A DNA stretch of 64,000 bases from Polaribacter sp. ALD11 (GTDB taxonomy: Bacteria; Bacteroidota; Bacteroidia; Flavobacteriales; Flavobacteriaceae), in NCBI RefSeq assembly GCF_002831685.1, contig NZ_CP025119.1, forward strand, positions 345,001 through 409,000, given 5' to 3'. How positions within the stretch are numbered: the stretch's first letter is position 1; each line of letters starts with the position of its first letter. The translations under genes and the position numbers were made by a program. The notes beneath the pieces are model-generated. The model was not told the DNA's origin. It saw only the letters and a list, made by a program, of their open reading frames with translations, and did not search any database. Below, piece by piece: positions 1 to 64,000 of the stretch.

Positions 1-1628
1 TTAATACGTAAAAAACCAGCAGCTTGTTCAAAGGCTTTTCCGCCCAAACGCGGCACTTTTTTAATGGCAGTTCTAGAGGTAAAAGAACCGTTTTCATTTC
101 GATAATTCACTATATTTTCTGCAATTTTTGGTCCAATTCCAGAAACATAACTCAATAAAGATTCACTTGCTGTATTTATGTTTACACCAACCGTATTTAC
201 ACAGCTTTCTACAACGGTATCTAAAGATTTTTTCAGTTTAGTTTGATCTACATCATGCTGATATTGGCCAACCCCAATCGATTTTGCATCAATCTTTACC
301 AATTCTGCCAATGGATCTGCCAATCTTCTTCCAATAGAAACAGAACCACGAACAGTAACATCATAATTAGGAAATTCATCTCGTGCAATTTTAGAAGCCG
401 AATAAATAGATGCGCCAGCTTCACTCACCACAAAAACTTCAACATCATTTTTAAACTGAATTTTCTTTACTAACTGTTCGGTTTCTCTTGATGCTGTTCC
501 GTTTCCAATAGCAATGGCTTCAATTTTATAAGCATCAACTAAAGAACTAATTTTTTTAATGGCTTCTATAGATTGATTTTGTGGCGCATGCGGATAAATA
601 TTCTCGTTATGGACTAAATCTCCTTGTTCATTTAAACAAACCACTTTACAACCAGATCTAAAACCAGGGTCGATTGCTAAAATTCTTTTTTCACCTAAAG
701 GAGCGCCTAATAATAATTGTTGTAAGTTTTTTGCAAAAACAGTAATTGCAGCTTCATCCGCTTTTTCTTTTGCAATAGACATTGCTTCGTTAGATAACGA
801 AGGAAATAGCAAACGTTTATAAGCATCTGCAATTGCCAATTGGAGTTGTTCTGAACATTCGTTTTGAGAACGAATAATCCGCTCTTCCATTTTTTGAAGT
901 GCTCTTTCTTTGTCAATTTCTATTTTAACACGAATAAAACCTTCGTTTTCTGCTCTTAAAATAGCTAATAATCTGTGTGATGGAATTTTACTTAAAGATT
1001 CGTTCCAATCAAAATAATCTTTAAATTTTTGCGCTTTCTCATCATCAGCTTTTGCTTTAATAATTTTAGATGAAATTGTTGAATGACGTTCTAATTCTCG
1101 TCTTAAATTAGTTCTAATATCTGTACGTTCATTAATCCATTCTGCAATTATAAAACGAGCACCTTCTAAAGCATCTTCAATGGTTTCAACTTCGTTGGAT
1201 GTGTATTTAGAAGCTGTATGTTCTAAGTCGTTTACTCGTTGACTCATTATCATTTTTGCCAACGGTTCTAAGCCTTGTAAACGTGCAGTTTCTGCTTTGG
1301 TTTTACGCTTTTTCTTAAAAGGTAAATACAAATCTTCAAGAGCAATTAAATGGCTAGCAGTCGTTACTTTCTGTGCTAATTCGGTTGTTAAAACATTTTG
1401 TTCTTCTAAAGCTTTTAAAATAGCTTTTTTACGTTTTTCTAAGACTTCAAAAACTTCTTTAAATTTAACGATTTCTCCAATTTCTACTTCATCTAAATTA
1501 CCTGTCATTTCTTTTCGATATCTAGATATAAAAGGAATTGTAGCATCTTCATTTAATAAAGAAATAGTATTTTCTACAGATTTAGATGAAAGTTGTGTTT
1601 GCTGAATTATATATTGAAGGATTTGCAT
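1..1628 (-). CDS. tex: Tex family RNA-binding transcription accessory protein (3' end outside window)
   Basis: Reading down from an ATG at 1628, an open frame of about 542 codons continues without a stop to the left edge, so the C-terminal part is missing. Seen: an N-terminal helical region (MQILQYIIQQTQLSSKSVEN), the segment LYLPFKKKRKTKAETA, a YqgF-like domain with ILAIDPGFRSGCKVV, and a helix-hairpin-helix segment with LLSYVSGIGPKIAENIVNYR near the edge. This order is that of Tex. The S1 RNA-binding domain expected at the C-terminus would lie beyond base 1. Tex proteins bind nucleic acid and affect transcription and ribosome function; the exact role here is inferred from family. A strong terminator of the upstream acetyltransferase separates it from that gene, so it probably has its own promoter. 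Confidence 0.93.
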   Translation of the reverse strand, partial: MQILQYIIQQTQLSSKSVENTISLLNEDATIPFISRYRKEMTGNLDEVEIGEIVKFKEVFEVLEKRKKAILKALEEQNVLTTELAQKVTTASHLIALEDLYLPFKKKRKTKAETARLQGLEPLAKMIMSQRVNDLEHTASKYTSNEVETIEDALEGARFIIAEWINERTDIRTNLRRELERHSTISSKIIKAKADDEKAQKFKDYFDWNESLSKIPSHRLLAILRAENEGFIRVKIEIDKERALQKMEERIIRSQNECSEQLQLAIADAYKRLLFPSLSNEAMSIAKEKADEAAITVFAKNLQQLLLGAPLGEKRILAIDPGFRSGCKVVCLNEQGDLVHNENIYPHAPQNQSIEAIKKISSLVDAYKIEAIAIGNGTASRETEQLVKKIQFKNDVEVFVVSEAGASIYSASKIARDEFPNYDVTVRGSVSIGRRLADPLAELVKIDAKSIGVGQYQHDVDQTKLKKSLDTVVESCVNTVGVNINTASESLLSYVSGIGPKIAENIVNYRNENGSFTSRTAIKKVPRLGGKAFEQAAGFLRI

Positions 1629-1650
1629 TTTTCCGATTGAATTTTGAGGA

Positions 1651-1685
1651 ATAAAAAAACCTCATAAAAATGAATTTATGAGGTT
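1651..1685 (-). terminator. Rho-independent terminator after the GNAT gene
   Basis: A perfect 11-bp stem (1658-1668 with 1675-1685) around a 6-base loop is followed on the minus strand by a run of seven T. It lies between the acetyltransferase stop and the tex start and points the same way as both genes. Confidence 0.85.
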
Positions 1686-1711
1686 GTAAATATAGTTTTT
1701 AAATTGAATTT

Positions 1712-2224
1712 TTACACAATTACTTTTTCAAAAGCTAATCTCTTGGCGTTGTAATTGGTATAAATAATTCCACAATATTTGTAGCCTAATTTTTTTAGTA
1801 AAGATTGCATTCCTGTATTTTCTTCATGCGTATCAATCTTTAAGCTTTTAATCTTTTTTTCTAGTAATTGTAAATGAAATTCATGAAACATAAAAGTAGC
1901 CAAACCAAATTTTCGAAACTCCTTTTTAATAGCCATTCTATGAATTACTCCGTAAACTTCAGTTTCATCAACAATCCAATTTCCTTCAATAACTTTATAT
2001 GTTGGTTCTGGGTTTGATGTAAACATAGAAGTTGCCATTATCTGATTTTCATCATTTACAACAACATAGCTTTCTCCTTTTAAAACATCATTTTCTACTT
2101 GTTCAGTATTCGGATAGCCGTTTTGCCATTGATCGATTTCTTGAGAAGCTAAAAATTGTTTTGCCTCTTCAATAATTTCCATGATTTTGGAAATGTCTTC
2201 AATTTTAGAAAGTCTTATTTTCAT
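1712..2224 (-). CDS. GNAT family N-acetyltransferase
   Basis: This 170-residue protein has the usual length of a single-domain GCN5-related acetyltransferase. It begins MKIRLSKIEDISKIMEII and has the acetyl-CoA loop in IHRMAIKKEFRKFGLATFMF (around residues 94-113), followed by an IDTHEENTGMQSLLKKLGY segment typical of the last strand and helix of the fold. The acceptor substrate cannot be told from sequence. It is bracketed by two minus-strand terminators, so it is probably a single-gene unit. Confidence 0.85.
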   Translation of the reverse strand: MKIRLSKIEDISKIMEIIEEAKQFLASQEIDQWQNGYPNTEQVENDVLKGESYVVVNDENQIMATSMFTSNPEPTYKVIEGNWIVDETEVYGVIHRMAIKKEFRKFGLATFMFHEFHLQLLEKKIKSLKIDTHEENTGMQSLLKKLGYKYCGIIYTNYNAKRLAFEKVIV

Positions 2225-2240
2225 ATAAATTTAATGTATA

Positions 2241-2278
2241 AAAAAACCACGAATTCATTTTAATTTATGAATTCGTGG
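2241..2278 (-). terminator. Rho-independent terminator after lysA
   Basis: A perfect 12-bp stem (2247-2258 with 2267-2278) has an 8-base loop and is followed on the minus strand by six T. It lies between lysA and the acetyltransferase gene. Confidence 0.85.
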
Positions 2279-2304
2279 CTAAAATAATTTATTTTAAGAA
2301 GTTA

Positions 2305-3549
2305 CTACGCTGTAACTTTGCCTTTTTTAGTTTTCTTTTCTGATGTAAAGTCAATAATTTCTTGATTGTGTAAAATATCTTGTAACGTTTGTCCTTTTCT
2401 AATTAAGTAATCTTTTCCTTTGTGTACCATAACTTCTGGTGGTAAAAATCGAGAGTTGTAATTTGAAGCCATAGAAAAACAATAGGCGCCTGCATTGTGA
2501 AAACACAAAATATCTTCTTCAGAGATTTCTGCAATTCTTCTATTAGAACCAAAAGTATCTGTTTCACAAATGTATCCTACCACAGAATAGTATCTGTCTC
2601 TTCCTGTTGGATTAGAAATATTTGTAATGTGATGATAAGAATCATACATCATTGGTCTTACTAAGTGATTAAAACCAGAATCTATGTGTGCAAAAACAGT
2701 AGAAGTTGTTTGTTTTACAACATTTACTTTGGCTAAGAAAACACCTGCTTCAGAAACTAAAAATTTTCCAGGTTCAAACATTAAGGTAATGTCTTTTCCG
2801 TATTCTACACAGAATTCATTAAACCTTTCTGACAATTGTAGGCCCAATTGCTCGATATCTGTAGAAATGTCTCCTTCTTTATACGGAACTTTAAATCCGC
2901 TTCCGAAATCGATAAAATCGATATTTTCAAATTGTTTAGCAACATCAAATAAGATTTCTGTAGCACGTAAAAAAGTATCGATATCTAAAATATCTGACCC
3001 AGTATGCATGTGGATTCCGTTGATATTCATTCCTGTATTTTCTACCACACGTTTAATATGCGGAACTTGGTGAATCGATATTCCGAATTTAGAATCGATA
3101 TGGCCTACCGATATTTTAGAATTTCCACCTGCCATAATATGTGGATTTATACGCACACAAACAGGAATTTCTGGATGTTTTTGTCCGAATAACTCTAAAA
3201 TAGAAAGATTATCAATATTAATTTGAACTCCTAATTTAGCAACTTCTTCAATCTCTTTTAAAGAAACACCATTGGGCGTATAGATTATTTTTTTAGGATC
3301 GATTCCTGTAGTTAAGCCCAAATGAACCTCTTGAATAGAAACGGTATCTAAACCTGCACCAATATTCTTAAAAAACTTTAAAATATTGATATTTGAAAGT
3401 GCTTTTACGGCATAATTCAATTTTAAATGTTTAACGCTACTAAAAGCATTTGTTAACCTGTTGTATTGCGATTCGATTTTATCGGTATCGTAAACATATA
3501 AAGGACTTCCGTATTTATTTGCTAATTCTAAAAGTTGTGCTCTTTCCAC
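2305..3549 (-). CDS. lysA: Diaminopimelate decarboxylase
   Basis: LysA removes CO2 from meso-diaminopimelate to give L-lysine, the last step of lysine synthesis, in the cytoplasm. The 414-residue protein is a fold-type III PLP enzyme. The PLP lysine is K49 in LNYAVKA; HMHTGSDI and FIDFGSGFKVPY form the phosphate-binding side of the barrel; the C-terminal domain carries GYICETDTFG with the active-site Cys contributed to the dimer partner. The Lys-rich tail (SEKKTKKGKVTA) is an unremarkable extension. It is transcribed away from parE and is monocistronic by its terminator. Confidence 0.95.
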   Translation of the reverse strand: MERAQLLELANKYGSPLYVYDTDKIESQYNRLTNAFSSVKHLKLNYAVKALSNINILKFFKNIGAGLDTVSIQEVHLGLTTGIDPKKIIYTPNGVSLKEIEEVAKLGVQINIDNLSILELFGQKHPEIPVCVRINPHIMAGGNSKISVGHIDSKFGISIHQVPHIKRVVENTGMNINGIHMHTGSDILDIDTFLRATEILFDVAKQFENIDFIDFGSGFKVPYKEGDISTDIEQLGLQLSERFNEFCVEYGKDITLMFEPGKFLVSEAGVFLAKVNVVKQTTSTVFAHIDSGFNHLVRPMMYDSYHHITNISNPTGRDRYYSVVGYICETDTFGSNRRIAEISEEDILCFHNAGAYCFSMASNYNSRFLPPEVMVHKGKDYLIRKGQTLQDILHNQEIIDFTSEKKTKKGKVTA

Positions 3550-3708
3550 GATGATTCTAATTTATTTCTGTCAAAAGTAATTAAATTGTTTAATATATTT
3601 TGATTTGTTTAAAAATATAACATATTGTTTTATTTTGTGATTTTTACATCGGTATTTACCATAAAAAATCGTTGAAATCATGTTGATAACTAATTAACTA
3701 AGGTGTTT

Positions 3709-3716
3709 TATTTTTG
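3709..3716 (+). promoter_or_regulatory. Bacteroidetes -7 promoter element upstream of parE
   Basis: The octamer TATTTTTG matches the Bacteroidetes -7 consensus TAnnTTTG. It predicts a start near 3720 and a leader of about 50 bases before the parE ATG. A TTG about 23 bp upstream could serve as the -33 element. Confidence 0.55.
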
Positions 3717-3770
3717 CTGGTTTAATGTTATTTTAGCAAGGCTTCAAACCTAACAACAGTAAGACATTTC

Positions 3771-5633
3771 ATGAGTCAAGAAACAAAATATACGGAAGAT
3801 AATATCAGGTCTTTAGATTGGAAAGAGCATATAAGAATGCGTCCGGGAATGTACATTGGTAAACTAGGAGATGGTTCTTCTGCAGATGATGGAATTTACA
3901 TTCTTGTAAAGGAAGTTTTAGACAATTCTATTGACGAATACGTGATGGGAGCTGGAAAAAACATAGAAATCTCTATTCATGGAAGTAAGGTAACGGTTAG
4001 AGATTACGGACGAGGAATTCCTTTAGGGAAAGTAGTTGATGTGGTTTCTAAAATGAATACTGGTGGTAAATACGACTCTAAAGCATTTAAAAAATCGGTT
4101 GGTTTAAACGGAGTTGGTACAAAAGCAGTAAATGCACTTTCATCATTTTTTAGAGTTGAATCTTCGCGTGATGGAAAATCTGCTTCTGCAGAATTTAGCC
4201 AAGGAAATTTAGAAAATCAAGAATTTTTAGAAGAAACCTCGCGCAGAAAAGGAACCAAAGTTTCGTTTGTGCCAGATGAAGAAATCTTTAAGAAATATAA
4301 ATATAGAAATGAGTATGTAGCAAAAATGCTGAAGAATTATGTGTATTTAAACCCAGGTTTAACCATAATTTTTAACGGTGAAAAGTTTTTTTCTGAAAAT
4401 GGACTGAAAGATTTATTGGAAGATAACAACAACAAAGAAGACATGTTGTATCCAATAATTCACTTAAAAGGTGATGACATCGAAGTTGCTATTACACACA
4501 GTAAAACGCAATATTCAGAAGAATATCATTCTTTTGTAAACGGACAACATACCACACAAGGGGGAACACACCAAGCGGCATTTAGAGAAGCAATTGTAAA
4601 AACTATTCGAGAATTTTACGGTAAGAATTTTGAAGCATCAGATATTCGTAAATCCATTATTTCTGCCATTGCTATAAAAGTAATGGAGCCTATTTTTGAA
4701 AGTCAGACCAAAACAAAATTGGGTTCTACAGATATGGGAGGCGATTTACCAACGGTTAGAACGTATATTAATGATTTTCTTAAAACCAAGCTAGACAATT
4801 ACCTGCATAAGAATACGGAAGTTGCAGATAAACTTCAACGTAAAATAATTCAGGCAGAAAAAGAACGTAAAGAACTTTCTGGAATTCGAAAGTTAGCAAA
4901 AGACAGAGCAAAGAAATCTAGTTTACATAATAAAAAATTACGCGATTGTAGAATTCATTTAGGAGATATTAAAAAAGAAAATTACCTAGAAACTACTTTG
5001 TTTATCACAGAGGGAGATTCTGCATCTGGTTCTATTACAAAATCGAGAAACGTAAATACACAAGCCGTTTTTAGTTTAAAAGGGAAGCCTTTAAATTCTT
5101 ACGGGTTGAGTAAGAAAATTGTGTACGAAAATGAAGAATTTAATTTATTACAAGCTGCTTTAAATATAGAAGATGGTTTAGAAGAATTGCGTTACAACAA
5201 CATTGTAATTGCAACAGATGCCGATGTCGATGGAATGCACATTCGTTTGCTATTGATTACTTTTTTCTTACAATTTTTTCCTGAATTGATCAAAGAAGGA
5301 CATTTATACATCTTAGAAACGCCGTTATTTAGAGTAAGAAATAAGAAACAAACATTTTACTGTTATTCTCAAGAAGAAAAACAAGAAGCAATAGGTAAAT
5401 TAAGAGGAAAGCCAGAAATAACTCGATTTAAAGGTTTGGGAGAGATTTCGCCAAATGAGTTTGTTCATTTTATTGGAGATGACATTCGTTTAGATCCTGT
5501 AATGTTAGACAAAGAGATGTCTATTGAGCAAATGTTAGAGTTCTATATGGGAAAAAATACACCCGATAGACAGAAATTTATTATTGAAAATTTAAAAGTT
5601 GAGTTGGATACTCTAGAAGATGAAGAAATTTAA
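3771..5633 (+). CDS. parE: DNA topoisomerase IV subunit B
   Basis: This is the ATPase subunit of topoisomerase IV, which unlinks daughter chromosomes. The 620-residue protein shows the GHKL ATPase motifs ([37 protein letters not shown]), a transducer domain, and a TOPRIM domain with TEGDSASGS (about 420) and [12 protein letters not shown]. The length and the pairing with a ParC/GyrA homologue two genes on argue for ParE and not GyrB. The stop overlaps the next small gene by 14 bp, suggesting translational coupling. Confidence 0.93.
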
Positions 5634-5820
5634 TAAAAGAGTAATTAAGAATATTCTAACGGTAGTGTTTGCAGTGCTATTCATTTTTTGCTTGTCTTTA
5701 ATAGATTGGAATAATTTAGGAAGTAAAAATAATTCTGGAGCTTTTTTTGGAGTTTTATCTGCTGTATTGTTTATCATTTCAATGCAAGTTAAAAATAAAG
5801 AATCTAAGAAAGATAATTAA
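5620..5820 (+). CDS. Small two-helix membrane protein
   Basis: This 66-residue protein starts 14 bp before the parE stop. It has a basic N-terminus ([11 protein letters not shown]) and two hydrophobic stretches, about 10-27 and 42-56, separated by a polar loop, and ends in a charged KNKESKKDN tail. This fits two membrane helices with both ends in the cytoplasm. I do not recognise a family. Its place between parE and parC, and the overlap, support translation, but nothing shows a link to topoisomerase function. Confidence 0.6.
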
Positions 5821-5837
5821 TATAGTTGGCAAGTGTT

Positions 5838-5930
5838 TGCGTTAGGGATTGAAGTGGCATCCTTTTTTTATTTCGATTTTTATCGAGATAAAAAAAGATA
5901 TAACGTAAAGCCCGACCTTTGGTAACGCCC
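5838..5930. repeat. Flavobacterial intergenic palindromic repeat, copy 1
   Basis: This element of about 93 bp starts GCGTTAGGGATTGAAGTGG, has a central hairpin (TTTTTTTAT...ATAAAAAAA) and ends AAAGCCCG...GTAACGCCC. A second copy lies in inverted orientation at 60768-60845. The ends are conserved while the hairpin differs, as expected for a dispersed REP/MITE-like intergenic element. Similar sequences are, to my knowledge, common between genes in Flavobacteriaceae. Confidence 0.7.
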
Positions 5931-6009
5931 AATAAAAGAGCATTATTACAGTGTTTTTATTAGAAAATACAAATTAACAGTTAAACGATTAAACAGTTAA
6001 CGTTTAAAA

Positions 6010-8754
6010 ATGAGTGAAGAAATAAACGACAACGAGCACGAGCACGAAGAAGAATTATCAAATCTAGAAAGTCAATCAGATTCTGTAGAGAATCAGGCGG
6101 ATTCCGTCGAAACCATTACCAAGATTACAGGAATGTACAAGGAATGGTTTTTGGATTATGCTTCGTATGTAATTTTAGAAAGAGCAGTTCCGTCTTTAGA
6201 AGACGGATTAAAACCTGTACAGCGTAGAATTATGCATTCTATGAAAGATTTAGATGATGGGCGTTACAATAAAGTAGCGAATATTGTTGGTCATACAATG
6301 CAATATCACCCACATGGTGATGCTTCTATTGCAGATGCTATGGTGCAAATTGGTCAGAAAGAATTGCTTATTGATATGCAAGGAAACTGGGGTAATATTC
6401 TTACTGGAGATAGAGCAGCAGCATCTAGATATATTGAAGCTCGTTTGTCTAAGTTTGCTTTAGACGTAGTTTTTAATCCGAAAACTACAGATTGGAAAAT
6501 GTCTTATGATGGTAGAAGGAAAGAGCCGATAGATTTACCGGTAAAGTTTCCGCTATTACTAGCACAAGGAGCAGAAGGAATTGCTGTAGGTTTATCAACC
6601 AAAATACTACCGCATAACTTTATTGAATTGATTGATGCTTCTATAAAATATTTAAAGGGAAGAAGTTTTAGAATATTACCAGACTTTATAACAGGAGGAG
6701 TTGCAGATTTTACCAATTACAATGATGGTAAACGTGGGGGAAAGGTGAGGGTTCGTGCAAAAATTGCACAATTAGATAAAAAGACATTAGTTATTAATGA
6801 AATTCCGTTTGGTACTACAACTACATCTTTAATTGATAGTATTATAAAGGCCAATGAAAAAGGGAAAATCAAGATTAAAAAAATTGAAGATAATACCGCT
6901 GCAGAGGTAGAAATTTTGGTGCATTTGCCACCAAATGTTTCACCAGATAAAACTATTGATGCGCTGTATGCTTTTACAAATTGTGAAAACTCTATTTCAC
7001 CTTTGTGTTGTACTATCGAAAATAATAAACCTGTTTTTATCGGTGTTTCTGAAATGTTAAAACATTCAACAGATTTAACGGTAGATTTGTTAAAGAAAGA
7101 ATTAGAAATTCAATTAAATGAGTTAGAAGAACAATGGCACTTTTCATCTTTAGAGCGCATTTTTATAGAAAATAGAATCTATCGAGATATTGAAGAGGAA
7201 GAAACTTGGGAAGGCGTAATTGAAGCGATTGATAAAGGTTTACAGCCTCATATAAAACATTTAAAACGTCCAATAACGGTAGAAGACATTACGCGCTTAA
7301 CGGAAATTCGTATTAAGAAAATATCAAAATTTGATATTGACAAAGCAAAACAATTTATAGAAGGTTTAGAAGATAAAATTGCAGTAGTAAAAGATCATTT
7401 GGCAAACTTAATTGTGTATGCAATTGATTATTTTAAACGCTTAAAAGAAACCTACGGAAAAGACAAAGAGCGCAAAACAGAAATTAGAGTTTTTGATGAT
7501 ATTGTAGCCTCTAAAGTGGCAATGAATAACGCAAAACTCTATGTAAATAGAGAAGAGGGCTTTATAGGAACTTCACTTAAAAGAGACGAGTTTGTAACAG
7601 ATTGTTCTGATATTGATGATATTATTATCTTTAGAAAAGATGGTGTTATGATGGTAACAAAGGTAGATTCTAAAACCTTTGTTGGTAAAGATGTTCTGTA
7701 TGTTGCTGTCTTTAAAAAGAAAGACAACAGAACGGTTTACAATTTTATGTACAGAGATGGCGTAAAGGGACCTTCTTACATGAAACGTTTTAATGTGACG
7801 TCTGTTACCCGAGACAAGGAGTACGATTTAACAAACGGGAACAAAGGGTCTGTTGTCCATTATTTTACAGCAAATTTAAATGGAGAAGCTGAAGTTGTGA
7901 CGGTTAATTTACGTGCTGTTGGAGGCATTAAAAAATTGAAATGGGATATTGATTTTGCCGATTTAGCTATAAAAGGAAGAGCTGTAAGAGGAAACATAAT
8001 TACTAAATATACGATTAAGAGTATCGACTTTAAATCTGAAGGAGTTTCTACCTTAAAACCACGTAAAATTTGGTTTGATGATACAGTGCAACGTTTAAAT
8101 GTTGATGATAGAGGAGAATTGTTAGGTGAATTTAGAGCAGAAGATAAATTATTAATTGTTACGCAAAGTGGAAAAGCAAAAGCGGTAAAACCAAATTTAA
8201 CAATGCATTTTGATAATGATGTAATTGTATTAGAAAAATGGAAACCAAATAAACCAATTTCTGCTATTTATTTTGATGGAGAGAAAGAGCGTTACTATAT
8301 AAAACGTTTTTTAATTGAAACAACAGAAAAGGAAGAGATTTTTATTTCAGAGCATCCAAAATCTCAATTAGAAATTATTGCTACAGATTATAGACCAATG
8401 GCTGAAGTTGTCTATTCTAAAAGAAATTTAGAAAATGAAGAAGTTAATTTTGAAGAATTTATAGCTATTAAAGGAATTAAAGCCCAAGGAAACCAATTAA
8501 CAATAGAGAAAATAAAACAAGTAAATTTATTAGATTCTTTACCTTTTGAAGAGCCAGAGGAGGTTATTACTGAAGAAATAGAAGTTATAGATGATAGTTT
8601 ACCAATTGAAATTCCGGAAATAGAAACTAAAAAACCTGTTTTAGAAGAACTTTCTGCAGAAGAGAAAGCAAAGGTTGCTTTGCAGAAATCGATAGCAAGA
8701 AAAAAAGAAGAACAGAAGAGAATAGATGATGAGAATCAGACAAAATTATTTTAA
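6010..8754 (+). CDS. parC: DNA topoisomerase IV subunit A
   Basis: This is the DNA-cleaving subunit of topoisomerase IV. The 914-residue protein has an acidic N-terminal extension of about 35 residues, then the breakage-reunion domain with GLKPVQRRIMHSM, HPHGDASIADAM and the catalytic Tyr141 in AASRYIEARL. The C-terminal half has the beta-pinwheel-like region and ends in a Glu/Lys-rich tail (EELSAEEKAKVALQKS). At the position equivalent to the quinolone-target Ser80 of E. coli ParC the alignment HPHGDS/HPHGDA gives Ala105. It follows parE and the small membrane gene, with a repeat element in the 189-bp gap. Confidence 0.92.
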   Translation: MSEEINDNEHEHEEELSNLESQSDSVENQADSVETITKITGMYKEWFLDYASYVILERAVPSLEDGLKPVQRRIMHSMKDLDDGRYNKVANIVGHTMQYHPHGDASIADAMVQIGQKELLIDMQGNWGNILTGDRAAASRYIEARLSKFALDVVFNPKTTDWKMSYDGRRKEPIDLPVKFPLLLAQGAEGIAVGLSTKILPHNFIELIDASIKYLKGRSFRILPDFITGGVADFTNYNDGKRGGKVRVRAKIAQLDKKTLVINEIPFGTTTTSLIDSIIKANEKGKIKIKKIEDNTAAEVEILVHLPPNVSPDKTIDALYAFTNCENSISPLCCTIENNKPVFIGVSEMLKHSTDLTVDLLKKELEIQLNELEEQWHFSSLERIFIENRIYRDIEEEETWEGVIEAIDKGLQPHIKHLKRPITVEDITRLTEIRIKKISKFDIDKAKQFIEGLEDKIAVVKDHLANLIVYAIDYFKRLKETYGKDKERKTEIRVFDDIVASKVAMNNAKLYVNREEGFIGTSLKRDEFVTDCSDIDDIIIFRKDGVMMVTKVDSKTFVGKDVLYVAVFKKKDNRTVYNFMYRDGVKGPSYMKRFNVTSVTRDKEYDLTNGNKGSVVHYFTANLNGEAEVVTVNLRAVGGIKKLKWDIDFADLAIKGRAVRGNIITKYTIKSIDFKSEGVSTLKPRKIWFDDTVQRLNVDDRGELLGEFRAEDKLLIVTQSGKAKAVKPNLTMHFDNDVIVLEKWKPNKPISAIYFDGEKERYYIKRFLIETTEKEEIFISEHPKSQLEIIATDYRPMAEVVYSKRNLENEEVNFEEFIAIKGIKAQGNQLTIEKIKQVNLLDSLPFEEPEEVITEEIEVIDDSLPIEIPEIETKKPVLEELSAEEKAKVALQKSIARKKEEQKRIDDENQTKLF

Positions 8755-8800
8755 GAAATGCGAAGCTTTCTTTTTTTAAACACCAATAGATAGAGAAAAG

Positions 8801-10126
8801 TTGAAACATACATTAATTTATATTTTTTTCATATTATTTGTTAGTTTGAGTTTTTCTCAAACAAGAATTACTTATTTCCATGATTTAAAAAAAGAAGTAA
8901 GTATTAGTAATATAGAAACTATACAATTAAAAAGTTATGAAAGATTAATTAATAAAGGATTAGATAATGGCATTTTTTGGTTTAAAATAGAAAAATTTAA
9001 AGACAAAGATGAAAGTTTTATAGTACAAATTTTAAATGATCAAATACGGAACACGCAAGCTTATCAAAATAAAAAGGAATTAGATATTTTAAAAGGAGAG
9101 CGCTATTCATCGTATGCAGTAACTTTTAAGAATCCTATTTTTTTAAAAGTAGATACTTCTCGAGAAGCACTAATCCCTATTAATGTTATATCTCACTCTA
9201 CTTTTTTTAAAGCGGAAAAAAAAGATCTATTATTTATTGGCTTTTACAATGGTTGTGCTTTTATAGTCATTCTTATAAATATTTTTTATTTTATTAATTT
9301 TAAAGATGATATTTTTATTTATTACAGCTTGTTTCTATTGAGTGTTACTTCTTCGCTTTTTATAAGTGATGGTATGCTATATTTTTTTAATTTTTCAAAA
9401 AATGTGATTAATAATTTATACGTTATCATCCATTTTTTTGTTTTTATTTTTTCATTTTTATTTTCGAAAAATTACTTACAAGCAGGTAGTTATTTTTCTA
9501 AAGTGAATTATGTAGGGTGGTTTATACTGGTATTAGTTGCTATCTTTTTTTGTTTATATATAGTTACTGATATTTTTCTGTTTTTTGTAATAATGGAGCT
9601 TTTAGGCTTTTCTTTATTATTATTTTGTTGGTTCTTAGGTGTTTTGTTATTTAGAAAAAACATTTACACCAAAATTTTTGTTATCGGTTATTTTTTTATT
9701 TTAATGTTATCAATTAATTTCTTTATTTTAAAGCTTTTTGGCTTTAGTTCTTTTTATATAAGCGCTAAGGTTTTAAAACTTGGTGGTTTTTTTGAAATGA
9801 TTTTACTTTCATTTGCTGTTGTTTACAGAATGCGAATACTAAAAAATGAAAACTTATTAATGACAAGTGAAATTATTGCTTATTCTAAAGAAGTAGTGTT
9901 ATTGTCAGAGGCACTTAAAAAAACTAACAAAACAGAAAAGCATCATCTAAAAGAAGCTAATTTAAGTTTCAGAGAGTTAGAAATATTTAATTTTATAATT
10001 GGGGGTATTACTAATAAAGAAATTGCAGTAAAATTGAATATTTCTGTAAATACAGTAAAATTTCATGTGAAAAATATTTATGAAAAATTAAATATAAAAA
10101 GTAGGAAAGAAGCTTTAGCTATCTAA
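8801..10126 (+). CDS. Membrane-bound LuxR-type regulator (7TM sensor with HTH)
   Basis: The 441-residue protein has a signal peptide (about 1-19, ending SFSQ), a periplasmic domain to about residue 135, seven or so hydrophobic helices between 140 and 335, a short coiled segment, and a C-terminal LuxR/GerE HTH (LSFRELEIFNFIIGGITNKE, then NISVNTVKFHVKNIYEKL). This is the 7TMR-DISM layout with a DNA-binding output, so it should bind DNA while anchored in the membrane; the ligand is unknown. The start is a TTG at 8801: an in-frame stop lies at 8777, no ATG follows it, and the TTG gives a complete signal peptide. Confidence 0.8.
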   Translation: MKHTLIYIFFILFVSLSFSQTRITYFHDLKKEVSISNIETIQLKSYERLINKGLDNGIFWFKIEKFKDKDESFIVQILNDQIRNTQAYQNKKELDILKGERYSSYAVTFKNPIFLKVDTSREALIPINVISHSTFFKAEKKDLLFIGFYNGCAFIVILINIFYFINFKDDIFIYYSLFLLSVTSSLFISDGMLYFFNFSKNVINNLYVIIHFFVFIFSFLFSKNYLQAGSYFSKVNYVGWFILVLVAIFFCLYIVTDIFLFFVIMELLGFSLLLFCWFLGVLLFRKNIYTKIFVIGYFFILMLSINFFILKLFGFSSFYISAKVLKLGGFFEMILLSFAVVYRMRILKNENLLMTSEIIAYSKEVVLLSEALKKTNKTEKHHLKEANLSFRELEIFNFIIGGITNKEIAVKLNISVNTVKFHVKNIYEKLNIKSRKEALAI

Positions 10127-10256
10127 AATACCTTAAAAATCTGATTTTCATAAAGAAAACTACCCAAAAACTACCTTAAAAAAAACAATTTATTAAAGAG
10201 TTTAAATATTATTTATCTATATTTAATTGTTATTATTTCCCCCAAATTTTAGACAG

Positions 10257-10289
10257 AAAACCTTCAGTTAAATCTTGAAGGTTTTTTTA
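10257..10289. terminator. Terminator between convergent genes
   Basis: A 10-bp stem (10257-10266 with 10276-10285) has a 9-base loop. T-rich sequence follows on the plus strand and an A run on the other side, so it could serve both the LuxR-type gene and the convergent adenosyltransferase-like gene. The rest of the 199-bp gap shows nothing else. Confidence 0.8.
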
Positions 10290-10325
10290 TTTCATTTTTT
10301 AAGATTAATTCTATTTCATGAGAAA

Positions 10326-10886
10326 TTAGTAACTCTTGCTAACAAAAGGAGTTTCTACAAAGCCAGTTACTTTATTTATTAAAATAGTAGCCGTAAAAAA
10401 ATAATTGCAGAGTAAATTAGCAAATTTGGGTAAAATATTTGCAACTTCTTTGTTCTCTTTATTGTGTATAATAACCATTAACCGAATTGCTTTCTTAGAA
10501 AGTGAAGAGCATTGGTTTAGTACTCCTACAGGAGATCTTCCACCAGGTAAAACAAAGCCATGAATTAAATTATCTACTTCTTTTTTCATAGCTCTATAGT
10601 AATTAAGCAATTGTAAGTGATCTTCTTCTGAAATAGCAAGCTTGCCTCTAATAGAGCCATTAAGATGATAGCATAGTGGTAATAACCAGTTAAGTTCTTC
10701 TTCTAGTTTTTTTAATTCTTTGCTATTTGGGTATTCTAACCTTAATTCACGGAGTTCATCTATTACCCAACCTACTAAACGGGTAAGTTGGTCGGTTATT
10801 ATTTCATAATCGCAAAGTGTAGACTCTTCATAAATAAAAGGGTAACAGAGCTCATCTATAGAGGGTTTTGGGCGTAATTTTTTCAT
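10326..10886 (-). CDS. Degenerate PduO-type cobalamin adenosyltransferase-like protein
   Basis: This 186-residue helical protein follows the PduO/MMAB pattern over most of its length. LTRLVGWVIDELRE, NGSIRGKLAISEEDHLQLL and especially FVLPGGRSPVGVLNQCSSLS (111-130) align with the family's FILPGGS...LHLARTVCRRAER helix, and the C-terminus has PKFANLLCNYFFTATILIN. The N-terminal ATP-binding motif (TGDxGxT) is absent and the catalytic Arg cluster of the LPGG helix is replaced by KKAIRL. I infer a cobalamin-binding or partner protein without ordinary adenosyltransferase activity. It starts 6 bp after the BtuF-like gene, in the B12 locus. Confidence 0.6.
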   Translation of the reverse strand: MKKLRPKPSIDELCYPFIYEESTLCDYEIITDQLTRLVGWVIDELRELRLEYPNSKELKKLEEELNWLLPLCYHLNGSIRGKLAISEEDHLQLLNYYRAMKKEVDNLIHGFVLPGGRSPVGVLNQCSSLSKKAIRLMVIIHNKENKEVANILPKFANLLCNYFFTATILINKVTGFVETPFVSKSY

Positions 10887-10892
10887 GTAGAA

Positions 10893-12029
10893 CTATTTTA
10901 ATTTTTCGTAAAATGTAAATTCATAATTTGGAAGTAATTCTGGGTGTGCTATTTTAATAAAATCTTTAAGAACAAGATCTGGTCTAACTGTAGCTAATTC
11001 GTAATAAAGGATACCGCCTGTTTTTCCTTTTTTATTAGTAGGTGTGTAAATTTTGTTATTTTTAAAAGCTTTAAATTCAGCGTACAAAACATTGCTTTTT
11101 ATTAACTCTTCTTTAGATGAATAGTGGCCAGGAGCAAGCCAGAAATCTGCATTTTTACCTTTTTCAAATACACTTTCGAAACTTAAAGATAAACTACCTT
11201 TTCCTTTTGTATCTTTCCATAAATAATTAAAATTTGCATCACTCAATGAAGTCGCAACAAAACTTTCACCAGCAGGTAAGTTCCAGATATCTTTACTAAT
11301 AACTGCTCCAGATAAAACACTTGGTTTGTTAACTAATTCGTTTACTATCTTTTTTGCATCTAAATAGTTTTTTTCAATTGCATTAAAAATACTATCTGCT
11401 TTCTTCTCTTTATCAAATAAAACACCAAAGAATTTTATCCACTCAGCTCTTCCTAGAGGTGTTTCCTCAAGCCAGTCTCCGTTATAAATTACGTTTACAC
11501 CTGCCTTTTCAAGTAAATTTAAGCTTTTATCTGCAGAAGAAACACTATAACCAACTATTAATTCGGGGTCTAAATTAAGTAATATTTCTGTATTCAAGGA
11601 TCCTTTTTGACCAATTTCAGTAATTGAACCATTATCTATTAATTCCCTCGTTTTTTCTGAAGAAACGAATTTAGAATAAGGAAAGCCAATAATAGCGGTT
11701 TCCTCATTCAATAACTCTACCATTGGAATATGGGTAGTAGATGTTACTACTATTTTTTTAATTGGAGTTGAAATATCGTTGTTTTGTAGGTTGTTAGAAA
11801 TTTTATTTTTATTTCTAACAGTATAAGTAAACTCTTCTTTAGAGTTTTGATAAGCAGACTTGATAATTAGTTTTTTAATTCCGTTGTTTTCGATAATATC
11901 AAAACCCTTAGCATACTTAATATTACTTTTAATATTCGTTTTTTTATCGGTGTTTTGAGTCTCTTTTTTACAAGAAATAATCAATAAAAAAAGAAAAAAT
12001 AGAAAAGATATTTTTAGTTGTTTTTTCAT
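10893..12029 (-). CDS. BtuF/FecB-like ABC transporter substrate-binding lipoprotein
   Basis: This is a periplasmic-binding-protein family lipoprotein, 378 residues from the ATG at 12029. A GTG at 12047 is possible but would put six extra residues before a normal lipoprotein signal MKKQLKISFLFF...LLIISC, whose Cys is the lipidation site. The body has IKKIVVTSTTHIPMVELLNE, LLNLDPELIVGY and LEKAGVNVIYNGDWLEETP, as in type III binding proteins for cobalamin or siderophores. Its divergent position next to a cobalamin riboswitch, a TonB receptor and a BtuG-like protein makes cobalamin the likely ligand. No BtuC or BtuD permease or ATPase gene lies in the window. Confidence 0.8.
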   Translation of the reverse strand: MKKQLKISFLFFLFLLIISCKKETQNTDKKTNIKSNIKYAKGFDIIENNGIKKLIIKSAYQNSKEEFTYTVRNKNKISNNLQNNDISTPIKKIVVTSTTHIPMVELLNEETAIIGFPYSKFVSSEKTRELIDNGSITEIGQKGSLNTEILLNLDPELIVGYSVSSADKSLNLLEKAGVNVIYNGDWLEETPLGRAEWIKFFGVLFDKEKKADSIFNAIEKNYLDAKKIVNELVNKPSVLSGAVISKDIWNLPAGESFVATSLSDANFNYLWKDTKGKGSLSLSFESVFEKGKNADFWLAPGHYSSKEELIKSNVLYAEFKAFKNNKIYTPTNKKGKTGGILYYELATVRPDLVLKDFIKIAHPELLPNYEFTFYEKLK

Positions 12030-12085
12030 TATAAATAATTTTAGCACAAGATTACAAAAATGTTTTTTAATATCAATTTATAAAC

Positions 12086-12093
12086 TACATTTG
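12086..12093 (+). promoter_or_regulatory. -7 promoter element for the riboswitch/receptor transcript
   Basis: TACATTTG matches TAnnTTTG and predicts a transcript start near 12097-12100, just ahead of the folded riboswitch. Confidence 0.5.
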
Positions 12094-12099
12094 CATCGA

Positions 12100-12275
12100 T
12101 TTTGGTTTTGATGTAAATAATATTTTGCATCAAATTAAAAGGGAATCTGGTTAAAATCTAGAACTGTTCCCGCAACTGTAAGCTATAAAGCTTGTAACTA
12201 ATTCTTTTGCCACTGACATTTTTATTGTTGGGAAGGTTTGTTACAAGACGCAAGTCAGGAGACCTGCCATTATTT
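12100..12275 (+). ncRNA. Cobalamin (AdoCbl) riboswitch
   Basis: The B12 box AGTCAGGAGACCTGCC lies at 12253-12268 and matches the cobalamin riboswitch consensus. Upstream are the other conserved blocks: GGTTTTGATG near 12104-12113, GGGAATCTGGTTAAAATC and CTGTTCCCGCAACTGTAAGC, and a variable hairpin. The element ends about 40 bases before the receptor ATG at 12316. In this family cobalamin binding usually closes the leader and lowers expression, so uptake genes are on when B12 is scarce. The ends given are approximate. Confidence 0.95.
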
Positions 12276-12315
12276 AAATTTTTTAAAAACTTTCGGGATA
12301 GAAGTTTAAGATATT

Positions 12316-14196
12316 ATGAAAAATAATTACATATTTTTTTTATTAGTTTTTTTTTGTGCATATAATATGTTTGCGCAAAAAGATACTATTGTAAATACTT
12401 TAAAAGAGGTTATTATAATAAGTAAAAAGCAACAAAAAAATAATGTTATAGGGCTTAAAAAAATAAAAATAGCAACCGATCAAATTGTTAAAAACCCAAT
12501 AAACCTTACTAATTTATTAAGATATAATAGCCCTATCTCATTTAGAGATTACGGTAATGGTGGTATTAGTACAGCGCGTTTTAGAGGTACTTCTGCATCT
12601 AATACCGCAGTGTTATGGAACGGGATTTCAATTAATGCAATGGGTAGCGGGCAAACCGATTTCAACTCACTTTCTGCAAGTCTTTCAGATGAGATTATTA
12701 TTAATAGTGGTGGTGGTAGCGTAGATTATGGTTCTGGAGCTATTGGTGGTACTGTACATTTAAATGATAATTTATCATTTAAAAAACATAAAGATTTTCA
12801 CTTATTTTCTTCTTATGGTAGTTTTAATACCTCTTCTAACTTCTTTAAAACGAATATTGGTACAGGCAAATGGGCTATAAAATTAGCTTCTACGTTAAAT
12901 TACTCTGATAATGATTATACATTTATAGATACTAGGTATAAAAATGATGATGGTAGTTTATTGAAGAATGAAAATGGAACGTATGAAAATTATGGTATAA
13001 ATTTTAGCATAGGGTATCAATTTTCGGTGGAAAATAAACTTTATTTATATTCAACTGGTTATTATGGTGATCGTTTATTTTCTGACGGATTACCAAATCC
13101 TGCAGCAGGAAGTGAGAGGAATGAAGATTTTAATAAAAGAAATTTGTTAAAATGGAAATATTCTTTCTCTAATTTCACTCAAACTATAAGTGCTGCGTAT
13201 TTAACGCAAGAGTATCGATATTATAATGATAAAAGTGCTTCAAATTTTGTTTTTGGGAAATCTAAAAACTATAATATCAGCTATAATCTAAAATATCGTT
13301 TCTCTAATTATTTAAAATTTTCTTCTACATTTATTTATGATAATAATAAAGGTACAACGAATGAAATTAATTCAAAAGAAAGAACCTTTTTTGCAAGTTT
13401 AGCAAAAATAACATATAAACCTACAGCAAAATTAACAACAGCAATTAACTTCAGAAAAGAATTTAATTCTGATTTTAAAGTACCTGTATCATTGTCTGTT
13501 GCTGCAGAGCAAGAAATTACAAAAAACTTTGTTTTAAAAGGTAATATATCTACAAACTATAGAGTGCCAACTTTTAATGAATTGTATTGGCCAGTAGTTG
13601 GTAATTCAGAATTAATACCAGAGGAATCTATTCAAGGAGAAATTGGTGCTACATTTAATAAAAAAAATATAGAAATAACTACTTCAGTTTTCTACATTAA
13701 ACTAAGTAATAAAATTTTATGGTTACCTACTGCGGCATCTAACCTATGGAGACCTAGAAATGTTGGTGATGTAGATCATAAAGGAATTGAAACATTTATA
13801 AATCTATCTAAAAAAATTAGAGACCATAGCTTCAATTTTTCAACGAATTACACGTTTACATTGGCAAAAAATAAGGAAACTAGTACGTTTTTACCTTACG
13901 CACCTAAACATCTATTTAATTTTAATTTAGACTATACATATAATAGGATAATGTTTTCCTTGCAAAATTTGTATCAGAGTAAGGTGTATACCAATGAAAT
14001 TAATATCGATTTTTACTCATTAAAGGCTTTAAGCGTTACTAATTTTGGAATAGATTTTAAGATATTTCAAAGAAAAAAAAATAAATTATTAATGGGTTTT
14101 AAATTGAATAATATATTTAATGAAGTGTATTATTTTTCAAACTTAAGACCTATGCCTGGAAGAAATTTTAATATTAACATAAACTATAAATTTTAA
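12316..14196 (+). CDS. btuB: TonB-dependent outer-membrane receptor, BtuB-like
   Basis: The 626-residue protein has a signal peptide (1-20, ending NMFAQ), a plug domain with RDYGNGGISTARFRGTS, SGGGSVDYGSGAIGGTVH, and a beta-barrel made of alternating aromatic strands that ends in NININYKF with C-terminal Phe, the barrel assembly signal. The length equals that of BtuB. The cobalamin riboswitch directly in front and the BtuG-like gene 5 bp behind identify the substrate as cobalamin or a related corrinoid. No N-terminal carboxypeptidase-like domain of the SusC type is present. Confidence 0.87.
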   Translation: MKNNYIFFLLVFFCAYNMFAQKDTIVNTLKEVIIISKKQQKNNVIGLKKIKIATDQIVKNPINLTNLLRYNSPISFRDYGNGGISTARFRGTSASNTAVLWNGISINAMGSGQTDFNSLSASLSDEIIINSGGGSVDYGSGAIGGTVHLNDNLSFKKHKDFHLFSSYGSFNTSSNFFKTNIGTGKWAIKLASTLNYSDNDYTFIDTRYKNDDGSLLKNENGTYENYGINFSIGYQFSVENKLYLYSTGYYGDRLFSDGLPNPAAGSERNEDFNKRNLLKWKYSFSNFTQTISAAYLTQEYRYYNDKSASNFVFGKSKNYNISYNLKYRFSNYLKFSSTFIYDNNKGTTNEINSKERTFFASLAKITYKPTAKLTTAINFRKEFNSDFKVPVSLSVAAEQEITKNFVLKGNISTNYRVPTFNELYWPVVGNSELIPEESIQGEIGATFNKKNIEITTSVFYIKLSNKILWLPTAASNLWRPRNVGDVDHKGIETFINLSKKIRDHSFNFSTNYTFTLAKNKETSTFLPYAPKHLFNFNLDYTYNRIMFSLQNLYQSKVYTNEINIDFYSLKALSVTNFGIDFKIFQRKKNKLLMGFKLNNIFNEVYYFSNLRPMPGRNFNININYKF

Positions 14197-14201
14197 TACA
14201 A

Positions 14202-15290
14202 ATGACAATTACAAAATCAATTTTTAAACTATTCATATTCAGTTTAGTTTTTACATCATGTTCTGAGAAAAATGAGGTAATTCCTGAGTTATCTGGTAGA
14301 TATAACAATGGAATCATTATAAGTGCAGAAGGTAATTTTGGTAACAAAGACGGTTCTATTTCTTATGTAAATGAGAATTTAAACAGGTTAGCTACTAATT
14401 TTATTTATACAGGTGTTAACGATGCGCAATTAGGTGGTTTAGTACAATCTATTTCTTTTTCTGATACAGAAGCTTATATTATTTTAAATGATGTTAATAC
14501 AATTGTTGTTGCAGATAGATACACTTTTGAGAAGAAAACAGAAATAAAAACAGGTTTAAAAAACCCGAGATACATGGCAATTGCCAATGGTAAAGGATAT
14601 GTAACAAACTGGGGTAGTGGTTCAGATACTTCAGATGATTATTTAGCGGTAATAGATTTAAAAACTAATACAATGGAAGCGGTAACGATTCCTTTAGATA
14701 ATGGAGTAGAAAGAATTTTAGCTAAAAACAGCAAATTATATGTTTCTCACAAAGGTGCTTTTAGTTCTAACAACATTATTTCAGTAGTAGATTTATCTGC
14801 AAACAATACAGTAAAGAAAATAACAGTAAAAGACAATCCAGATGAAATGTTTTTTGATGCTTCTGGTAATTTAATTGTATTGTCTGAAGGTAAACCATTA
14901 AGTTATGGAGGTGCACCAGATTACCCTGTATTAACTAGTACAACTTCTTCAATTTTATTTATCAATCTTGTAAATAATACAATTAATAAAGAAATTACTT
15001 TTAAAGAGAATGAAAGAGCATCTCAATTATCTTATGTTGATGGTAAAGTTTACTACTATATGGGGGCGGAAAAAAAGGTGTTTGTTATTAATGAATCTGA
15101 CACTACGCTTGCAACAGAGGGTATTTCTACTGGGAGTATATATGGTATGGCAGTAAAAGATAATAATTTGTTTACTGTAAGCTACAATTTTACAGCGTTA
15201 AGTAAATTAACAGTTACAGATTTATCTACAAAAACAGTGAAATATACGGCACCAGTAGGTTTAGGTGCTTCTAAAATTTATTTTAACTAA
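14202..15290 (+). CDS. Surface lipoprotein beta-propeller, BtuG-like (YncE/DUF5074 type)
   Basis: The 362-residue protein has a lipoprotein signal (MTITKSIFKLFIFSLVFTSC, Cys20) and repeating blades, each about 45-50 residues: IIISAEGNFGNKDGSISYV, YIILNDVNTIVVADRYTF, YMAIANGKGYVTNWGSGSD, DDYLAVIDLKTNTMEAVTI. Such seven-bladed YncE-like proteins sit on BtuB in Bacteroides, where BtuG binds B12 with extreme affinity and hands it to the barrel. The same gene order under the same riboswitch supports that role here; the ligand itself is inferred. Confidence 0.82.
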   Translation: MTITKSIFKLFIFSLVFTSCSEKNEVIPELSGRYNNGIIISAEGNFGNKDGSISYVNENLNRLATNFIYTGVNDAQLGGLVQSISFSDTEAYIILNDVNTIVVADRYTFEKKTEIKTGLKNPRYMAIANGKGYVTNWGSGSDTSDDYLAVIDLKTNTMEAVTIPLDNGVERILAKNSKLYVSHKGAFSSNNIISVVDLSANNTVKKITVKDNPDEMFFDASGNLIVLSEGKPLSYGGAPDYPVLTSTTSSILFINLVNNTINKEITFKENERASQLSYVDGKVYYYMGAEKKVFVINESDTTLATEGISTGSIYGMAVKDNNLFTVSYNFTALSKLTVTDLSTKTVKYTAPVGLGASKIYFN

Positions 15291-15340
15291 GAAAATATTT
15301 AACGTTCTTTTGAAAAAGGAAACAGTGTTCCCCCACGAAA

Positions 15341-15376
15341 GACTCCATTTTAGGTAATTCTAAATTGGAGTTTTTT
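15341..15376. terminator. Terminator between convergent transcripts
   Basis: The stem ACTCCATTTTA (15342-15352) pairs with TAAATTGGAGT (15361-15371) with one mismatch and is followed by six T. The preceding segment GGAAACAGTGTTCCCCC looks structured but matches no RNA family I know. Confidence 0.65.
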
Positions 15377-15377
15377 A

Positions 15378-15890
15378 TTACAACAAACTTCTTACTTCGC
15401 TTTTAATAAAATCTATCGCAGTTTCTGTTGGTGGTATCGTTTTAGTATATTCAATTAGTACATTTTCACGCAGTTCATTTGCAGAATTAGCGTTTTCAGA
15501 TACTTGTCTTAATTTATTTGTAACGGCATTCTTAGCCGCGTAAATAGCGGTCCAAGTATCTTCAGAAATATAGATTTGTTGCACTAAGTTATGTTCAAAC
15601 TCTTGTTCTATATTGGCAATTAGTAGTTGTAAGTAATCGTTTGTGTCTGTAGAAATTGGTGGAATACGCATTAACATTTTAACAGGATTTATCCTGTCGC
15701 AAAAAAGCATTAAACGCTCACATGCCTGTAATTTAATAGGCAAAGCTTCTTTTCTTTTTTGTGCTAATAATTCTAGCTTTTTCTCAGAATTTTTATTATT
15801 GATAAAGCCATTAAACATGTAGTAAGCTACTAGACCAGTAACTGCTGCAGGTAAAACATATGCGATACTTTCTAAAATTTTATCTTCCAT
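15378..15890 (-). CDS. Membrane-anchored unknown protein of Flavobacteriales
   Basis: This 170-residue protein has one N-terminal membrane helix (IAYVLPAAVTGLVAYYMF, about 9-26), then a soluble, mostly helical domain beginning KKLELLAQKRKEALPIKLQA. I do not recognise a characterised family. It is the last gene of a three-gene minus-strand series (SatD-like, DUF3307, this gene) with 3-bp spacing to the gene before it, so the three are almost certainly co-transcribed and probably act together at the membrane. Confidence 0.65.
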   Translation of the reverse strand: MEDKILESIAYVLPAAVTGLVAYYMFNGFINNKNSEKKLELLAQKRKEALPIKLQACERLMLFCDRINPVKMLMRIPPISTDTNDYLQLLIANIEQEFEHNLVQQIYISEDTWTAIYAAKNAVTNKLRQVSENANSANELRENVLIEYTKTIPPTETAIDFIKSEVRSLL

Positions 15891-15893
15891 AAA

Positions 15894-16613
15894 TTAAATA
15901 AGGTGTAATGCATACGAATATAAGACTCCTATAAGAATAGCCAAACCAAAACTTAATAAAGTACCAATTAAAATGTACTCCGTTAGTTTTCTATCTTTAG
16001 ATGAAGTTAAGTCTCCAAACCTAAAAACGGACTTTGCAGCTAATAAAAAACCAATTGCTTCCCAATGATTTGTAGCAACAAAAATAAAGACAAAAAGACG
16101 TTCTAAAATACCAATATAACGACCTGCTTTTGCCAAAGAAGCGTCATTTTCTTTTTTACTTTCAGGACTCCATTGTGTAATAAAAACCTTTATAATTATT
16201 GCAGAAACACTTGTTATCATTGTTATTGCAATTATTAGAAGCAGTGTTTTACTTGTAAAAACGTTAATTGTAGATAAGTTAAAATCACTATATATAGAAG
16301 TCGCAAAAACCAATGCTAAAATATGCAAAACTTGGTCTATTAAAAACCAATTTCTCTTTGTTTTTTTCTTCTGAAGATAGAGTTTAGAAACATCAAAAAT
16401 AAAATGAGAGACAAGAATAATTATAAAACCTAGCCAGTATTCTTGTAAATTAAATTGAAGAAAAATCAACAATAAAAATGCATGAATACCTAAATGGAAA
16501 TATAATTTTGAGGATCTAATTTTCTTTTCTTCTTTGTTTTTAACCCATTTTTCTGATTGAAAAACAAAGTCACCTAAAATATGTGCCAGTAAAAACTTTA
16601 AAAACAACAACAT
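15894..16613 (-). CDS. DUF3307 family membrane protein
   Basis: The 239-residue protein is mostly hydrophobic with about six membrane helices. The first helix carries the DUF3307 signature LLAHILGDFVFQSEKWVKNK (8-27) and is followed by HLGIHAFLLLIF and HFIFDVSKLYLQKK, with conserved His and Asp in the membrane. Function is unknown. It is directly abutted by the SatD-like gene (no gap), a pairing I have seen in relatives, which suggests that SatD controls it or responds to the same signal. Confidence 0.8.
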   Translation of the reverse strand: MLLFLKFLLAHILGDFVFQSEKWVKNKEEKKIRSSKLYFHLGIHAFLLLIFLQFNLQEYWLGFIIILVSHFIFDVSKLYLQKKKTKRNWFLIDQVLHILALVFATSIYSDFNLSTINVFTSKTLLLIIAITMITSVSAIIIKVFITQWSPESKKENDASLAKAGRYIGILERLFVFIFVATNHWEAIGFLLAAKSVFRFGDLTSSKDRKLTEYILIGTLLSFGLAILIGVLYSYALHLI

Positions 16614-17228
16614 TTATTCGTTTATTTTTTGGTTGATTAATTTTCTAAACCGTTCTTCTAGCTTCATAATAGGGTCTAAACCTGCGCGTTTTTGTCTTTC
16701 GCTAACGCGACCTTGTGTAATACCTAAAATTGCGCCAATTTCTTTTTGTGTTGCCTCTTGCTCTTCTAATGAAATTTTAAAAACTTCCGCAGAATTTACA
16801 GACCAAGAATCTATTGTTAATAATGCTAAATCTAGTGCAATATTTAATTCTTCATCAATTTCTTTCCAAGGAGTTTTTATGGCTAAATTTTGTTTTTTTA
16901 AATAATTATCAAAAGCAAAACCAGAGTTTATAAAAGCTTCTCCGTTAGACTCCGTAATTTTAGAGCTATTGTATTCTTTTTTACCGATTCCAATGCCAAT
17001 TCTAACATCAATATTTAAAGTACATTTTAATTGAGCTTTAATTTTTAGTGCAGCATAAAATGCTTTTTCTGCATCTTCTATTTCTAATTGAAAGCTATCT
17101 CCTCTATAAATTTGCCAAATCTTAGGTGTTTCTCCGTATGTTTTTAAGATTTTTTTTAACGATTCTAACCAAGAATCGTTATTATTCTTTCTAGAATTTA
17201 TAATATCTCCAGTTAAAATACTTGTCAT
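16614..17228 (-). CDS. SatD family protein with C-terminal helix-turn-helix
   Basis: The 204-residue protein begins MTSILTGDIINSRK, the SatD-family N-terminus (SatD: GDLINSK). It continues with IYRGDSFQLEIEDAEKAFYA and IDVRIGIGIGKKEYN, and ends in an HTH, TQKEIGAILGITQGRVSERQ. The frame stays open upstream to 17276, but a -7 element at 17247-17254 lies inside that extension, and the family starts at MTSILTG. I infer a DNA-binding regulator with a ligand domain, perhaps controlling its own operon through the three repeats just upstream. Confidence 0.75.
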   Translation of the reverse strand: MTSILTGDIINSRKNNNDSWLESLKKILKTYGETPKIWQIYRGDSFQLEIEDAEKAFYAALKIKAQLKCTLNIDVRIGIGIGKKEYNSSKITESNGEAFINSGFAFDNYLKKQNLAIKTPWKEIDEELNIALDLALLTIDSWSVNSAEVFKISLEEQEATQKEIGAILGITQGRVSERQKRAGLDPIMKLEERFRKLINQKINE

Positions 17229-17246
17229 TAGTTCTTGTAATTTAAA

Positions 17247-17254
17247 CAAATATA
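17247..17254 (-). promoter_or_regulatory. -7 promoter element of the satD-like operon
   Basis: On the minus strand this reads TATATTTG, a full match to TAnnTTTG. It predicts a start near 17241 and a leader of about a dozen bases, and so decides the ATG at 17228 as the start codon. Confidence 0.6.
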
Positions 17255-17280
17255 GCCTTTTTCTTTTCAAAAACATAATT

Positions 17281-17357
17281 TTATCTGCTCTATGACAGAT
17301 AAGTCTAATTATCTGCTCTATGACAGATATTTATACTTATCTGTTTTTTGACGTATA
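17281..17357. promoter_or_regulatory. Triple operator-like repeat, 28-bp period
   Basis: The 21-mer TTATCTGCTCTATGACAGATA occurs at 17281-17301 and again, identical, at 17309-17329. A diverged third copy (TTATCTG...TGACGTATA) is at 17337-17357. The period is exactly 28 bp. Each full copy is an inverted repeat, TATCTG-N8-CAGATA. The array lies upstream of the satD-like promoter, with the nearest copy centred near -48, and also faces the divergent helicase gene. Confidence 0.8.
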
Positions 17358-17483
17358 AAAGGGTAGCAATACAGCTTATTCATTACTAAGAAATATTTTA
17401 ATCTTATTTCATTTTAAGCCAAAATTTAGTAGGAATAAGTTGTGAATAAAAAATAGCTTTCTTCCTTTACAAAAAGGAATAGT

Positions 17484-19847
17484 TTGGTTAAATTGACGCT
17501 TCAAAATACTTCAAAAATATATCTCTTGAATAGTTACTTAGATTCTTTAAACGAAGCTCAAAAGCAAGCTGTTTTGCAAAAAGATGGCCCAATGATTATT
17601 ATTGCTGGAGCAGGTTCTGGTAAAACACGTGTATTAACCTATAGAATTGCTCATTTAATGAAGCAAGGTGTAGACTCGTTTAATATTTTATCGCTCACGT
17701 TTACAAACAAGGCGGCTAAAGAAATGAAGGCAAGAATTGCTTCTGTTGTTGGGCAAAGTGAAGCCAAAAACCTTTGGATGGGAACTTTTCACTCGGTTTT
17801 TGCACGTATTTTACGTTCAGAAGCAGACAAGTTAGGCTTTCCTACAAACTTTACAATTTACGATTCGCAAGATTCTGTCCGTTTAATAAGTTCAATTATT
17901 AAAGAAATGGGGTTAGACAGAGAACGGTACAAACCAAAACAGATTTTAGGTCGAATTTCCTCATTTAAAAATAGTTTAATCACGGTTAAGGCATATTTTA
18001 ATAGTCCAGATTTACAAGAAGCAGATTTACATGCAAGCAGGCCAAAAGTTGGCGATATTTATAGAATCTATGTAGACAGGTGTTTTAAGGCAGGTGCAAT
18101 GGATTTTGATGATTTATTATTAAGGACCAATGAATTATTGGCTCGTTTTCCAGAAACTTTGGCAAAATACCAAGACCGTTTTCGTTATATTATGGTAGAT
18201 GAGTATCAAGATACAAATCACTCACAATATATTATCGTAAGAGCTTTGGCAGATAAATTTGGTAATATTTGTGTTGTTGGAGACGATTCTCAAAGTATCT
18301 ATAGTTTTAGGGGAGCAAATATTCAGAATATTTTAAATTTTCAGAAAGATTATCCTGATGTTAAAACCTTTAAATTAGAGCAGAATTACAGGTCTACAAG
18401 TAACATTGTAAATGCAGCAAATTCTGTTATAGAAAAAAATAAAACAAAATTAGATAAAGAAGTATGGACCTCTAATGATGCAGGAGATGCCATAAATGTA
18501 ATGCGAACTATTTCTGATGGAGAAGAAGGACGTTTTGTAGCGCAATCTATTTGGGAAAACCAAATGAACCATCAGTTAAGTTTAGATAGCTTTTGTGTTC
18601 TCTATAGAACAAATTCACAGTCTAGAGCAATTGAAGACGCGTTACGTAAAAAAGGACTTGATTATAAAATTTACGGAGGAATTTCCTTTTATCAGAGAAA
18701 AGAGATTAAAGACATTTTGTCTTACTTAAGGATTTTAATCAACCCGAATGACGAAGAAGCATTAAAAAGAATTATCAATTATCCTGCTCGTGGAATTGGA
18801 GCAACAACGATTGATAAGCTAACAATCGCAGCAAACCATTATAAAAAATCGATTTTCGATATTATAAAATATATTGATAAAATCGATTTAAAAATAAATG
18901 CAGGAACTAAGAATAAGCTTCGTAATTTCATGAATATGATGCAAAGTCTGCAAATAGAATCGCAAACAAAAAATGCGTTTGAAATTGCAGAAATTGTTGT
19001 GAAAAAGGCGCAGTTAATAAAAGATTTAGAAAAAGACGGAACACCAGAAGCTGTAAGTAAAGTAGAAAATGTTCAAGAACTTTTAAACGGTATTAAAGAT
19101 TTTATTACAGATAAGATTGAAGAAGGTAATGATGCTTCTTTAACCACCTTTTTAGAAGATGTTGCTTTGGCTACAGATTTCGATTCAGAAAAAAACGACG
19201 ATAAGCCAACGGTTTCTTTAATGACCATTCACCAGTCTAAAGGATTAGAATATGCGTATGTGTATGTTGTTGGTTTAGAAGAAAATTTATTTCCTTCTGC
19301 CATGAGTATGAATACCCGAAGTGAACTAGAGGAGGAGCGTAGGTTGTTTTATGTTGCGCTAACAAGAGCAGAAAAAGTAGCTTATTTAACGTATGCACAA
19401 ACACGTTACAGATGGGGTAAATTAGTCGATGCAGAACCAAGTAGGTTTTTAGAAGAAATAGACGATCAATATTTATTTTACATTACTCCAAAAGTAACCA
19501 ACCCAATAATAAATAACTTTTTAGATAAGAGTATTTTTGATGATGCGCCAAAAGGAATTCGTTTTCAGAAACCAATTCAACGTAAAAAAATGGAACGTGA
19601 GATTTCTAAAAAGAAGGAAATTGTAATTCCTAAAAACTTAAAAAAGATTTCTCAGGTTACACCAAAAATGAATCTCTTTGATGGAGATATTATTGTAGGA
19701 AATATTGTAGAACACAATAGATTTGGCACAGGAACCGTTATAGGAATGGAAGGTAAGGGGCCAGATAAAAAAGCAGAAATTCAGTTTGCAACCGCAGGAA
19801 AAAAGAAATTATTGCTACAATTTGCTAAATTAAAAGTGATTGGCTAA
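17484..19847 (+). CDS. UvrD/PcrA-type ATP-dependent DNA helicase (SF1A)
   Basis: A 3'-5' repair or replication helicase. Motifs in order: LNEAQKQAV (Q motif), AGAGSGKTRV (Walker A), LTFTNKAAKEM, VDEYQDTN (Walker B), GDDSQSIYSFRGA, LEQNYRS, SLMTIHQSKGLE and LFYVALTRAE. The C-terminal Tudor-like part (VEHNRFGTGTVIGMEG) is that of PcrA/UvrD. There is no ATG start: a TTG at 17484 has an AAGGA sequence close upstream, while a TTG at 17526 (LNSYLDSLNE) gives an N-terminus nearer to relatives. Either yields an intact enzyme of 773-787 residues. Confidence 0.92.
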   Translation: MVKLTLQNTSKIYLLNSYLDSLNEAQKQAVLQKDGPMIIIAGAGSGKTRVLTYRIAHLMKQGVDSFNILSLTFTNKAAKEMKARIASVVGQSEAKNLWMGTFHSVFARILRSEADKLGFPTNFTIYDSQDSVRLISSIIKEMGLDRERYKPKQILGRISSFKNSLITVKAYFNSPDLQEADLHASRPKVGDIYRIYVDRCFKAGAMDFDDLLLRTNELLARFPETLAKYQDRFRYIMVDEYQDTNHSQYIIVRALADKFGNICVVGDDSQSIYSFRGANIQNILNFQKDYPDVKTFKLEQNYRSTSNIVNAANSVIEKNKTKLDKEVWTSNDAGDAINVMRTISDGEEGRFVAQSIWENQMNHQLSLDSFCVLYRTNSQSRAIEDALRKKGLDYKIYGGISFYQRKEIKDILSYLRILINPNDEEALKRIINYPARGIGATTIDKLTIAANHYKKSIFDIIKYIDKIDLKINAGTKNKLRNFMNMMQSLQIESQTKNAFEIAEIVVKKAQLIKDLEKDGTPEAVSKVENVQELLNGIKDFITDKIEEGNDASLTTFLEDVALATDFDSEKNDDKPTVSLMTIHQSKGLEYAYVYVVGLEENLFPSAMSMNTRSELEEERRLFYVALTRAEKVAYLTYAQTRYRWGKLVDAEPSRFLEEIDDQYLFYITPKVTNPIINNFLDKSIFDDAPKGIRFQKPIQRKKMEREISKKKEIVIPKNLKKISQVTPKMNLFDGDIIVGNIVEHNRFGTGTVIGMEGKGPDKKAEIQFATAGKKKLLLQFAKLKVIG

Positions 19848-19912
19848 AAATCATTCAAAAAACTAAAAATAAATTGTTATTTTGCAACACTAAATAACTA
19901 CAAGGTATAAAT

Positions 19913-19970
19913 TGTCCGTTCGAGTGTTTTCTTTTGATTGAAATGACAAAGGAAATGTATCGAGAACACA
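19913..19970. repeat. Flavobacterial dispersed palindromic repeat (GTTCGAGTG...ATCGAGAAC)
   Basis: The segment opens GTCCGTTCGAGTG and closes TGTATCGAGAACAC, an imperfect inverted repeat. I recognise this type from intergenic regions of flavobacteria, where the same end motifs recur. Only one copy is seen in this window. Confidence 0.5.
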
Positions 19971-19986
19971 CTTCAAAAATAAATAA

Positions 19987-20640
19987 ATGACATTCGATTT
20001 AGAATATAATTCAGAAAGACCGTTAATGATAATACCAGAATACGGCAGACATATACAAAAATTAGTAGACCATTGTTTAGCTTTAGAAACTAAAGAAGAA
20101 CGAGATAAAATGGCAAAGGCAATTGTAGATGTAATGGGAAATTTACAGCCACATTTACGTGACGTTCCAGATTTTAAACACAAACTTTGGGATCAGTTGT
20201 ATATTATGGCAGATTTTAAATTAGATGTAGAATCTCCTTACCCACAGCCATCAAAGGAAGAATTAAGAGAAAAGCCAGAAGGTTTAGCATACCCAAAATC
20301 TGCATCTAGATACCGCTATTATGGTAACAATATTCAAACCATGATAGATATTGCTTTGAGTTGGGAAGATGGAGATAAAAAGGAAGCATTGGTTTTTACC
20401 GTTGCAAATCACATGAAAAAATGCTATTTAAACTGGAATAAAGACACGGTTGACGATGCAGTGATTTTTAAGCATTTATTCGATTTATCTGATGGGAAAA
20501 TTGATTTAAGAGAAACTGAAGAAGCTCTTTCTGAAAGCAAAAATTTGTTAAGAAAAAGAAGTACTCAAGGACAAAGTACCTCGAAAACCACGTATAAGAA
20601 ACCACAGCATAGTAATCAAAATAAAAACAGAAAAAGATAA
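19987..20640 (+). CDS. DUF4290 domain-containing protein
   Basis: This 217-residue cytosolic protein begins MTFDLEYNSERPLMIIPEYG, the DUF4290 signature. It continues with HIQKLVDHCLALETKEERDK and PHLRDVPDFKHKLWDQLYIM and has a low-complexity Lys/Gln/Asn-rich tail from about residue 190. The family is found in Bacteroidetes and has no known function. It lies 6 bp ahead of murA, a linkage that suggests co-transcription with cell-wall synthesis. Confidence 0.88.
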   Translation: MTFDLEYNSERPLMIIPEYGRHIQKLVDHCLALETKEERDKMAKAIVDVMGNLQPHLRDVPDFKHKLWDQLYIMADFKLDVESPYPQPSKEELREKPEGLAYPKSASRYRYYGNNIQTMIDIALSWEDGDKKEALVFTVANHMKKCYLNWNKDTVDDAVIFKHLFDLSDGKIDLRETEEALSESKNLLRKRSTQGQSTSKTTYKKPQHSNQNKNRKR

Positions 20641-20646
20641 GAGTCT

Positions 20647-21957
20647 ATGGCATCATTTAAAATTGAAGGCGGTCATAAATTAAAAGGAACCATTACTCCG
20701 CAAGGAGCAAAAAATGAAGTTTTACAGATACTTTGTGCCGTTTTATTAACTCCAGAAAAAGTAGTTGTAAACAATGTTCCAGATATTATTGATGTAAATA
20801 AACTAATTTTTATTCTTGGAGAATTAGGAGTAAAAGTAGATAAATTAAGTAGAAACTCTTATTCATTTCAGGCAGATGAAATTAATTTAGATTATTTAGA
20901 ATCTGCAGATTTTAAAAGAGATGGAAGTTCTTTAAGAGGGTCAATTATGATTGTTGGTCCGTTATTAGCTCGTTTTGGTCGAGGGTATATTCCGCGTCCT
21001 GGAGGAGATAAAATAGGAAGAAGAAGACTAGATACACATTTCGAGGGCTTTATTAGATTAGGTGCAAAATTCCGTTATAATAAAGAAGAATATTTTTACG
21101 GAGTAGAAGCAGAAGAGTTACACGGAACGGAAATGTTGTTAGATGAAGCCTCTGTAACCGGAACGGCTAATATTTTAATGGCAGCTGTTCTAGCAACAGG
21201 AGCCACTAAAATTTACAATGCAGCTTGCGAACCATACATTCAACAACTATGTAAAATGTTGAATTCTATGGGAGCAAAAATTTCTGGAGTTGGTTCTAAT
21301 TTACTAACTATTGAAGGAGTAACTTTTTTAGGTGGTTGTGAGCATACAGTTTTACCAGACATGATTGAAATTGGCTCTTGGATTGGTGTTGCAGTGATGA
21401 CACGCTCTGAGTTAACAATTAAAAATGTTAGTTGGGAAAACCTTGGGCAAATACCTAATGTATTTAGAAAACTAGGAGTTCAATTAGAGAAAAAAGGTGA
21501 TGATATTTACATTCCAGAACAAGAATCTTATGAGATTCAGAATTATATAGATGGTTCTGTTTTAACAGTAGCAGATGCACCTTGGCCTGGTTTTACCCCC
21601 GATTTATTAAGTATCGTTTTAGTAATTGCAACACAAGCAAAAGGAACCGTGCTAATACATCAAAAGATGTTTGAAAGCAGATTATTTTTTGTTGACAAAT
21701 TAATTGATATGGGAGCAAAAGTTATTTTGTGTGATCCTCATAGAGCAACAGTAATTGGAATGAATTTTGAAAGCTCATTAAAAGCAACCAAAATGACATC
21801 ACCAGATATTAGAGCAGGAATTTCTTTACTAATCGCTGCATTATCTGCTAAAGGAACCTCAATAATCAATAATATAGAGCAAATAGATAGAGGCTATGAG
21901 AATATTGAAGCTCGTTTAAAATCTATTGGTGCTAAGATTGAAAGAATTAATGAGTAA
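20647..21957 (+). CDS. murA: UDP-N-acetylglucosamine 1-carboxyvinyltransferase (Asp in place of Cys115)
   Basis: MurA transfers enolpyruvate from PEP to UDP-GlcNAc, the first committed step of peptidoglycan synthesis. The 436-residue protein shows PQGAKNEVLQILCAVLL at the N-terminus, the catalytic loop PRPGGDKIGRRRLDTHFEGF (118-137), DEASVTGTANILMAAVLA and the C-terminal DIRAGISLLIAALSAKG. The loop residue that is Cys115 in E. coli (PGGCxIG) is Asp121 here. Asp at this place keeps activity but removes the target of fosfomycin, as known from mycobacterial and chlamydial MurA. Confidence 0.95.
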   Translation: MASFKIEGGHKLKGTITPQGAKNEVLQILCAVLLTPEKVVVNNVPDIIDVNKLIFILGELGVKVDKLSRNSYSFQADEINLDYLESADFKRDGSSLRGSIMIVGPLLARFGRGYIPRPGGDKIGRRRLDTHFEGFIRLGAKFRYNKEEYFYGVEAEELHGTEMLLDEASVTGTANILMAAVLATGATKIYNAACEPYIQQLCKMLNSMGAKISGVGSNLLTIEGVTFLGGCEHTVLPDMIEIGSWIGVAVMTRSELTIKNVSWENLGQIPNVFRKLGVQLEKKGDDIYIPEQESYEIQNYIDGSVLTVADAPWPGFTPDLLSIVLVIATQAKGTVLIHQKMFESRLFFVDKLIDMGAKVILCDPHRATVIGMNFESSLKATKMTSPDIRAGISLLIAALSAKGTSIINNIEQIDRGYENIEARLKSIGAKIERINE

Positions 21958-22012
21958 AAAAAAATGATGAATAAGAAAAAGTGTTTTATGAATTTAAAAT
22001 AAATACTTTTTA

Positions 22013-22564
22013 ATGATGATACGGAATTTATATAACGAAGAATGGAAAAAAATTGAGTTTGATGAAAAAGTTTCTATAAAAAAGAAATTTAAAATTTCAA
22101 ATTTTGGTAGAGTTATTTATTGCGAAGGCGATAAAGAATCGTTAAGAAAAAAGAGTTTCATTAACGATTATGAAACTATTTCATTAAAACAAGCAGTAAA
22201 TAACAAATCTACAAGTAGATATGTTCACAAACTCGTTGCCCAACATTTTTTAGAAAAAGAAAATGAAGAACAAGTTTTTGTTTTACATATTAATTATGAT
22301 AAAAATGACAATACTGTAGAAAATTTAAAATGGGCAACTAAACGAGAAAAAGAATTACATCAGTTTAAAAACCCAGTATTTATAGAATCTCGAAAAAACA
22401 TTAAAACCAATTATAAGCTTAGTGTAGGGAAAGTAAAAATTATAAAAAAACAACTTCAAAATAAAAAAAATAGAATTACCATGATTGCTAAGCGTTTTGG
22501 AGTTTCAGATATGCAAATTCATAGAATAAAATCTGGTGAAAATTGGGCTCATGTTACTATTTAA
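22013..22564 (+). CDS. Stand-alone NUMOD4/HNH endonuclease-like protein
   Basis: This 183-residue protein opens with a NUMOD4-like motif (YNEEWKKIEFDEKVSIKKKF, then KISNFGRVIY), has an HNH segment with VLHINYDKNDNTVENLKWAT (about 99-118), and ends in a small HTH-like region (MIAKRFGVSDMQIHRIKSG). The layout is that of homing endonucleases, but it stands alone between murA and grpE with no intron or intein in either. Start is the first ATG of an ATGATG pair. It has its own terminator. It may be a selfish leftover or a domesticated nuclease; activity is unproven. Confidence 0.78.
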   Translation: MMIRNLYNEEWKKIEFDEKVSIKKKFKISNFGRVIYCEGDKESLRKKSFINDYETISLKQAVNNKSTSRYVHKLVAQHFLEKENEEQVFVLHINYDKNDNTVENLKWATKREKELHQFKNPVFIESRKNIKTNYKLSVGKVKIIKKQLQNKKNRITMIAKRFGVSDMQIHRIKSGENWAHVTI

Positions 22565-22569
22565 GAATA

Positions 22570-22599
22570 AAAAAAGTGTCAGTCTGACACTTTTTTTTT
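22570..22599 (+). terminator. Terminator after the HNH gene
   Basis: AGTGTC pairs with GACACT across a 5-base loop, extended by A/T pairs, and is followed by nine T. Confidence 0.85.
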
Positions 22600-22651
22600 G
22601 TTGGCAACATTTTTGCCAATATAGAGTAGACAATTTAACGATTACAAAGAA

Positions 22652-23200
22652 ATGAGTAAGAAAGACAAAATAAAAGAAGAGGAAATAAAAAACGAACAAG
22701 AAAATGTTCAAGTTGAAGAAAATCAAGAAGTTGAGGTGGAGGCTGTAATAGAGGAACCAACAACCGAAGAATTACTTCAAGCAGAAAAAGATAAGTTTTT
22801 GCGTTTGTTTGCGGAGTTCGAAAACTATAAAAAAAGAACAAGTAGAGAAAGAGTAGAGCTGTTTAAAACAGCAGGACAAGAATTAATGACATCTTTACTG
22901 CCAATTATTGATGATTTCGAACGTGCGCTGCCACATATTGAAGATGATAAAGAAGCAGGAGAACTAAGAAAAGGAGTTTTATTAATTTATCAAAAATTCT
23001 ACAATACTTTAGAGCTAAAAGGCTTATCTAGGTTAGAAACAAATGCTGGTGATGCTTTCGATGCAGAAATTCACGAAGCAATTACACAAATACCTGCACC
23101 ATCAGAAGATTTAAAAGGTAAAGTTATAGACTGTGTAGAAAAAGGATATAAGTTAGGTGACAAAATTATTCGTTATCCAAAGGTAGTTATCGGACAGTAA
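22652..23200 (+). CDS. grpE: Nucleotide exchange factor GrpE
   Basis: GrpE releases ADP from DnaK. The 182-residue protein has a very acidic, disordered start (KIKEEEIKNEQENVQVEENQ), a long coiled-coil with LLQAEKDKFLRLFAEFENYK, and the beta-wing signature ending AFDAEIHEAITQIPA...GKVIDCVEKGYKLGDKIIR. It is followed after 65 bp by dnaJ, the usual pair; dnaK is not in the window. Confidence 0.95.
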   Translation: MSKKDKIKEEEIKNEQENVQVEENQEVEVEAVIEEPTTEELLQAEKDKFLRLFAEFENYKKRTSRERVELFKTAGQELMTSLLPIIDDFERALPHIEDDKEAGELRKGVLLIYQKFYNTLELKGLSRLETNAGDAFDAEIHEAITQIPAPSEDLKGKVIDCVEKGYKLGDKIIRYPKVVIGQ

Positions 23201-23201
23201 T

Positions 23202-23255
23202 TTACAATTAACAATGTACAATTACCACTAATCACTGATTACTGTTAATTGATAA
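23202..23255. repeat. AT-rich inverted-repeat spacer between grpE and dnaJ
   Basis: CAATTAAC near the left end and GTTAATTG near the right form an inverted repeat, with further CAATTA words between. Similar low-complexity TTAAC/CAATTA tracts occur before parC (5960-6000). It may be a processing hairpin; no specific function can be assigned. Confidence 0.35.
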
Positions 23256-23265
23256 TTGAAACAAA

Positions 23266-24408
23266 ATGGCAAAACAAGATTTTTACGAAATATTAGGTCT
23301 TTCAAAATCTGCTTCGCAAGCAGAAATTAAGAAAGGCTATAGAAAAATGGCTATTAAATATCACCCGGACAAGAACCCAGATGATAAAAGTGCTGAAGAA
23401 AACTTTAAAAAGGCTGCAGAAGCTTATGAAATATTAAGTGACGAAAATAAAAGAGCACGTTATGACCAATATGGTCATGCTGGTTTTGAAGGACCTCAAG
23501 GCGGCGGCGGTTTTGGCGGCGGCGGAATGGATATGGATGACATATTTAGTCAATTTGGAGATATTTTCGGCGGTGGCGGAGGTGGTTTCGGCGGAGGCTT
23601 TGGTGGTTTTGGCGGTGGCGGAGGTCAACGTCAGGCAAGAGTTAAAGGAAGCAATATGCGAATTCGTGTAAAACTTACTTTAGAAGAAATAGCAAAAGGT
23701 GTTGAAAAGAAAGTAAAAGTTAGACGTAAGGTTCAAGCAGATGGGGTTTCTTATAAAACATGTACTACTTGTAATGGTTCTGGTCAACAGATGCGTGTTA
23801 CCAACACTATTTTAGGTAGAATGCAAACAGCAACAACTTGTGGAACTTGTTCTGGAGCTGGAGAAATTATAAGCAGTAAACCAAATGATGCAGATGCACA
23901 AGGTTTAATTATTAGAGAAGAAACTGTTCCTATAAATATTCCTGCAGGAGTAACAGAAGGGGTTCAATTGAAAGTAGGAGGGAAAGGTAATGAAGCACCC
24001 GGTAAGAACTCGATTGCGGGTGACCTATTAGTTTTAATTGAAGAAATTCAGCACGAAACTTTAAAGAGAGAGGGAACTAACATTCATTACGATTTGTATG
24101 TTAATTTTTCTGAAGCTGTTTTAGGAACCAGTAAAGAGGTTGATACTGTTACAGGAAAAGTTAAAATTAAAATTGATGCAGGTACACAATCTGGTAAGAT
24201 TTTAAGACTAAAAGGAAAAGGTTTACCAAGTATTGAAAGATATGGAACTGGAGATTTCTTAATTCATATTAATGTTTGGACGCCTCAAGAATTAAATAAA
24301 GAGCAAAAACAATTCTTTGAAAAAATGGCTGATAGTGAGAATTTTACACCAGCTCCGAATAAGTCGGATAAATCATTTTTTGAAAAAGTAAAAGATATGT
24401 TTTCATAG
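23266..24408 (+). CDS. dnaJ: Chaperone DnaJ with a single zinc site
   Basis: DnaJ is the Hsp40 partner of DnaK. The 380-residue protein has a J domain with the HPD motif (AIKYHPDKNPDDK), a long Gly/Phe-rich linker (about 77-122), a zinc domain, and two client-binding domains (IPAGVTEGVQLKVGGKGNEA). Canonical DnaJ has four CxxCxGxG motifs; here only two are present, CTTCNGSG and CGTCSGAG, which by spacing correspond to motifs 2 and 3 (zinc site II). Motifs 1 and 4 are gone. Confidence 0.95.
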   Translation: MAKQDFYEILGLSKSASQAEIKKGYRKMAIKYHPDKNPDDKSAEENFKKAAEAYEILSDENKRARYDQYGHAGFEGPQGGGGFGGGGMDMDDIFSQFGDIFGGGGGGFGGGFGGFGGGGGQRQARVKGSNMRIRVKLTLEEIAKGVEKKVKVRRKVQADGVSYKTCTTCNGSGQQMRVTNTILGRMQTATTCGTCSGAGEIISSKPNDADAQGLIIREETVPINIPAGVTEGVQLKVGGKGNEAPGKNSIAGDLLVLIEEIQHETLKREGTNIHYDLYVNFSEAVLGTSKEVDTVTGKVKIKIDAGTQSGKILRLKGKGLPSIERYGTGDFLIHINVWTPQELNKEQKQFFEKMADSENFTPAPNKSDKSFFEKVKDMFS

Positions 24409-24487
24409 ACATATGTTATAATTATAGATTATAATAAAGAAACTTATCAAAAAATAGTTTTTATTATAAGATTTAATATATATTTGT

Positions 24488-24518
24488 AGTGTTGCCGATT
24501 TATCGGCAACACTTTTTC
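24488..24518 (+). terminator. Terminator after dnaJ
   Basis: A perfect 11-bp stem AGTGTTGCCGA/TCGGCAACACT has a 4-base loop and a T-rich tail. Confidence 0.85.
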
Positions 24519-24536
24519 TTTTTCATAGCAATTTTT

Positions 24537-24564
24537 CCCACTCAATTTATTGAGTGGGTTTTTT
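24537..24564 (+). terminator. Second tandem terminator upstream of rnpB
   Basis: The stem CCCACTCAAT/ATTGAGTGGG is followed by six T. With the preceding hairpin it insulates rnpB from dnaJ transcription. Confidence 0.75.
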
Positions 24565-24578
24565 ATGAAAAGAAATTG

Positions 24579-24586
24579 TAGTTTTG
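24579..24586 (+). promoter_or_regulatory. -7 promoter element of rnpB
   Basis: TAGTTTTG matches TAnnTTTG and predicts a start near 24593, just ahead of the first RNase P helix. Confidence 0.6.
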
Positions 24587-24600
24587 TAAAATATTAAAAA

Positions 24601-24905
24601 ATAAGCAGGCTTATCTTATCGACTTGTTTTAACAAGTAGGAAAGTCCGGACACCAAAGAGTATCATAGCGGATAACATCCGTCCAGCGTAAGTTGAGGAC
24701 CAGTGCAACAGAAAGTATGTACAGTTCGGCTGTAGTGAAACCAGGTAAACTCTATGAGGTGCAATGCCATGTATATTAGAGTTTGAGAGCTACTCGCTCG
24801 ATTCTAAAGGGTAGGCAGATGGATTCTAAGAGCAATTTTAGAACTAGATAAATGATAAGAACCTTTTTAAGGGACAGAATTCGGCTTATTAGCCTGCTTT
24901 TTTAA
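24601..24905 (+). ncRNA. rnpB: RNase P RNA, bacterial type A
   Basis: RNase P RNA is the catalytic part that trims tRNA 5' ends. The conserved GGAAAGTCCGGACACC lies at 24639-24654, ACAGAAAGTATG and GTGAAACCAGGTAAACTC follow, and the 3' universal ACAGAATTCGGCTTATTAG-CCTGC ends the molecule. The first bases (AAGCAGGCTTAT) pair with the last (ATTAGCCTGCTT) as helix P1, and a T run after it acts as terminator. It occupies the centre of the 679-bp gene-free stretch 24409-25087; the rest holds terminators and the aconitase promoter. Confidence 0.96.
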
Positions 24906-25047
24906 TATTATTTTAGGTAGATTTTTATATTATGATAAAATACCTTGCTTTTAATTATAAAATCATCAGTATTTAAGAATATAACTTTTCTTTATTCATT
25001 AATTGTAGCTATCTATTATTTATCTTTTAAAATTCACTTAAAAAATG

Positions 25048-25055
25048 TAATTTTG
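25048..25055 (+). promoter_or_regulatory. -7 promoter element upstream of aconitase
   Basis: TAATTTTG matches TAnnTTTG, about 32 bp before the ATG. Confidence 0.5.
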
Positions 25056-25087
25056 TTTTACTTATAATCATAAAATTTAACGAGAAT

Positions 25088-27355
25088 ATGGCTTTTGATA
25101 TTGAGATGATCAAAAAAGTGTACGCAAACGTTGTAGAACGAGTAGATGCCGCACGTGAAATTACAGGAAAACCTTTAACTTTAGCAGAAAAAATATTATA
25201 TAGTCACCTTTGGGATGGAAATCCTAAAAAAGCTTTTTCGAGAGGGAAAGACTATGTAAATTTTGCTCCAGATAGAATTGCTTTACAAGATGCAACCGCG
25301 CAAATGGCTTTGTTGCAATTTATGCAGGCAGGAAAAACGAAAGTTGCTGTTCCTACAACTACACACTGTGATCACTTAATTCAAGCTAAAAATGGTGCAA
25401 GTTCAGATTTACAGTCAGCTTTAAATACAAGTAATGAAGTTTTTAATTTCTTAGAATCTGTATCTAATAAATACGGTTTAGGTTTTTGGAAACCTGGAGC
25501 AGGAATTATTCATCAAGTAGTATTAGAAAATTATGCATTTCCAGGAGGAATGATGATTGGTACAGATTCTCACACAGTAAATGCTGGTGGTTTAGGTATG
25601 GTTGCTATTGGTGTTGGTGGTGCAGATGCAGTAGATGTTATGGCAGGTATGGCTTGGGAATTAAAATTCCCAAAGTTAATTGGAGTTAAGTTAACAGGAA
25701 AACTTTCTGGTTGGACAGCGCCAAAAGATGTAATTTTAAAAGTTGCAGGCATTGTTTCAGCAAAAGGAGGAACAGGAGCAATTGTAGAATATTTTGGTGA
25801 AGGAGCAACTTCTATGTCTTGTACTGGTAAAGGTACTATATGTAATATGGGTGCAGAAATAGGAGCTACAACTTCTACTTTTGGTTATGATGAGTCTATG
25901 GAACGTTATTTACGTGCTACAGATAGAAGTGATGTTGCAGATGCTGCAAATAAAGTAAAAGATTATTTAACGGGAGATACAGAAGTGTATGCAAACCCAG
26001 AACAATATTTTGATCAAGTAATTGAAATAAACTTATCTGAATTAAGCCCTTTATTAAACGGACCATTTACGCCAGATTTATCTACAAAAGCTGGTTCAGA
26101 TATGACTGAGGCTGCTAATAAAAATGATTGGCCTTTAACAGTTGAATGGGGTTTAATAGGTTCTTGTACCAACTCTTCTTATGAAGATTTATCGAGAGCT
26201 TCTTCAATTGCACAACAAGCAATTGATAAAGGTTTAAAGATGAAATCTGAATTAGGAATTAATCCAGGTTCTGAGAAAGTAAGATATACTGCAGATAGAG
26301 ATGGTATTATAGGAATCTTTGAAAAATTAGATGCTAAAATATTTACCAACGCTTGTGGACCATGTATTGGTCAATGGGCACGTTATGAAGATCCTAAAAA
26401 TGCACCTAAGAACTCTATAATTCATTCTTTTAATAGAAACTTTGCAAAACGTGCGGATGGTAATCCTAATACACATGCTTTTGTAGCTTCACCAGAAATG
26501 GTAGCAGCAGTGGCTATTGCTGGTCGTTTAGACTTTAATCCAATTACGGATAAATTAATCAACGAAAACGGTGAAGAAGTAATGTTAGATGAACCGACAG
26601 GATGGGAATTACCTCCAAAAGGTTTTGAAGTAAAAGATGATGGTTATTTAGCGCCAGAAGAAGATGGGAGCCATGTACAAATAGCTGTAAAAAGCGATTC
26701 TGAAAGATTACAATTATTAGAGCCTTTTACGCCTTTAGGAAATGATTTAACAGGTGTAAAGTTACTAATAAAAGCACATGGGAAATGTACCACAGATCAC
26801 ATTTCTATGGCAGGACCATGGTTACGTTATAGAGGTCATTTAGATAATATTTCTAACAATTGTTTAATAGGAGCTGTGAATGCTTTTGGAATGAAAACAA
26901 ATTTTGTTAAAAATCAATTAACAGGTGAGTTTGGTGGTGTACCAGATACTGCTAGAGCTTATAAAGCAGCAGGAGTTAAAACAATTGTTATTGGAGATCA
27001 CAATTATGGTGAAGGTTCTTCTAGAGAGCATGCTGCTATGGAACCAAGACACTTGGGTGTTGCGGCTGTTTTAGTAAAATCTTTTGCTAGAATTCATGAA
27101 ACAAACTTAAAGAAACAAGGAATGTTAGGTTTAACATTTGCAAATGAAGCAGATTACGATTTAATACAAGAAGATGATACTTTTAACTTTGTAGATTTAA
27201 ATGAGTTTGCGCCAAATAAACCTTTAACTATAGAGGTTGTGCATGCAGACGGATCTAAAGATACTATTGTTGTAAATCATACATACAATGAAGGTCAAAT
27301 TGAATGGTACAATGAAGGTTCTGCTTTAAACTTAATAAAGAAAGAAAACGCTTAA
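25088..27355 (+). CDS. acn: Aconitate hydratase (mitochondrial/AcnA-like)
   Basis: Aconitase isomerises citrate to isocitrate in the TCA cycle with a [4Fe-4S] cluster. The 755-residue protein shows [31 protein letters not shown], cluster Cys residues in GSCTNSS and ACGPCIGQW, and the C-terminal swivel domain with [20 protein letters not shown]. The length and the order (swivel domain last) match the mitochondrial-type enzyme. It ends in its own terminator. Confidence 0.96.
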
Positions 27356-27377
27356 TATTTCTAATGTTTAAATATAA

Positions 27378-27407
27378 AACTCTCGAATTTCTTCGAGAGT
27401 TTTTTTG
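27378..27407 (+). terminator. Terminator after aconitase
   Basis: The stem AACTCTCGAA/TTCGAGAGTT is closed by a 4-base loop and followed by a T run. Confidence 0.85.
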
Positions 27408-27416
27408 TTACACAAA

Positions 27417-28117
27417 ATGATGAAGAATACAGAAGAATTTAATCAATTTTTAAACGAGCTTTCAATAGAACCAATACCAGTTATTGATGCAGCTATTGCT
27501 CTTGAGAAATACCTACCAATAGATATTTCTGAAAAAAATACCGATCTACAAAATTTTGATGTTTCTTCCTCTAAAGAATGGGAAAAACACATCAATTCAT
27601 ACTTAAAAAAGAATGAAAAGGAAGTTGCTTATGGAGGTATTTAGAAAAAAGAAATTTATATGATCGAAGTGATTATTTTAAAAATATAACAGAGAAAGAG
27701 AAAAGGAATATTCATTTAGGTATCGATTTATGGTGCAAAGTGAATACAAAAGTATTAGCTGTTTTAGATGGCGAAGTTTATAGTTTTAAAAATAATAATA
27801 ATTTTGGAGATTATGGACCAACCATTATCTTGAAACATCAAATTAATAAGGAAGTTTTCTATAGTTTGTATGGTCATTTATCTTCAAACTCAATTAAAAA
27901 TATTAAGATAGGAGACGTTGTTTTAGAGGGGAGTACAATTGGTTTCCTAGGAAATGCTGAAGTTAATGGGGATTATGCTCCTCATTTACATTTTCAGATT
28001 ATTAGAAATATGGAACAAAATTTTGGAGATTATCCTGGAGTTTCATCTGAAGAAAATGTAGCTTTTTATAAGAAAAATTGTCCAGACCCTAATTTATTAC
28101 TAAAAATTAAGATTTAA
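27417..28117 (+). pseudogene. M23 family peptidase, split by a frameshift
   Basis: Two reading frames together make one M23 (LytM-type) zinc endopeptidase. The first (ATG at 27417; TTG at 27405 lies in the terminator) carries EFNQFLNELSIEPIPVIDAA and stops at 27642 after VAYGGI. The next frame, open from 27638, continues YLEKRNLYDRSDYF, NIHLGIDLW (metal His and Asp), then VLAVLDGEVYSFKN, GDYGPTIILKH, SLYGHLS and APHLHFQII (HxH). One missing base near 27636-27637 explains the break. Without it the protein would be about 233 residues with all zinc ligands. It could be a true pseudogene, a sequencing error or programmed frameshifting; no slippery run is seen. Confidence 0.82.
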
Positions 28118-28176
28118 CCTGTAAGCTATTATAAGGTTTTCAGACTTTTAAAAGAACTAATATAAAGTGTACTTTC

Positions 28177-28848
28177 ATGAAAAACTTTTGGTTCTTTGAT
28201 AATGTAAACTTATTCAATCTTCTTTGTCCACATAAGTTCAAAGAATATAAGGAATGTCACACTTTCGATTTGTATAAGAAAAGTGACTATATTTATTTTA
28301 CTGAAGACGTAGCTAATAAAATTTTTTTAATTGAAAAAGGAAAAGTGAAAATGGGTTATTATACAGAAGAAGGTGAGGAGGTCGTAAACGCTATTTTAAC
28401 TAAAGGTGAATTATTTGGTGAAAAAGCAATTTTAGGAGAAGAAAAAAGAGAAGAATTTGCACAATCTATAGATGCTACAACATCAATTTGTCCGATAGGA
28501 GTAGATACAATGCACGATTTAATGCGTGATAATAAAAATTTTAGCTTAAAGATTTATAAGTTTTTAGGTTTAAGGTTTAAAAAATTAGAAAGAAGACTAC
28601 AATTAATTTTATTTAAAGACACACGAACTCGTTTTTTAGAGTTTACAAAAGAATTATGCGAAGAGTATAGTTACGAATGTGAGAAGACTGGAGATAAAGT
28701 AATAGTTCATCCTTATACCCAAAAAGATATTGCTTCTTTAATTGGTACTTCTAGATCTAATTTAAATGTTTTAATGAACGAACTAAAACAGGAGAATATC
28801 ATCAATTTTAATAGAAAAGAATTAAGAATTTTAGAAAAAAGTGCATAA
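28177..28848 (+). CDS. Crp/Fnr family transcriptional regulator
   Basis: The 223-residue protein has an N-terminal cyclic-nucleotide-binding-like beta-roll (IFLIEKGKVKMGYYTEEGEE, then LTKGELFGEKAIL), a dimer helix (YKFLGLRFKKLERRLQLILF) and a C-terminal winged HTH (PYTQKDIASLIGTSRSNLNV). Cys residues are C17, C28, C104 and two near 170, not spaced like an FNR cluster, so the signal is unknown. The lipoprotein gene behind it has an inverted repeat at an activator position and may be its target. Confidence 0.88.
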   Translation: MKNFWFFDNVNLFNLLCPHKFKEYKECHTFDLYKKSDYIYFTEDVANKIFLIEKGKVKMGYYTEEGEEVVNAILTKGELFGEKAILGEEKREEFAQSIDATTSICPIGVDTMHDLMRDNKNFSLKIYKFLGLRFKKLERRLQLILFKDTRTRFLEFTKELCEEYSYECEKTGDKVIVHPYTQKDIASLIGTSRSNLNVLMNELKQENIINFNRKELRILEKSA

Positions 28849-28853
28849 GTGTT

Positions 28854-28865
28854 TGTTAGCGAACA
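28854..28865 (+). promoter_or_regulatory. Candidate Crp-family operator upstream of the two-repeat lipoprotein
   Basis: TGTTAGCGAACA is a perfect TGTT-N4-AACA inverted repeat. Its centre lies 31 bp before the centre of a -7 element (TAGCTTTG, 28887-28894), about -38, where class II Crp-type activators sit. The Crp-family gene ends 6 bp before it. Confidence 0.45.
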
Positions 28866-28886
28866 TTTAAAGATTTATTAAGGATA

Positions 28887-28894
28887 TAGCTTTG
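28887..28894 (+). promoter_or_regulatory. -7 promoter element of the lipoprotein gene
   Basis: TAGCTTTG matches TAnnTTTG, about 32 bp before the ATG at 28926. Confidence 0.5.
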
Positions 28895-28925
28895 TCATCA
28901 ATATTAACAATAAATATTTAATAAG

Positions 28926-29819
28926 ATGAAAAAAGTTTTAAATTTAGCAATAGTTTTTACGTTGACTACATTTTTTGTATCATGCAGCAATAATGAGAAT
29001 GAAGTAACAACAGGTAACTTAACCGTAGACTTTATCGGCTTAGAAGAATTAGGCTCAGACTTTGTCTACGAAGGTTGGTTAATTGTAAACGGTAGTCCCG
29101 TAAGTACAGGTACTTTTACAAGTATTACTTTTCCACAAACATATACTGTAGGTATTAGTGATTTACAAACAGCAACAAAATTTGTATTATCTATTGAACC
29201 AGCTATAGATTCTGATCCTGCACCAGCAGCAACAAAAATTTTAGCAGGAGACTTTTTAGAGAATTCAGCAAGTGTAAATTCAGATAATATTGTTGTAGAT
29301 GCAAATGGAGCTATTAAAACTTTAGGAGCTTCTTGGGGGAAATATATTCTAGCAACACCAACAGATGATGATAATACAAATGAAGCTAGTGGAATTTGGT
29401 TTTTAGACAATTCTAGTTCACCAACCATTGCAGGTTTAGGTTTGCCAACATTAACTGCAGGATGGAAGTATGAAGGTTGGGTAGTCTTAGGAGGAACTCC
29501 AGTAAGTACTGGTACATTTACTTCTGCAGAAGAAGCAGATAATAATGCTACCACTTCACCTTTTAAGGGAACAAAAGGAAATGGTCCTGGTTACCCAGGT
29601 GAAGATTATTTAATGGGTTCTGTTGCAGAAATTGATTTTCCTACAGATTTAAAAGGAGCAACTGTTGTTATTTCTGTAGAGCCTAGTCCAGATAATAGTG
29701 TTGCACCATTTACTTTAAAACCATTAGCACATATGGTTCCTGCAGACGCAATAAATCATACTGTAATTGATATGGAAGCAGGACCAATTGCAATTTTATC
29801 TGGTACAGTAACTAGATAA
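28926..29819 (+). CDS. Secreted lipoprotein with two repeats of an EGW(L/V)V domain
   Basis: The 297-residue protein has a lipoprotein signal (MKKVLNLAIVFTLTTFFVSC, Cys20). Two tandem domains share FVYEGWLIVNGSPVSTGTFT (about 46-65) and WKYEGWVVLGGTPVSTGTFT (about 180-199), each followed by a strand-rich stretch with FVLSIEPAIDSDPAP or VVISVEPSPDNSVAP. The motif resembles the anti-sigma K/RskA C-terminal domain, which is extracytoplasmic. There is no membrane helix besides the lipid anchor and no cytosolic part, so it is not an anti-sigma factor as such. Function unknown; possibly controlled by the Crp-family neighbour. Confidence 0.72.
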   Translation: MKKVLNLAIVFTLTTFFVSCSNNENEVTTGNLTVDFIGLEELGSDFVYEGWLIVNGSPVSTGTFTSITFPQTYTVGISDLQTATKFVLSIEPAIDSDPAPAATKILAGDFLENSASVNSDNIVVDANGAIKTLGASWGKYILATPTDDDNTNEASGIWFLDNSSSPTIAGLGLPTLTAGWKYEGWVVLGGTPVSTGTFTSAEEADNNATTSPFKGTKGNGPGYPGEDYLMGSVAEIDFPTDLKGATVVISVEPSPDNSVAPFTLKPLAHMVPADAINHTVIDMEAGPIAILSGTVTR

Positions 29820-29865
29820 ATGAAATAAATTTACTATTCAATTTTCTTAATGGTTAATTAAATCG

Positions 29866-29901
29866 AAGGGTAATTCATGTTATATGAATTACCCTTTTTA
29901 G
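29866..29901 (+). terminator. Terminator after the lipoprotein gene
   Basis: A perfect 13-bp stem (29866-29878 with 29884-29896) is followed by T residues. Confidence 0.85.
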
Positions 29902-29913
29902 TTTTATAGATAT

Positions 29914-29950
29914 AAAAAATGCCCAAATAAAGTCTTACTTTAAATGGGCA
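29914..29950 (-). terminator. Terminator for the minus-strand 113-residue gene
   Basis: TGCCCA (29920-29925) pairs with TGGGCA (29945-29950), extended by an inner TAAAGT/ACTTTA stem, and six T follow on the minus strand. Confidence 0.75.
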
Positions 29951-29971
29951 CCAACTAACCAACCAGTTGTT

Positions 29972-30313
29972 TTATTTTACATTAATTTTTAAAGGCATTT
30001 TATAAATTTCACCTTTCTTAATTCCTTTTACAGTTATTATTTTGTAATTCAATTTTCTTTTTAAAAAAGAATTTAATTCAGAAACTTTAGAATTTACAGA
30101 TAATACTACAATTTCATTTTTATTATTTATAATAAAAGTAACTTCAGCTGTAGTTGTTTTATTTAATTGAACAGGAATGTTATTTCCAATAAAAGAAGAC
30201 ATTTCTGTTCTTAATGTTTTTGTTTTTTTAGGATTTACTTCTGTTGCAGAAATAGAAAATACAGTTGATAAACTAATTGCGATTACGGCGATAATTGTTT
30301 TTAAATTCTTCAT
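29972..30313 (-). CDS. Small secreted protein, TonB-C-like
   Basis: The 113-residue protein has a signal peptide (MKNLKTIIAVIAISLSTVFSISA) and a domain with strand-helix-strand pattern: TTAEVTFIINNKNEIVVLSV, NSFLKRKLNYKIITVKGIKK, YKMPLKINVK. This recalls the C-terminal domain of TonB-like energy transducers, without a membrane anchor. Function is unknown. Its leader at 30314-30350 is AT-rich with no clear operator. Confidence 0.65.
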   Translation of the reverse strand: MKNLKTIIAVIAISLSTVFSISATEVNPKKTKTLRTEMSSFIGNNIPVQLNKTTTAEVTFIINNKNEIVVLSVNSKVSELNSFLKRKLNYKIITVKGIKKGEIYKMPLKINVK

Positions 30314-30468
30314 AATAGATGTGTTTTAGATTGATGTTATATAGTAAAGACGACATCAATTTAAAAACGTTTCAGCAATTACGGAGTTTAAGTTTTAATT
30401 AACGTTAATTAACAAAAATTAAGAAATAATATGTTTTTTTTGTAGTTAATTAACTGTAAGTTAGTATT

Positions 30469-31653
30469 TTAAGTTTTTAATACTTGATTGATACTTTTAA
30501 GAATAATTTCACACCCTTTTACAAGTTCTTTGTCTGATATTGTAAGCGGAGGCGTAATTCTCATTGCTCGACCTTCAAATAATAAAAAGAAGAGAATCAA
30601 TCCGTTTTCTAAACACTTTAAGATAATTTGAGCAGCAAGTTCAGGTGTTTCAACGAGTGCAGCTAACATTAGTCCTTTTCCTCGAATTTCTTTTATAGCA
30701 GTATGTTGTAGCTGTTTTCTAATAATTTGTTCTTTGCGTAAACTTTCTAAAAGTAAATTCTCGCTTAATATTTCTGTTAGGGTGGCATAAGCAGCAGCAG
30801 CAATAACAGGATGTCCTGCAAATGTAGAGATATGACCCAATTTAGGATTGTCTTTTAATGCCCCCATCATTGTAGAAGAAGAAATAAAAGCGCCAATTGG
30901 CATACCGCCACCCAAACCTTTTCCTGTGATTATGATATCTGGAACGACATTGTAATTTTCAAATCCCCAAAAAGTACCCGTTCTACCAATTCCTGATTGA
31001 ATTTCATCTAAGATTAAAAGTGCACCAACTTCTTCACATCTCTTTTTTACTTTTGATAAAAACCCATTTTTAGGTTCTATAAAACCAGCACCACCTTGAA
31101 TAGTTTCTAAAATAACAGCAGCAGTTTTGGGAGTGATGTATTCTAAATCAGCTTCATTATTATAGATGATGAATTTTGTACCCGGAATTAATGGTCTAAA
31201 TGCTTGGTTTTGTCTTTCTACACCAGAAACACTCATTGCGCCCATAGTATTCCCATGATACGAGTGCTTTGCAGCAACAATTTCAAATTTACCTGTAACT
31301 CTTTTGGCTAATTTTAAAGCACCTTCAGTAGCTTCTGTTCCTGAATTTGTAATGTAAACAGCATTTAGGTTTTTGGGAGAATTCTGTGCTAAAAGCTTAC
31401 ATAAATCTACTTGTGGCTTTTGAATAAATTCACCATAAACCATAACATGTGCATAAGAATCTAACTGATTTTTAATTGCTTCTGTAACTTTTGGATGGTT
31501 ATGACCTAAACTATTCGCAGAAACGCCCGCCACAAAATCTAAATATTCTTTGTCTGAAGTATCATAAATATAACTTCCTTTTGCATGCGAAACTTCTATA
31601 GCTAGTGGGTGAGGAGAAGTCTGTGCTTGGTATTTAAAGAAATCATCTTTCAT
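30469..31653 (-). CDS. Class III PLP-dependent aminotransferase
   Basis: The 394-residue protein of the acetylornithine/ornithine aminotransferase family has YLDFVAGVSANSLGHNHPKV at the start, VYITNSGTEATEGALKLAKR for phosphate binding, LLILDEIQSGIGRTGTFWGF, and the Schiff-base Lys in IIITGKGLGGGMPIGAFISS. The substrate cannot be fixed from sequence, and no arginine-synthesis genes are near. It begins directly at the stop of the OstA-like gene, so the two are co-transcribed. Confidence 0.88.
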   Translation of the reverse strand: MKDDFFKYQAQTSPHPLAIEVSHAKGSYIYDTSDKEYLDFVAGVSANSLGHNHPKVTEAIKNQLDSYAHVMVYGEFIQKPQVDLCKLLAQNSPKNLNAVYITNSGTEATEGALKLAKRVTGKFEIVAAKHSYHGNTMGAMSVSGVERQNQAFRPLIPGTKFIIYNNEADLEYITPKTAAVILETIQGGAGFIEPKNGFLSKVKKRCEEVGALLILDEIQSGIGRTGTFWGFENYNVVPDIIITGKGLGGGMPIGAFISSSTMMGALKDNPKLGHISTFAGHPVIAAAAYATLTEILSENLLLESLRKEQIIRKQLQHTAIKEIRGKGLMLAALVETPELAAQIILKCLENGLILFFLLFEGRAMRITPPLTISDKELVKGCEIILKSINQVLKT

Positions 31654-33264
31654 CTATTTGTTCTTTGTAGTAATTTCTTTTTTACTTTTTTTAGGATCGA
31701 TAATTAGTAAAGGTTTTATAACGTCCTTATCGCTTTTAATAGGCGTTTTTTCGCCTTTATCTTTTTTAAAAATATCTTCTTGCGTTTTAGGTTGTTCGTT
31801 TTCTCGCCAAATAAAACCTTGTAATTTTTTATCTTCCTCAGGAAATTTTGAAGGAGGATAGGTTTTTCCTTCCGAAGTTTTTAAATATTTTATTGTTTCT
31901 ATTTGCCCTTTATCAAGGGTGAATTCTATATTACTAGAAATTTCTTTTGTAATGGTTTCTATAATATTTGTTTCTTCATTTCTATTGTAATAAACCGATT
32001 CTGCATTTCCTTTTACTAAAAGTAAATGGAGTTTGTTTTCCTTAAATTTACCAAACATATTTCTACCTTTTATTTGGTTGAATTCGTTTACAGATAAAGA
32101 ATCTTTAGAGACAATAAAAGCATTGTTTAAGACTTTTAAAGAATCTAATTTCTCTGTTTCTACGTTAGAAATTAAATGGATTGTATCGCCAGTAATTTGG
32201 TTTCCGTCTGACCATAAAACCGGATCTCTAAACATTTTAGTAATTCCGCTTTGTTGATCTGTATATATCGAATCGCATTTTCCTTGTAAATCAGATTTAA
32301 ATATTTTAACATTATGGTAGGTTCTTACTATTCTTTTTTCAGGAATACCAGTAACTAACAAAGTATCTCCATGAATAAAGGTTGAATCTTTGTCTACAAT
32401 AGAAATAGCAACGGCTCTTTTAATGATAAAAAGGGAATCTTTTTCTTCAAATATTTCGGCATAATTTCCTCTAGTTACAAAGTTTTTTACGGTGTCTATT
32501 ACTTGAATATTGTTTGTTGCAGAAGCAAAACCTTTCTTTTTATCGTAATACAAACTATCACCTTCTACTGTTCTTTCTTTTAAATAGAGTTTCGCATTTT
32601 TTACAAAATAAGAAATATCTGTTTTTGTGTTATAGAAGCCACGTTCACAATAAATTCTATTTTCATTTTGGGTATTAGTAATGGTTGATGGACCATACAA
32701 GTATGTTAAACCAGAATTTGTATAATAATCTAAATGATTCGAAACTAAATTGTGTTCTGGGTTTACAACGGTAACTTTAGTAGTTGCTGTAAATTTTTTG
32801 GTTTCTAAATAATAGTTTCCGTTTTTACTATTTAAGGTATTTGTTTGATCTTTTATAGTTGCATAACTTTGATAATATAATTTTTGATTTAATCTGTCGA
32901 ATTGTAAAGTATCTGTAGTTAACGTCATTTCAGGATCTTTTAAAACTACATTTCCCCAAGATAATGCTTGTTTAGAATTTGCATCATAATCTAAGTAATC
33001 ACTCGTTTGCGTAATGGTATCTCCTTGTTTGATAATAACATTTTGAAGTGCCTTAAAAAAGTTTTCTTTCTGATAAAATAAGGCTTGTTTACAAGTAAGA
33101 ACAGCACCTTCATGCGTCATTTTAACGTTTCCAAGTAAAACAGTTGCACCAGGGTATTTCTCTTCATCAACATATTGTTGCTCAGAGGAATAAATCATTT
33201 TTTTAGATTGTGAAAAACCTAAAATAGAATATAAGAGAAAAGAGAACACTAAGAATTTTTTCAA
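31654..33264 (-). CDS. OstA/LptA-like periplasmic protein
   Basis: The 536-residue protein has a signal peptide (MKKFLVFSFLLYSILGFSQS) and a long run of OstA beta-jellyroll repeats (GNVKMTHEGAVLTCKQALFY, LDYDANSKQALSWGNVVLKD, CERGFYNTKTDISYFVKNAK). It ends in a Lys-rich tail. In LptA and the N-domain of LptD this fold carries LPS across the periplasm; the protein has no barrel and is far longer than E. coli LptA, so it probably forms an extended LPS bridge of the Bacteroidetes type. The start is the ATG of the signal peptide. Confidence 0.85.
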   Translation of the reverse strand: MKKFLVFSFLLYSILGFSQSKKMIYSSEQQYVDEEKYPGATVLLGNVKMTHEGAVLTCKQALFYQKENFFKALQNVIIKQGDTITQTSDYLDYDANSKQALSWGNVVLKDPEMTLTTDTLQFDRLNQKLYYQSYATIKDQTNTLNSKNGNYYLETKKFTATTKVTVVNPEHNLVSNHLDYYTNSGLTYLYGPSTITNTQNENRIYCERGFYNTKTDISYFVKNAKLYLKERTVEGDSLYYDKKKGFASATNNIQVIDTVKNFVTRGNYAEIFEEKDSLFIIKRAVAISIVDKDSTFIHGDTLLVTGIPEKRIVRTYHNVKIFKSDLQGKCDSIYTDQQSGITKMFRDPVLWSDGNQITGDTIHLISNVETEKLDSLKVLNNAFIVSKDSLSVNEFNQIKGRNMFGKFKENKLHLLLVKGNAESVYYNRNEETNIIETITKEISSNIEFTLDKGQIETIKYLKTSEGKTYPPSKFPEEDKKLQGFIWRENEQPKTQEDIFKKDKGEKTPIKSDKDVIKPLLIIDPKKSKKEITTKNK

Positions 33265-33390
33265 AAGATGCTGTTTTGTACAAAAATACTGAAAAGATTA
33301 TAGTTGATTACTAAAGAAAAGTGAAATTTAACCGAATACTTACTCGTTTATAAAGGTACTATTTATCGCTTCTATGAACAGAATATCTTG

Positions 33391-33398
33391 TAGTTTTG
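33391..33398 (+). promoter_or_regulatory. -7 promoter element upstream of the PLP decarboxylase
   Basis: TAGTTTTG matches TAnnTTTG. It lies inside the longest reading frame (ATG at 33374), so translation should begin at the ATG at 33416. Confidence 0.6.
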
Positions 33399-33415
33399 CA
33401 AAAAAAATAAAAATA

Positions 33416-34852
33416 ATGAATTCCTTTTTTGATTTATCTGTTGAAGAAATGAAATCTTACGGTTATAAGATTGTAGATTTAATTGTAAGCCATTACGACC
33501 AAATAGAAAATAAAAAGCCAGTTTCTAGTGCAACTAGGGTAGAAATGGATGCTGTTTTCTTGCAAGAAGCTCCGGAGAAAGGAATGGATGCAGACAAAGT
33601 TTTAGACTTTGTAATGGAAAATGTAATTCCTAATAGTAATATTTCTAGCCACCCAAAAGCGTTTTCTTTTGTTCCTGGACCAAGTAACTTTATTAGTACA
33701 ATGGCAGATTCTTTAGCAACCGGATTCAATATTTTTTCTGGCGGTTGGATTGTTTCTCCTGCAGCAGCAGAATTAGAGATTGTTACGTTAAACTGGTTGT
33801 TAAAAATGTTTGATTTTCCGGTAACAAAAGGTGGCGGAATCTTTACAAGTGGTGGCTCTATGGCAAATTTAACAGCTTTAGCTACTGCAAGAAAGGTAAA
33901 GTGTGGAGACGATTTTTCTAATGCTGTTATCTATTTATCAGACCAAGCCCATTCTTCAAATATAAAAGCAATTAGAGTATTAGGTTTTAAAAAGGAACAA
34001 GTAAAAATAATACCGACAGATATAGAATTTAAGTTTAGTATTAATAAACTAAAGAACGAAATTGCAAAAGATAAATTAGAAGGGAAAAAACCTTTTTGTA
34101 TTATTGCTTCTGCTGGTACAACAAATACAGGAACGGTAGATCCTTTAGATGCGTTGGCAGACATTTGTGAAAAAGAAAATCTTTGGTTTCATATTGATGG
34201 TGCTTATGGTGGCGCTGCAATTTTATCTAAAAAAGGAAGTAAAATTTTACGAGGAATAGAACGTGCAGATTCTTTAACTGTAGATCCTCATAAATGGTTT
34301 TTTCAACCTTATGAAATAGGCTGTTTATTAGTGAAAGATGCTTCTTGGTTAAGCAATACGTTTAGTGAAAAACCAGAGTATTTAAGAGATATTGAAGGGA
34401 ATGAGTCGGAAATTAATTTTTATGACTACGGTATTCAGTTAACTAGAAGATTTAGAGCTTTAAAGTTTTACATGTCTATAAAAACTTACGGATTAGAAAC
34501 CTTTAAAAAAGCCATTACGTATAATATTGATTTAGCAGACCAAACGGAAGATTTGTTAAGAGAAAGTAAAAACTGGGAAATAGTTTCACCAGCAACCTTA
34601 GCAATTATTAATTTTAGATACAATCCTTTAGGTTTAAATTTAACTGAAAAAGAAATAGATACACTAAATCAAGAAATTTCAGCTAGAGTTGTTGCCTCTA
34701 AAGAAGCACTTTTGGTAACTACAGTTTTACAGAATCAGATTGTAATTAGAATGTGTTTAATAAACCCTAAAACAACTTTAGGTCACATTAAAGAAACATT
34801 AAGTCAATGTGATGCATTTGCTATTGAAGTACTCTCTGAGTGGAAAAAATAG
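33416..34852 (+). CDS. PLP-dependent group II decarboxylase (aromatic-L-amino-acid decarboxylase-like)
   Basis: The 478-residue protein (from the ATG at 33416) has the group II layout: NISSHPKAFSFVPGPSNFIS near the substrate site, GGGIFTSGGSMANLTALATA, WFHIDGAYGGAAILS, and the PLP Lys in LTVDPHKWFFQPYEIGCLLV. Substrates of this family include aromatic amino acids, glutamate and diaminobutyrate; I cannot choose. The last 32 bases overlap the convergent membrane-protein gene. Confidence 0.88.
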   Translation: MNSFFDLSVEEMKSYGYKIVDLIVSHYDQIENKKPVSSATRVEMDAVFLQEAPEKGMDADKVLDFVMENVIPNSNISSHPKAFSFVPGPSNFISTMADSLATGFNIFSGGWIVSPAAAELEIVTLNWLLKMFDFPVTKGGGIFTSGGSMANLTALATARKVKCGDDFSNAVIYLSDQAHSSNIKAIRVLGFKKEQVKIIPTDIEFKFSINKLKNEIAKDKLEGKKPFCIIASAGTTNTGTVDPLDALADICEKENLWFHIDGAYGGAAILSKKGSKILRGIERADSLTVDPHKWFFQPYEIGCLLVKDASWLSNTFSEKPEYLRDIEGNESEINFYDYGIQLTRRFRALKFYMSIKTYGLETFKKAITYNIDLADQTEDLLRESKNWEIVSPATLAIINFRYNPLGLNLTEKEIDTLNQEISARVVASKEALLVTTVLQNQIVIRMCLINPKTTLGHIKETLSQCDAFAIEVLSEWKK

Positions 34853-36041
34853 CCTTACAATTCTGAACAAATATCCCTAAAAGTGCTATAGGAATAAGTG
34901 CACTAACCAGTACTAAAAATTGGTGATAATTATCGAATATAGATAGTTGTTGCCAATTACAAAAACCTTTATAAAAAATTAAAAATTCAGAAATAACAAA
35001 GCCTGTAAGGTAGATTATTAACCAAATTTTTGAAAGTCTTAATATTTTAAAATAATATAAGAAAACGAATAAACTTAAACTTACCAATCCTAAAAAAGTA
35101 AGGTGTAAATAACCAATTACAAAATCTATAATTTGCGATATTAATTCAGCAAAATAAGGAATTGAACTAACAAACTGTAACACTATTTTAAAGATAAAAA
35201 GTAGGTAAATAAGTTTTAGTAACTGAAATAAAAAAGGGCTTAGTTTCTTAGATAATTCAGGTTTGATATTATTAATAATTTGATAAAATTTAAAAAGGGC
35301 TATAATCTGTAGAAAACCTCCAATAAAAGCAATAATATAAATATACACTGGTGGTTTTATCCATAAAAACGATAAAAATAAGGTGCATATACAACCTAAA
35401 AGCATCAATATGTAAAGTTTTTTGATACTGTTTTTCTGAACCTTTATTTTCTTTTTTTCCAAAAAGAAGAAAAACAACCCTAATAAACAGAAAATAAACC
35501 AACCATTGTATTGGAAATGTAAATAGAAATAAATAGCATTTTTATACCAATGAGAAGAATTTCCAAGGGTGTTCATAATAATTCCTATAACCCAAGGTCC
35601 GATGCTAGAAAAGACCATAAATAGGAGCGAAGTATTTATAAATTTGTAAGTATAACTTGCCTTATTACAGGCATTATTTTTTCTAAAAAGGGCATAAAAC
35701 CAATAGGTACAAATTAGAAATAAGGTAGAAAATATTATTGAAAACAATGCATAGCCAGTTATAGGAAAACTGACCAACATTCCTATAATTGTTATTTGAG
35801 TACACCAAAAAACAACAGCATATCTTTTAACAGCTTCTTTTTTTATAAATAAGTAAAATATTAATGAAGTTAAAGCAACATATACCCAGCCCAATAAAGC
35901 AATATGCGAATGTGTATGTACAATATATTTATAGTTAGCACTTACAGCTACAACAGGAAAAAGTCGCAATAAAACACCTAAACTAGCTGCTACTAGAAAA
36001 TAAAAAAGACTAATTAAAATGTGTTTTTTTATAATTATCAT
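34821..36041 (-). CDS. Polytopic membrane protein, haem-copper-oxidase-like, co-transcribed with the Rrf2 regulator
   Basis: The 406-residue protein has about twelve hydrophobic helices. Conserved-looking polar residues are within membranes: YIVHTHSHIALLGWVYVALT (about 39-58) and AIYFYLHFQYNGWFIFCLLG (about 170-189). Two His-rich helices and the HSHIALLGW pattern recall haem-binding helices of subunit I of haem-copper oxidases and NO reductases, but I see no complete set of ligands. It overlaps the Rrf2 gene by 4 bp (translational coupling) and faces nirK, so I infer a role in nitric oxide sensing, detoxification or electron transfer. Confidence 0.7.
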   Translation of the reverse strand: MIIIKKHILISLFYFLVAASLGVLLRLFPVVAVSANYKYIVHTHSHIALLGWVYVALTSLIFYLFIKKEAVKRYAVVFWCTQITIIGMLVSFPITGYALFSIIFSTLFLICTYWFYALFRKNNACNKASYTYKFINTSLLFMVFSSIGPWVIGIIMNTLGNSSHWYKNAIYFYLHFQYNGWFIFCLLGLFFFFLEKKKIKVQKNSIKKLYILMLLGCICTLFLSFLWIKPPVYIYIIAFIGGFLQIIALFKFYQIINNIKPELSKKLSPFLFQLLKLIYLLFIFKIVLQFVSSIPYFAELISQIIDFVIGYLHLTFLGLVSLSLFVFLYYFKILRLSKIWLIIYLTGFVISEFLIFYKGFCNWQQLSIFDNYHQFLVLVSALIPIALLGIFVQNCKAIFSTQRVLQ

Positions 36042-36475
36042 TTTATAATTTCATTCAAGTTGTTATTTATTTTATATTCATTTGCCATTTCTAAAATTGT
36101 TTTTGTTTTAAGTTTTTTTATCAATTCATTTTTAAAAGGCATATATAAATGGTGAACTACACAAGGGCTTTCATCGCTACACTGAAGTTGGCCTAAATAA
36201 CATTGGTTAAATTTTTCGATATCGTCAACGCAATCAATAATATCAAAAAGTGAATATTTTTCATTTTTTCTAGATAAATAAAACCCTCCATGAGGTCCTT
36301 TAATAGAAGATATTATCTCCTTTTTTGTTAGTTCTTGTAGCGTTTTTGCTAAAAAAGGAGCTGGTATTTTTAATTTTTCAGCAATCTGTTTAGCGCTTAT
36401 TTTTTTCTCTTTGGTCGCTGTATTTGTAAGGTATAAAACTGCAATTATTGCATATTTACTTGCTTTTGACAACAT
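36038..36475 (-). CDS. Rrf2 family regulator, NsrR/IscR-like
   Basis: The 145-residue protein from the ATG at 36475 (MLSKASKYAIIAVLYLTN) has a winged HTH (KISAKQIAEKLKIPAPFLAK) and GPHGGFYLSR. The Fe-S cluster Cys residues are C92, C99 and C105 (C-X6-C-X5-C), close to those of IscR and NsrR. Upstream extension to 36532 would run through the promoter and operator and is rejected. With a nitrite reductase divergent and two NsrR-like palindromes between them, I infer an NO-sensing repressor. It is coupled to the downstream membrane-protein gene. Confidence 0.85.
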   Translation of the reverse strand: MLSKASKYAIIAVLYLTNTATKEKKISAKQIAEKLKIPAPFLAKTLQELTKKEIISSIKGPHGGFYLSRKNEKYSLFDIIDCVDDIEKFNQCYLGQLQCSDESPCVVHHLYMPFKNELIKKLKTKTILEMANEYKINNNLNEIIK

Positions 36476-36489
36476 GGTTTTGTTTTCTA

Positions 36490-36497
36490 CAAAAATA
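36490..36497 (-). promoter_or_regulatory. -7 promoter element of the rrf2 operon
   Basis: On the minus strand this reads TATTTTTG, matching TAnnTTTG. It lies 14 bp before the ATG at 36475. Confidence 0.6.
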
Positions 36498-36518
36498 AAA
36501 AGATAAAAACATCTTTTT
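36497..36518. promoter_or_regulatory. NsrR-like operator O1 (rrf2 side)
   Basis: AAAAAGAT-N6-ATCTTTTT is an inverted repeat abutting the rrf2 -7 element, where a repressor would block the promoter. It resembles NsrR half sites (AAGATGYATTT). Confidence 0.6.
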
Positions 36519-36532
36519 ATGATAATTGTCAT
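36519..36532. promoter_or_regulatory. FNR/HcpR-type site shared by both divergent promoters
   Basis: ATGATAATTGTCAT fits the FNR/HcpR/NNR pattern xTGAy-N4-rTCAx. Its centre (36525.5) is 33 bp from the centre of the nirK -7 element and 32 bp from that of rrf2, so each promoter has it near -40, the class II activator position. The same 14-mer with one change is found at 41685-41698 upstream of the orphan 598-residue gene. Confidence 0.7.
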
Positions 36533-36554
36533 ATTTCTTACTTTAAAAGTACCA

Positions 36555-36562
36555 TAAATTTG
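36555..36562 (+). promoter_or_regulatory. -7 promoter element of nirK
   Basis: TAAATTTG matches TAnnTTTG and predicts a start near 36566, at the left edge of operator O2. Confidence 0.6.
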
Positions 36563-36565
36563 TTT

Positions 36566-36591
36566 AATAAAAGATATAAATATCTTTTATT
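36566..36591. promoter_or_regulatory. NsrR-like operator O2 (nirK side)
   Basis: This 26-bp palindrome, AATAAAAGATATA/AATATCTTTTATT, matches in 12 of 13 half-site bases. It spans about +1 to +26 of the predicted nirK transcript, a repressor position, and shares the AAAAGAT...ATCTTTT core with O1. Confidence 0.7.
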
Positions 36592-36623
36592 AATAATAGA
36601 AAGATTAACTTAAAACTAAAGAA

Positions 36624-38078
36624 ATGAAACTTTTAAAAACAGTGTGTTTATTAACTATTACAAGCTTGCTGCTAACAAGTTGTAAAAGTGAAGAGAAGAA
36701 AGAAATAGCTATGGTAGATACTGCAAACATCTATATAAAAGGAACGATAGATGCAGAATTAACTTCGCCACCCTTTGTGCCAGCGCCAGTTGGAGATAGA
36801 ACTGCAAAAAAGCTGTTAGTAAACATGGAAATTCTTGAAAAGGAAGGTGAAATGACTGATGGTGTAAAATATGTTTATTGGACTTTTGGAGGTTCTGTTC
36901 CAGGGAGCTTTATAAGAACAAGAGTAGGAGATGAAGTAGAATTTACACTATCGAATCATCCAGATAATAAATTACCTCATAATATAGACATGCATGCGGT
37001 AACTGGTCCTGGAGGTGGAGCGACTTCTTCTTTTGTTGCACCAGGTCATAAAAAAACTTTTTCTTTTAAAACATTAAACCCTGGTTTATATGTGTATCAC
37101 TGTGCTACTGCACCAGTAGGAATGCATATTGCTAACGGAATGTATGGTTTAATTTTAGTAGAACCAGAAGGAGGTTTACCTAAAGTAGATAAAGAGTATT
37201 ACATTATGCAAGGAGATTTCTACACTAAAGGAGAAAATGGAGAAAGAGGATTACAACCTTTTGATATGACAAAAGCAATAAAAGAAGAAGCAGATTACGT
37301 GGTGTTTAATGGTAAAGTTGGTGCTTTAACAGGTGACGATGCAATTACTGCAAATGTTGGTGAAACGGTTCGTTTATATGTTGGTAATGGTGGCCCAAAT
37401 TTAACTTCATCTTTTCATGTTATTGGAGAAATTTTTGATAAAGTACACATTGAAGGTGGAGATTTAATTAATACAAATGTACAAACAACATCAATTCCTT
37501 CTGGTGGCGCAGCAATTGTAGAATTTAAAGTAGAAGTTCCTGGAACATTTATTATTGTAGATCACGCTATTTTTAGAGCTTTTAATAAAGGTGCATTAGG
37601 AATGTTAAAAGTAACAGGAGAAGAAAACAAAAAACTATACTCGGGTGTAAAGCAAGAAGGAATCTATCTTCCAGAAGGAGGTACAATTCAAACAATGCCA
37701 GATAATACAAAGAAAGAAGTTGCTGTACAGTCTTCAAATAAGACATTGGCTCAGAAACTTAAAGATGGTAAAAATGTGTATATGAAAACTTGTTTTGCTT
37801 GTCACCAAGCAGAAGGACAAGGAATACCGAATGCATTTCCTCCTTTAGCAAAGTCAGATTACTTAAATGCAGATGTAAAAAGAGCTATTGGTATTGTTTT
37901 AAATGGTAAAACAGGTGAAATTACTGTAAATGGTAAAAAATATAATAGTGTAATGACCAAGCAAACGTTAACAGATGAAGAGGTGGCAGATGTTATGACC
38001 TATGTATATAATTCTTGGGGAAATAATAAAACAAACGTTAGCATAAATACAGTAAAAGAAGTTAAAAACAGTCACTAA
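36624..38078 (+). CDS. nirK: Copper nitrite reductase with C-terminal cytochrome c domain
   Basis: NirK reduces nitrite to nitric oxide in the periplasm. The 484-residue lipoprotein (signal ending LLLTSC, Cys20) has two cupredoxin domains. Type 1 copper ligands are H119, C160, H168 and M173 ([30 protein letters not shown]); type 2 ligands are H124, H159 and H314 ([11 protein letters not shown]); catalytic D122 and H265 are present. A linker leads to a cytochrome c domain with haem motif CFACH (390-394). The fused cytochrome is likely the electron donor. NO produced would feed back on the adjacent regulators. Confidence 0.95.
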
Positions 38079-38096
38079 TTACTTAATTCAAATTCT

Positions 38097-38870
38097 ATGA
38101 AAACTATTTTAAGATTGACAATTTGCATACTTTTTCTAAATTCAATGATCACAAATTGTCAATCTAAAATGGTACCAATTAAAGGAGGAAACTATATTCC
38201 ACTTTACGGTAGAGATTCTATGAAAGTTTCTATAAATGATTTTTTGATGGATGTTTATCCTGTTACCAACAAGGAATATTTAGCTTTTATTAAAAAACAC
38301 CCTAAATGGCAAAGAAGTAAAACTATTAAATTATTTGTTGATGGAAGTTATTTAAGAGAATGGAAAACAGATACAACTCTAAATGTAAATCAAAAATTAA
38401 AATCACCAGTTACTCAAGTTTCTTGGTTTGCTGCTAAAAGTTATTGTGAAAGCCAAGGAAAAAGATTGCCAACAGTAGATGAATGGGAATATGTAGCTAT
38501 GGCAAACAAAACAATGCCAGATGCAAGAAAAGAAGAAGCCTACAATCAGTTTATTTTGGGATGGTACGAAAAGCCAAAAACATTTAATCAAACCATTGGT
38601 TCTACATTTAGAAATTATTGGAGAGTTTATGATTTACATGGTTTGGTATGGGAATGGACTTCAGATTTTAATTCTGTTTTAATTTCTGGTGAATCTAGAA
38701 AAGATGTAGATAAAGATAGTAATTTATTCTGCGGAAGCGCAGCCATAAATGCAACAGATTTAATGAATTATGCAGCATTTATGCGATATGCAATAAGAGG
38801 AAGTTTAAAAGCAAGATATTCCATGAGAAACCTTGGTTTTAGATGTGTAAAAGATGATAAAACAAATTAA
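38097..38870 (+). CDS. nirV: NirV-like SUMF1/FGE-fold protein
   Basis: This 257-residue secreted protein (hydrophobic N-terminus ending near NCQS) has the formylglycine-generating-enzyme fold: MVPIKGGNYIPLYGRDSM, VTQVSWFAAKSYCESQGKRL, WEYVAMANK, LHGLVWEWTSDFN, and YSMRNLGFRCVKDD at the end. In FGE two close Cys residues do the chemistry; here the equivalent loop has one (FCGSAA), so formylglycine formation is unlikely. Genes of this kind, nirV, follow nirK in many denitrifiers and their role is unsettled. The gap from nirK is 18 bp. Confidence 0.85.
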   Translation: MKTILRLTICILFLNSMITNCQSKMVPIKGGNYIPLYGRDSMKVSINDFLMDVYPVTNKEYLAFIKKHPKWQRSKTIKLFVDGSYLREWKTDTTLNVNQKLKSPVTQVSWFAAKSYCESQGKRLPTVDEWEYVAMANKTMPDARKEEAYNQFILGWYEKPKTFNQTIGSTFRNYWRVYDLHGLVWEWTSDFNSVLISGESRKDVDKDSNLFCGSAAINATDLMNYAAFMRYAIRGSLKARYSMRNLGFRCVKDDKTN

Positions 38871-38871
38871 A

Positions 38872-39582
38872 ATGAAACAACTAACATATATACTATTAAT
38901 TGTAACAGTTACATTATTCGTTTCTTGTGATAAAAAAGCAGTAAAAGAAAGTAGTAAGGTTGAATATCAATGCCCCATGAAATGTGAAGGGGAGAAAGTA
39001 TATTCAGAAAAAGGTATTTGTCCTGTTTGTGAAATGGATTTAAAATCAAATTCAAGAAAAGCTTCAAAAGTAATAAGTGATGAAATTTCTGACGAATCTA
39101 TCTTTAATTTAACGTCAAATTGGAATACAGAAGAAGGAAAATCAATCACATTAAAAGAACTAAAAGGTAAAACTTTGGTAATGGTGATGATTTACACTAC
39201 TTGTAAAGCTGCTTGTCCTAGACTAACTGCTGATATGAGAAATATTGAAGGTAAAATTCCGGCTGAATATAAAAAAGATATTCAGTATGTTTTAGTGAGC
39301 ATAGATCCTAAAAATGATACCCCAAAAAGACTAAAAGAATTTGCGATAGAAAATTACATTGATGGTGAAGAATGGACTTTTTTACAAGGTACAGAAATTG
39401 GAATTAGAGAGTTTTCTAATGTTTTAGCATTAAAATACAAACAAATTTCACCTTTAGATTTTTCGCATTCAAATATTATAAGTGTGTTTAATCCACAAGG
39501 AGAATTGGTGCATCAACAAGAAGGATTAGGTGTAGATAATAAAGAAACAATTACAAAGATTATAGAAACAGTTCAAAAATAA
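38872..39582 (+). CDS. SCO1/SenC family copper protein with N-terminal metal-binding domain
   Basis: The 236-residue lipoprotein (start at 38872, one base after the nirV-like stop; signal MKQLTYILLIVTVTLFVSC) has a small heavy-metal-binding domain, YQCPMKCEGEKVYSEKGICP-VCEMDL, and a thioredoxin-like SCO domain with the copper CxxxC in YTTCKAACPRL and the distal His in DFSHSNII. SCO proteins load copper; here the probable client is NirK. The upstream ATG at 38854 would overlap the previous gene and spoil the signal peptide. Confidence 0.87.
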   Translation: MKQLTYILLIVTVTLFVSCDKKAVKESSKVEYQCPMKCEGEKVYSEKGICPVCEMDLKSNSRKASKVISDEISDESIFNLTSNWNTEEGKSITLKELKGKTLVMVMIYTTCKAACPRLTADMRNIEGKIPAEYKKDIQYVLVSIDPKNDTPKRLKEFAIENYIDGEEWTFLQGTEIGIREFSNVLALKYKQISPLDFSHSNIISVFNPQGELVHQQEGLGVDNKETITKIIETVQK

Positions 39583-39586
39583 AATT

Positions 39587-40309
39587 ATGAATATAACAGA
39601 AAATAACACTGTAGCAGAAGTTGTTACTAGCAATATAAAAACAGCAGATATATTTAAAAAACATGGAATTGATTTCTGTTGTGGCGGAGGAATTTCGATT
39701 AAAAAAGCATGTGAAAAAAATAATATTTCTTATGAAACTTTGGCAAAAGAACTATCAAATATGAACAATCCAGTTTCTAAGGCTTATAATTATGATAGCT
39801 GGAAACTAGATTTTTTAGCAGATCATATAGAGAATATTCATCATAGTTATGTTGCAGAAAGTACCCCCTTAGTATTACAATATGCAGAACGAGTAGCCAA
39901 AGTTCATGGGCATCATTATGCAGAAGTTATCAAAATTAATACCTTATTTAAAGCGGTTGCACAAGAGTTAGCTGCACACATGAAAAAAGAAGAGCTTATT
40001 TTATTTCCTTTTATTAAGCAATTAGTAAAAGCAGACAAAGCAGGTATAAAAGTAAAGACTCCACATTTTGGTACGGTAAACAATCCAATAAAAATGATGG
40101 AAGAAGAGCATGAAAACGCAGGCGATATTCTTAAGGAAATAAAAGAACTTTCTAACAATTATACACCACCAGAAGGAGCTTGTAATACGTTTAAAGCTTT
40201 GTATGCAAAACTAGAGGAGTTCGAGCAAGATTTACATCAACATATTCACTTAGAAAATAATATTTTGTTTCCTAAAGCAATTCTTTTAGAGCAAAAAAAC
40301 AATCAATAA
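39587..40309 (+). CDS. ric: RIC/ScdA di-iron repair protein
   Basis: RIC (YtfE/ScdA) repairs iron-sulphur clusters damaged by NO or oxidants. The 240-residue cytosolic protein has the N-terminal DUF542 domain with HGIDFCCGGGISIKKACEKN and a hemerythrin-like four-helix domain with di-iron ligands in ADHIENIHHSYV, KVHGHHYAEV, AAHMKKEELILFPFI, MMEEEHENAGDIL and HQHIHLENNILFPKA. It starts 5 bp after the SCO gene, in the nirK series, as expected for defence against the NO made by NirK. Confidence 0.93.
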   Translation: MNITENNTVAEVVTSNIKTADIFKKHGIDFCCGGGISIKKACEKNNISYETLAKELSNMNNPVSKAYNYDSWKLDFLADHIENIHHSYVAESTPLVLQYAERVAKVHGHHYAEVIKINTLFKAVAQELAAHMKKEELILFPFIKQLVKADKAGIKVKTPHFGTVNNPIKMMEEEHENAGDILKEIKELSNNYTPPEGACNTFKALYAKLEEFEQDLHQHIHLENNILFPKAILLEQKNNQ

Positions 40310-40353
40310 TTTTCATTTTAAAATATTGAAACTATAATTTTATACTTAAAATT

Positions 40354-41607
40354 ATGAAAAAAATAAACCTTATTACAATAATAACACTCTTTTTTACCGT
40401 TTTAATAACGGCTCAATCATTTAAGTTATCATCAGAAATTAGACCTCGTTTTGAAAACAGGCATGGTTACAAAACATTGATAAAGTCAGGGGAAGAAGGT
40501 GCTAATTTTATATCTCAAAGAACGCGCTTAAATTTTGACTACCAACAAGAAAAATTGACGCTTGGTGTTTCTTTACAAAACGTTAGAGTTTGGGGAGATG
40601 TAAGTACGTTGGCTTCTAAAGACAATGCAAATTCTTTTCATCAAGCGTGGGCAGCATATCAATTTACCGATAATTTTTCTTTAAAATTTGGCCGTCAAGA
40701 AATAATTTATGATGATAGTAGAATTTTTGGAAATGTTGGTTGGGCGCAACAAGCTAGAAGTTTTGATGCTGCTATTGCAAAAATAAAAACTTCAGAAAAT
40801 GGGAAATTAGAATTGGGATATTCTTTAAATAACGATGCAGAGCAACTTACAAATTCAGTATATACAAATGTGGCTGGTTATAAAACGTTTCAATTTGCTT
40901 GGTATCATACAGCTATTAATAATTTAGGATTGAGTTTTTTAGCATTGAATAATGGTGTTGAGTTTTTGAATTCTAAAACCGAAGAAGAATTAAATTACTC
41001 CCAAACTTTTGGATCTAGAGTTACTTATAAGTTAGGTAAACTATCTTTAGATGGATCCGTTTATTTTCAAACTGGAAAGATTCTAGAGAATTCTGTGAGT
41101 GCAAACTATTTTGGTGGAAACATAAAATACAACGTTTCAGAAGAATTTAATTTTGGGCTAGGAGCAGAGTACTTGTCTGGAAAGGATATGAATGATACAA
41201 GTACTAAAATAAAATCTTTTAACCCTGTGTTTGGAACCAACCATAAATTTAATGGTTTTATGGACTATTTTTATGTAGGAAATCATATAAATTCTGTGGG
41301 CTTAGTAGATATTAATGCAACATTAAGTTATTCTAAAAATAAATTCTCTGCAAAAGTAATTCCTCATTTATTTTCGTCTGCAGCAGATGTTTACAAAGGA
41401 AGTTCTAAAATGAACACTAATTTAGGAACTGAAATTGATGTTGTTCTAGGATATAAAATTGCTGAAAACGTACTGTTAAATGGAGGTTTTTCTAAAATGT
41501 TTGGAACGGATTCTTTGGAAGTTTTAAAAAATGGAGATAGTTCTGCAGATAATTCTTGGACTTGGTTAATGATAACCTTTAAACCAACCTTATTTGCTAC
41601 AAAATAG
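40354..41607 (+). CDS. Outer-membrane porin of the alginate-export (AlgE-like) family
   Basis: The 417-residue protein has a signal peptide (1-20, ending ITAQS) and a beta-barrel of alternating strands: KLSSEIRPRFENRHGYKTL, QRTRLNFDYQQEKLTLGVSL, NFSLKFGRQEIIYDDSRIFG. It ends in WTWLMITFKPTLFATK. Members form anion-selective pores. Placement 44 bp behind ric suggests entry of nitrite or other anions to the periplasm, which is inference only. Confidence 0.78.
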   Translation: MKKINLITIITLFFTVLITAQSFKLSSEIRPRFENRHGYKTLIKSGEEGANFISQRTRLNFDYQQEKLTLGVSLQNVRVWGDVSTLASKDNANSFHQAWAAYQFTDNFSLKFGRQEIIYDDSRIFGNVGWAQQARSFDAAIAKIKTSENGKLELGYSLNNDAEQLTNSVYTNVAGYKTFQFAWYHTAINNLGLSFLALNNGVEFLNSKTEEELNYSQTFGSRVTYKLGKLSLDGSVYFQTGKILENSVSANYFGGNIKYNVSEEFNFGLGAEYLSGKDMNDTSTKIKSFNPVFGTNHKFNGFMDYFYVGNHINSVGLVDINATLSYSKNKFSAKVIPHLFSSAADVYKGSSKMNTNLGTEIDVVLGYKIAENVLLNGGFSKMFGTDSLEVLKNGDSSADNSWTWLMITFKPTLFATK

Positions 41608-41624
41608 TTTTTTTTTAGTTAACG

Positions 41625-41667
41625 AAAAGTCTCTTTTAAGATGTAAATCAGGAAAAGAGACTTTTTT
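41625..41667 (+). terminator. Terminator closing the nirK series
   Basis: A 13-bp stem AAAAGTCTCTTTT/AAAAGAGACTTTT has a 15-base loop and a T run. Confidence 0.85.
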
Positions 41668-41684
41668 ATTTTTCAAATTGTTTA

Positions 41685-41698
41685 ATGATAATAGTCAT
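41685..41698. promoter_or_regulatory. FNR/HcpR-type site upstream of the 598-residue orphan
   Basis: ATGATAATAGTCAT differs in one base from the site in the nirK/rrf2 region. A near-consensus -7 element (TACATTGT, 41721-41728) follows with its centre 33 bp away, as in nirK. Confidence 0.65.
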
Positions 41699-41755
41699 GT
41701 TTTACGAAAGTAAATAAGAATACATTGTAGGCTTATTTAAAATATAAATTAAAAG

Positions 41756-43552
41756 ATGAAAAGAACACACTCGTTTCATATCCCTGTAATGGGAATAGGG
41801 TTTACAATAGATTCACCTTTAAAAGTAGCTCAATATGGCATCGATTCCGTAATATCTTTGGTAGATGATATCTTATTAGAAAAGCTACGAAAATTGTATA
41901 GTGAGAAATTTGAAATTCCTTATAAAGAAATATCCGATAAAGTGGATGATTTTAGAGCAAAGAGAATTACTTCTTATTTAAATTTAATGCATGAACAAAC
42001 TGAAGAAAAACTACATCAATTAAAAAATATATCTTCTATAAAAAGCAAGGCATTAAAAGACTATATTTTTATGTTACCTGAATATTCTTCGTTAAAAAAA
42101 GAATATGAGAAACTCACAGAAAATGGAATTCCTTTTTCTAGGTTAAAAGATTGGGTTTGTAAAAATTTAACTATGGGTAGTATAGATGTTAATATTATGA
42201 CCAAGGTAGATAAAGGTAATTACCTAAATAAAGAACTATTACCTATTGAATATAATGACGCTCATGCTGCTTTAAGAGGGTATTCTAATAGTAAATTGTC
42301 TTCTTCATTAGTACTTTCTGCAGGAATGAACCCAAGATTGTATTCATACATCAGTAATTTTGATGATTTTTTTCCTGATGAAAATGGAAACATTAAAAAG
42401 AAAATAATTCTAAAAGTAAGTGATTATAGATCTGCTTTTATTCAAGGAAAATTTCTAGCTAAAAAGGGGTTATGGGTTTCAGAATATAGAATAGAATCTG
42501 GCTTAAATTGTGGTGGACATGCATTTGCAACCGATGGTTTTTTATTAGGCCCAGTATTAGAGGAATTTAAAGTAAATAAAGAATCTTTAAAAATTCAAAC
42601 CAAAACATTATTGATTGAAGCTCTTAAGGAATCGAATAGAGTTTTACCTACTAAAGAGTTAGCTTTAAAAATTACAACTCAAGGTGGCGTTGGTACAGAT
42701 GAAGAGCATTCTTTTCTAATGGAAGAATATCAATTAGATTCTGTAGGCTGGGGAAGTCCATTTTTATTAGTACCAGAAGCAACTAGCGTTGATGAAAAAA
42801 CGATGGAAAAGTTAGCAAAAGCAAAAGAAGAAGATTTGTATTTAAGCAATACTTCGCCTTTAGGTGTTCCGTTTAACACACTTAAAGGAAATACAAAAGA
42901 TTTAGAAAAGCAACAGTTTATTAATAAAAACAGACCAGGAAGTGCTTGTCCGAATAAATTTATCGCTTTAAATAAGGAATTTAAAGAATCAGGTTTGTGT
43001 ACAGCTTCTAGAGAATATCAATATTTAAAATTAAAAGAGTTAGATTCTTTAGATATTTCAGCAGAAGACAAAGAGCAAAAGCATAATAAAATTATAGAAA
43101 AATCTTGTATTTGTGTAGGGCTAAGTACTGCTACATTAATTCTAAATGATATGAGTACAAAGAAAATTGGAGCCGGTGTTTCTGTTTGTCCAGGTCCAAA
43201 TATGGCTTATTTTGAGAATATTATGACTTTACGTGACATTACAGATCATATTTATGGCAGAAAAAATATGATGACTCGCACAGACAGACCAAACATATTT
43301 ATTAAAGAGTTATCTCTTTATATTACACACTTACAAGAAAAAGTAGCTGATGTAAAGACCAGTATTGATAAAAAACAATTACGATATTTATTGAAATTTA
43401 AAAATAATTTAGAAGAAGGTATTCGTTATTATGATAAATTATTTAAGGCTCAGAAAGAGTCTTTTGTAAATCAAAAAGAAGCGCTTTTAAATGCACTTCA
43501 GATAGAACAGAAGAAGTTAATTTTAGTAGGTGTAGCAATAGAAAATATTTAA
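41756..43552 (+). CDS. Orphan flavin-TIM-barrel-like protein with Cys-rich C-terminal domain
   Basis: I cannot name this 598-residue cytosolic protein. Residues 8-40 (PVMGIGFTIDSPLKVAQYGI), a loop LNCGGHAFATDGFLLGPVLE (250-269) and ITTQGGVGTDEEHSF with VGWGSPFLLVPEATSVDEKT resemble the FMN-binding barrel of nitronate monooxygenases. Residues 398-478 hold C398, C415, C451, C453 and C478 (GSACP, GLCTAS, SCICVG, VCPGPN), which look like Fe-S ligands. The end is a charged coiled coil. An FNR/HcpR-type site like that of nirK precedes it, so I infer a redox enzyme or electron carrier used under NO or low oxygen. Confidence 0.6.
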   Translation: MKRTHSFHIPVMGIGFTIDSPLKVAQYGIDSVISLVDDILLEKLRKLYSEKFEIPYKEISDKVDDFRAKRITSYLNLMHEQTEEKLHQLKNISSIKSKALKDYIFMLPEYSSLKKEYEKLTENGIPFSRLKDWVCKNLTMGSIDVNIMTKVDKGNYLNKELLPIEYNDAHAALRGYSNSKLSSSLVLSAGMNPRLYSYISNFDDFFPDENGNIKKKIILKVSDYRSAFIQGKFLAKKGLWVSEYRIESGLNCGGHAFATDGFLLGPVLEEFKVNKESLKIQTKTLLIEALKESNRVLPTKELALKITTQGGVGTDEEHSFLMEEYQLDSVGWGSPFLLVPEATSVDEKTMEKLAKAKEEDLYLSNTSPLGVPFNTLKGNTKDLEKQQFINKNRPGSACPNKFIALNKEFKESGLCTASREYQYLKLKELDSLDISAEDKEQKHNKIIEKSCICVGLSTATLILNDMSTKKIGAGVSVCPGPNMAYFENIMTLRDITDHIYGRKNMMTRTDRPNIFIKELSLYITHLQEKVADVKTSIDKKQLRYLLKFKNNLEEGIRYYDKLFKAQKESFVNQKEALLNALQIEQKKLILVGVAIENI

Positions 43553-43570
43553 TACAGTATCTATAGAATA

Positions 43571-43611
43571 CAAAAAAAGCATCTTTTAAAAATTAAAAGA
43601 TGCTTTTTTTG
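43571..43611. terminator. Bidirectional terminator between the orphan gene and purA
   Basis: An 18-bp perfect stem (43571-43588 with 43594-43611) is rich in A and T at its foot on both sides and serves both convergent genes. Confidence 0.88.
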
Positions 43612-43632
43612 TATTTATAAATTAATAGATAA

Positions 43633-44904
43633 TTATCTATTAATAGTTTGTTTTCTATCTGGACCAACAGAAACTACTTTTATAGGAACACCTGTTTCTT
43701 TTTCAATAAAAGCAACGTAGTCCAATAAATTCTGTGGTAATTGATCTGCAGAAGTCATTTTTGTTAAATCTTCATCCCAACCTTTAAATTCAGAATAGTT
43801 TACAGAGATATTTTCTGGCTCGATGTTGTAAGGAAAATGAGAAATTTCTTTTCCTTGATAATTATAAGAAGTACATACTTTTAAGGTGTCAAAACCAGAA
43901 AGTACATCTCCTTTCATCATAATTAACTGTGTAACTCCATTTACATCTACGGCATATTTTAATGCTACTAGATCTAACCAACCACAACGTCTTGCTCTTC
44001 CTGTAGTTGCGCCAAATTCATGACCAATTCTAGCCATTTCAGCTCCATCTTCATCAAACAACTCTGTTGGAAAAGGACCAGAACCAACACGTGTTGTGTA
44101 GGCTTTAAAAATTCCAAAAACTTCACCAATTTTATTTGGTGCAACACCTAAACCTGTACAAGCACCTGCGGCTGTTGTGTTAGATGAAGTTACAAAAGGA
44201 TATGTACCAAAATCAATATCTAACAAAGAACCTTGCGCTCCTTCTGCTAAAATTGTTTTTTTATCTTTTATAGCTTGGTTTAAAAACTCTTCACTATCAA
44301 TAAATTGTAAAGTTCTTAATTTGTCGATTCCTCTATCAAACTCGGCTTCTAACTCATCTAAATCATATTCAATTTCAATGTTAAAATAATCTAACATTCC
44401 TAAATGTTTCGCAGTTAAAGCGTGGTATTTTTCTTTCCAGTTTTCTAACTCTAGGTCTCCAACACGCATTCCATTTCTACCAGTCTTGTCCATATAAGTA
44501 GGGCCAATTCCTTTTAAAGTAGAACCAATTTTTGCTTTTCCTTTAGACGTTTCTGAAGCTGCATCTAATAACCTGTGTGTAGGTAAAATTAAATGTGCTT
44601 TCCTAGAGATTAATAATTTAGAAGTATAATCAATTTTATGCTTGTCTAAATTTTCTAATTCCTTTTGAAAGATAACAGGATCTATAACTACGCCATTACC
44701 AACAACATTTAATGCTGTTTTGTGAAAAATTCCTGAAGGAATTGTATGTAAAACGTGTTTGTGTCCATCAAAAATTAATGTATGTCCTGCATTTGGGCCT
44801 CCTTGAAAGCGTGCAATAATATCATAGTTTGTTGTTAAAACATCTACAATTTTACCTTTTCCTTCATCTCCCCATTGCAATCCGAGTAATAAATCTACAG
44901 CCAT
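43633..44904 (-). CDS. purA: Adenylosuccinate synthetase
   Basis: PurA joins IMP and aspartate with GTP, the first step from IMP to AMP. The 423-residue protein has LLLGLQWGDEGKGKIVDVLT (GTP loop), ARFQGGPNAGHTLIF, LKGIGPTYMDKTGRNGMRVG, EGAQGSLLDIDFGTYPFVTS and TTGRARRCGWLDLVALKYAV. The length is usual. It lies last in a minus-strand series behind the Fur-family and relA/spoT genes, with a 38-bp gap. Confidence 0.96.
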   Translation of the reverse strand: MAVDLLLGLQWGDEGKGKIVDVLTTNYDIIARFQGGPNAGHTLIFDGHKHVLHTIPSGIFHKTALNVVGNGVVIDPVIFQKELENLDKHKIDYTSKLLISRKAHLILPTHRLLDAASETSKGKAKIGSTLKGIGPTYMDKTGRNGMRVGDLELENWKEKYHALTAKHLGMLDYFNIEIEYDLDELEAEFDRGIDKLRTLQFIDSEEFLNQAIKDKKTILAEGAQGSLLDIDFGTYPFVTSSNTTAAGACTGLGVAPNKIGEVFGIFKAYTTRVGSGPFPTELFDEDGAEMARIGHEFGATTGRARRCGWLDLVALKYAVDVNGVTQLIMMKGDVLSGFDTLKVCTSYNYQGKEISHFPYNIEPENISVNYSEFKGWDEDLTKMTSADQLPQNLLDYVAFIEKETGVPIKVVSVGPDRKQTINR

Positions 44905-44942
44905 TAGTTGTGTTAATTAGTTGTTTATTGTTGTATTGTTAA

Positions 44943-45392
44943 TTAAGAATTTTTCTTTTTTGTTCCGTAAAAATAGAGGGAATGATTTTTAATATCAATA
45001 TCAAAAATATCTTCAATTGTTTTTTTGATAATTTGAATCCTAGGGTCACAGAATTCTTTTACCTCACCTGTATCTGTAAATATTACGTGATCATGATTTT
45101 TATCGAAGTAACTTTTTTCATAACGCGCCATAGATTGCCCGTCAAATTGATGTTTTCTTACCAAACCACAATTCAACAAAATTTCTATAGTGTTGTAAAG
45201 CGTTGCTCTACTAACTCTATAGTTCTTGTTTTTCATCTTAATATAGAGAGACTCTATATCAAAATGTTCATCTGCATCATAAATTTCTTGAAGAATAGCA
45301 TAACGCTCAGGCGTTTTTCTGTGCTTATTCTCTTCTAAATATGACGTAAATACTTTTTTTACTACTTCTTGATTTTCAAGAGAATTACTCAT
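44943..45392 (-). CDS. Fur family transcriptional regulator
   Basis: The 149-residue protein from the ATG at 45392 ([15 protein letters not shown]) has the Fur winged HTH ([40 protein letters not shown]) and the metal site around [20 protein letters not shown]. The C-terminal CxxC pair of the structural zinc site is absent. It could be Fur, PerR-like or Zur; I do not choose. Its place between relA/spoT and purA is usual in flavobacteria, as far as I recall. Confidence 0.87.
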
Positions 45393-45464
45393 TTTCTTAA
45401 AATTTTTACGAAAGAACAAATTTACAGTTATTTCTGAATAAAATACTTTTTTTGAATAGGATAT

Positions 45465-47687
45465 TTACAAACTATTCACGCGATCTACTTTTTTAACACC
45501 TTCTACTTTCTGAATACTTTTTATTAGTTTGTTTAATTGGCTACTATTCTTAACGCTTAAGCTTATTTTACCTTCAAAAACGCCTTCATTACCAGCAATA
45601 TTTATACTATTAATAAATACGCCCATGTTGCTAGAGATAATTTTAGTTAAATCGTTAATAATACCTCTATTATCTACACCACTAATAAGTAAAAAGACTT
45701 TAAAGTCTTGCTTGGTAGAGTCTATCCATTTTGCAAGCATAATTCTATAAGCGTAGTTAGATTGCAATGAAATTGCATTCGGACAATTCTTTTTATGAAC
45801 TTTAATACCTTCATTAATAGTTAAAAAACCAAAAACACTGTCTCCAGGAATAGGGTTGCAGCATTTAGATAGTTTGTAATCTAGTTTTTCTTCTTCTTTT
45901 CCAAAAACTAAAGCATCATATTTACTTGTTACTTCATCAGATTCTACAATCTCTTTATTACCGGAAGGAGTTCTTCTTAATTTTGTTTTAAAGAAATTAA
46001 GGATTGTACTATTTCTTTGGGCAACATATGTTTTTAGGTTTGTGTTATCTATAGCTCCACTACCAATTCTATAAAATAAATCGAAACTTGTTCTTATCTT
46101 AAAGAAGCTAACGAGCTCATTAATTGTCTTTTCATTAAAAGGAATTTTTAAATGACGTAACTTTCTTGTTAAAATAGCTTTCCCTTCTTCTGCAATTTTC
46201 TTTTCTTCATCTTTTAAAGCGGCTCTAATTTTTGTTTTTGCCCTTGCAGTAATAACGAAATCTAACCATCTTGAATTTGGTTTATTGGTTGAAGTTGTAA
46301 TAACCTCTATTTGATCGCCACTTTTTAAGGTATGGCTAAGCGGTACTAATTTACCGTTTACTTTTGCTCCTCTACATTTTAAACCAACATCTGTATGTAT
46401 AGAAAAGGCAAAATCTAAGGCTGATGCATCTTTTGGTAACGATTTTAAATCTCCTTTTGGTGTAAATACATAAATTTCCTTTGCATATAAATTCAATTTG
46501 AATTCTTCAACAAAATCAACAGCATTTAAACTCTGGTTTTCTAAAGACTCTTTTAATTTGTTTAACCAAGTCTCTAAACCGCTCTCATTACTGTTTCCTT
46601 GTTTGTATTTAAAATGAGCTGCGTAGCCTTTTTCTGCAATCTCATTCATTCTACTAGAACGAATTTGTACTTCTACCCATTGTGCACTAGGCCCTATAAC
46701 TGTAATGTGTAAGGCTTCATAACCCGTAGATTTAGGTTGCGAAATCCAATCTCTTAATCGTGTTGGGTTTGGTTTAAAATAATCTGTTACAATGGTGTAA
46801 ATTTTCCAAGCATCAAATTTATCATCACCAGAAGTAGGTGTATAGATAATTCTAATTGCATATTTGTCATATACTTCTTCGAAAGTAACATTTTGCTTTC
46901 GCATTTTTCTACGAATAGAATAAATGGATTTAAAACGACCTTTTATATCGTATGTGAAATTCTCTTTATCAAGGCCTTTTTTTAATGTTTCCGCAAAAGT
47001 TTCTAAGTATTTTTTTTGATCCTCTTTGCTCTCTTTTATCTTGGTAACAATATCATTAAAAACTTCTGGTTCTGTGTATTTTAAACCTAAATCTTCTAGT
47101 TCTGTCTTTATATTGTACAAACCTAATCTGTGAGCCAGAGGCGCATAAATATATAATGTTTCAGAGGCAATTTTTACTTGTTTATAAGCAGGCATTGCAT
47201 CCATAGTTTGCATATTGTGCAATCTGTCTGCAATTTTTATCAAAATAACTCTCACATCATCATTTAATGTTAAGAGCATTTTTCTAAAGTTTTCTGCTTG
47301 TATAGAAACGTCTTGTTCTTTATTTAAACGAGAAATTTTTGTGAGCCCGTTTACAATTCTAGCAATGGTTTCTCCAAACAATTGCTCCATATCATCTATG
47401 GTATAATCGGTATCTTCTACAACGTCATGTAACAAAGCTGCAGCAATAGAAGTTGCGCCCAGTCCAATTTCTGTAGCAACAATTTTTGCCACTGCAATAG
47501 GATGAAAAATATAAGGTTCGCCAGTTTTTCGGCGTTGTTCAGAATGTGCATCTACAGCAATTTCAAAGGCTTTTCTTATAAGTTTTTTATCTTCTACAGA
47601 TAAAATTTCATAAGTACCTTTTAGCAGATGTTTATATCTGCTTGCAATTTCCTTATTTTCTTCTTCTATGGTTGCTGTGTATTGCAT
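45465..47687 (-). CDS. Bifunctional (p)ppGpp synthetase/hydrolase
   Basis: This RelA/SpoT-type protein makes and degrades the alarmone (p)ppGpp. The 740-residue protein has an intact HD hydrolase domain (AAALLHDVVEDTDYTIDDME), a synthetase domain (YDIKGRFKSIYSIRRKMRKQ, YDKYAIRIIYTP, WISQPKSTGYEALHITV), a TGS domain (YVFTPKGDLKSLPKDASALD), a zinc-finger-like CCNPIPGDSVFGF and a C-terminal ACT domain. Both catalytic sites look complete. It is first in a series with the Fur-family gene and purA. Confidence 0.94.
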   Translation of the reverse strand: MQYTATIEEENKEIASRYKHLLKGTYEILSVEDKKLIRKAFEIAVDAHSEQRRKTGEPYIFHPIAVAKIVATEIGLGATSIAAALLHDVVEDTDYTIDDMEQLFGETIARIVNGLTKISRLNKEQDVSIQAENFRKMLLTLNDDVRVILIKIADRLHNMQTMDAMPAYKQVKIASETLYIYAPLAHRLGLYNIKTELEDLGLKYTEPEVFNDIVTKIKESKEDQKKYLETFAETLKKGLDKENFTYDIKGRFKSIYSIRRKMRKQNVTFEEVYDKYAIRIIYTPTSGDDKFDAWKIYTIVTDYFKPNPTRLRDWISQPKSTGYEALHITVIGPSAQWVEVQIRSSRMNEIAEKGYAAHFKYKQGNSNESGLETWLNKLKESLENQSLNAVDFVEEFKLNLYAKEIYVFTPKGDLKSLPKDASALDFAFSIHTDVGLKCRGAKVNGKLVPLSHTLKSGDQIEVITTSTNKPNSRWLDFVITARAKTKIRAALKDEEKKIAEEGKAILTRKLRHLKIPFNEKTINELVSFFKIRTSFDLFYRIGSGAIDNTNLKTYVAQRNSTILNFFKTKLRRTPSGNKEIVESDEVTSKYDALVFGKEEEKLDYKLSKCCNPIPGDSVFGFLTINEGIKVHKKNCPNAISLQSNYAYRIMLAKWIDSTKQDFKVFLLISGVDNRGIINDLTKIISSNMGVFINSINIAGNEGVFEGKISLSVKNSSQLNKLIKSIQKVEGVKKVDRVNSL

Positions 47688-47792
47688 AAATTACTTTGAA
47701 GATTTATTATTAATAATCTTAAGTGAATTTAGGAATAAGAATTTTAACAAACAAGTTTTTCGTTTTCTAAATTTATGAATATTATTATTTAC

Positions 47793-47800
47793 TATTTTTG
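47793..47800 (+). promoter_or_regulatory. -7 element giving a nearly leaderless transcript
   Basis: TATTTTTG matches TAnnTTTG and lies 5 bp before the ATG at 47805, so the transcript should start at or next to the start codon. Confidence 0.55.
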
Positions 47801-47804
47801 CAAA

Positions 47805-48281
47805 ATGAAAAACATTCGTTTAGTTTTAGTATTACTTTTTTTAGGTTTAAATGCATATTCGCAAGATAGAGGTAAAAAAGAGAATCTTTTTGAGATGCAA
47901 AAAGTGAAGGTGATAATTGATATAGATAAAAATGTTTTTACAAACGTTTATGCAAATATGTATGTTTCAAAAAAACCAAATGCTTTAGTTGTTGCATTAT
48001 TTCTACCCATTTCTTATAATCAACAAAAATTAAAATTAGATGCTTTATTTGTATCAAAAAAAATGAAGATTAAAGGGGAGAAAATGATACGTGGAAAGAA
48101 AGTATTATTTATGAAAGGAACTATTAATAAAGAAGGAATTGATTTTATAAAGGAAGTCTATTATCTTAAATATAATAAAAAAACAAGTATAGAACTTACA
48201 ATAATGTTAGATATTAATGCGGACGCTAAGTATAAAAAAATGATTAATGAAATAGTTTATTCTGTTATAGAAAAGAATTAG
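47805..48281 (+). CDS. Small secreted protein of unknown function
   Basis: The 158-residue protein has a signal peptide (MKNIRLVLVLLFLGLNAYSQ) and a basic mature part with KVKVIIDIDKNVFTNVYANM and VVALFLPISYNQQKLKLDAL; no family is recognised. The frame is open to an ATG at 47775, but the -7 element inside that stretch and the signal peptide favour 47805. The last 4 bases overlap the convergent protease gene. Confidence 0.65.
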   Translation: MKNIRLVLVLLFLGLNAYSQDRGKKENLFEMQKVKVIIDIDKNVFTNVYANMYVSKKPNALVVALFLPISYNQQKLKLDALFVSKKMKIKGEKMIRGKKVLFMKGTINKEGIDFIKEVYYLKYNKKTSIELTIMLDINADAKYKKMINEIVYSVIEKN

Positions 48282-49510
48282 TTTTTCAAATTTTTAATTC
48301 TTTCCAACAAAGTTGGATGTGAATAGTGCATAAAAACATACGCAGGATGAGGGGTTAAATTACTCAAACTATTTTTCGACAATTTTTTTAGTGACGTAAT
48401 TAAAGGTTTTGAAGCAAAAGTTTCTTTGGCAAAATTATCTGCTTGATATTCAAATTTTCTTGACACGTAATTCATAAACAAACCTGTAATTTCAGATATT
48501 GGCGAATATAAAATTCCGAATGCTATTAAACCAATATGAAAACTAGGTTTCGAAACTTCCAAAGCTTCAGAGAACAATGGAGAATTGACAAATAGAGACA
48601 AAATAAACAGCGTAAAGCCCGTTAGAAGAATAGATGTTACCAAATTAAAAACAATGTGTTTTCTCTTGTAATGCCCAACTTCATGTGCTAAAACAGCTAC
48701 TATTTCTTCGGTTTCTAAATCGTTTATCAAGGTATCAAAAAGTGTGATTCTTTTCTGAGAACCAAAACCAGAAAAATAAGCATTTGCTTTTGTAGAACGT
48801 TTAGAGCCATCAATCACAAAAATATTATTGATTTTAAAACCAACTGAAATTGCATATTTTTCTATGGCGAACTTTAATTCTCCGTCTTCTAAAGGCGTTT
48901 GTTTGTTAAATAGTGGTACAATTAGTTTTGCATAAAACATATTCATAAACAAAGAGAAAACAGCTACTAAAATCCACGCATAGATCCAGAAATTTTTTCC
49001 TGTTTGCTGGTAAAACCAAATAATGATTGCTAAAATTCCGCCACCAATTAAAATAGTCATCAACCAACCTTTTAGTTTGTCTAACCAAAATATTGCTTTT
49101 GTAGATTTATTAAATCCGAATTTTTCTTCTATAACAAATGTTTTGTAATAGGAAAAAGGTGTTGTTAAGATGTCTGAACCTAACATAATAATTCCGAAGA
49201 AAATAAGTGCGACTAAAATAGGATTGTCTGTAAAACTTCTTGCAAAATCATCTAGATATTTAAATCCGTTTGCAAAAAAGAAAAGAAGTGTTAATGCAAA
49301 TGAGAAAGTACCGCTAATATTAGAGAATTTCTCATTTGTCTTTTTATAGGCTTGCGATTTCTTGTATTCGGTTTTATCATAAACATCTGCTAATTCTGTA
49401 GGAATTTTATCATCAAAATGTTTTGCATTTAACGTATCTAGAATTTTATCAATAATAAAACTAATGACTAAAATGGAGATTAATATGTAAAATAGGGTAG
49501 TTGGAGTCAT
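48278..49510 (-). CDS. M48 family zinc metalloprotease (Ste24/CAAX prenyl protease type)
   Basis: The 410-residue membrane protease has a Ste24 N-terminal region with helices and YKTFVIEEKFGFNKSTKAIF, and the catalytic segment VAVLAHEVGHYKRKHIVFNL with HExxH, completed by the Glu in SRKFEYQADNFAKETF. It ends with HYSHPTLLERIKNL, also typical. Bacteria lack prenylated CAAX proteins, so in this setting the enzyme probably serves membrane-protein quality control. Confidence 0.93.
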   Translation of the reverse strand: MTPTTLFYILISILVISFIIDKILDTLNAKHFDDKIPTELADVYDKTEYKKSQAYKKTNEKFSNISGTFSFALTLLFFFANGFKYLDDFARSFTDNPILVALIFFGIIMLGSDILTTPFSYYKTFVIEEKFGFNKSTKAIFWLDKLKGWLMTILIGGGILAIIIWFYQQTGKNFWIYAWILVAVFSLFMNMFYAKLIVPLFNKQTPLEDGELKFAIEKYAISVGFKINNIFVIDGSKRSTKANAYFSGFGSQKRITLFDTLINDLETEEIVAVLAHEVGHYKRKHIVFNLVTSILLTGFTLFILSLFVNSPLFSEALEVSKPSFHIGLIAFGILYSPISEITGLFMNYVSRKFEYQADNFAKETFASKPLITSLKKLSKNSLSNLTPHPAYVFMHYSHPTLLERIKNLKN

Positions 49511-49663
49511 TTGTTTGTTTTTGAAGTTTAACTAACGGTTCTTTATAATAATAGAAAGGGATCAAAATCCACTTGTTTTCGGGTTCATATTTAGCCAAGT
49601 TTATAATTTTACTTTCAAATGATAAATTTGGTGTACTATCTTTCTTTTTGACACACACCTTTA

Positions 49664-50428
49664 TTACTTTTTGTTAAGGGCCATTATTTCTTGACTTATT
49701 TGACTGGATGGATAAGAGTCAACATAGTACCACTTCTCATTTATTTTTTCAATAAATAAAAAATCTCTACAAACTCTTTCAGATTTACACTCAAAACTAA
49801 TTAAATAACAAGCTTTGTCTTTTTTTTCATTAAAGGTTGGCCTAAAGACTCGAATACCTTCCATGCAAAACAAGGAATCCTGACAACCCGAAGATTTATC
49901 AATGAATTCATAATGTCCTTTATTTAAATCGGTTAAGTTAATAACTCGTTTTAATTGCTTAGAATCTATTTGCTTTTTTATCAAATCAACGAATTCGATA
50001 CTAATAGGCCTATCGAGTCTAACGAATCTATTTCGTTTAAATTCATCTCTTAAAGATTCCTGTTTTTTTTTCCAATCACCTTTTTTCCTCAAGTCTTCGT
50101 ATGCCATTGGCTGATACGAATATTGGTACAAGGTGTCGATTGTTAAAACTTGAATTTTTTTTGAAGTGATTATATTTTTTATAGAATCTGCATATGCATT
50201 TATCTTTTTTACGTGTTTTGGATCTGGATGAGAACGCAAGGCATTGTACATTACGTTATAGGTATCGTTACCTTTTAAAAATGAGGCCACTGAATTTGGA
50301 TTGGTATTTAAATAAAACGGTAAAGTTTCATGAATAACAGCAATTTCTAGCGAATCTTTTTCATTTTGAGAATACAGAATGTTCGAAAACACAAACATTA
50401 TATATAATAGCCATTTTTTATTCATCAT
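49664..50428 (-). CDS. Secreted protein of unknown function
   Basis: The 254-residue protein has a signal peptide (MMNKKWLLYIMFVFSNILYS) and a mature part with ETLPFYLNTNPNSVASFLKG, RDEFKRNRFVRLDRPISIEF and ACYLISFECKSERVCRDFLF. Four Cys residues in the second half may form disulphides. No family is recognised. It may form a unit with the protease gene behind it, from which it is separated by about 150 bp. Confidence 0.68.
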   Translation of the reverse strand: MMNKKWLLYIMFVFSNILYSQNEKDSLEIAVIHETLPFYLNTNPNSVASFLKGNDTYNVMYNALRSHPDPKHVKKINAYADSIKNIITSKKIQVLTIDTLYQYSYQPMAYEDLRKKGDWKKKQESLRDEFKRNRFVRLDRPISIEFVDLIKKQIDSKQLKRVINLTDLNKGHYEFIDKSSGCQDSLFCMEGIRVFRPTFNEKKDKACYLISFECKSERVCRDFLFIEKINEKWYYVDSYPSSQISQEIMALNKK

Positions 50429-50578
50429 TTTTATTTAATTACATCTTGGGTTAACACGTATCTGGTTTCGTTTTAGCGCTTAGCGAAGCGCTATTTTTAA
50501 GTTTAGAGGCAGAACAAATTGGCTTTTTATTTTTTTTGAATTTGAATTGAAGAAATTGAAAAGAAGTAGAAATACCGT

Positions 50579-51322
50579 TTATTTACACTTTTTACTTGCA
50601 TACATTGCAGCACCAATAATACCTGCATTATTTCTGAATTCAGCAACTTTAACGGTTACATCTGTGGTTAGATATTGTTTAAAATCGTCAAATTTTTTGC
50701 TAATTCCGCCGCCCAAAACAATTAAGCTTGGTGTGAAGACAATACGAACATATTCTAACAAAGAATCGAATCTTTTTGCCCAATCTTCTAATGACAAGTC
50801 TTCTTTTTTTCGTACAGAATCGGCTGTGTGAAACTCAATAATTTCACCATTGGTATGTAACATTCTACCAACTTCTAAATTCGGAATTAATTTTCCATCA
50901 TAAAATAAGCCAGAGCCAATGCCTGTGCCAATTGTAATTACAAGTACAACCTCTTTTTCATCTTTTGCAGCACCTAAACTTACTTCAGCTAAACCAGCCA
51001 AATCTGCGTCATTACTTACATAAAATGGAAGTTTGCATTCCTTTTTGAATAATTTATCTACTTTTATATTCAACCATTTCGGACTCAAATTACCAGAGTG
51101 AATGCATTTGCCGTCTACAATTGTTGTAGGAAAACTACAGCCAACTGCTTTTTTCCAATCGAAATGTGCAATCATTTCATTTACAACCTTAGCAACTGCT
51201 TCTGGTGTTGCAGGTTTTGGTGTTGCAATTCTAAATCTTTCAGTTAGTAATTCGCCTGTTTTTGTATTTACGATAGCTCCTTTAATTCCAGAACCACCAA
51301 TATCTATCCCTAACATTTTCAT
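50579..51322 (-). CDS. ppgK: Polyphosphate glucokinase (ROK family)
   Basis: PpgK phosphorylates glucose with polyphosphate (or ATP). The 247-residue ROK protein has the phosphate loop [20 protein letters not shown], the glucose-binding segment [56 protein letters not shown] and [15 protein letters not shown]. The zinc motif of other ROK proteins is absent, as usual for PpgK, and the length agrees. It starts 3 bp after the methyltransferase stop. Confidence 0.9.
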
Positions 51323-51325
51323 ACT

Positions 51326-52123
51326 TTATATTTTAAAATCTCTTTGTCTTTTTGCTTCAAATAAAACAATGGCAGCAGCAACAGAAACGTTCATAGAGTC
51401 TATTTTTCCTTGCATTGGTATGTTTATATTCTGCGTCGCTTTTTCTCTAAAAACAGCAGTTAACCCCGTTGCTTCTGTACCTACAACAATTGCAGATGCT
51501 TCTGTGTACTTTTCTTTGTGATATTCGTTTGAATTCTGTAAAGTGGTGGCATAAATTCTAACATTATTTTCTTTAAGAAATTCGATGATTTCTTCGGAAG
51601 TTCCTATTGCTATTTGATTTGTAAAAACACAACCAACACTAGATCTAATAATATTAGAATTGTACAAATCGCTTTTAGGGTTTGCAATAAAAACAGCGTC
51701 TATATTTGCTGCATCTGCGGTTCTTAGAAGGGCACCAATATTTCCTGGTTTTTCTACACCTTCAGCAACTAATATTAACGGCTTCTTATTTTTAAATTGA
51801 ATGTTTTCTAAAGAGAAGTTTTTTGCTTTTGTAACGGCAATTATTCCTTCCGTAGAATCTCTATACGCTAATTTTTGATAGACTTCTTTAGATATTAAGA
51901 TTCTATTTATATTTGAATTAAAGAGGTGTAAAACTTCTTGTTCAGAAATTAATCCATCAAAATATAAAATAGTGTCGAACTCATAATCTGCAGCAATTGC
52001 AAGTGATATTTCTCTTTTTCCTTCAATAATAAAAAGTCCTGTTTTTTTACGTTCTCGAGATTTCTCTTGTAATTTTAGAAGCTCTTTAATATAAGAATTT
52101 TGTATACTCGTAATTTCTTTCAT
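51326..52123 (-). CDS. TrmH/SpoU family RNA 2'-O-methyltransferase
   Basis: The 265-residue protein has an N-terminal substrate domain ([33 protein letters not shown]) and a SPOUT domain with the knot motifs [40 protein letters not shown] and [20 protein letters not shown]. It methylates a ribose in rRNA or tRNA; the exact site is not readable. It is the first gene of a two-gene unit with ppgK. Confidence 0.9.
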
Positions 52124-52202
52124 CGATACAAATATACCTAATTATAGGTATTGTGAAAACAGACAATTTGTACAATATTTGTAAATGTAATGAAACATAA
52201 AC

Positions 52203-52223
52203 TTTTAGGTGAATCACCTAAAA
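52203..52223. promoter_or_regulatory. Perfect 21-bp palindrome in the 205-bp gap before the methyltransferase gene
   Basis: TTTTAGGTGA-A-TCACCTAAAA is a perfect inverted repeat with a one-base centre. It lies 80 bp upstream of the methyltransferase start. The minimal loop fits a protein-binding operator better than a terminator. Confidence 0.4.
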
Positions 52224-52280
52224 ACTTATTGCTAAGAAAAAGAAGATTGTTTAGTTTTTTTACTGTTAACTGTTTTTAAC

Positions 52281-52312
52281 GAAAAAGGCTCGCGAATAGC
52301 GAGCCTTTTTTG
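52281..52312. terminator. Terminator after the amidohydrolase pair
   Basis: AAAAAGGCTCGC pairs with GCGAGCCTTTTT across a short loop. T runs on both strands make it usable in either direction. Confidence 0.82.
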
Positions 52313-52328
52313 ATTTTAATAAAACAAT

Positions 52329-53624
52329 TTATTTTGTTTTATATTTGTTAGAGTACCGTTTCCAAAGTTCTGTTTGGTGTGTTTCTAAACTAATTTTTCT
52401 ACCTTGAATGAAAGCATTTGTTAAAATATTACCACGCATTTCTAAAGCATCTCCTTCAGAAATAAATAAAGTTGCGTCTTTACCAACTTCTAAAGAACCT
52501 GTAAAAGAATCGATTCCTAAAATTTTAGCGGTATTTAACGTAATTAACTGTAAAGCGACTTCTTTGTCTAAACCAAAAGCAGCAAAAGTACCTGCGTAAA
52601 AAGGAAGGTTTCTAGTATTCATACGTTCCATTTGTCCTTCCATACCCAAACTAACCAAAACACCTTTATCTATTAAAGTTTTAGCAATCGTATACGTAGA
52701 ATCATAAGAATCATCTTCGCTATTTGGATTTCTGTGAGGTCTTTCTAAAATTACAGCAACATTATTTTTTACTAATAAGTCTGCTACTTTATCTGCATGT
52801 TCTCCACGAACAATGGCAAGGTTATTAATACCTAATTCTTTAGCTATGGTAATAGCATCTGTAATTTCTTTTTGTCCGTTTACGTGAATAAAAAGTTTTT
52901 TAGAACCATTAAATAAACCCTGTGTAGCTTGATAAGGCAAGTGAGTTTTCTCTTTATTACCTGCTAAATAACCTTTAGCATTCATCAAGTAAGATTTTAT
53001 ATCCTCAATTTTTCCAGCATATTTAGTATCTGGTTTTAAAGCAGGATCTTCTCCTAACCACCATCTTCCGCTAGTAAAACTAGAAGGCCAATTCATGTGA
53101 ATACCATCATCTGTTTTAATTGAAGCGTCTTCCCAATTCCAAGCATCTAATTGTACAATAGAAGATGTACCAGAAATAGTACCGCCTCTAGGAGTTACCT
53201 GTGCCATTAAAACACCATTTGGCCTCATAGATTCTACAAGTTTACTTTCTGAATTATAAGCTATTAAACTTCTAATATGCGGATTCATAATACCAATTTC
53301 ATCTTCGTCATCACTTGCTTTTACAGCATCTATCTCTACCAAACCTAACGTAGCATTTGCAGCAATAAAGCCAGGATATACATGTTTTCCTTTTGCATTT
53401 ATAACAGCTCCTTGTCTTGCAATTTTTACCATTGCGCTACCAACAAACGTTAATTTACCCTCGTTAAACATAACTAGAGAATTCTCTATTACTTGTCCGT
53501 TTCCTAAATGTGCCGTTGCACCTTCAATAGAAAAAGCGGTGGTTTGTTTGTCTGCAGGTGTTTGTTGTGCGATACTATTTCCTACTAAGAAGAAGAATAG
53601 CAAACTATATATTATTTTTTTCAT
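52329..53624 (-). CDS. Secreted amidohydrolase-fold protein, metal site degenerate
   Basis: The 431-residue protein has a signal peptide (MKKIIYSLLFFFLVGNSIAQ) and an amidohydrolase frame: a beta-sandwich part (AHLGNGQVIENSLVMFNEGK), then YPGFIAANATLGLVEIDAVK where active members have PGfIDxHxH, and a C-terminal GSLEVGKDATLFISEGDALE. The metal-binding HxH is missing, so hydrolase activity is doubtful. It follows its larger paralogue after 5 bp; the two may form one complex. Confidence 0.85.
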   Translation of the reverse strand: MKKIIYSLLFFFLVGNSIAQQTPADKQTTAFSIEGATAHLGNGQVIENSLVMFNEGKLTFVGSAMVKIARQGAVINAKGKHVYPGFIAANATLGLVEIDAVKASDDEDEIGIMNPHIRSLIAYNSESKLVESMRPNGVLMAQVTPRGGTISGTSSIVQLDAWNWEDASIKTDDGIHMNWPSSFTSGRWWLGEDPALKPDTKYAGKIEDIKSYLMNAKGYLAGNKEKTHLPYQATQGLFNGSKKLFIHVNGQKEITDAITIAKELGINNLAIVRGEHADKVADLLVKNNVAVILERPHRNPNSEDDSYDSTYTIAKTLIDKGVLVSLGMEGQMERMNTRNLPFYAGTFAAFGLDKEVALQLITLNTAKILGIDSFTGSLEVGKDATLFISEGDALEMRGNILTNAFIQGRKISLETHQTELWKRYSNKYKTK

Positions 53625-53629
53625 CTTTT

Positions 53630-56590
53630 TTAGTTTTTAAGTTCTTCTAAAGTATCACAGTGAAAATTTATATCTTTTCTTTTCATTGGTGCTTTTGTTT
53701 TACCACCATTCATTTTTTCATTCATCATCATGGTAATCAATCTACTTTTTTCTATCTTGATAGCTTCACGTTTTTTAATGTCTTCAGCTCTGTCAAAATA
53801 AATAGTACCATCTACAATTGTCTTTTCTACTTTTGCATAAATAGACATTGGGTGATGGCTCCATAAAACAACATCTGCATCTTTACCTTCTTTTATACTA
53901 CCCACTTTATCATCGATATGTAATAATTTAGCAGGATTGATAGTCACCATTTTCCATGCTTCTAATTCAGACATGCCACCATATTTAATAGTTTTAGCTG
54001 CTTCCTGATTCAAACGTCTAGACATTTCTCTATCATCAGAATTTATAGCAACCGTTACACCAGCATTGTGCATAATTGCAGCATTGTATGGTATTGCGTC
54101 ATTAACTTCGTATTTGTAAGCCCACCAATCTGAAAAAGTAGAACCACCAACACCATGTTCTGCCATTTTATCGGCAAGTTTGTAGCCTTCTAGAATATGT
54201 GTAAAAGTGTTGATTCTAAAATTGAATTTCTCAGCAACTTTCATTAACATGTTTATTTCTGATTGTACATAAGAGTGACAAGATATAAAACGTTCTCCGT
54301 TTAAAATTTCAACCAACGTTTCCATTTCATCATCTTTTCGATACTCTTTACCACTTTTCTTTACAGCTTCATACTCTTGTGCTCTTGTAAAATAATCGGT
54401 AAACATTTGTTCAACACCCATTCTTGTTTGAGGAAAACGGACTCCATTAGAGCTTCTAGATTGTTTTACATTTTCTCCCAAAGCAAATTTTATAAATTTT
54501 GGTGAATTGTCATAAATCATATTTGCAGCACTTTCTCCCCATTTCAGTTTAATGATTGCAGAACGCCCACCAATTGGGTTTGCAGAACCATGTAATATTT
54601 GCGAAGAAGTTGTTCCTCCAGAAAGGTTTCTATAAATATTGATGTCATTAGGATCTATTACATCTTCCATCGTTACTTCTGCAGAAGAGTTTTGTGCACC
54701 TTCATTAACAGCAGAAGCTGCAATATGAGAATGTTCATCTACAATACCAGCAGTTAAATGTTTTCCTGTTCCATCAATTTCTGTTGCTCTTCTTGCTTTT
54801 AAGTTTTTACCAATTTTAGATATTTTACCATCTTTTAAAAGAACATCTGTATTTTCTAAAATACCTGCATCTTCACTTGTCCAAACCGTAACATTCTTAA
54901 CTAAAATAGTTTCCGTTTCTGGTAACTTATAATTTCCAAAACCAAGATTAGGATAACTTACTGGAAGCACCACAATAGCATCTTCTTTCTTTTTCTTATC
55001 TTCTTTTTTCTTACTGTCTTTTTTTACTTTTTTACTTGCAGACCAAGAAGTTTCATTTCCTTGAGTGTCAAAAGCAGTTCCTTGCATTACATTGGCAGCG
55101 TTTATAACTTTACCCATCATTCTTGTGTAAACACTATCTTCATTTAATGTGATTGCAATCCAATCATCTGTGAAAGAAAATTTAGATTTTACTTTCTTAT
55201 CACCCATTTTAATAGCACCCGTTTGTTTAGCACCTTTACCAGAAATAGTTAAATCGTAGTTTTTACCATTTACAGATAACATGTAATTTCCTGTAATGTC
55301 TTTAATAGTCATATCATTTACTACATTTTTGTCTCCCTGAACCCAGTTTTCATAAATGGTAGTTTTTGCATCAAAAATATCTCCAGAAGTTACAATAAAG
55401 TTTGCATAACTTCCTGTATTTAAGTTTCCGATAGCATTGTTACCAATAATAGTTGCAGGAATTGTAGTTAAAGAAGCCAACGCTTTTTCTTTATCGAAAC
55501 CATACTTAATCGCTTTCTGTAAGTTTTTATGAAAAGACTTTACAGATTTTAAAGAACGTGTAGTTAATGCAAAATTAACGCCGTTTTCTGATAATACTTT
55601 TAAGTTAGATGGTTCTTGATTCCATTTACGCATGTCTCTTAAAGAGATTTGTTGCGCTAAAAGCGGATTAGAAACATCAAAAGCATTACTAAAGTTAATA
55701 GGAATTATAAAGTTTGCATTAGTTCCTTTAATGTCACCAATTCTTTCAAATTCGTCACCAGAACCAACAATAGTGTACTGAATTCCGAATTCATCACCCA
55801 CTTTATCTGCTCTTAAAGCATCTAATAGATTCCCTGTTTCAAAAATCTGAACCAAGTTTTTATTACTATTTAAAGCTTCTAAAGCCAAATCTTTATTTTT
55901 CATGTTGCCATTTGCATACCAAGCAGCATCATTATACATTTGACGTAATAATGCCATTGCACCCATTCTAGAACTAGGATATGCTTGTCTAGAAGTTGCA
56001 CTTTTAGAAAATGATAAATATTGAGCAGATTTTGTATCTAACATTCTATAAGCATCCGAAGAATTAGGATTTAATGCAATTAGTAACCCGTTTCCACGAA
56101 TAATACCATCTTGCATATGTGTATTTACAACACCAAAACCTGCGCTTATCAATTCTTTTGCTTTTTTAGAATCAAAAGAGAAATTTTTTATAGGATTTAC
56201 ATCTGGTCTCACGTGATCGTTCCAGTAATAACCTTCACGAGAAGCTGCATATTGTGTACTTCTAGAGTTGCTAGAAGCTCTTTTGGGTTTTTTAATTCCA
56301 AAATCTGAATACAAATCGATAAAAGAAGGATAGATTGTCTTTCCTGAAAGATCTACAATTTTTGCGCCTTTAGGAATTTTAACAGATGTACCAACCTGTA
56401 TCACTTTACCGTTTTCAATTAGTAAAGTGGCGTTTTTAATCACCTTTTCTGGTGTCACATAAATAGTCGCATTGGTAAATGCTGCTAATGTGTTGTCTGT
56501 TGTTTTTACTCCTGCATCTGTTGGAAAATAATCTTGCGAATGCAAAGAAATTGACAACAAAAACGAGAAGAATAAGAGTAGTTTTCTCAT
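53630..56590 (-). CDS. Secreted double amidohydrolase-fold protein
   Basis: The 986-residue protein from the ATG at 56590 (MRKLLLFFSFLLSISLHSQ, signal peptide) contains two amidohydrolase units. The first (about 25-430) has YPSFIDLYSDFGIKK in place of the HxH segment. The second (about 550-970) has the intact HLTAGIVDEHSHIAASAVNE, then CHSYVQSEI, RINTFTHILEGY and NSDDREMSRRLNQEA, and ends in KVGSIKEGKDADVVLWSHHP. The second half is thus the likely active site. The substrate is unknown, perhaps cyclic amides or peptides in the periplasm. An upstream start at 56641 would put 17 residues before the signal peptide. Confidence 0.88.
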   Translation of the reverse strand: MRKLLLFFSFLLSISLHSQDYFPTDAGVKTTDNTLAAFTNATIYVTPEKVIKNATLLIENGKVIQVGTSVKIPKGAKIVDLSGKTIYPSFIDLYSDFGIKKPKRASSNSRSTQYAASREGYYWNDHVRPDVNPIKNFSFDSKKAKELISAGFGVVNTHMQDGIIRGNGLLIALNPNSSDAYRMLDTKSAQYLSFSKSATSRQAYPSSRMGAMALLRQMYNDAAWYANGNMKNKDLALEALNSNKNLVQIFETGNLLDALRADKVGDEFGIQYTIVGSGDEFERIGDIKGTNANFIIPINFSNAFDVSNPLLAQQISLRDMRKWNQEPSNLKVLSENGVNFALTTRSLKSVKSFHKNLQKAIKYGFDKEKALASLTTIPATIIGNNAIGNLNTGSYANFIVTSGDIFDAKTTIYENWVQGDKNVVNDMTIKDITGNYMLSVNGKNYDLTISGKGAKQTGAIKMGDKKVKSKFSFTDDWIAITLNEDSVYTRMMGKVINAANVMQGTAFDTQGNETSWSASKKVKKDSKKKEDKKKKEDAIVVLPVSYPNLGFGNYKLPETETILVKNVTVWTSEDAGILENTDVLLKDGKISKIGKNLKARRATEIDGTGKHLTAGIVDEHSHIAASAVNEGAQNSSAEVTMEDVIDPNDINIYRNLSGGTTSSQILHGSANPIGGRSAIIKLKWGESAANMIYDNSPKFIKFALGENVKQSRSSNGVRFPQTRMGVEQMFTDYFTRAQEYEAVKKSGKEYRKDDEMETLVEILNGERFISCHSYVQSEINMLMKVAEKFNFRINTFTHILEGYKLADKMAEHGVGGSTFSDWWAYKYEVNDAIPYNAAIMHNAGVTVAINSDDREMSRRLNQEAAKTIKYGGMSELEAWKMVTINPAKLLHIDDKVGSIKEGKDADVVLWSHHPMSIYAKVEKTIVDGTIYFDRAEDIKKREAIKIEKSRLITMMMNEKMNGGKTKAPMKRKDINFHCDTLEELKN

Positions 56591-56687
56591 AAGTTTGATA
56601 TAGTTATTTGAATTAATTGCGTTAAATTTAATTAGAAGCAATTTGTAATTTGTTAAAAGAAATTACTTTAACAAAAATTTAAGAAAT

Positions 56688-57764
56688 TTAGATATCTTTA
56701 GAAGTTTCTAAATAAGTGATTAATAAATCTACCACATAATTATAAGATTCAATTCCTTTGTCTTGTTTATTCGCTTTTAAATAAGCATTGTAGCCTTTTT
56801 TTACAATAGGCTCAAACGGATTTTTATATTCTTCCCAAAATAGATAACTAGCGTTAAAATCTTTCCAAATTCCTTTGTTTACATTTCGCCAAAGCTCTTT
56901 GGATTGATTTTTGTCTCGTTTTCTAAGTTCAGAAATACAATAACCCAAAGCCATTCTATAACTTGCATATTTAAAATAAAGATCGTCATTATATGTAGCT
57001 GCTAAAAAACCAACAAAATTAGCTTCATTTTCTGCTGCGAATCCTATTTGATGTGCCATTTCATGACAAACCGTTGTTGGATAACTCGTTTTAGGAATTC
57101 GATCATTTACTTGTGCCTCACCCGTTATAGGATTCAAATAACCAGAAGTACCATTATAAGTTTGTAATAAACTCATTAAAGAACTCTTTACAGATTTGTG
57201 TTGATATTTTAACTGCGGAAAATCTACTGATAAATTTTTATAACCTGCAATTGCCATTGTGTACATTTCTTTTGGGTGATACTTATTTTCAACCTTTAAA
57301 GTATCGTTTTTTGTAATTTCAAATTGATAGTAATTCAGTTTTTCGATTATTTGTTCTGTCACTTTTTGAAGTTGTGCAGTGGTGTATTTTTTTTGTTGAT
57401 ATTGTAGGTTTTTCGCCAAAGGTTCTCTGTAATAGTTTAATCCCCAGAAAAGATAAAAGCAAAAATAAAGGATCGATAAAATTGCAGTAAAATGAATAAT
57501 CTTAGGAACAAAATTTCTGAATCGCGTTTTTATCAATCGAATTATAAAACGAAGAAAAATAAATAGTAGAAAGGCAAGAAGTACATCGCCAAAAGAAAAA
57601 GGAAGCCAACCCAGTAGAATTCTTAAAAAATAAGCAATAGGAGGATAGATTCCGTTGGAATAATAACGCTCTATAAAGGCAGGGTTTTTGGCAGCTATTT
57701 GTACTAATAACACCTGAATTGGAAGAAAAATAGTTAGAAAAAGATGTCTTTTATTTATTTTCAT
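56688..57764 (-). CDS. DUF3810 family membrane protein (zincin-like)
   Basis: The 358-residue protein has three N-terminal membrane helices (about 8-24, 45-70 and 88-110) and a soluble domain with a zinc-protease motif: TTVCHEMAHQIGFAAENEAN, where HEMAH is HExxH and the Glu/Asn downstream could be the third ligand. This is the DUF3810 signature. Proteolytic activity is unproven. It is transcribed away from dnaB. Confidence 0.88.
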   Translation of the reverse strand: MKINKRHLFLTIFLPIQVLLVQIAAKNPAFIERYYSNGIYPPIAYFLRILLGWLPFSFGDVLLAFLLFIFLRFIIRLIKTRFRNFVPKIIHFTAILSILYFCFYLFWGLNYYREPLAKNLQYQQKKYTTAQLQKVTEQIIEKLNYYQFEITKNDTLKVENKYHPKEMYTMAIAGYKNLSVDFPQLKYQHKSVKSSLMSLLQTYNGTSGYLNPITGEAQVNDRIPKTSYPTTVCHEMAHQIGFAAENEANFVGFLAATYNDDLYFKYASYRMALGYCISELRKRDKNQSKELWRNVNKGIWKDFNASYLFWEEYKNPFEPIVKKGYNAYLKANKQDKGIESYNYVVDLLITYLETSKDI

Positions 57765-57889
57765 TTGGGTAAAAATAAGAATTCAAAATAGAAGTTGACT
57801 GGTTATTAACAAGATAATAACAATTTAGTTTACAATAAATGTCAACAAATAAAAGTTACAATTTAGAAACATCTAACAAAGTAAAAAAG

Positions 57890-57897
57890 TACATTTG
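57890..57897 (+). promoter_or_regulatory. -7 element of dnaB, nearly leaderless
   Basis: TACATTTG matches TAnnTTTG and lies 6 bp before the ATG at 57903, so the transcript should begin at the start codon. Confidence 0.55.
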
Positions 57898-57902
57898 TAG
57901 CC

Positions 57903-59417
57903 ATGGAAAAAACGAAGGCAATCGAAGGGAAAAAGATAGATAAAAGTAGGATTATCAGTCTTGAAAAAGGAAAGATTCCGCCGCAGGCAGTAGAACTAGA
58001 AGAAGCTGTGCTAGGTGCAATGATGATTGATAAAAAAGGAATTGATGATGTAATTGACGTCTTAAGTGCAGATGCTTTTTATGATCAGAAACACCATGAA
58101 GTCTATGCTGCTATTTATGAATTGTTTCAGAATTCTGAACCGATTGATTTATTAACGGTTTCTAATCTGTTGAAGAAGAACGGAAAATTAGAATTTGTTG
58201 GTGGCGATTTATTTTTGATTCGTTTAACTCAGAAAGTAGCCTCTTCTGCGCATATTGAGTTCCATGCTAGAATTATCCTTCAAAAATTTATTCAACGTAA
58301 ATTAATTTCCATTTCAAGCGAGATTATAGAAAATGCGTATGATGAAAGTACAGACGTTTTCGAATTATTAGATGATGCCGAAGCAAAACTTTTTGAAGTT
58401 ACCCAAGGTAATTTAAAAAAGAGTTCTGAAGCTGCAGGTTCACTAGTAAAACAAGCATTAGCGAAGATTCAAGAAATTGGAAATTCGGAAGGAATGTCTG
58501 GTTTAGAAACAGGTTTTACCAAATTAGATGCGTTAACTTCTGGTTGGCAACCGTCCGATTTAGTAATTATAGCCGCACGTCCTGGTATGGGAAAAACGGC
58601 ATTTGTAATTTCGATGGCAAAAAATATGGCAATTGATTTTGGTCATGGTGTTGCAGTATTCTCATTAGAGATGTCTTCTGTACAGTTAATTACACGTATG
58701 ATTTCTTCGGAAACAGGTTTGACTTCAGAAAAATTAAGAAAAGGAAATTTAGAGCCTCATGAATGGGAACAATTAAATGTAAAAGTTAAGAAATTATCGG
58801 ATGCACCTATTTTTATTGATGATACGCCTTCTCTTTCTGTATTCGATTTACGTGCAAAAGCAAGACGTTTGGTTTCACAACACGGCGTTAAAATTATTGT
58901 AATTGATTATTTACAATTAATGACTGCTGGTGGAAAAGCTGGTGGAAATCGTGAACAAGAAATCTCTATGATTTCTCGAAATTTGAAAGCCTTGGCAAAA
59001 GAATTGGAAGTTCCTGTAATTGCACTTTCTCAGTTATCACGTGCTGTAGAAACGCGTGGAGGAAGTAAAAGACCTTTATTATCCGATTTACGTGAATCTG
59101 GTGCAATTGAGCAAGATGCAGATATTGTATCATTTATTTTCCGTCCAGAATATTACGGAATGACAGAGTGGGATGATGATGAGCATACGCCATGTGAAGG
59201 ACAAGGAGAATTTATTGTTGCAAAACACAGAAATGGTGGATTGGATAATATTCGTTTGAAATTTACAGGACATTTAGCAAAATTCTCTGATTTAGAAGAA
59301 GGTTTTAGTTCAGAATTTCAATCTTCTATGAATGCAGATTTCCCTGATGATCCTTTTTCTGAAGGAGGAGGAATTGATCCAAAAGACGCTTTTGGTGATA
59401 CAGATGTTCCTTTTTAA
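57903..59417 (+). CDS. dnaB: Replicative DNA helicase
   Basis: DnaB unwinds DNA at the replication fork. The 504-residue protein has the N-terminal primase-contact domain (PPQAVELEEAVLGAMMIDKK), the RecA-like ATPase with ARPGMGKTAFVISMAKNMAI (Walker A), IIVIDYLQLMTAGGKAGGNR (Walker B) and LSDLRESGAIEQDADIVSFI. No intein is seen in the usual insertion site. It has an acidic tail after residue 470. A terminator follows. Confidence 0.95.
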   Translation: MEKTKAIEGKKIDKSRIISLEKGKIPPQAVELEEAVLGAMMIDKKGIDDVIDVLSADAFYDQKHHEVYAAIYELFQNSEPIDLLTVSNLLKKNGKLEFVGGDLFLIRLTQKVASSAHIEFHARIILQKFIQRKLISISSEIIENAYDESTDVFELLDDAEAKLFEVTQGNLKKSSEAAGSLVKQALAKIQEIGNSEGMSGLETGFTKLDALTSGWQPSDLVIIAARPGMGKTAFVISMAKNMAIDFGHGVAVFSLEMSSVQLITRMISSETGLTSEKLRKGNLEPHEWEQLNVKVKKLSDAPIFIDDTPSLSVFDLRAKARRLVSQHGVKIIVIDYLQLMTAGGKAGGNREQEISMISRNLKALAKELEVPVIALSQLSRAVETRGGSKRPLLSDLRESGAIEQDADIVSFIFRPEYYGMTEWDDDEHTPCEGQGEFIVAKHRNGGLDNIRLKFTGHLAKFSDLEEGFSSEFQSSMNADFPDDPFSEGGGIDPKDAFGDTDVPF

Positions 59418-59443
59418 ATATTAAAGAATTTATAAAATTATAG

Positions 59444-59480
59444 AAATACACAATTGCTTCAGAGTAATTGTGTATTTTAG
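59444..59480 (+). terminator. Terminator after dnaB
   Basis: A perfect 12-bp stem (59444-59455 with 59466-59477) has a 10-base loop and a T-rich tail. Confidence 0.78.
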
Positions 59481-59488
59481 TTTTTGAT

Positions 59489-60748
59489 ATGAAAAAACTC
59501 TTAACAATTCTAGCATTTCTATTCATTTCAAACTCAATTTGGGCATCTTTTATATATGTACCCATGAATAGTGATAATCAGAAAAACCATTTAAAAGCAT
59601 ACGGAATTATCTTTTTCTCTTTAGAAGCGGGTTTAAAATCGAAATGGTTATTAAATTACGATGGAGGTGCATTTTTAATTGAAAACAATAAAATTGTAGA
59701 AAACGAATGTAAAATTCGAGGTGTTTCTTATCAAGTTATTTCTGATGCAAAAGCGCAATTGATTTTACAAGAAATTGCAGCACCATCTTCTAATCAAGAT
59801 GCGGTAACTTTAGAAAAAGCACCTAAAATTGCTGTGTATTCACCAAAAGACAAAATGCCTTGGGACGATGCTGTAACCATGGTTTTAACCTATGCAGAAA
59901 TTCCTTTTGATGTTATTTACGATAAAGAGGTTTTAGAAGATAAGCTACTCATTTATGAATGGTTGCACTTGCATCATGAAGATTTTACAGGTCAATATGG
60001 ACGATTTTATGGTTCTTTTAGAACAGCACCTTGGTATATTGAAGGAAAACAAAGGGCAGAAAAATTAGCAAAAGAACTTGGGTATTCTAAAGTTTCACAA
60101 GAAAAATTAGCAGTTGCTAAAAAGATTAGAGATTATGTTGTTGGTGGTGGCTTTATGTTCGCCATGTGTTCTGCAACCGATAGTTTCGATATTGCACTTT
60201 CAGCAGAAGATGTTGATATTGCTGAAGCAATGTTCGATGGAGATGCCTCTACACCAAATTATCAATCTCAAATAAACTACAATAAAACATTTGCATTTAA
60301 AGATTATCAATTAATTAGAAGTCCAACTACCTATGAGTTTTCATCGATAGATATGACGAGCAAGCGTAAAATTACTAAAACTTCAGATTATTTTTCTTTG
60401 GTCGAATTTTCGGCTAAATGGGATCCGGTACCAACCATGTTAACGCAAAATCATACCACTTTAGTAAAAGGATTTATGGGGCAAACAACTTCGTTCGATA
60501 GAAATACAGTAAAAAGCAATGTCTTGGTTTTGGGTGAAAATAAAGTGAACAGAGAAGCACGTTACATTCACGGAACCAAAGGAAAAGGAATGTTTACTTT
60601 CTACGGAGGCCATGACCCGGAAGATTACACACACAGAGTTGGTGATCCAAAAACTGAATTGGATTTACACCCAACTTCACCTGGTTATCGTTTAATTTTG
60701 AACAACGTGTTGTTTCCTGCAGCAAAAAAGAAAAAGCAGAAAACATAA
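59489..60748 (+). CDS. Secreted glutamine-amidotransferase-like protein
   Basis: The 419-residue protein from the ATG at 59489 has a signal peptide (MKKLLTILAFLFISNSIWAS), a start SFIYVPMNSDNQKNHLKAYG, and a middle part of class I amidotransferase type: KIAVYSPKDKMPWDDAVTMV, then RDYVVGGGFMFAMCSATDSF with Cys at the nucleophile elbow. Relatives are, from memory, labelled asparagine synthetase B, but neither the AsnB N-terminal Cys2 nor the synthetase ATP site is seen. It is more likely a secreted hydrolase or binding protein. The ATG at 59468 lies within the dnaB terminator and is rejected. Confidence 0.72.
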   Translation: MKKLLTILAFLFISNSIWASFIYVPMNSDNQKNHLKAYGIIFFSLEAGLKSKWLLNYDGGAFLIENNKIVENECKIRGVSYQVISDAKAQLILQEIAAPSSNQDAVTLEKAPKIAVYSPKDKMPWDDAVTMVLTYAEIPFDVIYDKEVLEDKLLIYEWLHLHHEDFTGQYGRFYGSFRTAPWYIEGKQRAEKLAKELGYSKVSQEKLAVAKKIRDYVVGGGFMFAMCSATDSFDIALSAEDVDIAEAMFDGDASTPNYQSQINYNKTFAFKDYQLIRSPTTYEFSSIDMTSKRKITKTSDYFSLVEFSAKWDPVPTMLTQNHTTLVKGFMGQTTSFDRNTVKSNVLVLGENKVNREARYIHGTKGKGMFTFYGGHDPEDYTHRVGDPKTELDLHPTSPGYRLILNNVLFPAAKKKKQKT

Positions 60749-60767
60749 TTTATTAATTGTTTTTTTT

Positions 60768-60845
60768 GGCGTTCGAGCGGGCTTTTCGCTACAATCTTTT
60801 GCCTTAAAAAAGGCAAAAGGATTTTCACTTCAATCCCTAACGCAC
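60768..60845. repeat. Flavobacterial intergenic palindromic repeat, copy 2 (inverted)
   Basis: Read on the minus strand, the element opens GTGCGTTAGGGATTGAAGTG, has a hairpin made of CTTTTGCCTTTTTT/AAGGCAAAAG, and closes GCGAAAAGCCCG...GAACGCC. The ends match the copy at 5838-5930, and only the hairpin arms differ. Confidence 0.7.
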
Positions 60846-60950
60846 TCAATCAATACCAAGAAAAAAAAATTATTTATTAAAGAAAATAGAAACTGTTAAT
60901 AAAACTTCAATAAATAAAATATAAATTGAAAACAAATCCAATCACTTTCG

Positions 60951-60958
60951 TATTTTTG
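60951..60958 (+). promoter_or_regulatory. -7 element upstream of the transketolase subunit
   Basis: TATTTTTG matches TAnnTTTG, 24 bp before the ATG at 60982. Confidence 0.5.
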
Positions 60959-60981
60959 TTGCCATAAATTAAAATAACAAA

Positions 60982-61827
60982 ATGCCAACAACACAACAAT
61001 TACAAGATTTTACGCAACAAGTTCGTAGAGATATTTTAAGAATGGTACACAAAGTGAATTCTGGTCATCCAGGAGGTTCTTTAGGGTGTGCAGAGTTTAT
61101 TACTTGTTTGTATCAAGAAGTAATGGAGTATTCTACAGACTTTACAATGGATGGTAAAAATGAAGATTTATTCTTTTTATCTAACGGACATATTTCACCT
61201 GTTTTTTATAGTGTTTTGGCACACAGTGGCTTTTTCCCTGTATCTGAGTTAGCAACTTTTAGATTGTTAGATTCAAGATTACAAGGGCACCCTACAACTC
61301 ATGAAGGTTTACCTGGAGTAAGAATTGCTTCTGGTTCTTTAGGGCAAGGAATGTCTGTTGGTTTAGGAGCTGCACAAGCTAAAAAATTAAATGGAGATGA
61401 TAAAATAATATATACTTTACATGGTGACGGTGAGCTGCAAGAAGGGCAAAACTGGGAAGCAATTATGTATGCATCAGCAAAAAAAGTTGATAATATTATT
61501 TGTACAATCGATTTAAATGAAAAACAAATTGATGGTACTACTGATGATGTTTTAGCAATGGGTAGTTTAAAAGCAAAATTTGAAGCTTTTGATTGGACTG
61601 TTTTAGATGTTGAAAAAGGAAATGATATTGAAACTATTTTGGCTGCTTTAGCAGAAGCAAAATCTTTAACAGGAAAAGGAAAACCAGTTTGTATTTTATT
61701 ACATACAGAAATGGGGAACGGAGTAGACTTTATGATGCATACGCATGCGTGGCACGGTAAAGCACCTAGTGACGAACAATTAGAGAATGCTTTATCTCAA
61801 AATGCTGAAACTTTAGGAGATTACTAG
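60982..61827 (+). CDS. Transketolase, N-terminal subunit
   Basis: The 281-residue protein covers only the thiamine-diphosphate (PP) domain of transketolase: HKVNSGHPGGSLGCAEFITC, SNGHISPVFYSVLAHSG, GSLGQGMSVGLGAAQAKKLN, LHGDGELQEGQNWEAIMYAS and LHTEMGNGVDFMMHTHAWHG. It is complete, as in organisms with split transketolase. The C-terminal (Pyr and C) subunit needed for activity does not follow: the next gene is bshA. Confidence 0.93.
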   Translation: MPTTQQLQDFTQQVRRDILRMVHKVNSGHPGGSLGCAEFITCLYQEVMEYSTDFTMDGKNEDLFFLSNGHISPVFYSVLAHSGFFPVSELATFRLLDSRLQGHPTTHEGLPGVRIASGSLGQGMSVGLGAAQAKKLNGDDKIIYTLHGDGELQEGQNWEAIMYASAKKVDNIICTIDLNEKQIDGTTDDVLAMGSLKAKFEAFDWTVLDVEKGNDIETILAALAEAKSLTGKGKPVCILLHTEMGNGVDFMMHTHAWHGKAPSDEQLENALSQNAETLGDY

Positions 61828-61852
61828 AAAGCTATTTAAAGATTAAAATACT

Positions 61853-61892
61853 AAAAAGAGTTGTTTATTTTAAATGAACAGCTCTTTTTTTA
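61853..61892 (+). terminator. Terminator after the transketolase subunit
   Basis: AAAAAGAGTTGTTT pairs with GAACAGCTCTTTTT (one G-U) and is followed by T. Confidence 0.75.
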
Positions 61893-61991
61893 TGCTTTTA
61901 TTTAGAATAAGAATGTAAGAATACCTTTATCTTTACAACTAAGAAATTAGAATTAATTCAATTTTAAATCATTTAATATTTCAATAATTAC

Positions 61992-63125
61992 ATGAAAATA
62001 GGTATTGTATGTTATCCAACATTTGGTGGAAGTGGAGTAGTAGCTACAGAGTTAGGAATGGCTTTGGCAAACAAAGGTCATGAAGTACATTTTATAACGT
62101 ATAATCAGCCTGTTCGTTTAGACTTTCTATCTCACAATTTGCATTTTCATCAAGTGGTTATAGAAGAATATCCACTTTTTGAATATCAACCCTATGAATT
62201 AGCTTTGTCAAGTAAAATGGTAGAAGTTGTTAGAAAACACGAGCTAGAAGTTTTACATGTACATTATGCAATACCACATGCATATGCTGCTTATATGGCA
62301 AAACAAATGCTAAAAGAAAAAGGCTTAGATGTAAGAGTTGTAACTACACTTCATGGAACAGATATTACTTTAGTAGGAAGCCATCCAACATACAAAACAG
62401 CTGTAGAGTTTAGTATTAATAATTCTGACGTTGTAACTGCCGTTTCTAACAGTTTAAAAGAAACTACAAATAAGTTGTTTAACATAACTAAAGATATAAA
62501 AGTAATTTATAATTTTATTGATGTAGAGAAATATGAGAATGCAGATAAAGAAGATTGTAAACGTATTGCATTAGCAAAACCAAATGAAAGAATTTTTACA
62601 CATGTTAGTAATTTTAGACCTGTAAAGAGAGTAGAAGATGTTGTTCGTATTTTTAGTGAAGTAAGAAAAGAAATTCCGTCTAAATTATTAATGATTGGTG
62701 AAGGACCAGAAAGAGCAAAGGCAGAAAAATTAGTAAAAGAATTAAAATTAACTAAAGATGTTTTCTTTTTAGGAAACAGTACAGAGGTAGCTAAAATCTT
62801 ATGTTACACAGATGTTTTTTTATTGCCTTCTCAAACGGAAAGTTTTGGTTTGGCTGCTTTAGAAGCAATGGCTGCAGGAACTGCTGTAATTTCTACAAAT
62901 ACTGGTGGTTTGCCAGAGGTTAATATTCATGGTGAAACAGGTTATTTAAGTAATTTGGGAGATGTTGTGGATATGGCAAAAAATGCTATTTCAATTGTAA
63001 AAGATGATGCAACTTTAGACAGATTTAAACATAATGCAAAAAAACATACGAGGCAGTTTTCTTTAGAAAGTATACTTCCTGTGTATGAAGAGGTTTATAA
63101 GTCTTGTTATAAAAGTAAAGTTTAA
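61992..63125 (+). CDS. bshA: N-acetyl-alpha-D-glucosaminyl L-malate synthase, bacillithiol pathway
   Basis: BshA joins UDP-GlcNAc to L-malate, the first step of bacillithiol synthesis. The 377-residue GT4 protein has MKIGIVCYPTFGGSGVVATE, LHVHYAIPHAYAAYMAKQML, VVTTLHGTDITLVGSHPTYK, VSNFRPVKRVEDVVRIF and the nucleotide site ESFGLAALEAMAAGTAVIST. The length and the motifs are those of BshA. BshB and BshC genes are not in the window. Confidence 0.94.
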   Translation: MKIGIVCYPTFGGSGVVATELGMALANKGHEVHFITYNQPVRLDFLSHNLHFHQVVIEEYPLFEYQPYELALSSKMVEVVRKHELEVLHVHYAIPHAYAAYMAKQMLKEKGLDVRVVTTLHGTDITLVGSHPTYKTAVEFSINNSDVVTAVSNSLKETTNKLFNITKDIKVIYNFIDVEKYENADKEDCKRIALAKPNERIFTHVSNFRPVKRVEDVVRIFSEVRKEIPSKLLMIGEGPERAKAEKLVKELKLTKDVFFLGNSTEVAKILCYTDVFLLPSQTESFGLAALEAMAAGTAVISTNTGGLPEVNIHGETGYLSNLGDVVDMAKNAISIVKDDATLDRFKHNAKKHTRQFSLESILPVYEEVYKSCYKSKV

Positions 63126-63126
63126 T

Positions 63127-63163
63127 AAAAAAGCTCAAACAAATAAATGTTTGAGCTTTTTTT
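63127..63163. terminator. Bidirectional terminator between bshA and the DUF937 gene
   Basis: A perfect 15-bp stem (63127-63141 with 63149-63163) is A-rich at one foot and T-rich at the other, serving both convergent genes. Confidence 0.86.
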
Positions 63164-63183
63164 ATATTAGAAATTTGGTTCTT

Positions 63184-63822
63184 TTATTTTCCAAAAAGAC
63201 CGCCTAATAAACCACCAAGCCCACCAGATTTTTTATTGCTTCCTCCTAAAACCATACCAGCAACATCATCAATAACGCTTCCGTCACCATCTGCATCTAA
63301 TATTTTTTCTAAGAAACTTTGATCGTTATCAACAGAATTTCCACCTAATAAACCTCCCAAAAGACCTGTTAAATCTCCAGAGTTGCTTATATTTTGCTCT
63401 TTCTTCTCTTTTGCTAAAACTCCCATTAAAATTGGTGCAGCAACTTTTAAAATATTTGCAACAGAACCAGCATCTAAGCCAGATTTCTGACCAATAACCT
63501 GTTCTACACCTTGCTGTTTGTTTCCTAATATATGACTTAAAATTCCAGCTCCGTCTTGTTTTACACTTTCATCAACTCCACCACCAAACAAACCACCAAG
63601 GTTGTCTAAAATACCACCATCATGTTTACCCGATAAAGCACCCATTAAGCCTTCTGCACCTTCAGGAGTAGAAGCATTTCTTTCCATAGCTTTCATTAAT
63701 ACTGGTAAAGCCATTGTTAAAACACTACTTGTTTTATTTGAATCATTTCCAGTAGAACCTGCTACTCCAGAAATAATTTGTTTTCCTAAATCACTACCTA
63801 ATAAGTCTAAAATACCTGCCAT
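63184..63822 (-). CDS. DUF937 domain-containing protein
   Basis: The 212-residue protein is rich in Gly, Leu, Ser and Asn. It opens MAGILDLLGSDLGKQIISGV and has VLTMALPVLMKAMERNASTP, HILGNKQQGVEQVIGQKSGL and ILKVAAPILMGVLAKEKKE, the paired helices of DUF937. A second low-complexity part (GGLLGGNSVDNDQSF...) ends in LGGLLGGLFGK. Function unknown; no signal peptide. Confidence 0.87.
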   Translation of the reverse strand: MAGILDLLGSDLGKQIISGVAGSTGNDSNKTSSVLTMALPVLMKAMERNASTPEGAEGLMGALSGKHDGGILDNLGGLFGGGVDESVKQDGAGILSHILGNKQQGVEQVIGQKSGLDAGSVANILKVAAPILMGVLAKEKKEQNISNSGDLTGLLGGLLGGNSVDNDQSFLEKILDADGDGSVIDDVAGMVLGGSNKKSGGLGGLLGGLFGK

Positions 63823-63944
63823 TTTTATGTTTTTAATAATTAATATGAATGTTTTCTAATTTTATGACACAATATACAAATAAAGTCACCTCATTTTTTA
63901 ATTATTTTTTTATCTTTCACAATCTAAATAATTTAAATAACTTA

Positions 63945-64000
63945 ATGAAGAAATTAGCATTACACTGGAAGATTTTAATAGGAATGGTATTAGGTATCGT
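63945..64000 (+). CDS. Dicarboxylate/amino acid:cation symporter, N-terminal fragment
   Basis: From the ATG at 63945 the frame reads MKKLALHWKILIGMVLGIV and runs off the right edge after 18 full codons. This start is typical of the DAACS (GltP/DctA) family, where the first membrane helix carries HWKILIGM. The rest is not visible, so the call rests on the N-terminus alone. Confidence 0.6.
   Translation, partial: MKKLALHWKILIGMVLGI

Follow-up and report, generated by a model that had tools for sequence, protein, structure and literature searches.

A Bacteroidota-centred protein family, probably a remote relative of nitronate monooxygenase and FabX, with a putative FNR-type operator in Polaribacter sp. 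ALD11

Flavoproteins of the nitronate monooxygenase (NMO) family oxidise nitronates, and NGO1024 of Neisseria gonorrhoeae, which we take to be UfaA, is reportedly induced by FNR. NGO1024 is described as an NMO-like protein that is indispensable when unsaturated fatty acids are made anaerobically, and as about 36% identical to a FabX-type protein (PMC11300592). The structure of FabX of Helicobacter pylori (PDB 7E1Q) has been solved and displays a [4Fe-4S] cluster on the NMO fold; the enzyme dehydrogenates and isomerises acyl-ACP, leading to unsaturated fatty acids, requires O2 in vitro and belongs to an organism without FabA (PMC8626469). An anaerobic version would therefore need another acceptor. 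A Flavobacteriales CRP/FNR homologue was grouped with MalR in a further report (PMC8510549). No description of the family treated here, or of a Bacteroidota FNR/nirK/ric regulon, was found in the open-licence literature.

Here, a stretch of 64,000 nucleotides from Polaribacter sp. ALD11 (contig NZ_CP025119.1, positions 345,001 to 409,000), referred to as the window, was analysed around a gene that we call the orphan gene. The 598-residue reading frame named by the original prediction was confirmed, and so was the terminator said to separate it from the nirK series (Table 1). Neither of the two hairpins flanking the gene was found by a simple terminator pattern scan, the single match of which lay on the minus strand within the orphan reading frame; the upstream hairpin was missed because its loop exceeds the scanner limit of 8. 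The Rrf2 frame as called starts within the nirK/rrf2 operator, and translation more probably begins at an internal ATG 57 bp further on (near 36475), in which case the operator would be intergenic.

Table 1. Features of the window, numbered from its first nucleotide.
Feature	Positions	Strand	Remarks
Operator of the orphan gene, ATGATAATAGTCAT	41685..41698	+	putative FNR-type palindrome
Sister operator at nirK/rrf2, ATGATAATTGTCAT	36519..36532	+
-7 element of the orphan gene, TACATTGT	41721..41728	+	weak (4/6), 36 bp from operator start
-7 element of nirK, TAAATTTG	36555..36562	+	perfect (6/6), 36 bp from operator start
Orphan reading frame	41756..43552	+	598 aa, ATG start
Regions of the orphan protein			predicted NMO-like barrel ~120-380; Cys-rich ~390-500; then charged tail
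Codons of Cys252-Gly-Gly-His255	42509..42520	+	invariant; GGH aligned with FabX GGH (His182)
Stretch with Cys398, 415, 451, 453 and 478	42947..43189	+	invariant; candidate Fe-S ligands
Terminator hairpin between porin and orphan gene	41624..41666	+	folding; -16.7 kcal/mol, z -4.5; cuts orphan gene from nirK series
Second terminator hairpin, 3' of orphan gene	43571..43611	+	folding; -20.3 kcal/mol, z -7.9
nirK with C-terminal cytochrome c domain	36624..38078	+	family models (TIGR02376)
Rrf2-family regulator	36038..36532	-	family models
ric, iron-sulfur cluster repair protein	39587..40309	+	family model (TIGR03652)
FGE-sulfatase-domain protein	38097..38870	+	nirK series, between nirK and SCO1/SenC protein
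Membrane-type protein, 406 aa	34821..36041	-	adjoins rrf2; no family above cut-off, weak COX1 match (E 0.051)
Second Crp/Fnr-like regulator	28243..28836	+	E 7.7e-9 to the regulator next to the orphan gene in Flavobacterium sp. GT3R68

The orphan protein had been described as fitting no characterised family, and the searches agreed: Pfam gave no family at E up to 1, NCBIfam a single stray match (E 0.059) below the cut-off and PDB no matching chain. A profile built from 29 family members detected only weak unrelated chains in PDB (best E 0.044), and the 29 members scanned singly against Pfam at E up to 10 revealed no consistent family; PF03060 was absent among the matches listed, which covered 25 of 49 families. 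The homologues nevertheless numbered at least 8000, all significant, and the best 120 of these were named hypothetical or uncharacterized proteins, none with a stated function. A family of this size, found in about one third of the sampled Bacteroidota genomes (112/296, one of them, G290, with a contig-end fragment only), is thus without a Pfam or NCBIfam model. The gene was also present in metagenome-assembled genomes assigned to other phyla, some of which may be mis-binned, and a plasmid search gave no match. Two full-length copies were detected in one genome (G152), and in another (G095) an intact copy was accompanied by a second, fragmented one with stop codons (G095:C1:4371170-4372862).

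An alignment of 78 homologues, made from 80 loci minus a fragment (L062) and a near copy of another locus (L055, of L054) and including nine Arenibacter loci, contained 54 invariant residues. Among them were G13, G28, N251-C252-G-G-H255, G310-G311, G331-W332, F336 and S367-P368. The five C-terminal Cys residues of the original prediction (398, 415, 451, 453 and 478) were all found and were invariant in 78/78 homologues and in 121/121 sequences when the window protein was compared with its best 120 listed relatives. The same held for His255 of the GGH motif and for a sixth residue, Cys252, which had not been listed before.

The NMO-type barrel motifs that had been claimed were supported at the profile level. 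With hhalign, the 78-sequence family profile matched a joint NMO-superfamily profile of 47 sequences (FabX, the Chlorobiota Cys-rich NMO, FabK-like proteins and class I NMO) with 92% probability and a score of 60.0 over residues 127-463, compared with at most 30.0 in 10 column shuffles and 18.2 for the reversed profile. The GGH of the family falls on the GGH of the superfamily in this alignment. The barrel block (120-380) alone still reached 90.6% against the joint profile, and no independent profile signal came from residues 1-60 (N-terminal) or 380-510 (Cys-rich) taken alone. An earlier NMO set without FabX gave 70% and a score of 46 (maximum of 40 shuffles, 26). As single templates, FabX (0.5%, score 20.5 against 21.6 in shuffles) and class I NMO (20.5 against 29.4) were rejected, as was the FabK-like set, which exceeded its shuffles (31.9 against 22.9) but was out of register; the Chlorobiota type aligned in register with a probability of only 3-5%. 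We accept from these profiles that the predicted barrel is a remote homologue of the NMO superfamily as a whole, nearest to no single subfamily, and regard the Cys-rich part as analogous to that of its NMO relatives by order and position only.

Within this superfamily, the orphan gene would be a member of a large, undescribed and Bacteroidota-centred branch, with an FMN barrel in which His255 and Cys252 are placed in the active site and a following five-Cys domain that probably binds a redox Fe-S cluster. The divergence of the family below Pfam detection would also agree with a protein that binds zinc or a cluster, is built on a scaffold derived from NMO and has lost its FMN, and so would the invariant Cys252 just before GGH, a position held by Ser in FabX and by Ala in the Chlorobiota type. 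Such a non-flavoenzyme is quite improbable in our view, as invariance extends to the His of GGH, the GG pair within QGGVG and the G331-W332/F336 motif.

Upstream of the orphan gene, the 14-mer ATGATAATAGTCAT differs, as stated in the original prediction, by one base from ATGATAATTGTCAT at nirK/rrf2. The identical spacing of 36 bp from site start to -7 element also stood; the two elements are, however, not of equal quality (Table 1). By itself the 14-mer was found 16 times in the window with up to 3 mismatches, compared with 15 expected, which is no excess over chance, and the genome-wide count of ATGAY-N4-RTCAT (28, with 25 in the backwards control) was discarded as evidence. The site rises above chance because it is conserved 5' of homologues at a fixed distance to the -7 element. 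Of 109 homologous genes, 29 had the core TGAY-N4-RTCA in their 220-bp upstream region, compared with a mean of 1.7 after shuffling (maximum 5 in 100 shuffles) and 2/109 in a stretch further upstream; the 109 genes represent the 112 genomes without the G290 fragment, G022 and G123, and half of the 30 sites among them (15) came from a single genus (g2). By a stricter score over 10 positions, a perfect site was seen in 8/109, and dinucleotide shuffling gave 0.2 (at most 2 in 60 rounds). The expected conservation of the 14-mer before homologues was accordingly seen in part, since the core was absent in the remaining 80/109, and none of 12 operons of ric and the orphan gene had a core site before ric.

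A TAnnTTTG-like -7 element (at least 5/6) occurred exactly 36 bp from the site start at 27 of 39 core sites, and every other spacing between 20 and 60 occurred at most 4 times. Nine of the 39 sites were from eight loci added for an already seen site, and without these the proportion was 23/30. The centre of the operator lies about 29 bp before the -7 element, which would place it near -41.5 from the transcription start, where FNR binds at class II promoters of Escherichia coli. A TGA..TCA palindrome at a fixed promoter distance suggests the layout of an FNR-type regulon, and this layout in turn suggests that the protein is needed once oxygen becomes scarce.

In the Polaribacter genome itself, 22 of 28 sites were examined, including both window sites and with ten of the regions chosen by hand. 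Perfect -7 elements at +36 followed the sites of nirK, of ccoS-ccoNO encoding the cbb3 oxidase, of a UPF0176 rhodanese and of a 142-aa protein, and also both sites of the region L171. The 142-aa protein (L187:2552-3065) has no Pfam family and is presumed to be another member of the regulon. An fnr-like gene (L191) and ccoI, the latter named by eye, face one shared site where each strand carries a 5/6 element; the element on the fnr side stands just 7 nt ahead of the start codon. Sites without a good -7 at +36 preceded nadA and the large chain of a ribonucleotide reductase (class II by eye). Half of the examined sites (11/22) were inside reading frames, and a 1387-aa protein (L188:532-4695), Cas9-like by eye, has an operator match inside.

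In Flavobacterium sp. GT3R68 (L051), a Crp/Fnr gene is located directly 5' of the orphan gene at about 130 bp. Its best match in the Polaribacter genome was L191 (55% identical), and the two Crp/Fnr homologues have Cys 4, 7, 29, 53, 59 and 106 in common. A single factor had been predicted to act on the nirK and orphan sites. The conserved site is in favour of this, but the factor would not be specific to nirK, as the site also precedes the cbb3 oxidase and other genes. Most simply, it would be an FNR-type oxygen/NO regulator, a reading that we infer because the layout precedes the cbb3 oxidase and because an FNR-like gene adjoins the orphan gene in Flavobacterium sp. GT3R68.

The gene neighbourhood pointed to nitrogen oxides. 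In 12 genomes of one family (f23), ric was directly 5' of the orphan gene on the same strand with gaps of 48-173 bp, and in at least one further, thirteenth genome it was divergent. Within 10 kb of the orphan gene, nosZ was found in about 12 genomes and nirK in about 5, numbers that are approximate and probably low; all these linkage counts were picked by eye from matches on the same contig with target length approximated, and those for ric are minimum values. In two Polaribacter loci (L032 and L033), a gene clustering with ric was the next gene upstream. Over 296 genomes, with G290 counted as lacking the gene, 79 had both the orphan gene and ric, 32 the orphan gene only, 44 ric only and 141 neither, corresponding to an odds ratio of 7.9 (p 1.2e-15) when relatedness is ignored. 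With the hcp-containing genomes left out, and relatedness again ignored, the odds ratio for ric was 4.2, that for nirK 2.6 (p 0.005) and that for nosZ 1.6 (p 0.11). In the window's own taxonomic family (30 genomes sampled), the odds ratio for ric was 8.75 (p 0.02) and all 11 nirK genomes had the orphan gene, while nosZ showed no association (0.77). A link to hcp was discarded, hcp being present in 67/296 genomes and only once together with the orphan gene; this hcp result has little weight, since it concerns mostly one family (f17). NrdD was found in 18/296 genomes, 8 of them with the orphan gene, which is suggestive only. The orphan gene is tied to anoxic nitrogen-oxide life and is not restricted to it, because 21 of the 111 genomes with a full-length gene had none of ric, nosZ and nirK.

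These associations bear on the main alternative, a nitrosative-stress FMN/Fe-S oxidoreductase whose cluster is repaired by Ric and which would clear toxic products of denitrification, either NO-derived or nitro/nitronate compounds. It is in keeping with the position of the gene behind ric or near nosZ and nirK, with the co-occurrence with ric in the whole sample and in the window's family, and with the nitronate chemistry of the NMO relatives. A role confined to nitrosative stress is, however, disfavoured by the 21 genomes without any of the three markers; in 44 genomes ric occurs where the orphan gene is missing, nosZ is not associated with it in the window's family, and the layout common to the cbb3 oxidase points to oxygen control. 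We regard this alternative as rather unlikely, if well worth keeping in mind. The ric operons themselves would equally fit a cluster enzyme repaired by Ric after NO damage and a detoxifying enzyme.

When neighbours were clustered in 37 of the 80 loci (loci below 8 kb, L055, L062 and seven from Arenibacter being left out), no cluster apart from the orphan gene itself occurred in more than 6/37, and no fatty-acid genes were noticed beside it by eye in 22 of the 37 loci, in which gene names were read from the letters by eye. The clustering result counts against another replacement step of anaerobic metabolism (for example in quinone or tetrapyrrole synthesis or tRNA modification) or an electron-transfer flavoprotein without a link to lipids or NO, as no partner points to such a pathway. 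A step of this kind would account for the FNR-type layout common to oxygen-related genes, for the strong conservation and for the broad spread (112/296), and we hold it to be doubtful to about the same degree as the nitrosative role.

Taken as a whole, we lean slightly towards an FMN/Fe-S oxidoreductase of a separate branch of the NMO/FabK/FabX superfamily under FNR-type control at low oxygen. As oxygen falls, an FNR-type regulator on the 14-mer, about 29 bp 5' of the -7 element, would activate the orphan gene together with nirK and the cbb3 oxidase. Electrons would most likely be exchanged among FMN, the cluster and some organic substrate, and the enzyme would replace a step that is otherwise performed with oxygen. 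By analogy with FabX and UfaA, the substrate may be an acyl chain on a carrier that gains a double bond, which we put forward tentatively as a possibility below even chances. An acyl-chain role is reasonable because of the chemistry of FabX, because FabA was above the family cut-off in 0/11 tested genomes with the orphan gene (weak matches in 10 of the 11 are taken to be FabZ-like domains) and because a FabX-like NMO never occurred together with the orphan gene. This FabX-like NMO of the Chlorobiota type was found in 37/178 genomes, which span only two families, and the mutual exclusion may for that reason be a matter of phylogeny. The most far-reaching version, a phylum-wide family of FMN enzymes with a new five-Cys cluster type and an active-site Cys252 that makes unsaturated fatty acids independently of O2 in Bacteroidota, or carries out some anaerobic step just as basic, under an FNR-like switch, is a speculative proposal that we do not expect to hold in full. 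If the reading is true, the family marks a missing step of oxygen-free life in Bacteroidota, the site and its 36-bp rule offer a simple readout of an FNR-type regulon in bacteria with promoters unlike those of E. coli, and anoxic synthesis of unsaturated lipids by facultative Bacteroidota without FabA becomes a testable question.

Relative to the described systems, the orphan protein resembles FabX in its predicted NMO barrel, in the GGH motif that holds the catalytic His and in being Cys-rich towards the C-terminus. It is longer (598 aa compared with 363 aa), and FabX binds its [4Fe-4S] cluster through C300/C304/C308/C320 in a CX3CX3CX11C pattern, conserved in 18/18 aligned FabX relatives, whereas the orphan has C398-X16-C-X35-C-X-C-X24-C. 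FabX was not among the PDB matches of the orphan protein, either with the single sequence or with the 29-sequence profile, and identity with FabX was rejected on account of the absent CX3CX3CX11C, the different Cys spacing and the lack of a direct sequence match. For NGO1024, an identity of about 36% to a FabX-type protein is given (PMC11300592), whereas direct similarity to FabX was not detectable for the orphan. Compared with NMO/FabK proteins (PF03060), the barrel region and motifs are alike at the profile level, and the orphan has extra residues at about 45-125, a tail and the Cys domain. The Chlorobiota Cys-rich 'nitronate monooxygenases' (L097 and relatives, families f15 and f17) have six conserved C-terminal Cys residues and FabX as their best PDB match, and are possibly mis-named. 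At 419 aa, the L097 type is shorter than the orphan and within PF03060, which the orphan does not match, and it aligns in order with orphan residues 129-458. Its conserved Cys residues (C319, C332, C358, C360, C368 and C371) follow an order closer to that of the orphan than FabX's does, with C-X12-C and then C-X-C in the Chlorobiota type corresponding to C-X16-C and then C-X-C in the orphan.
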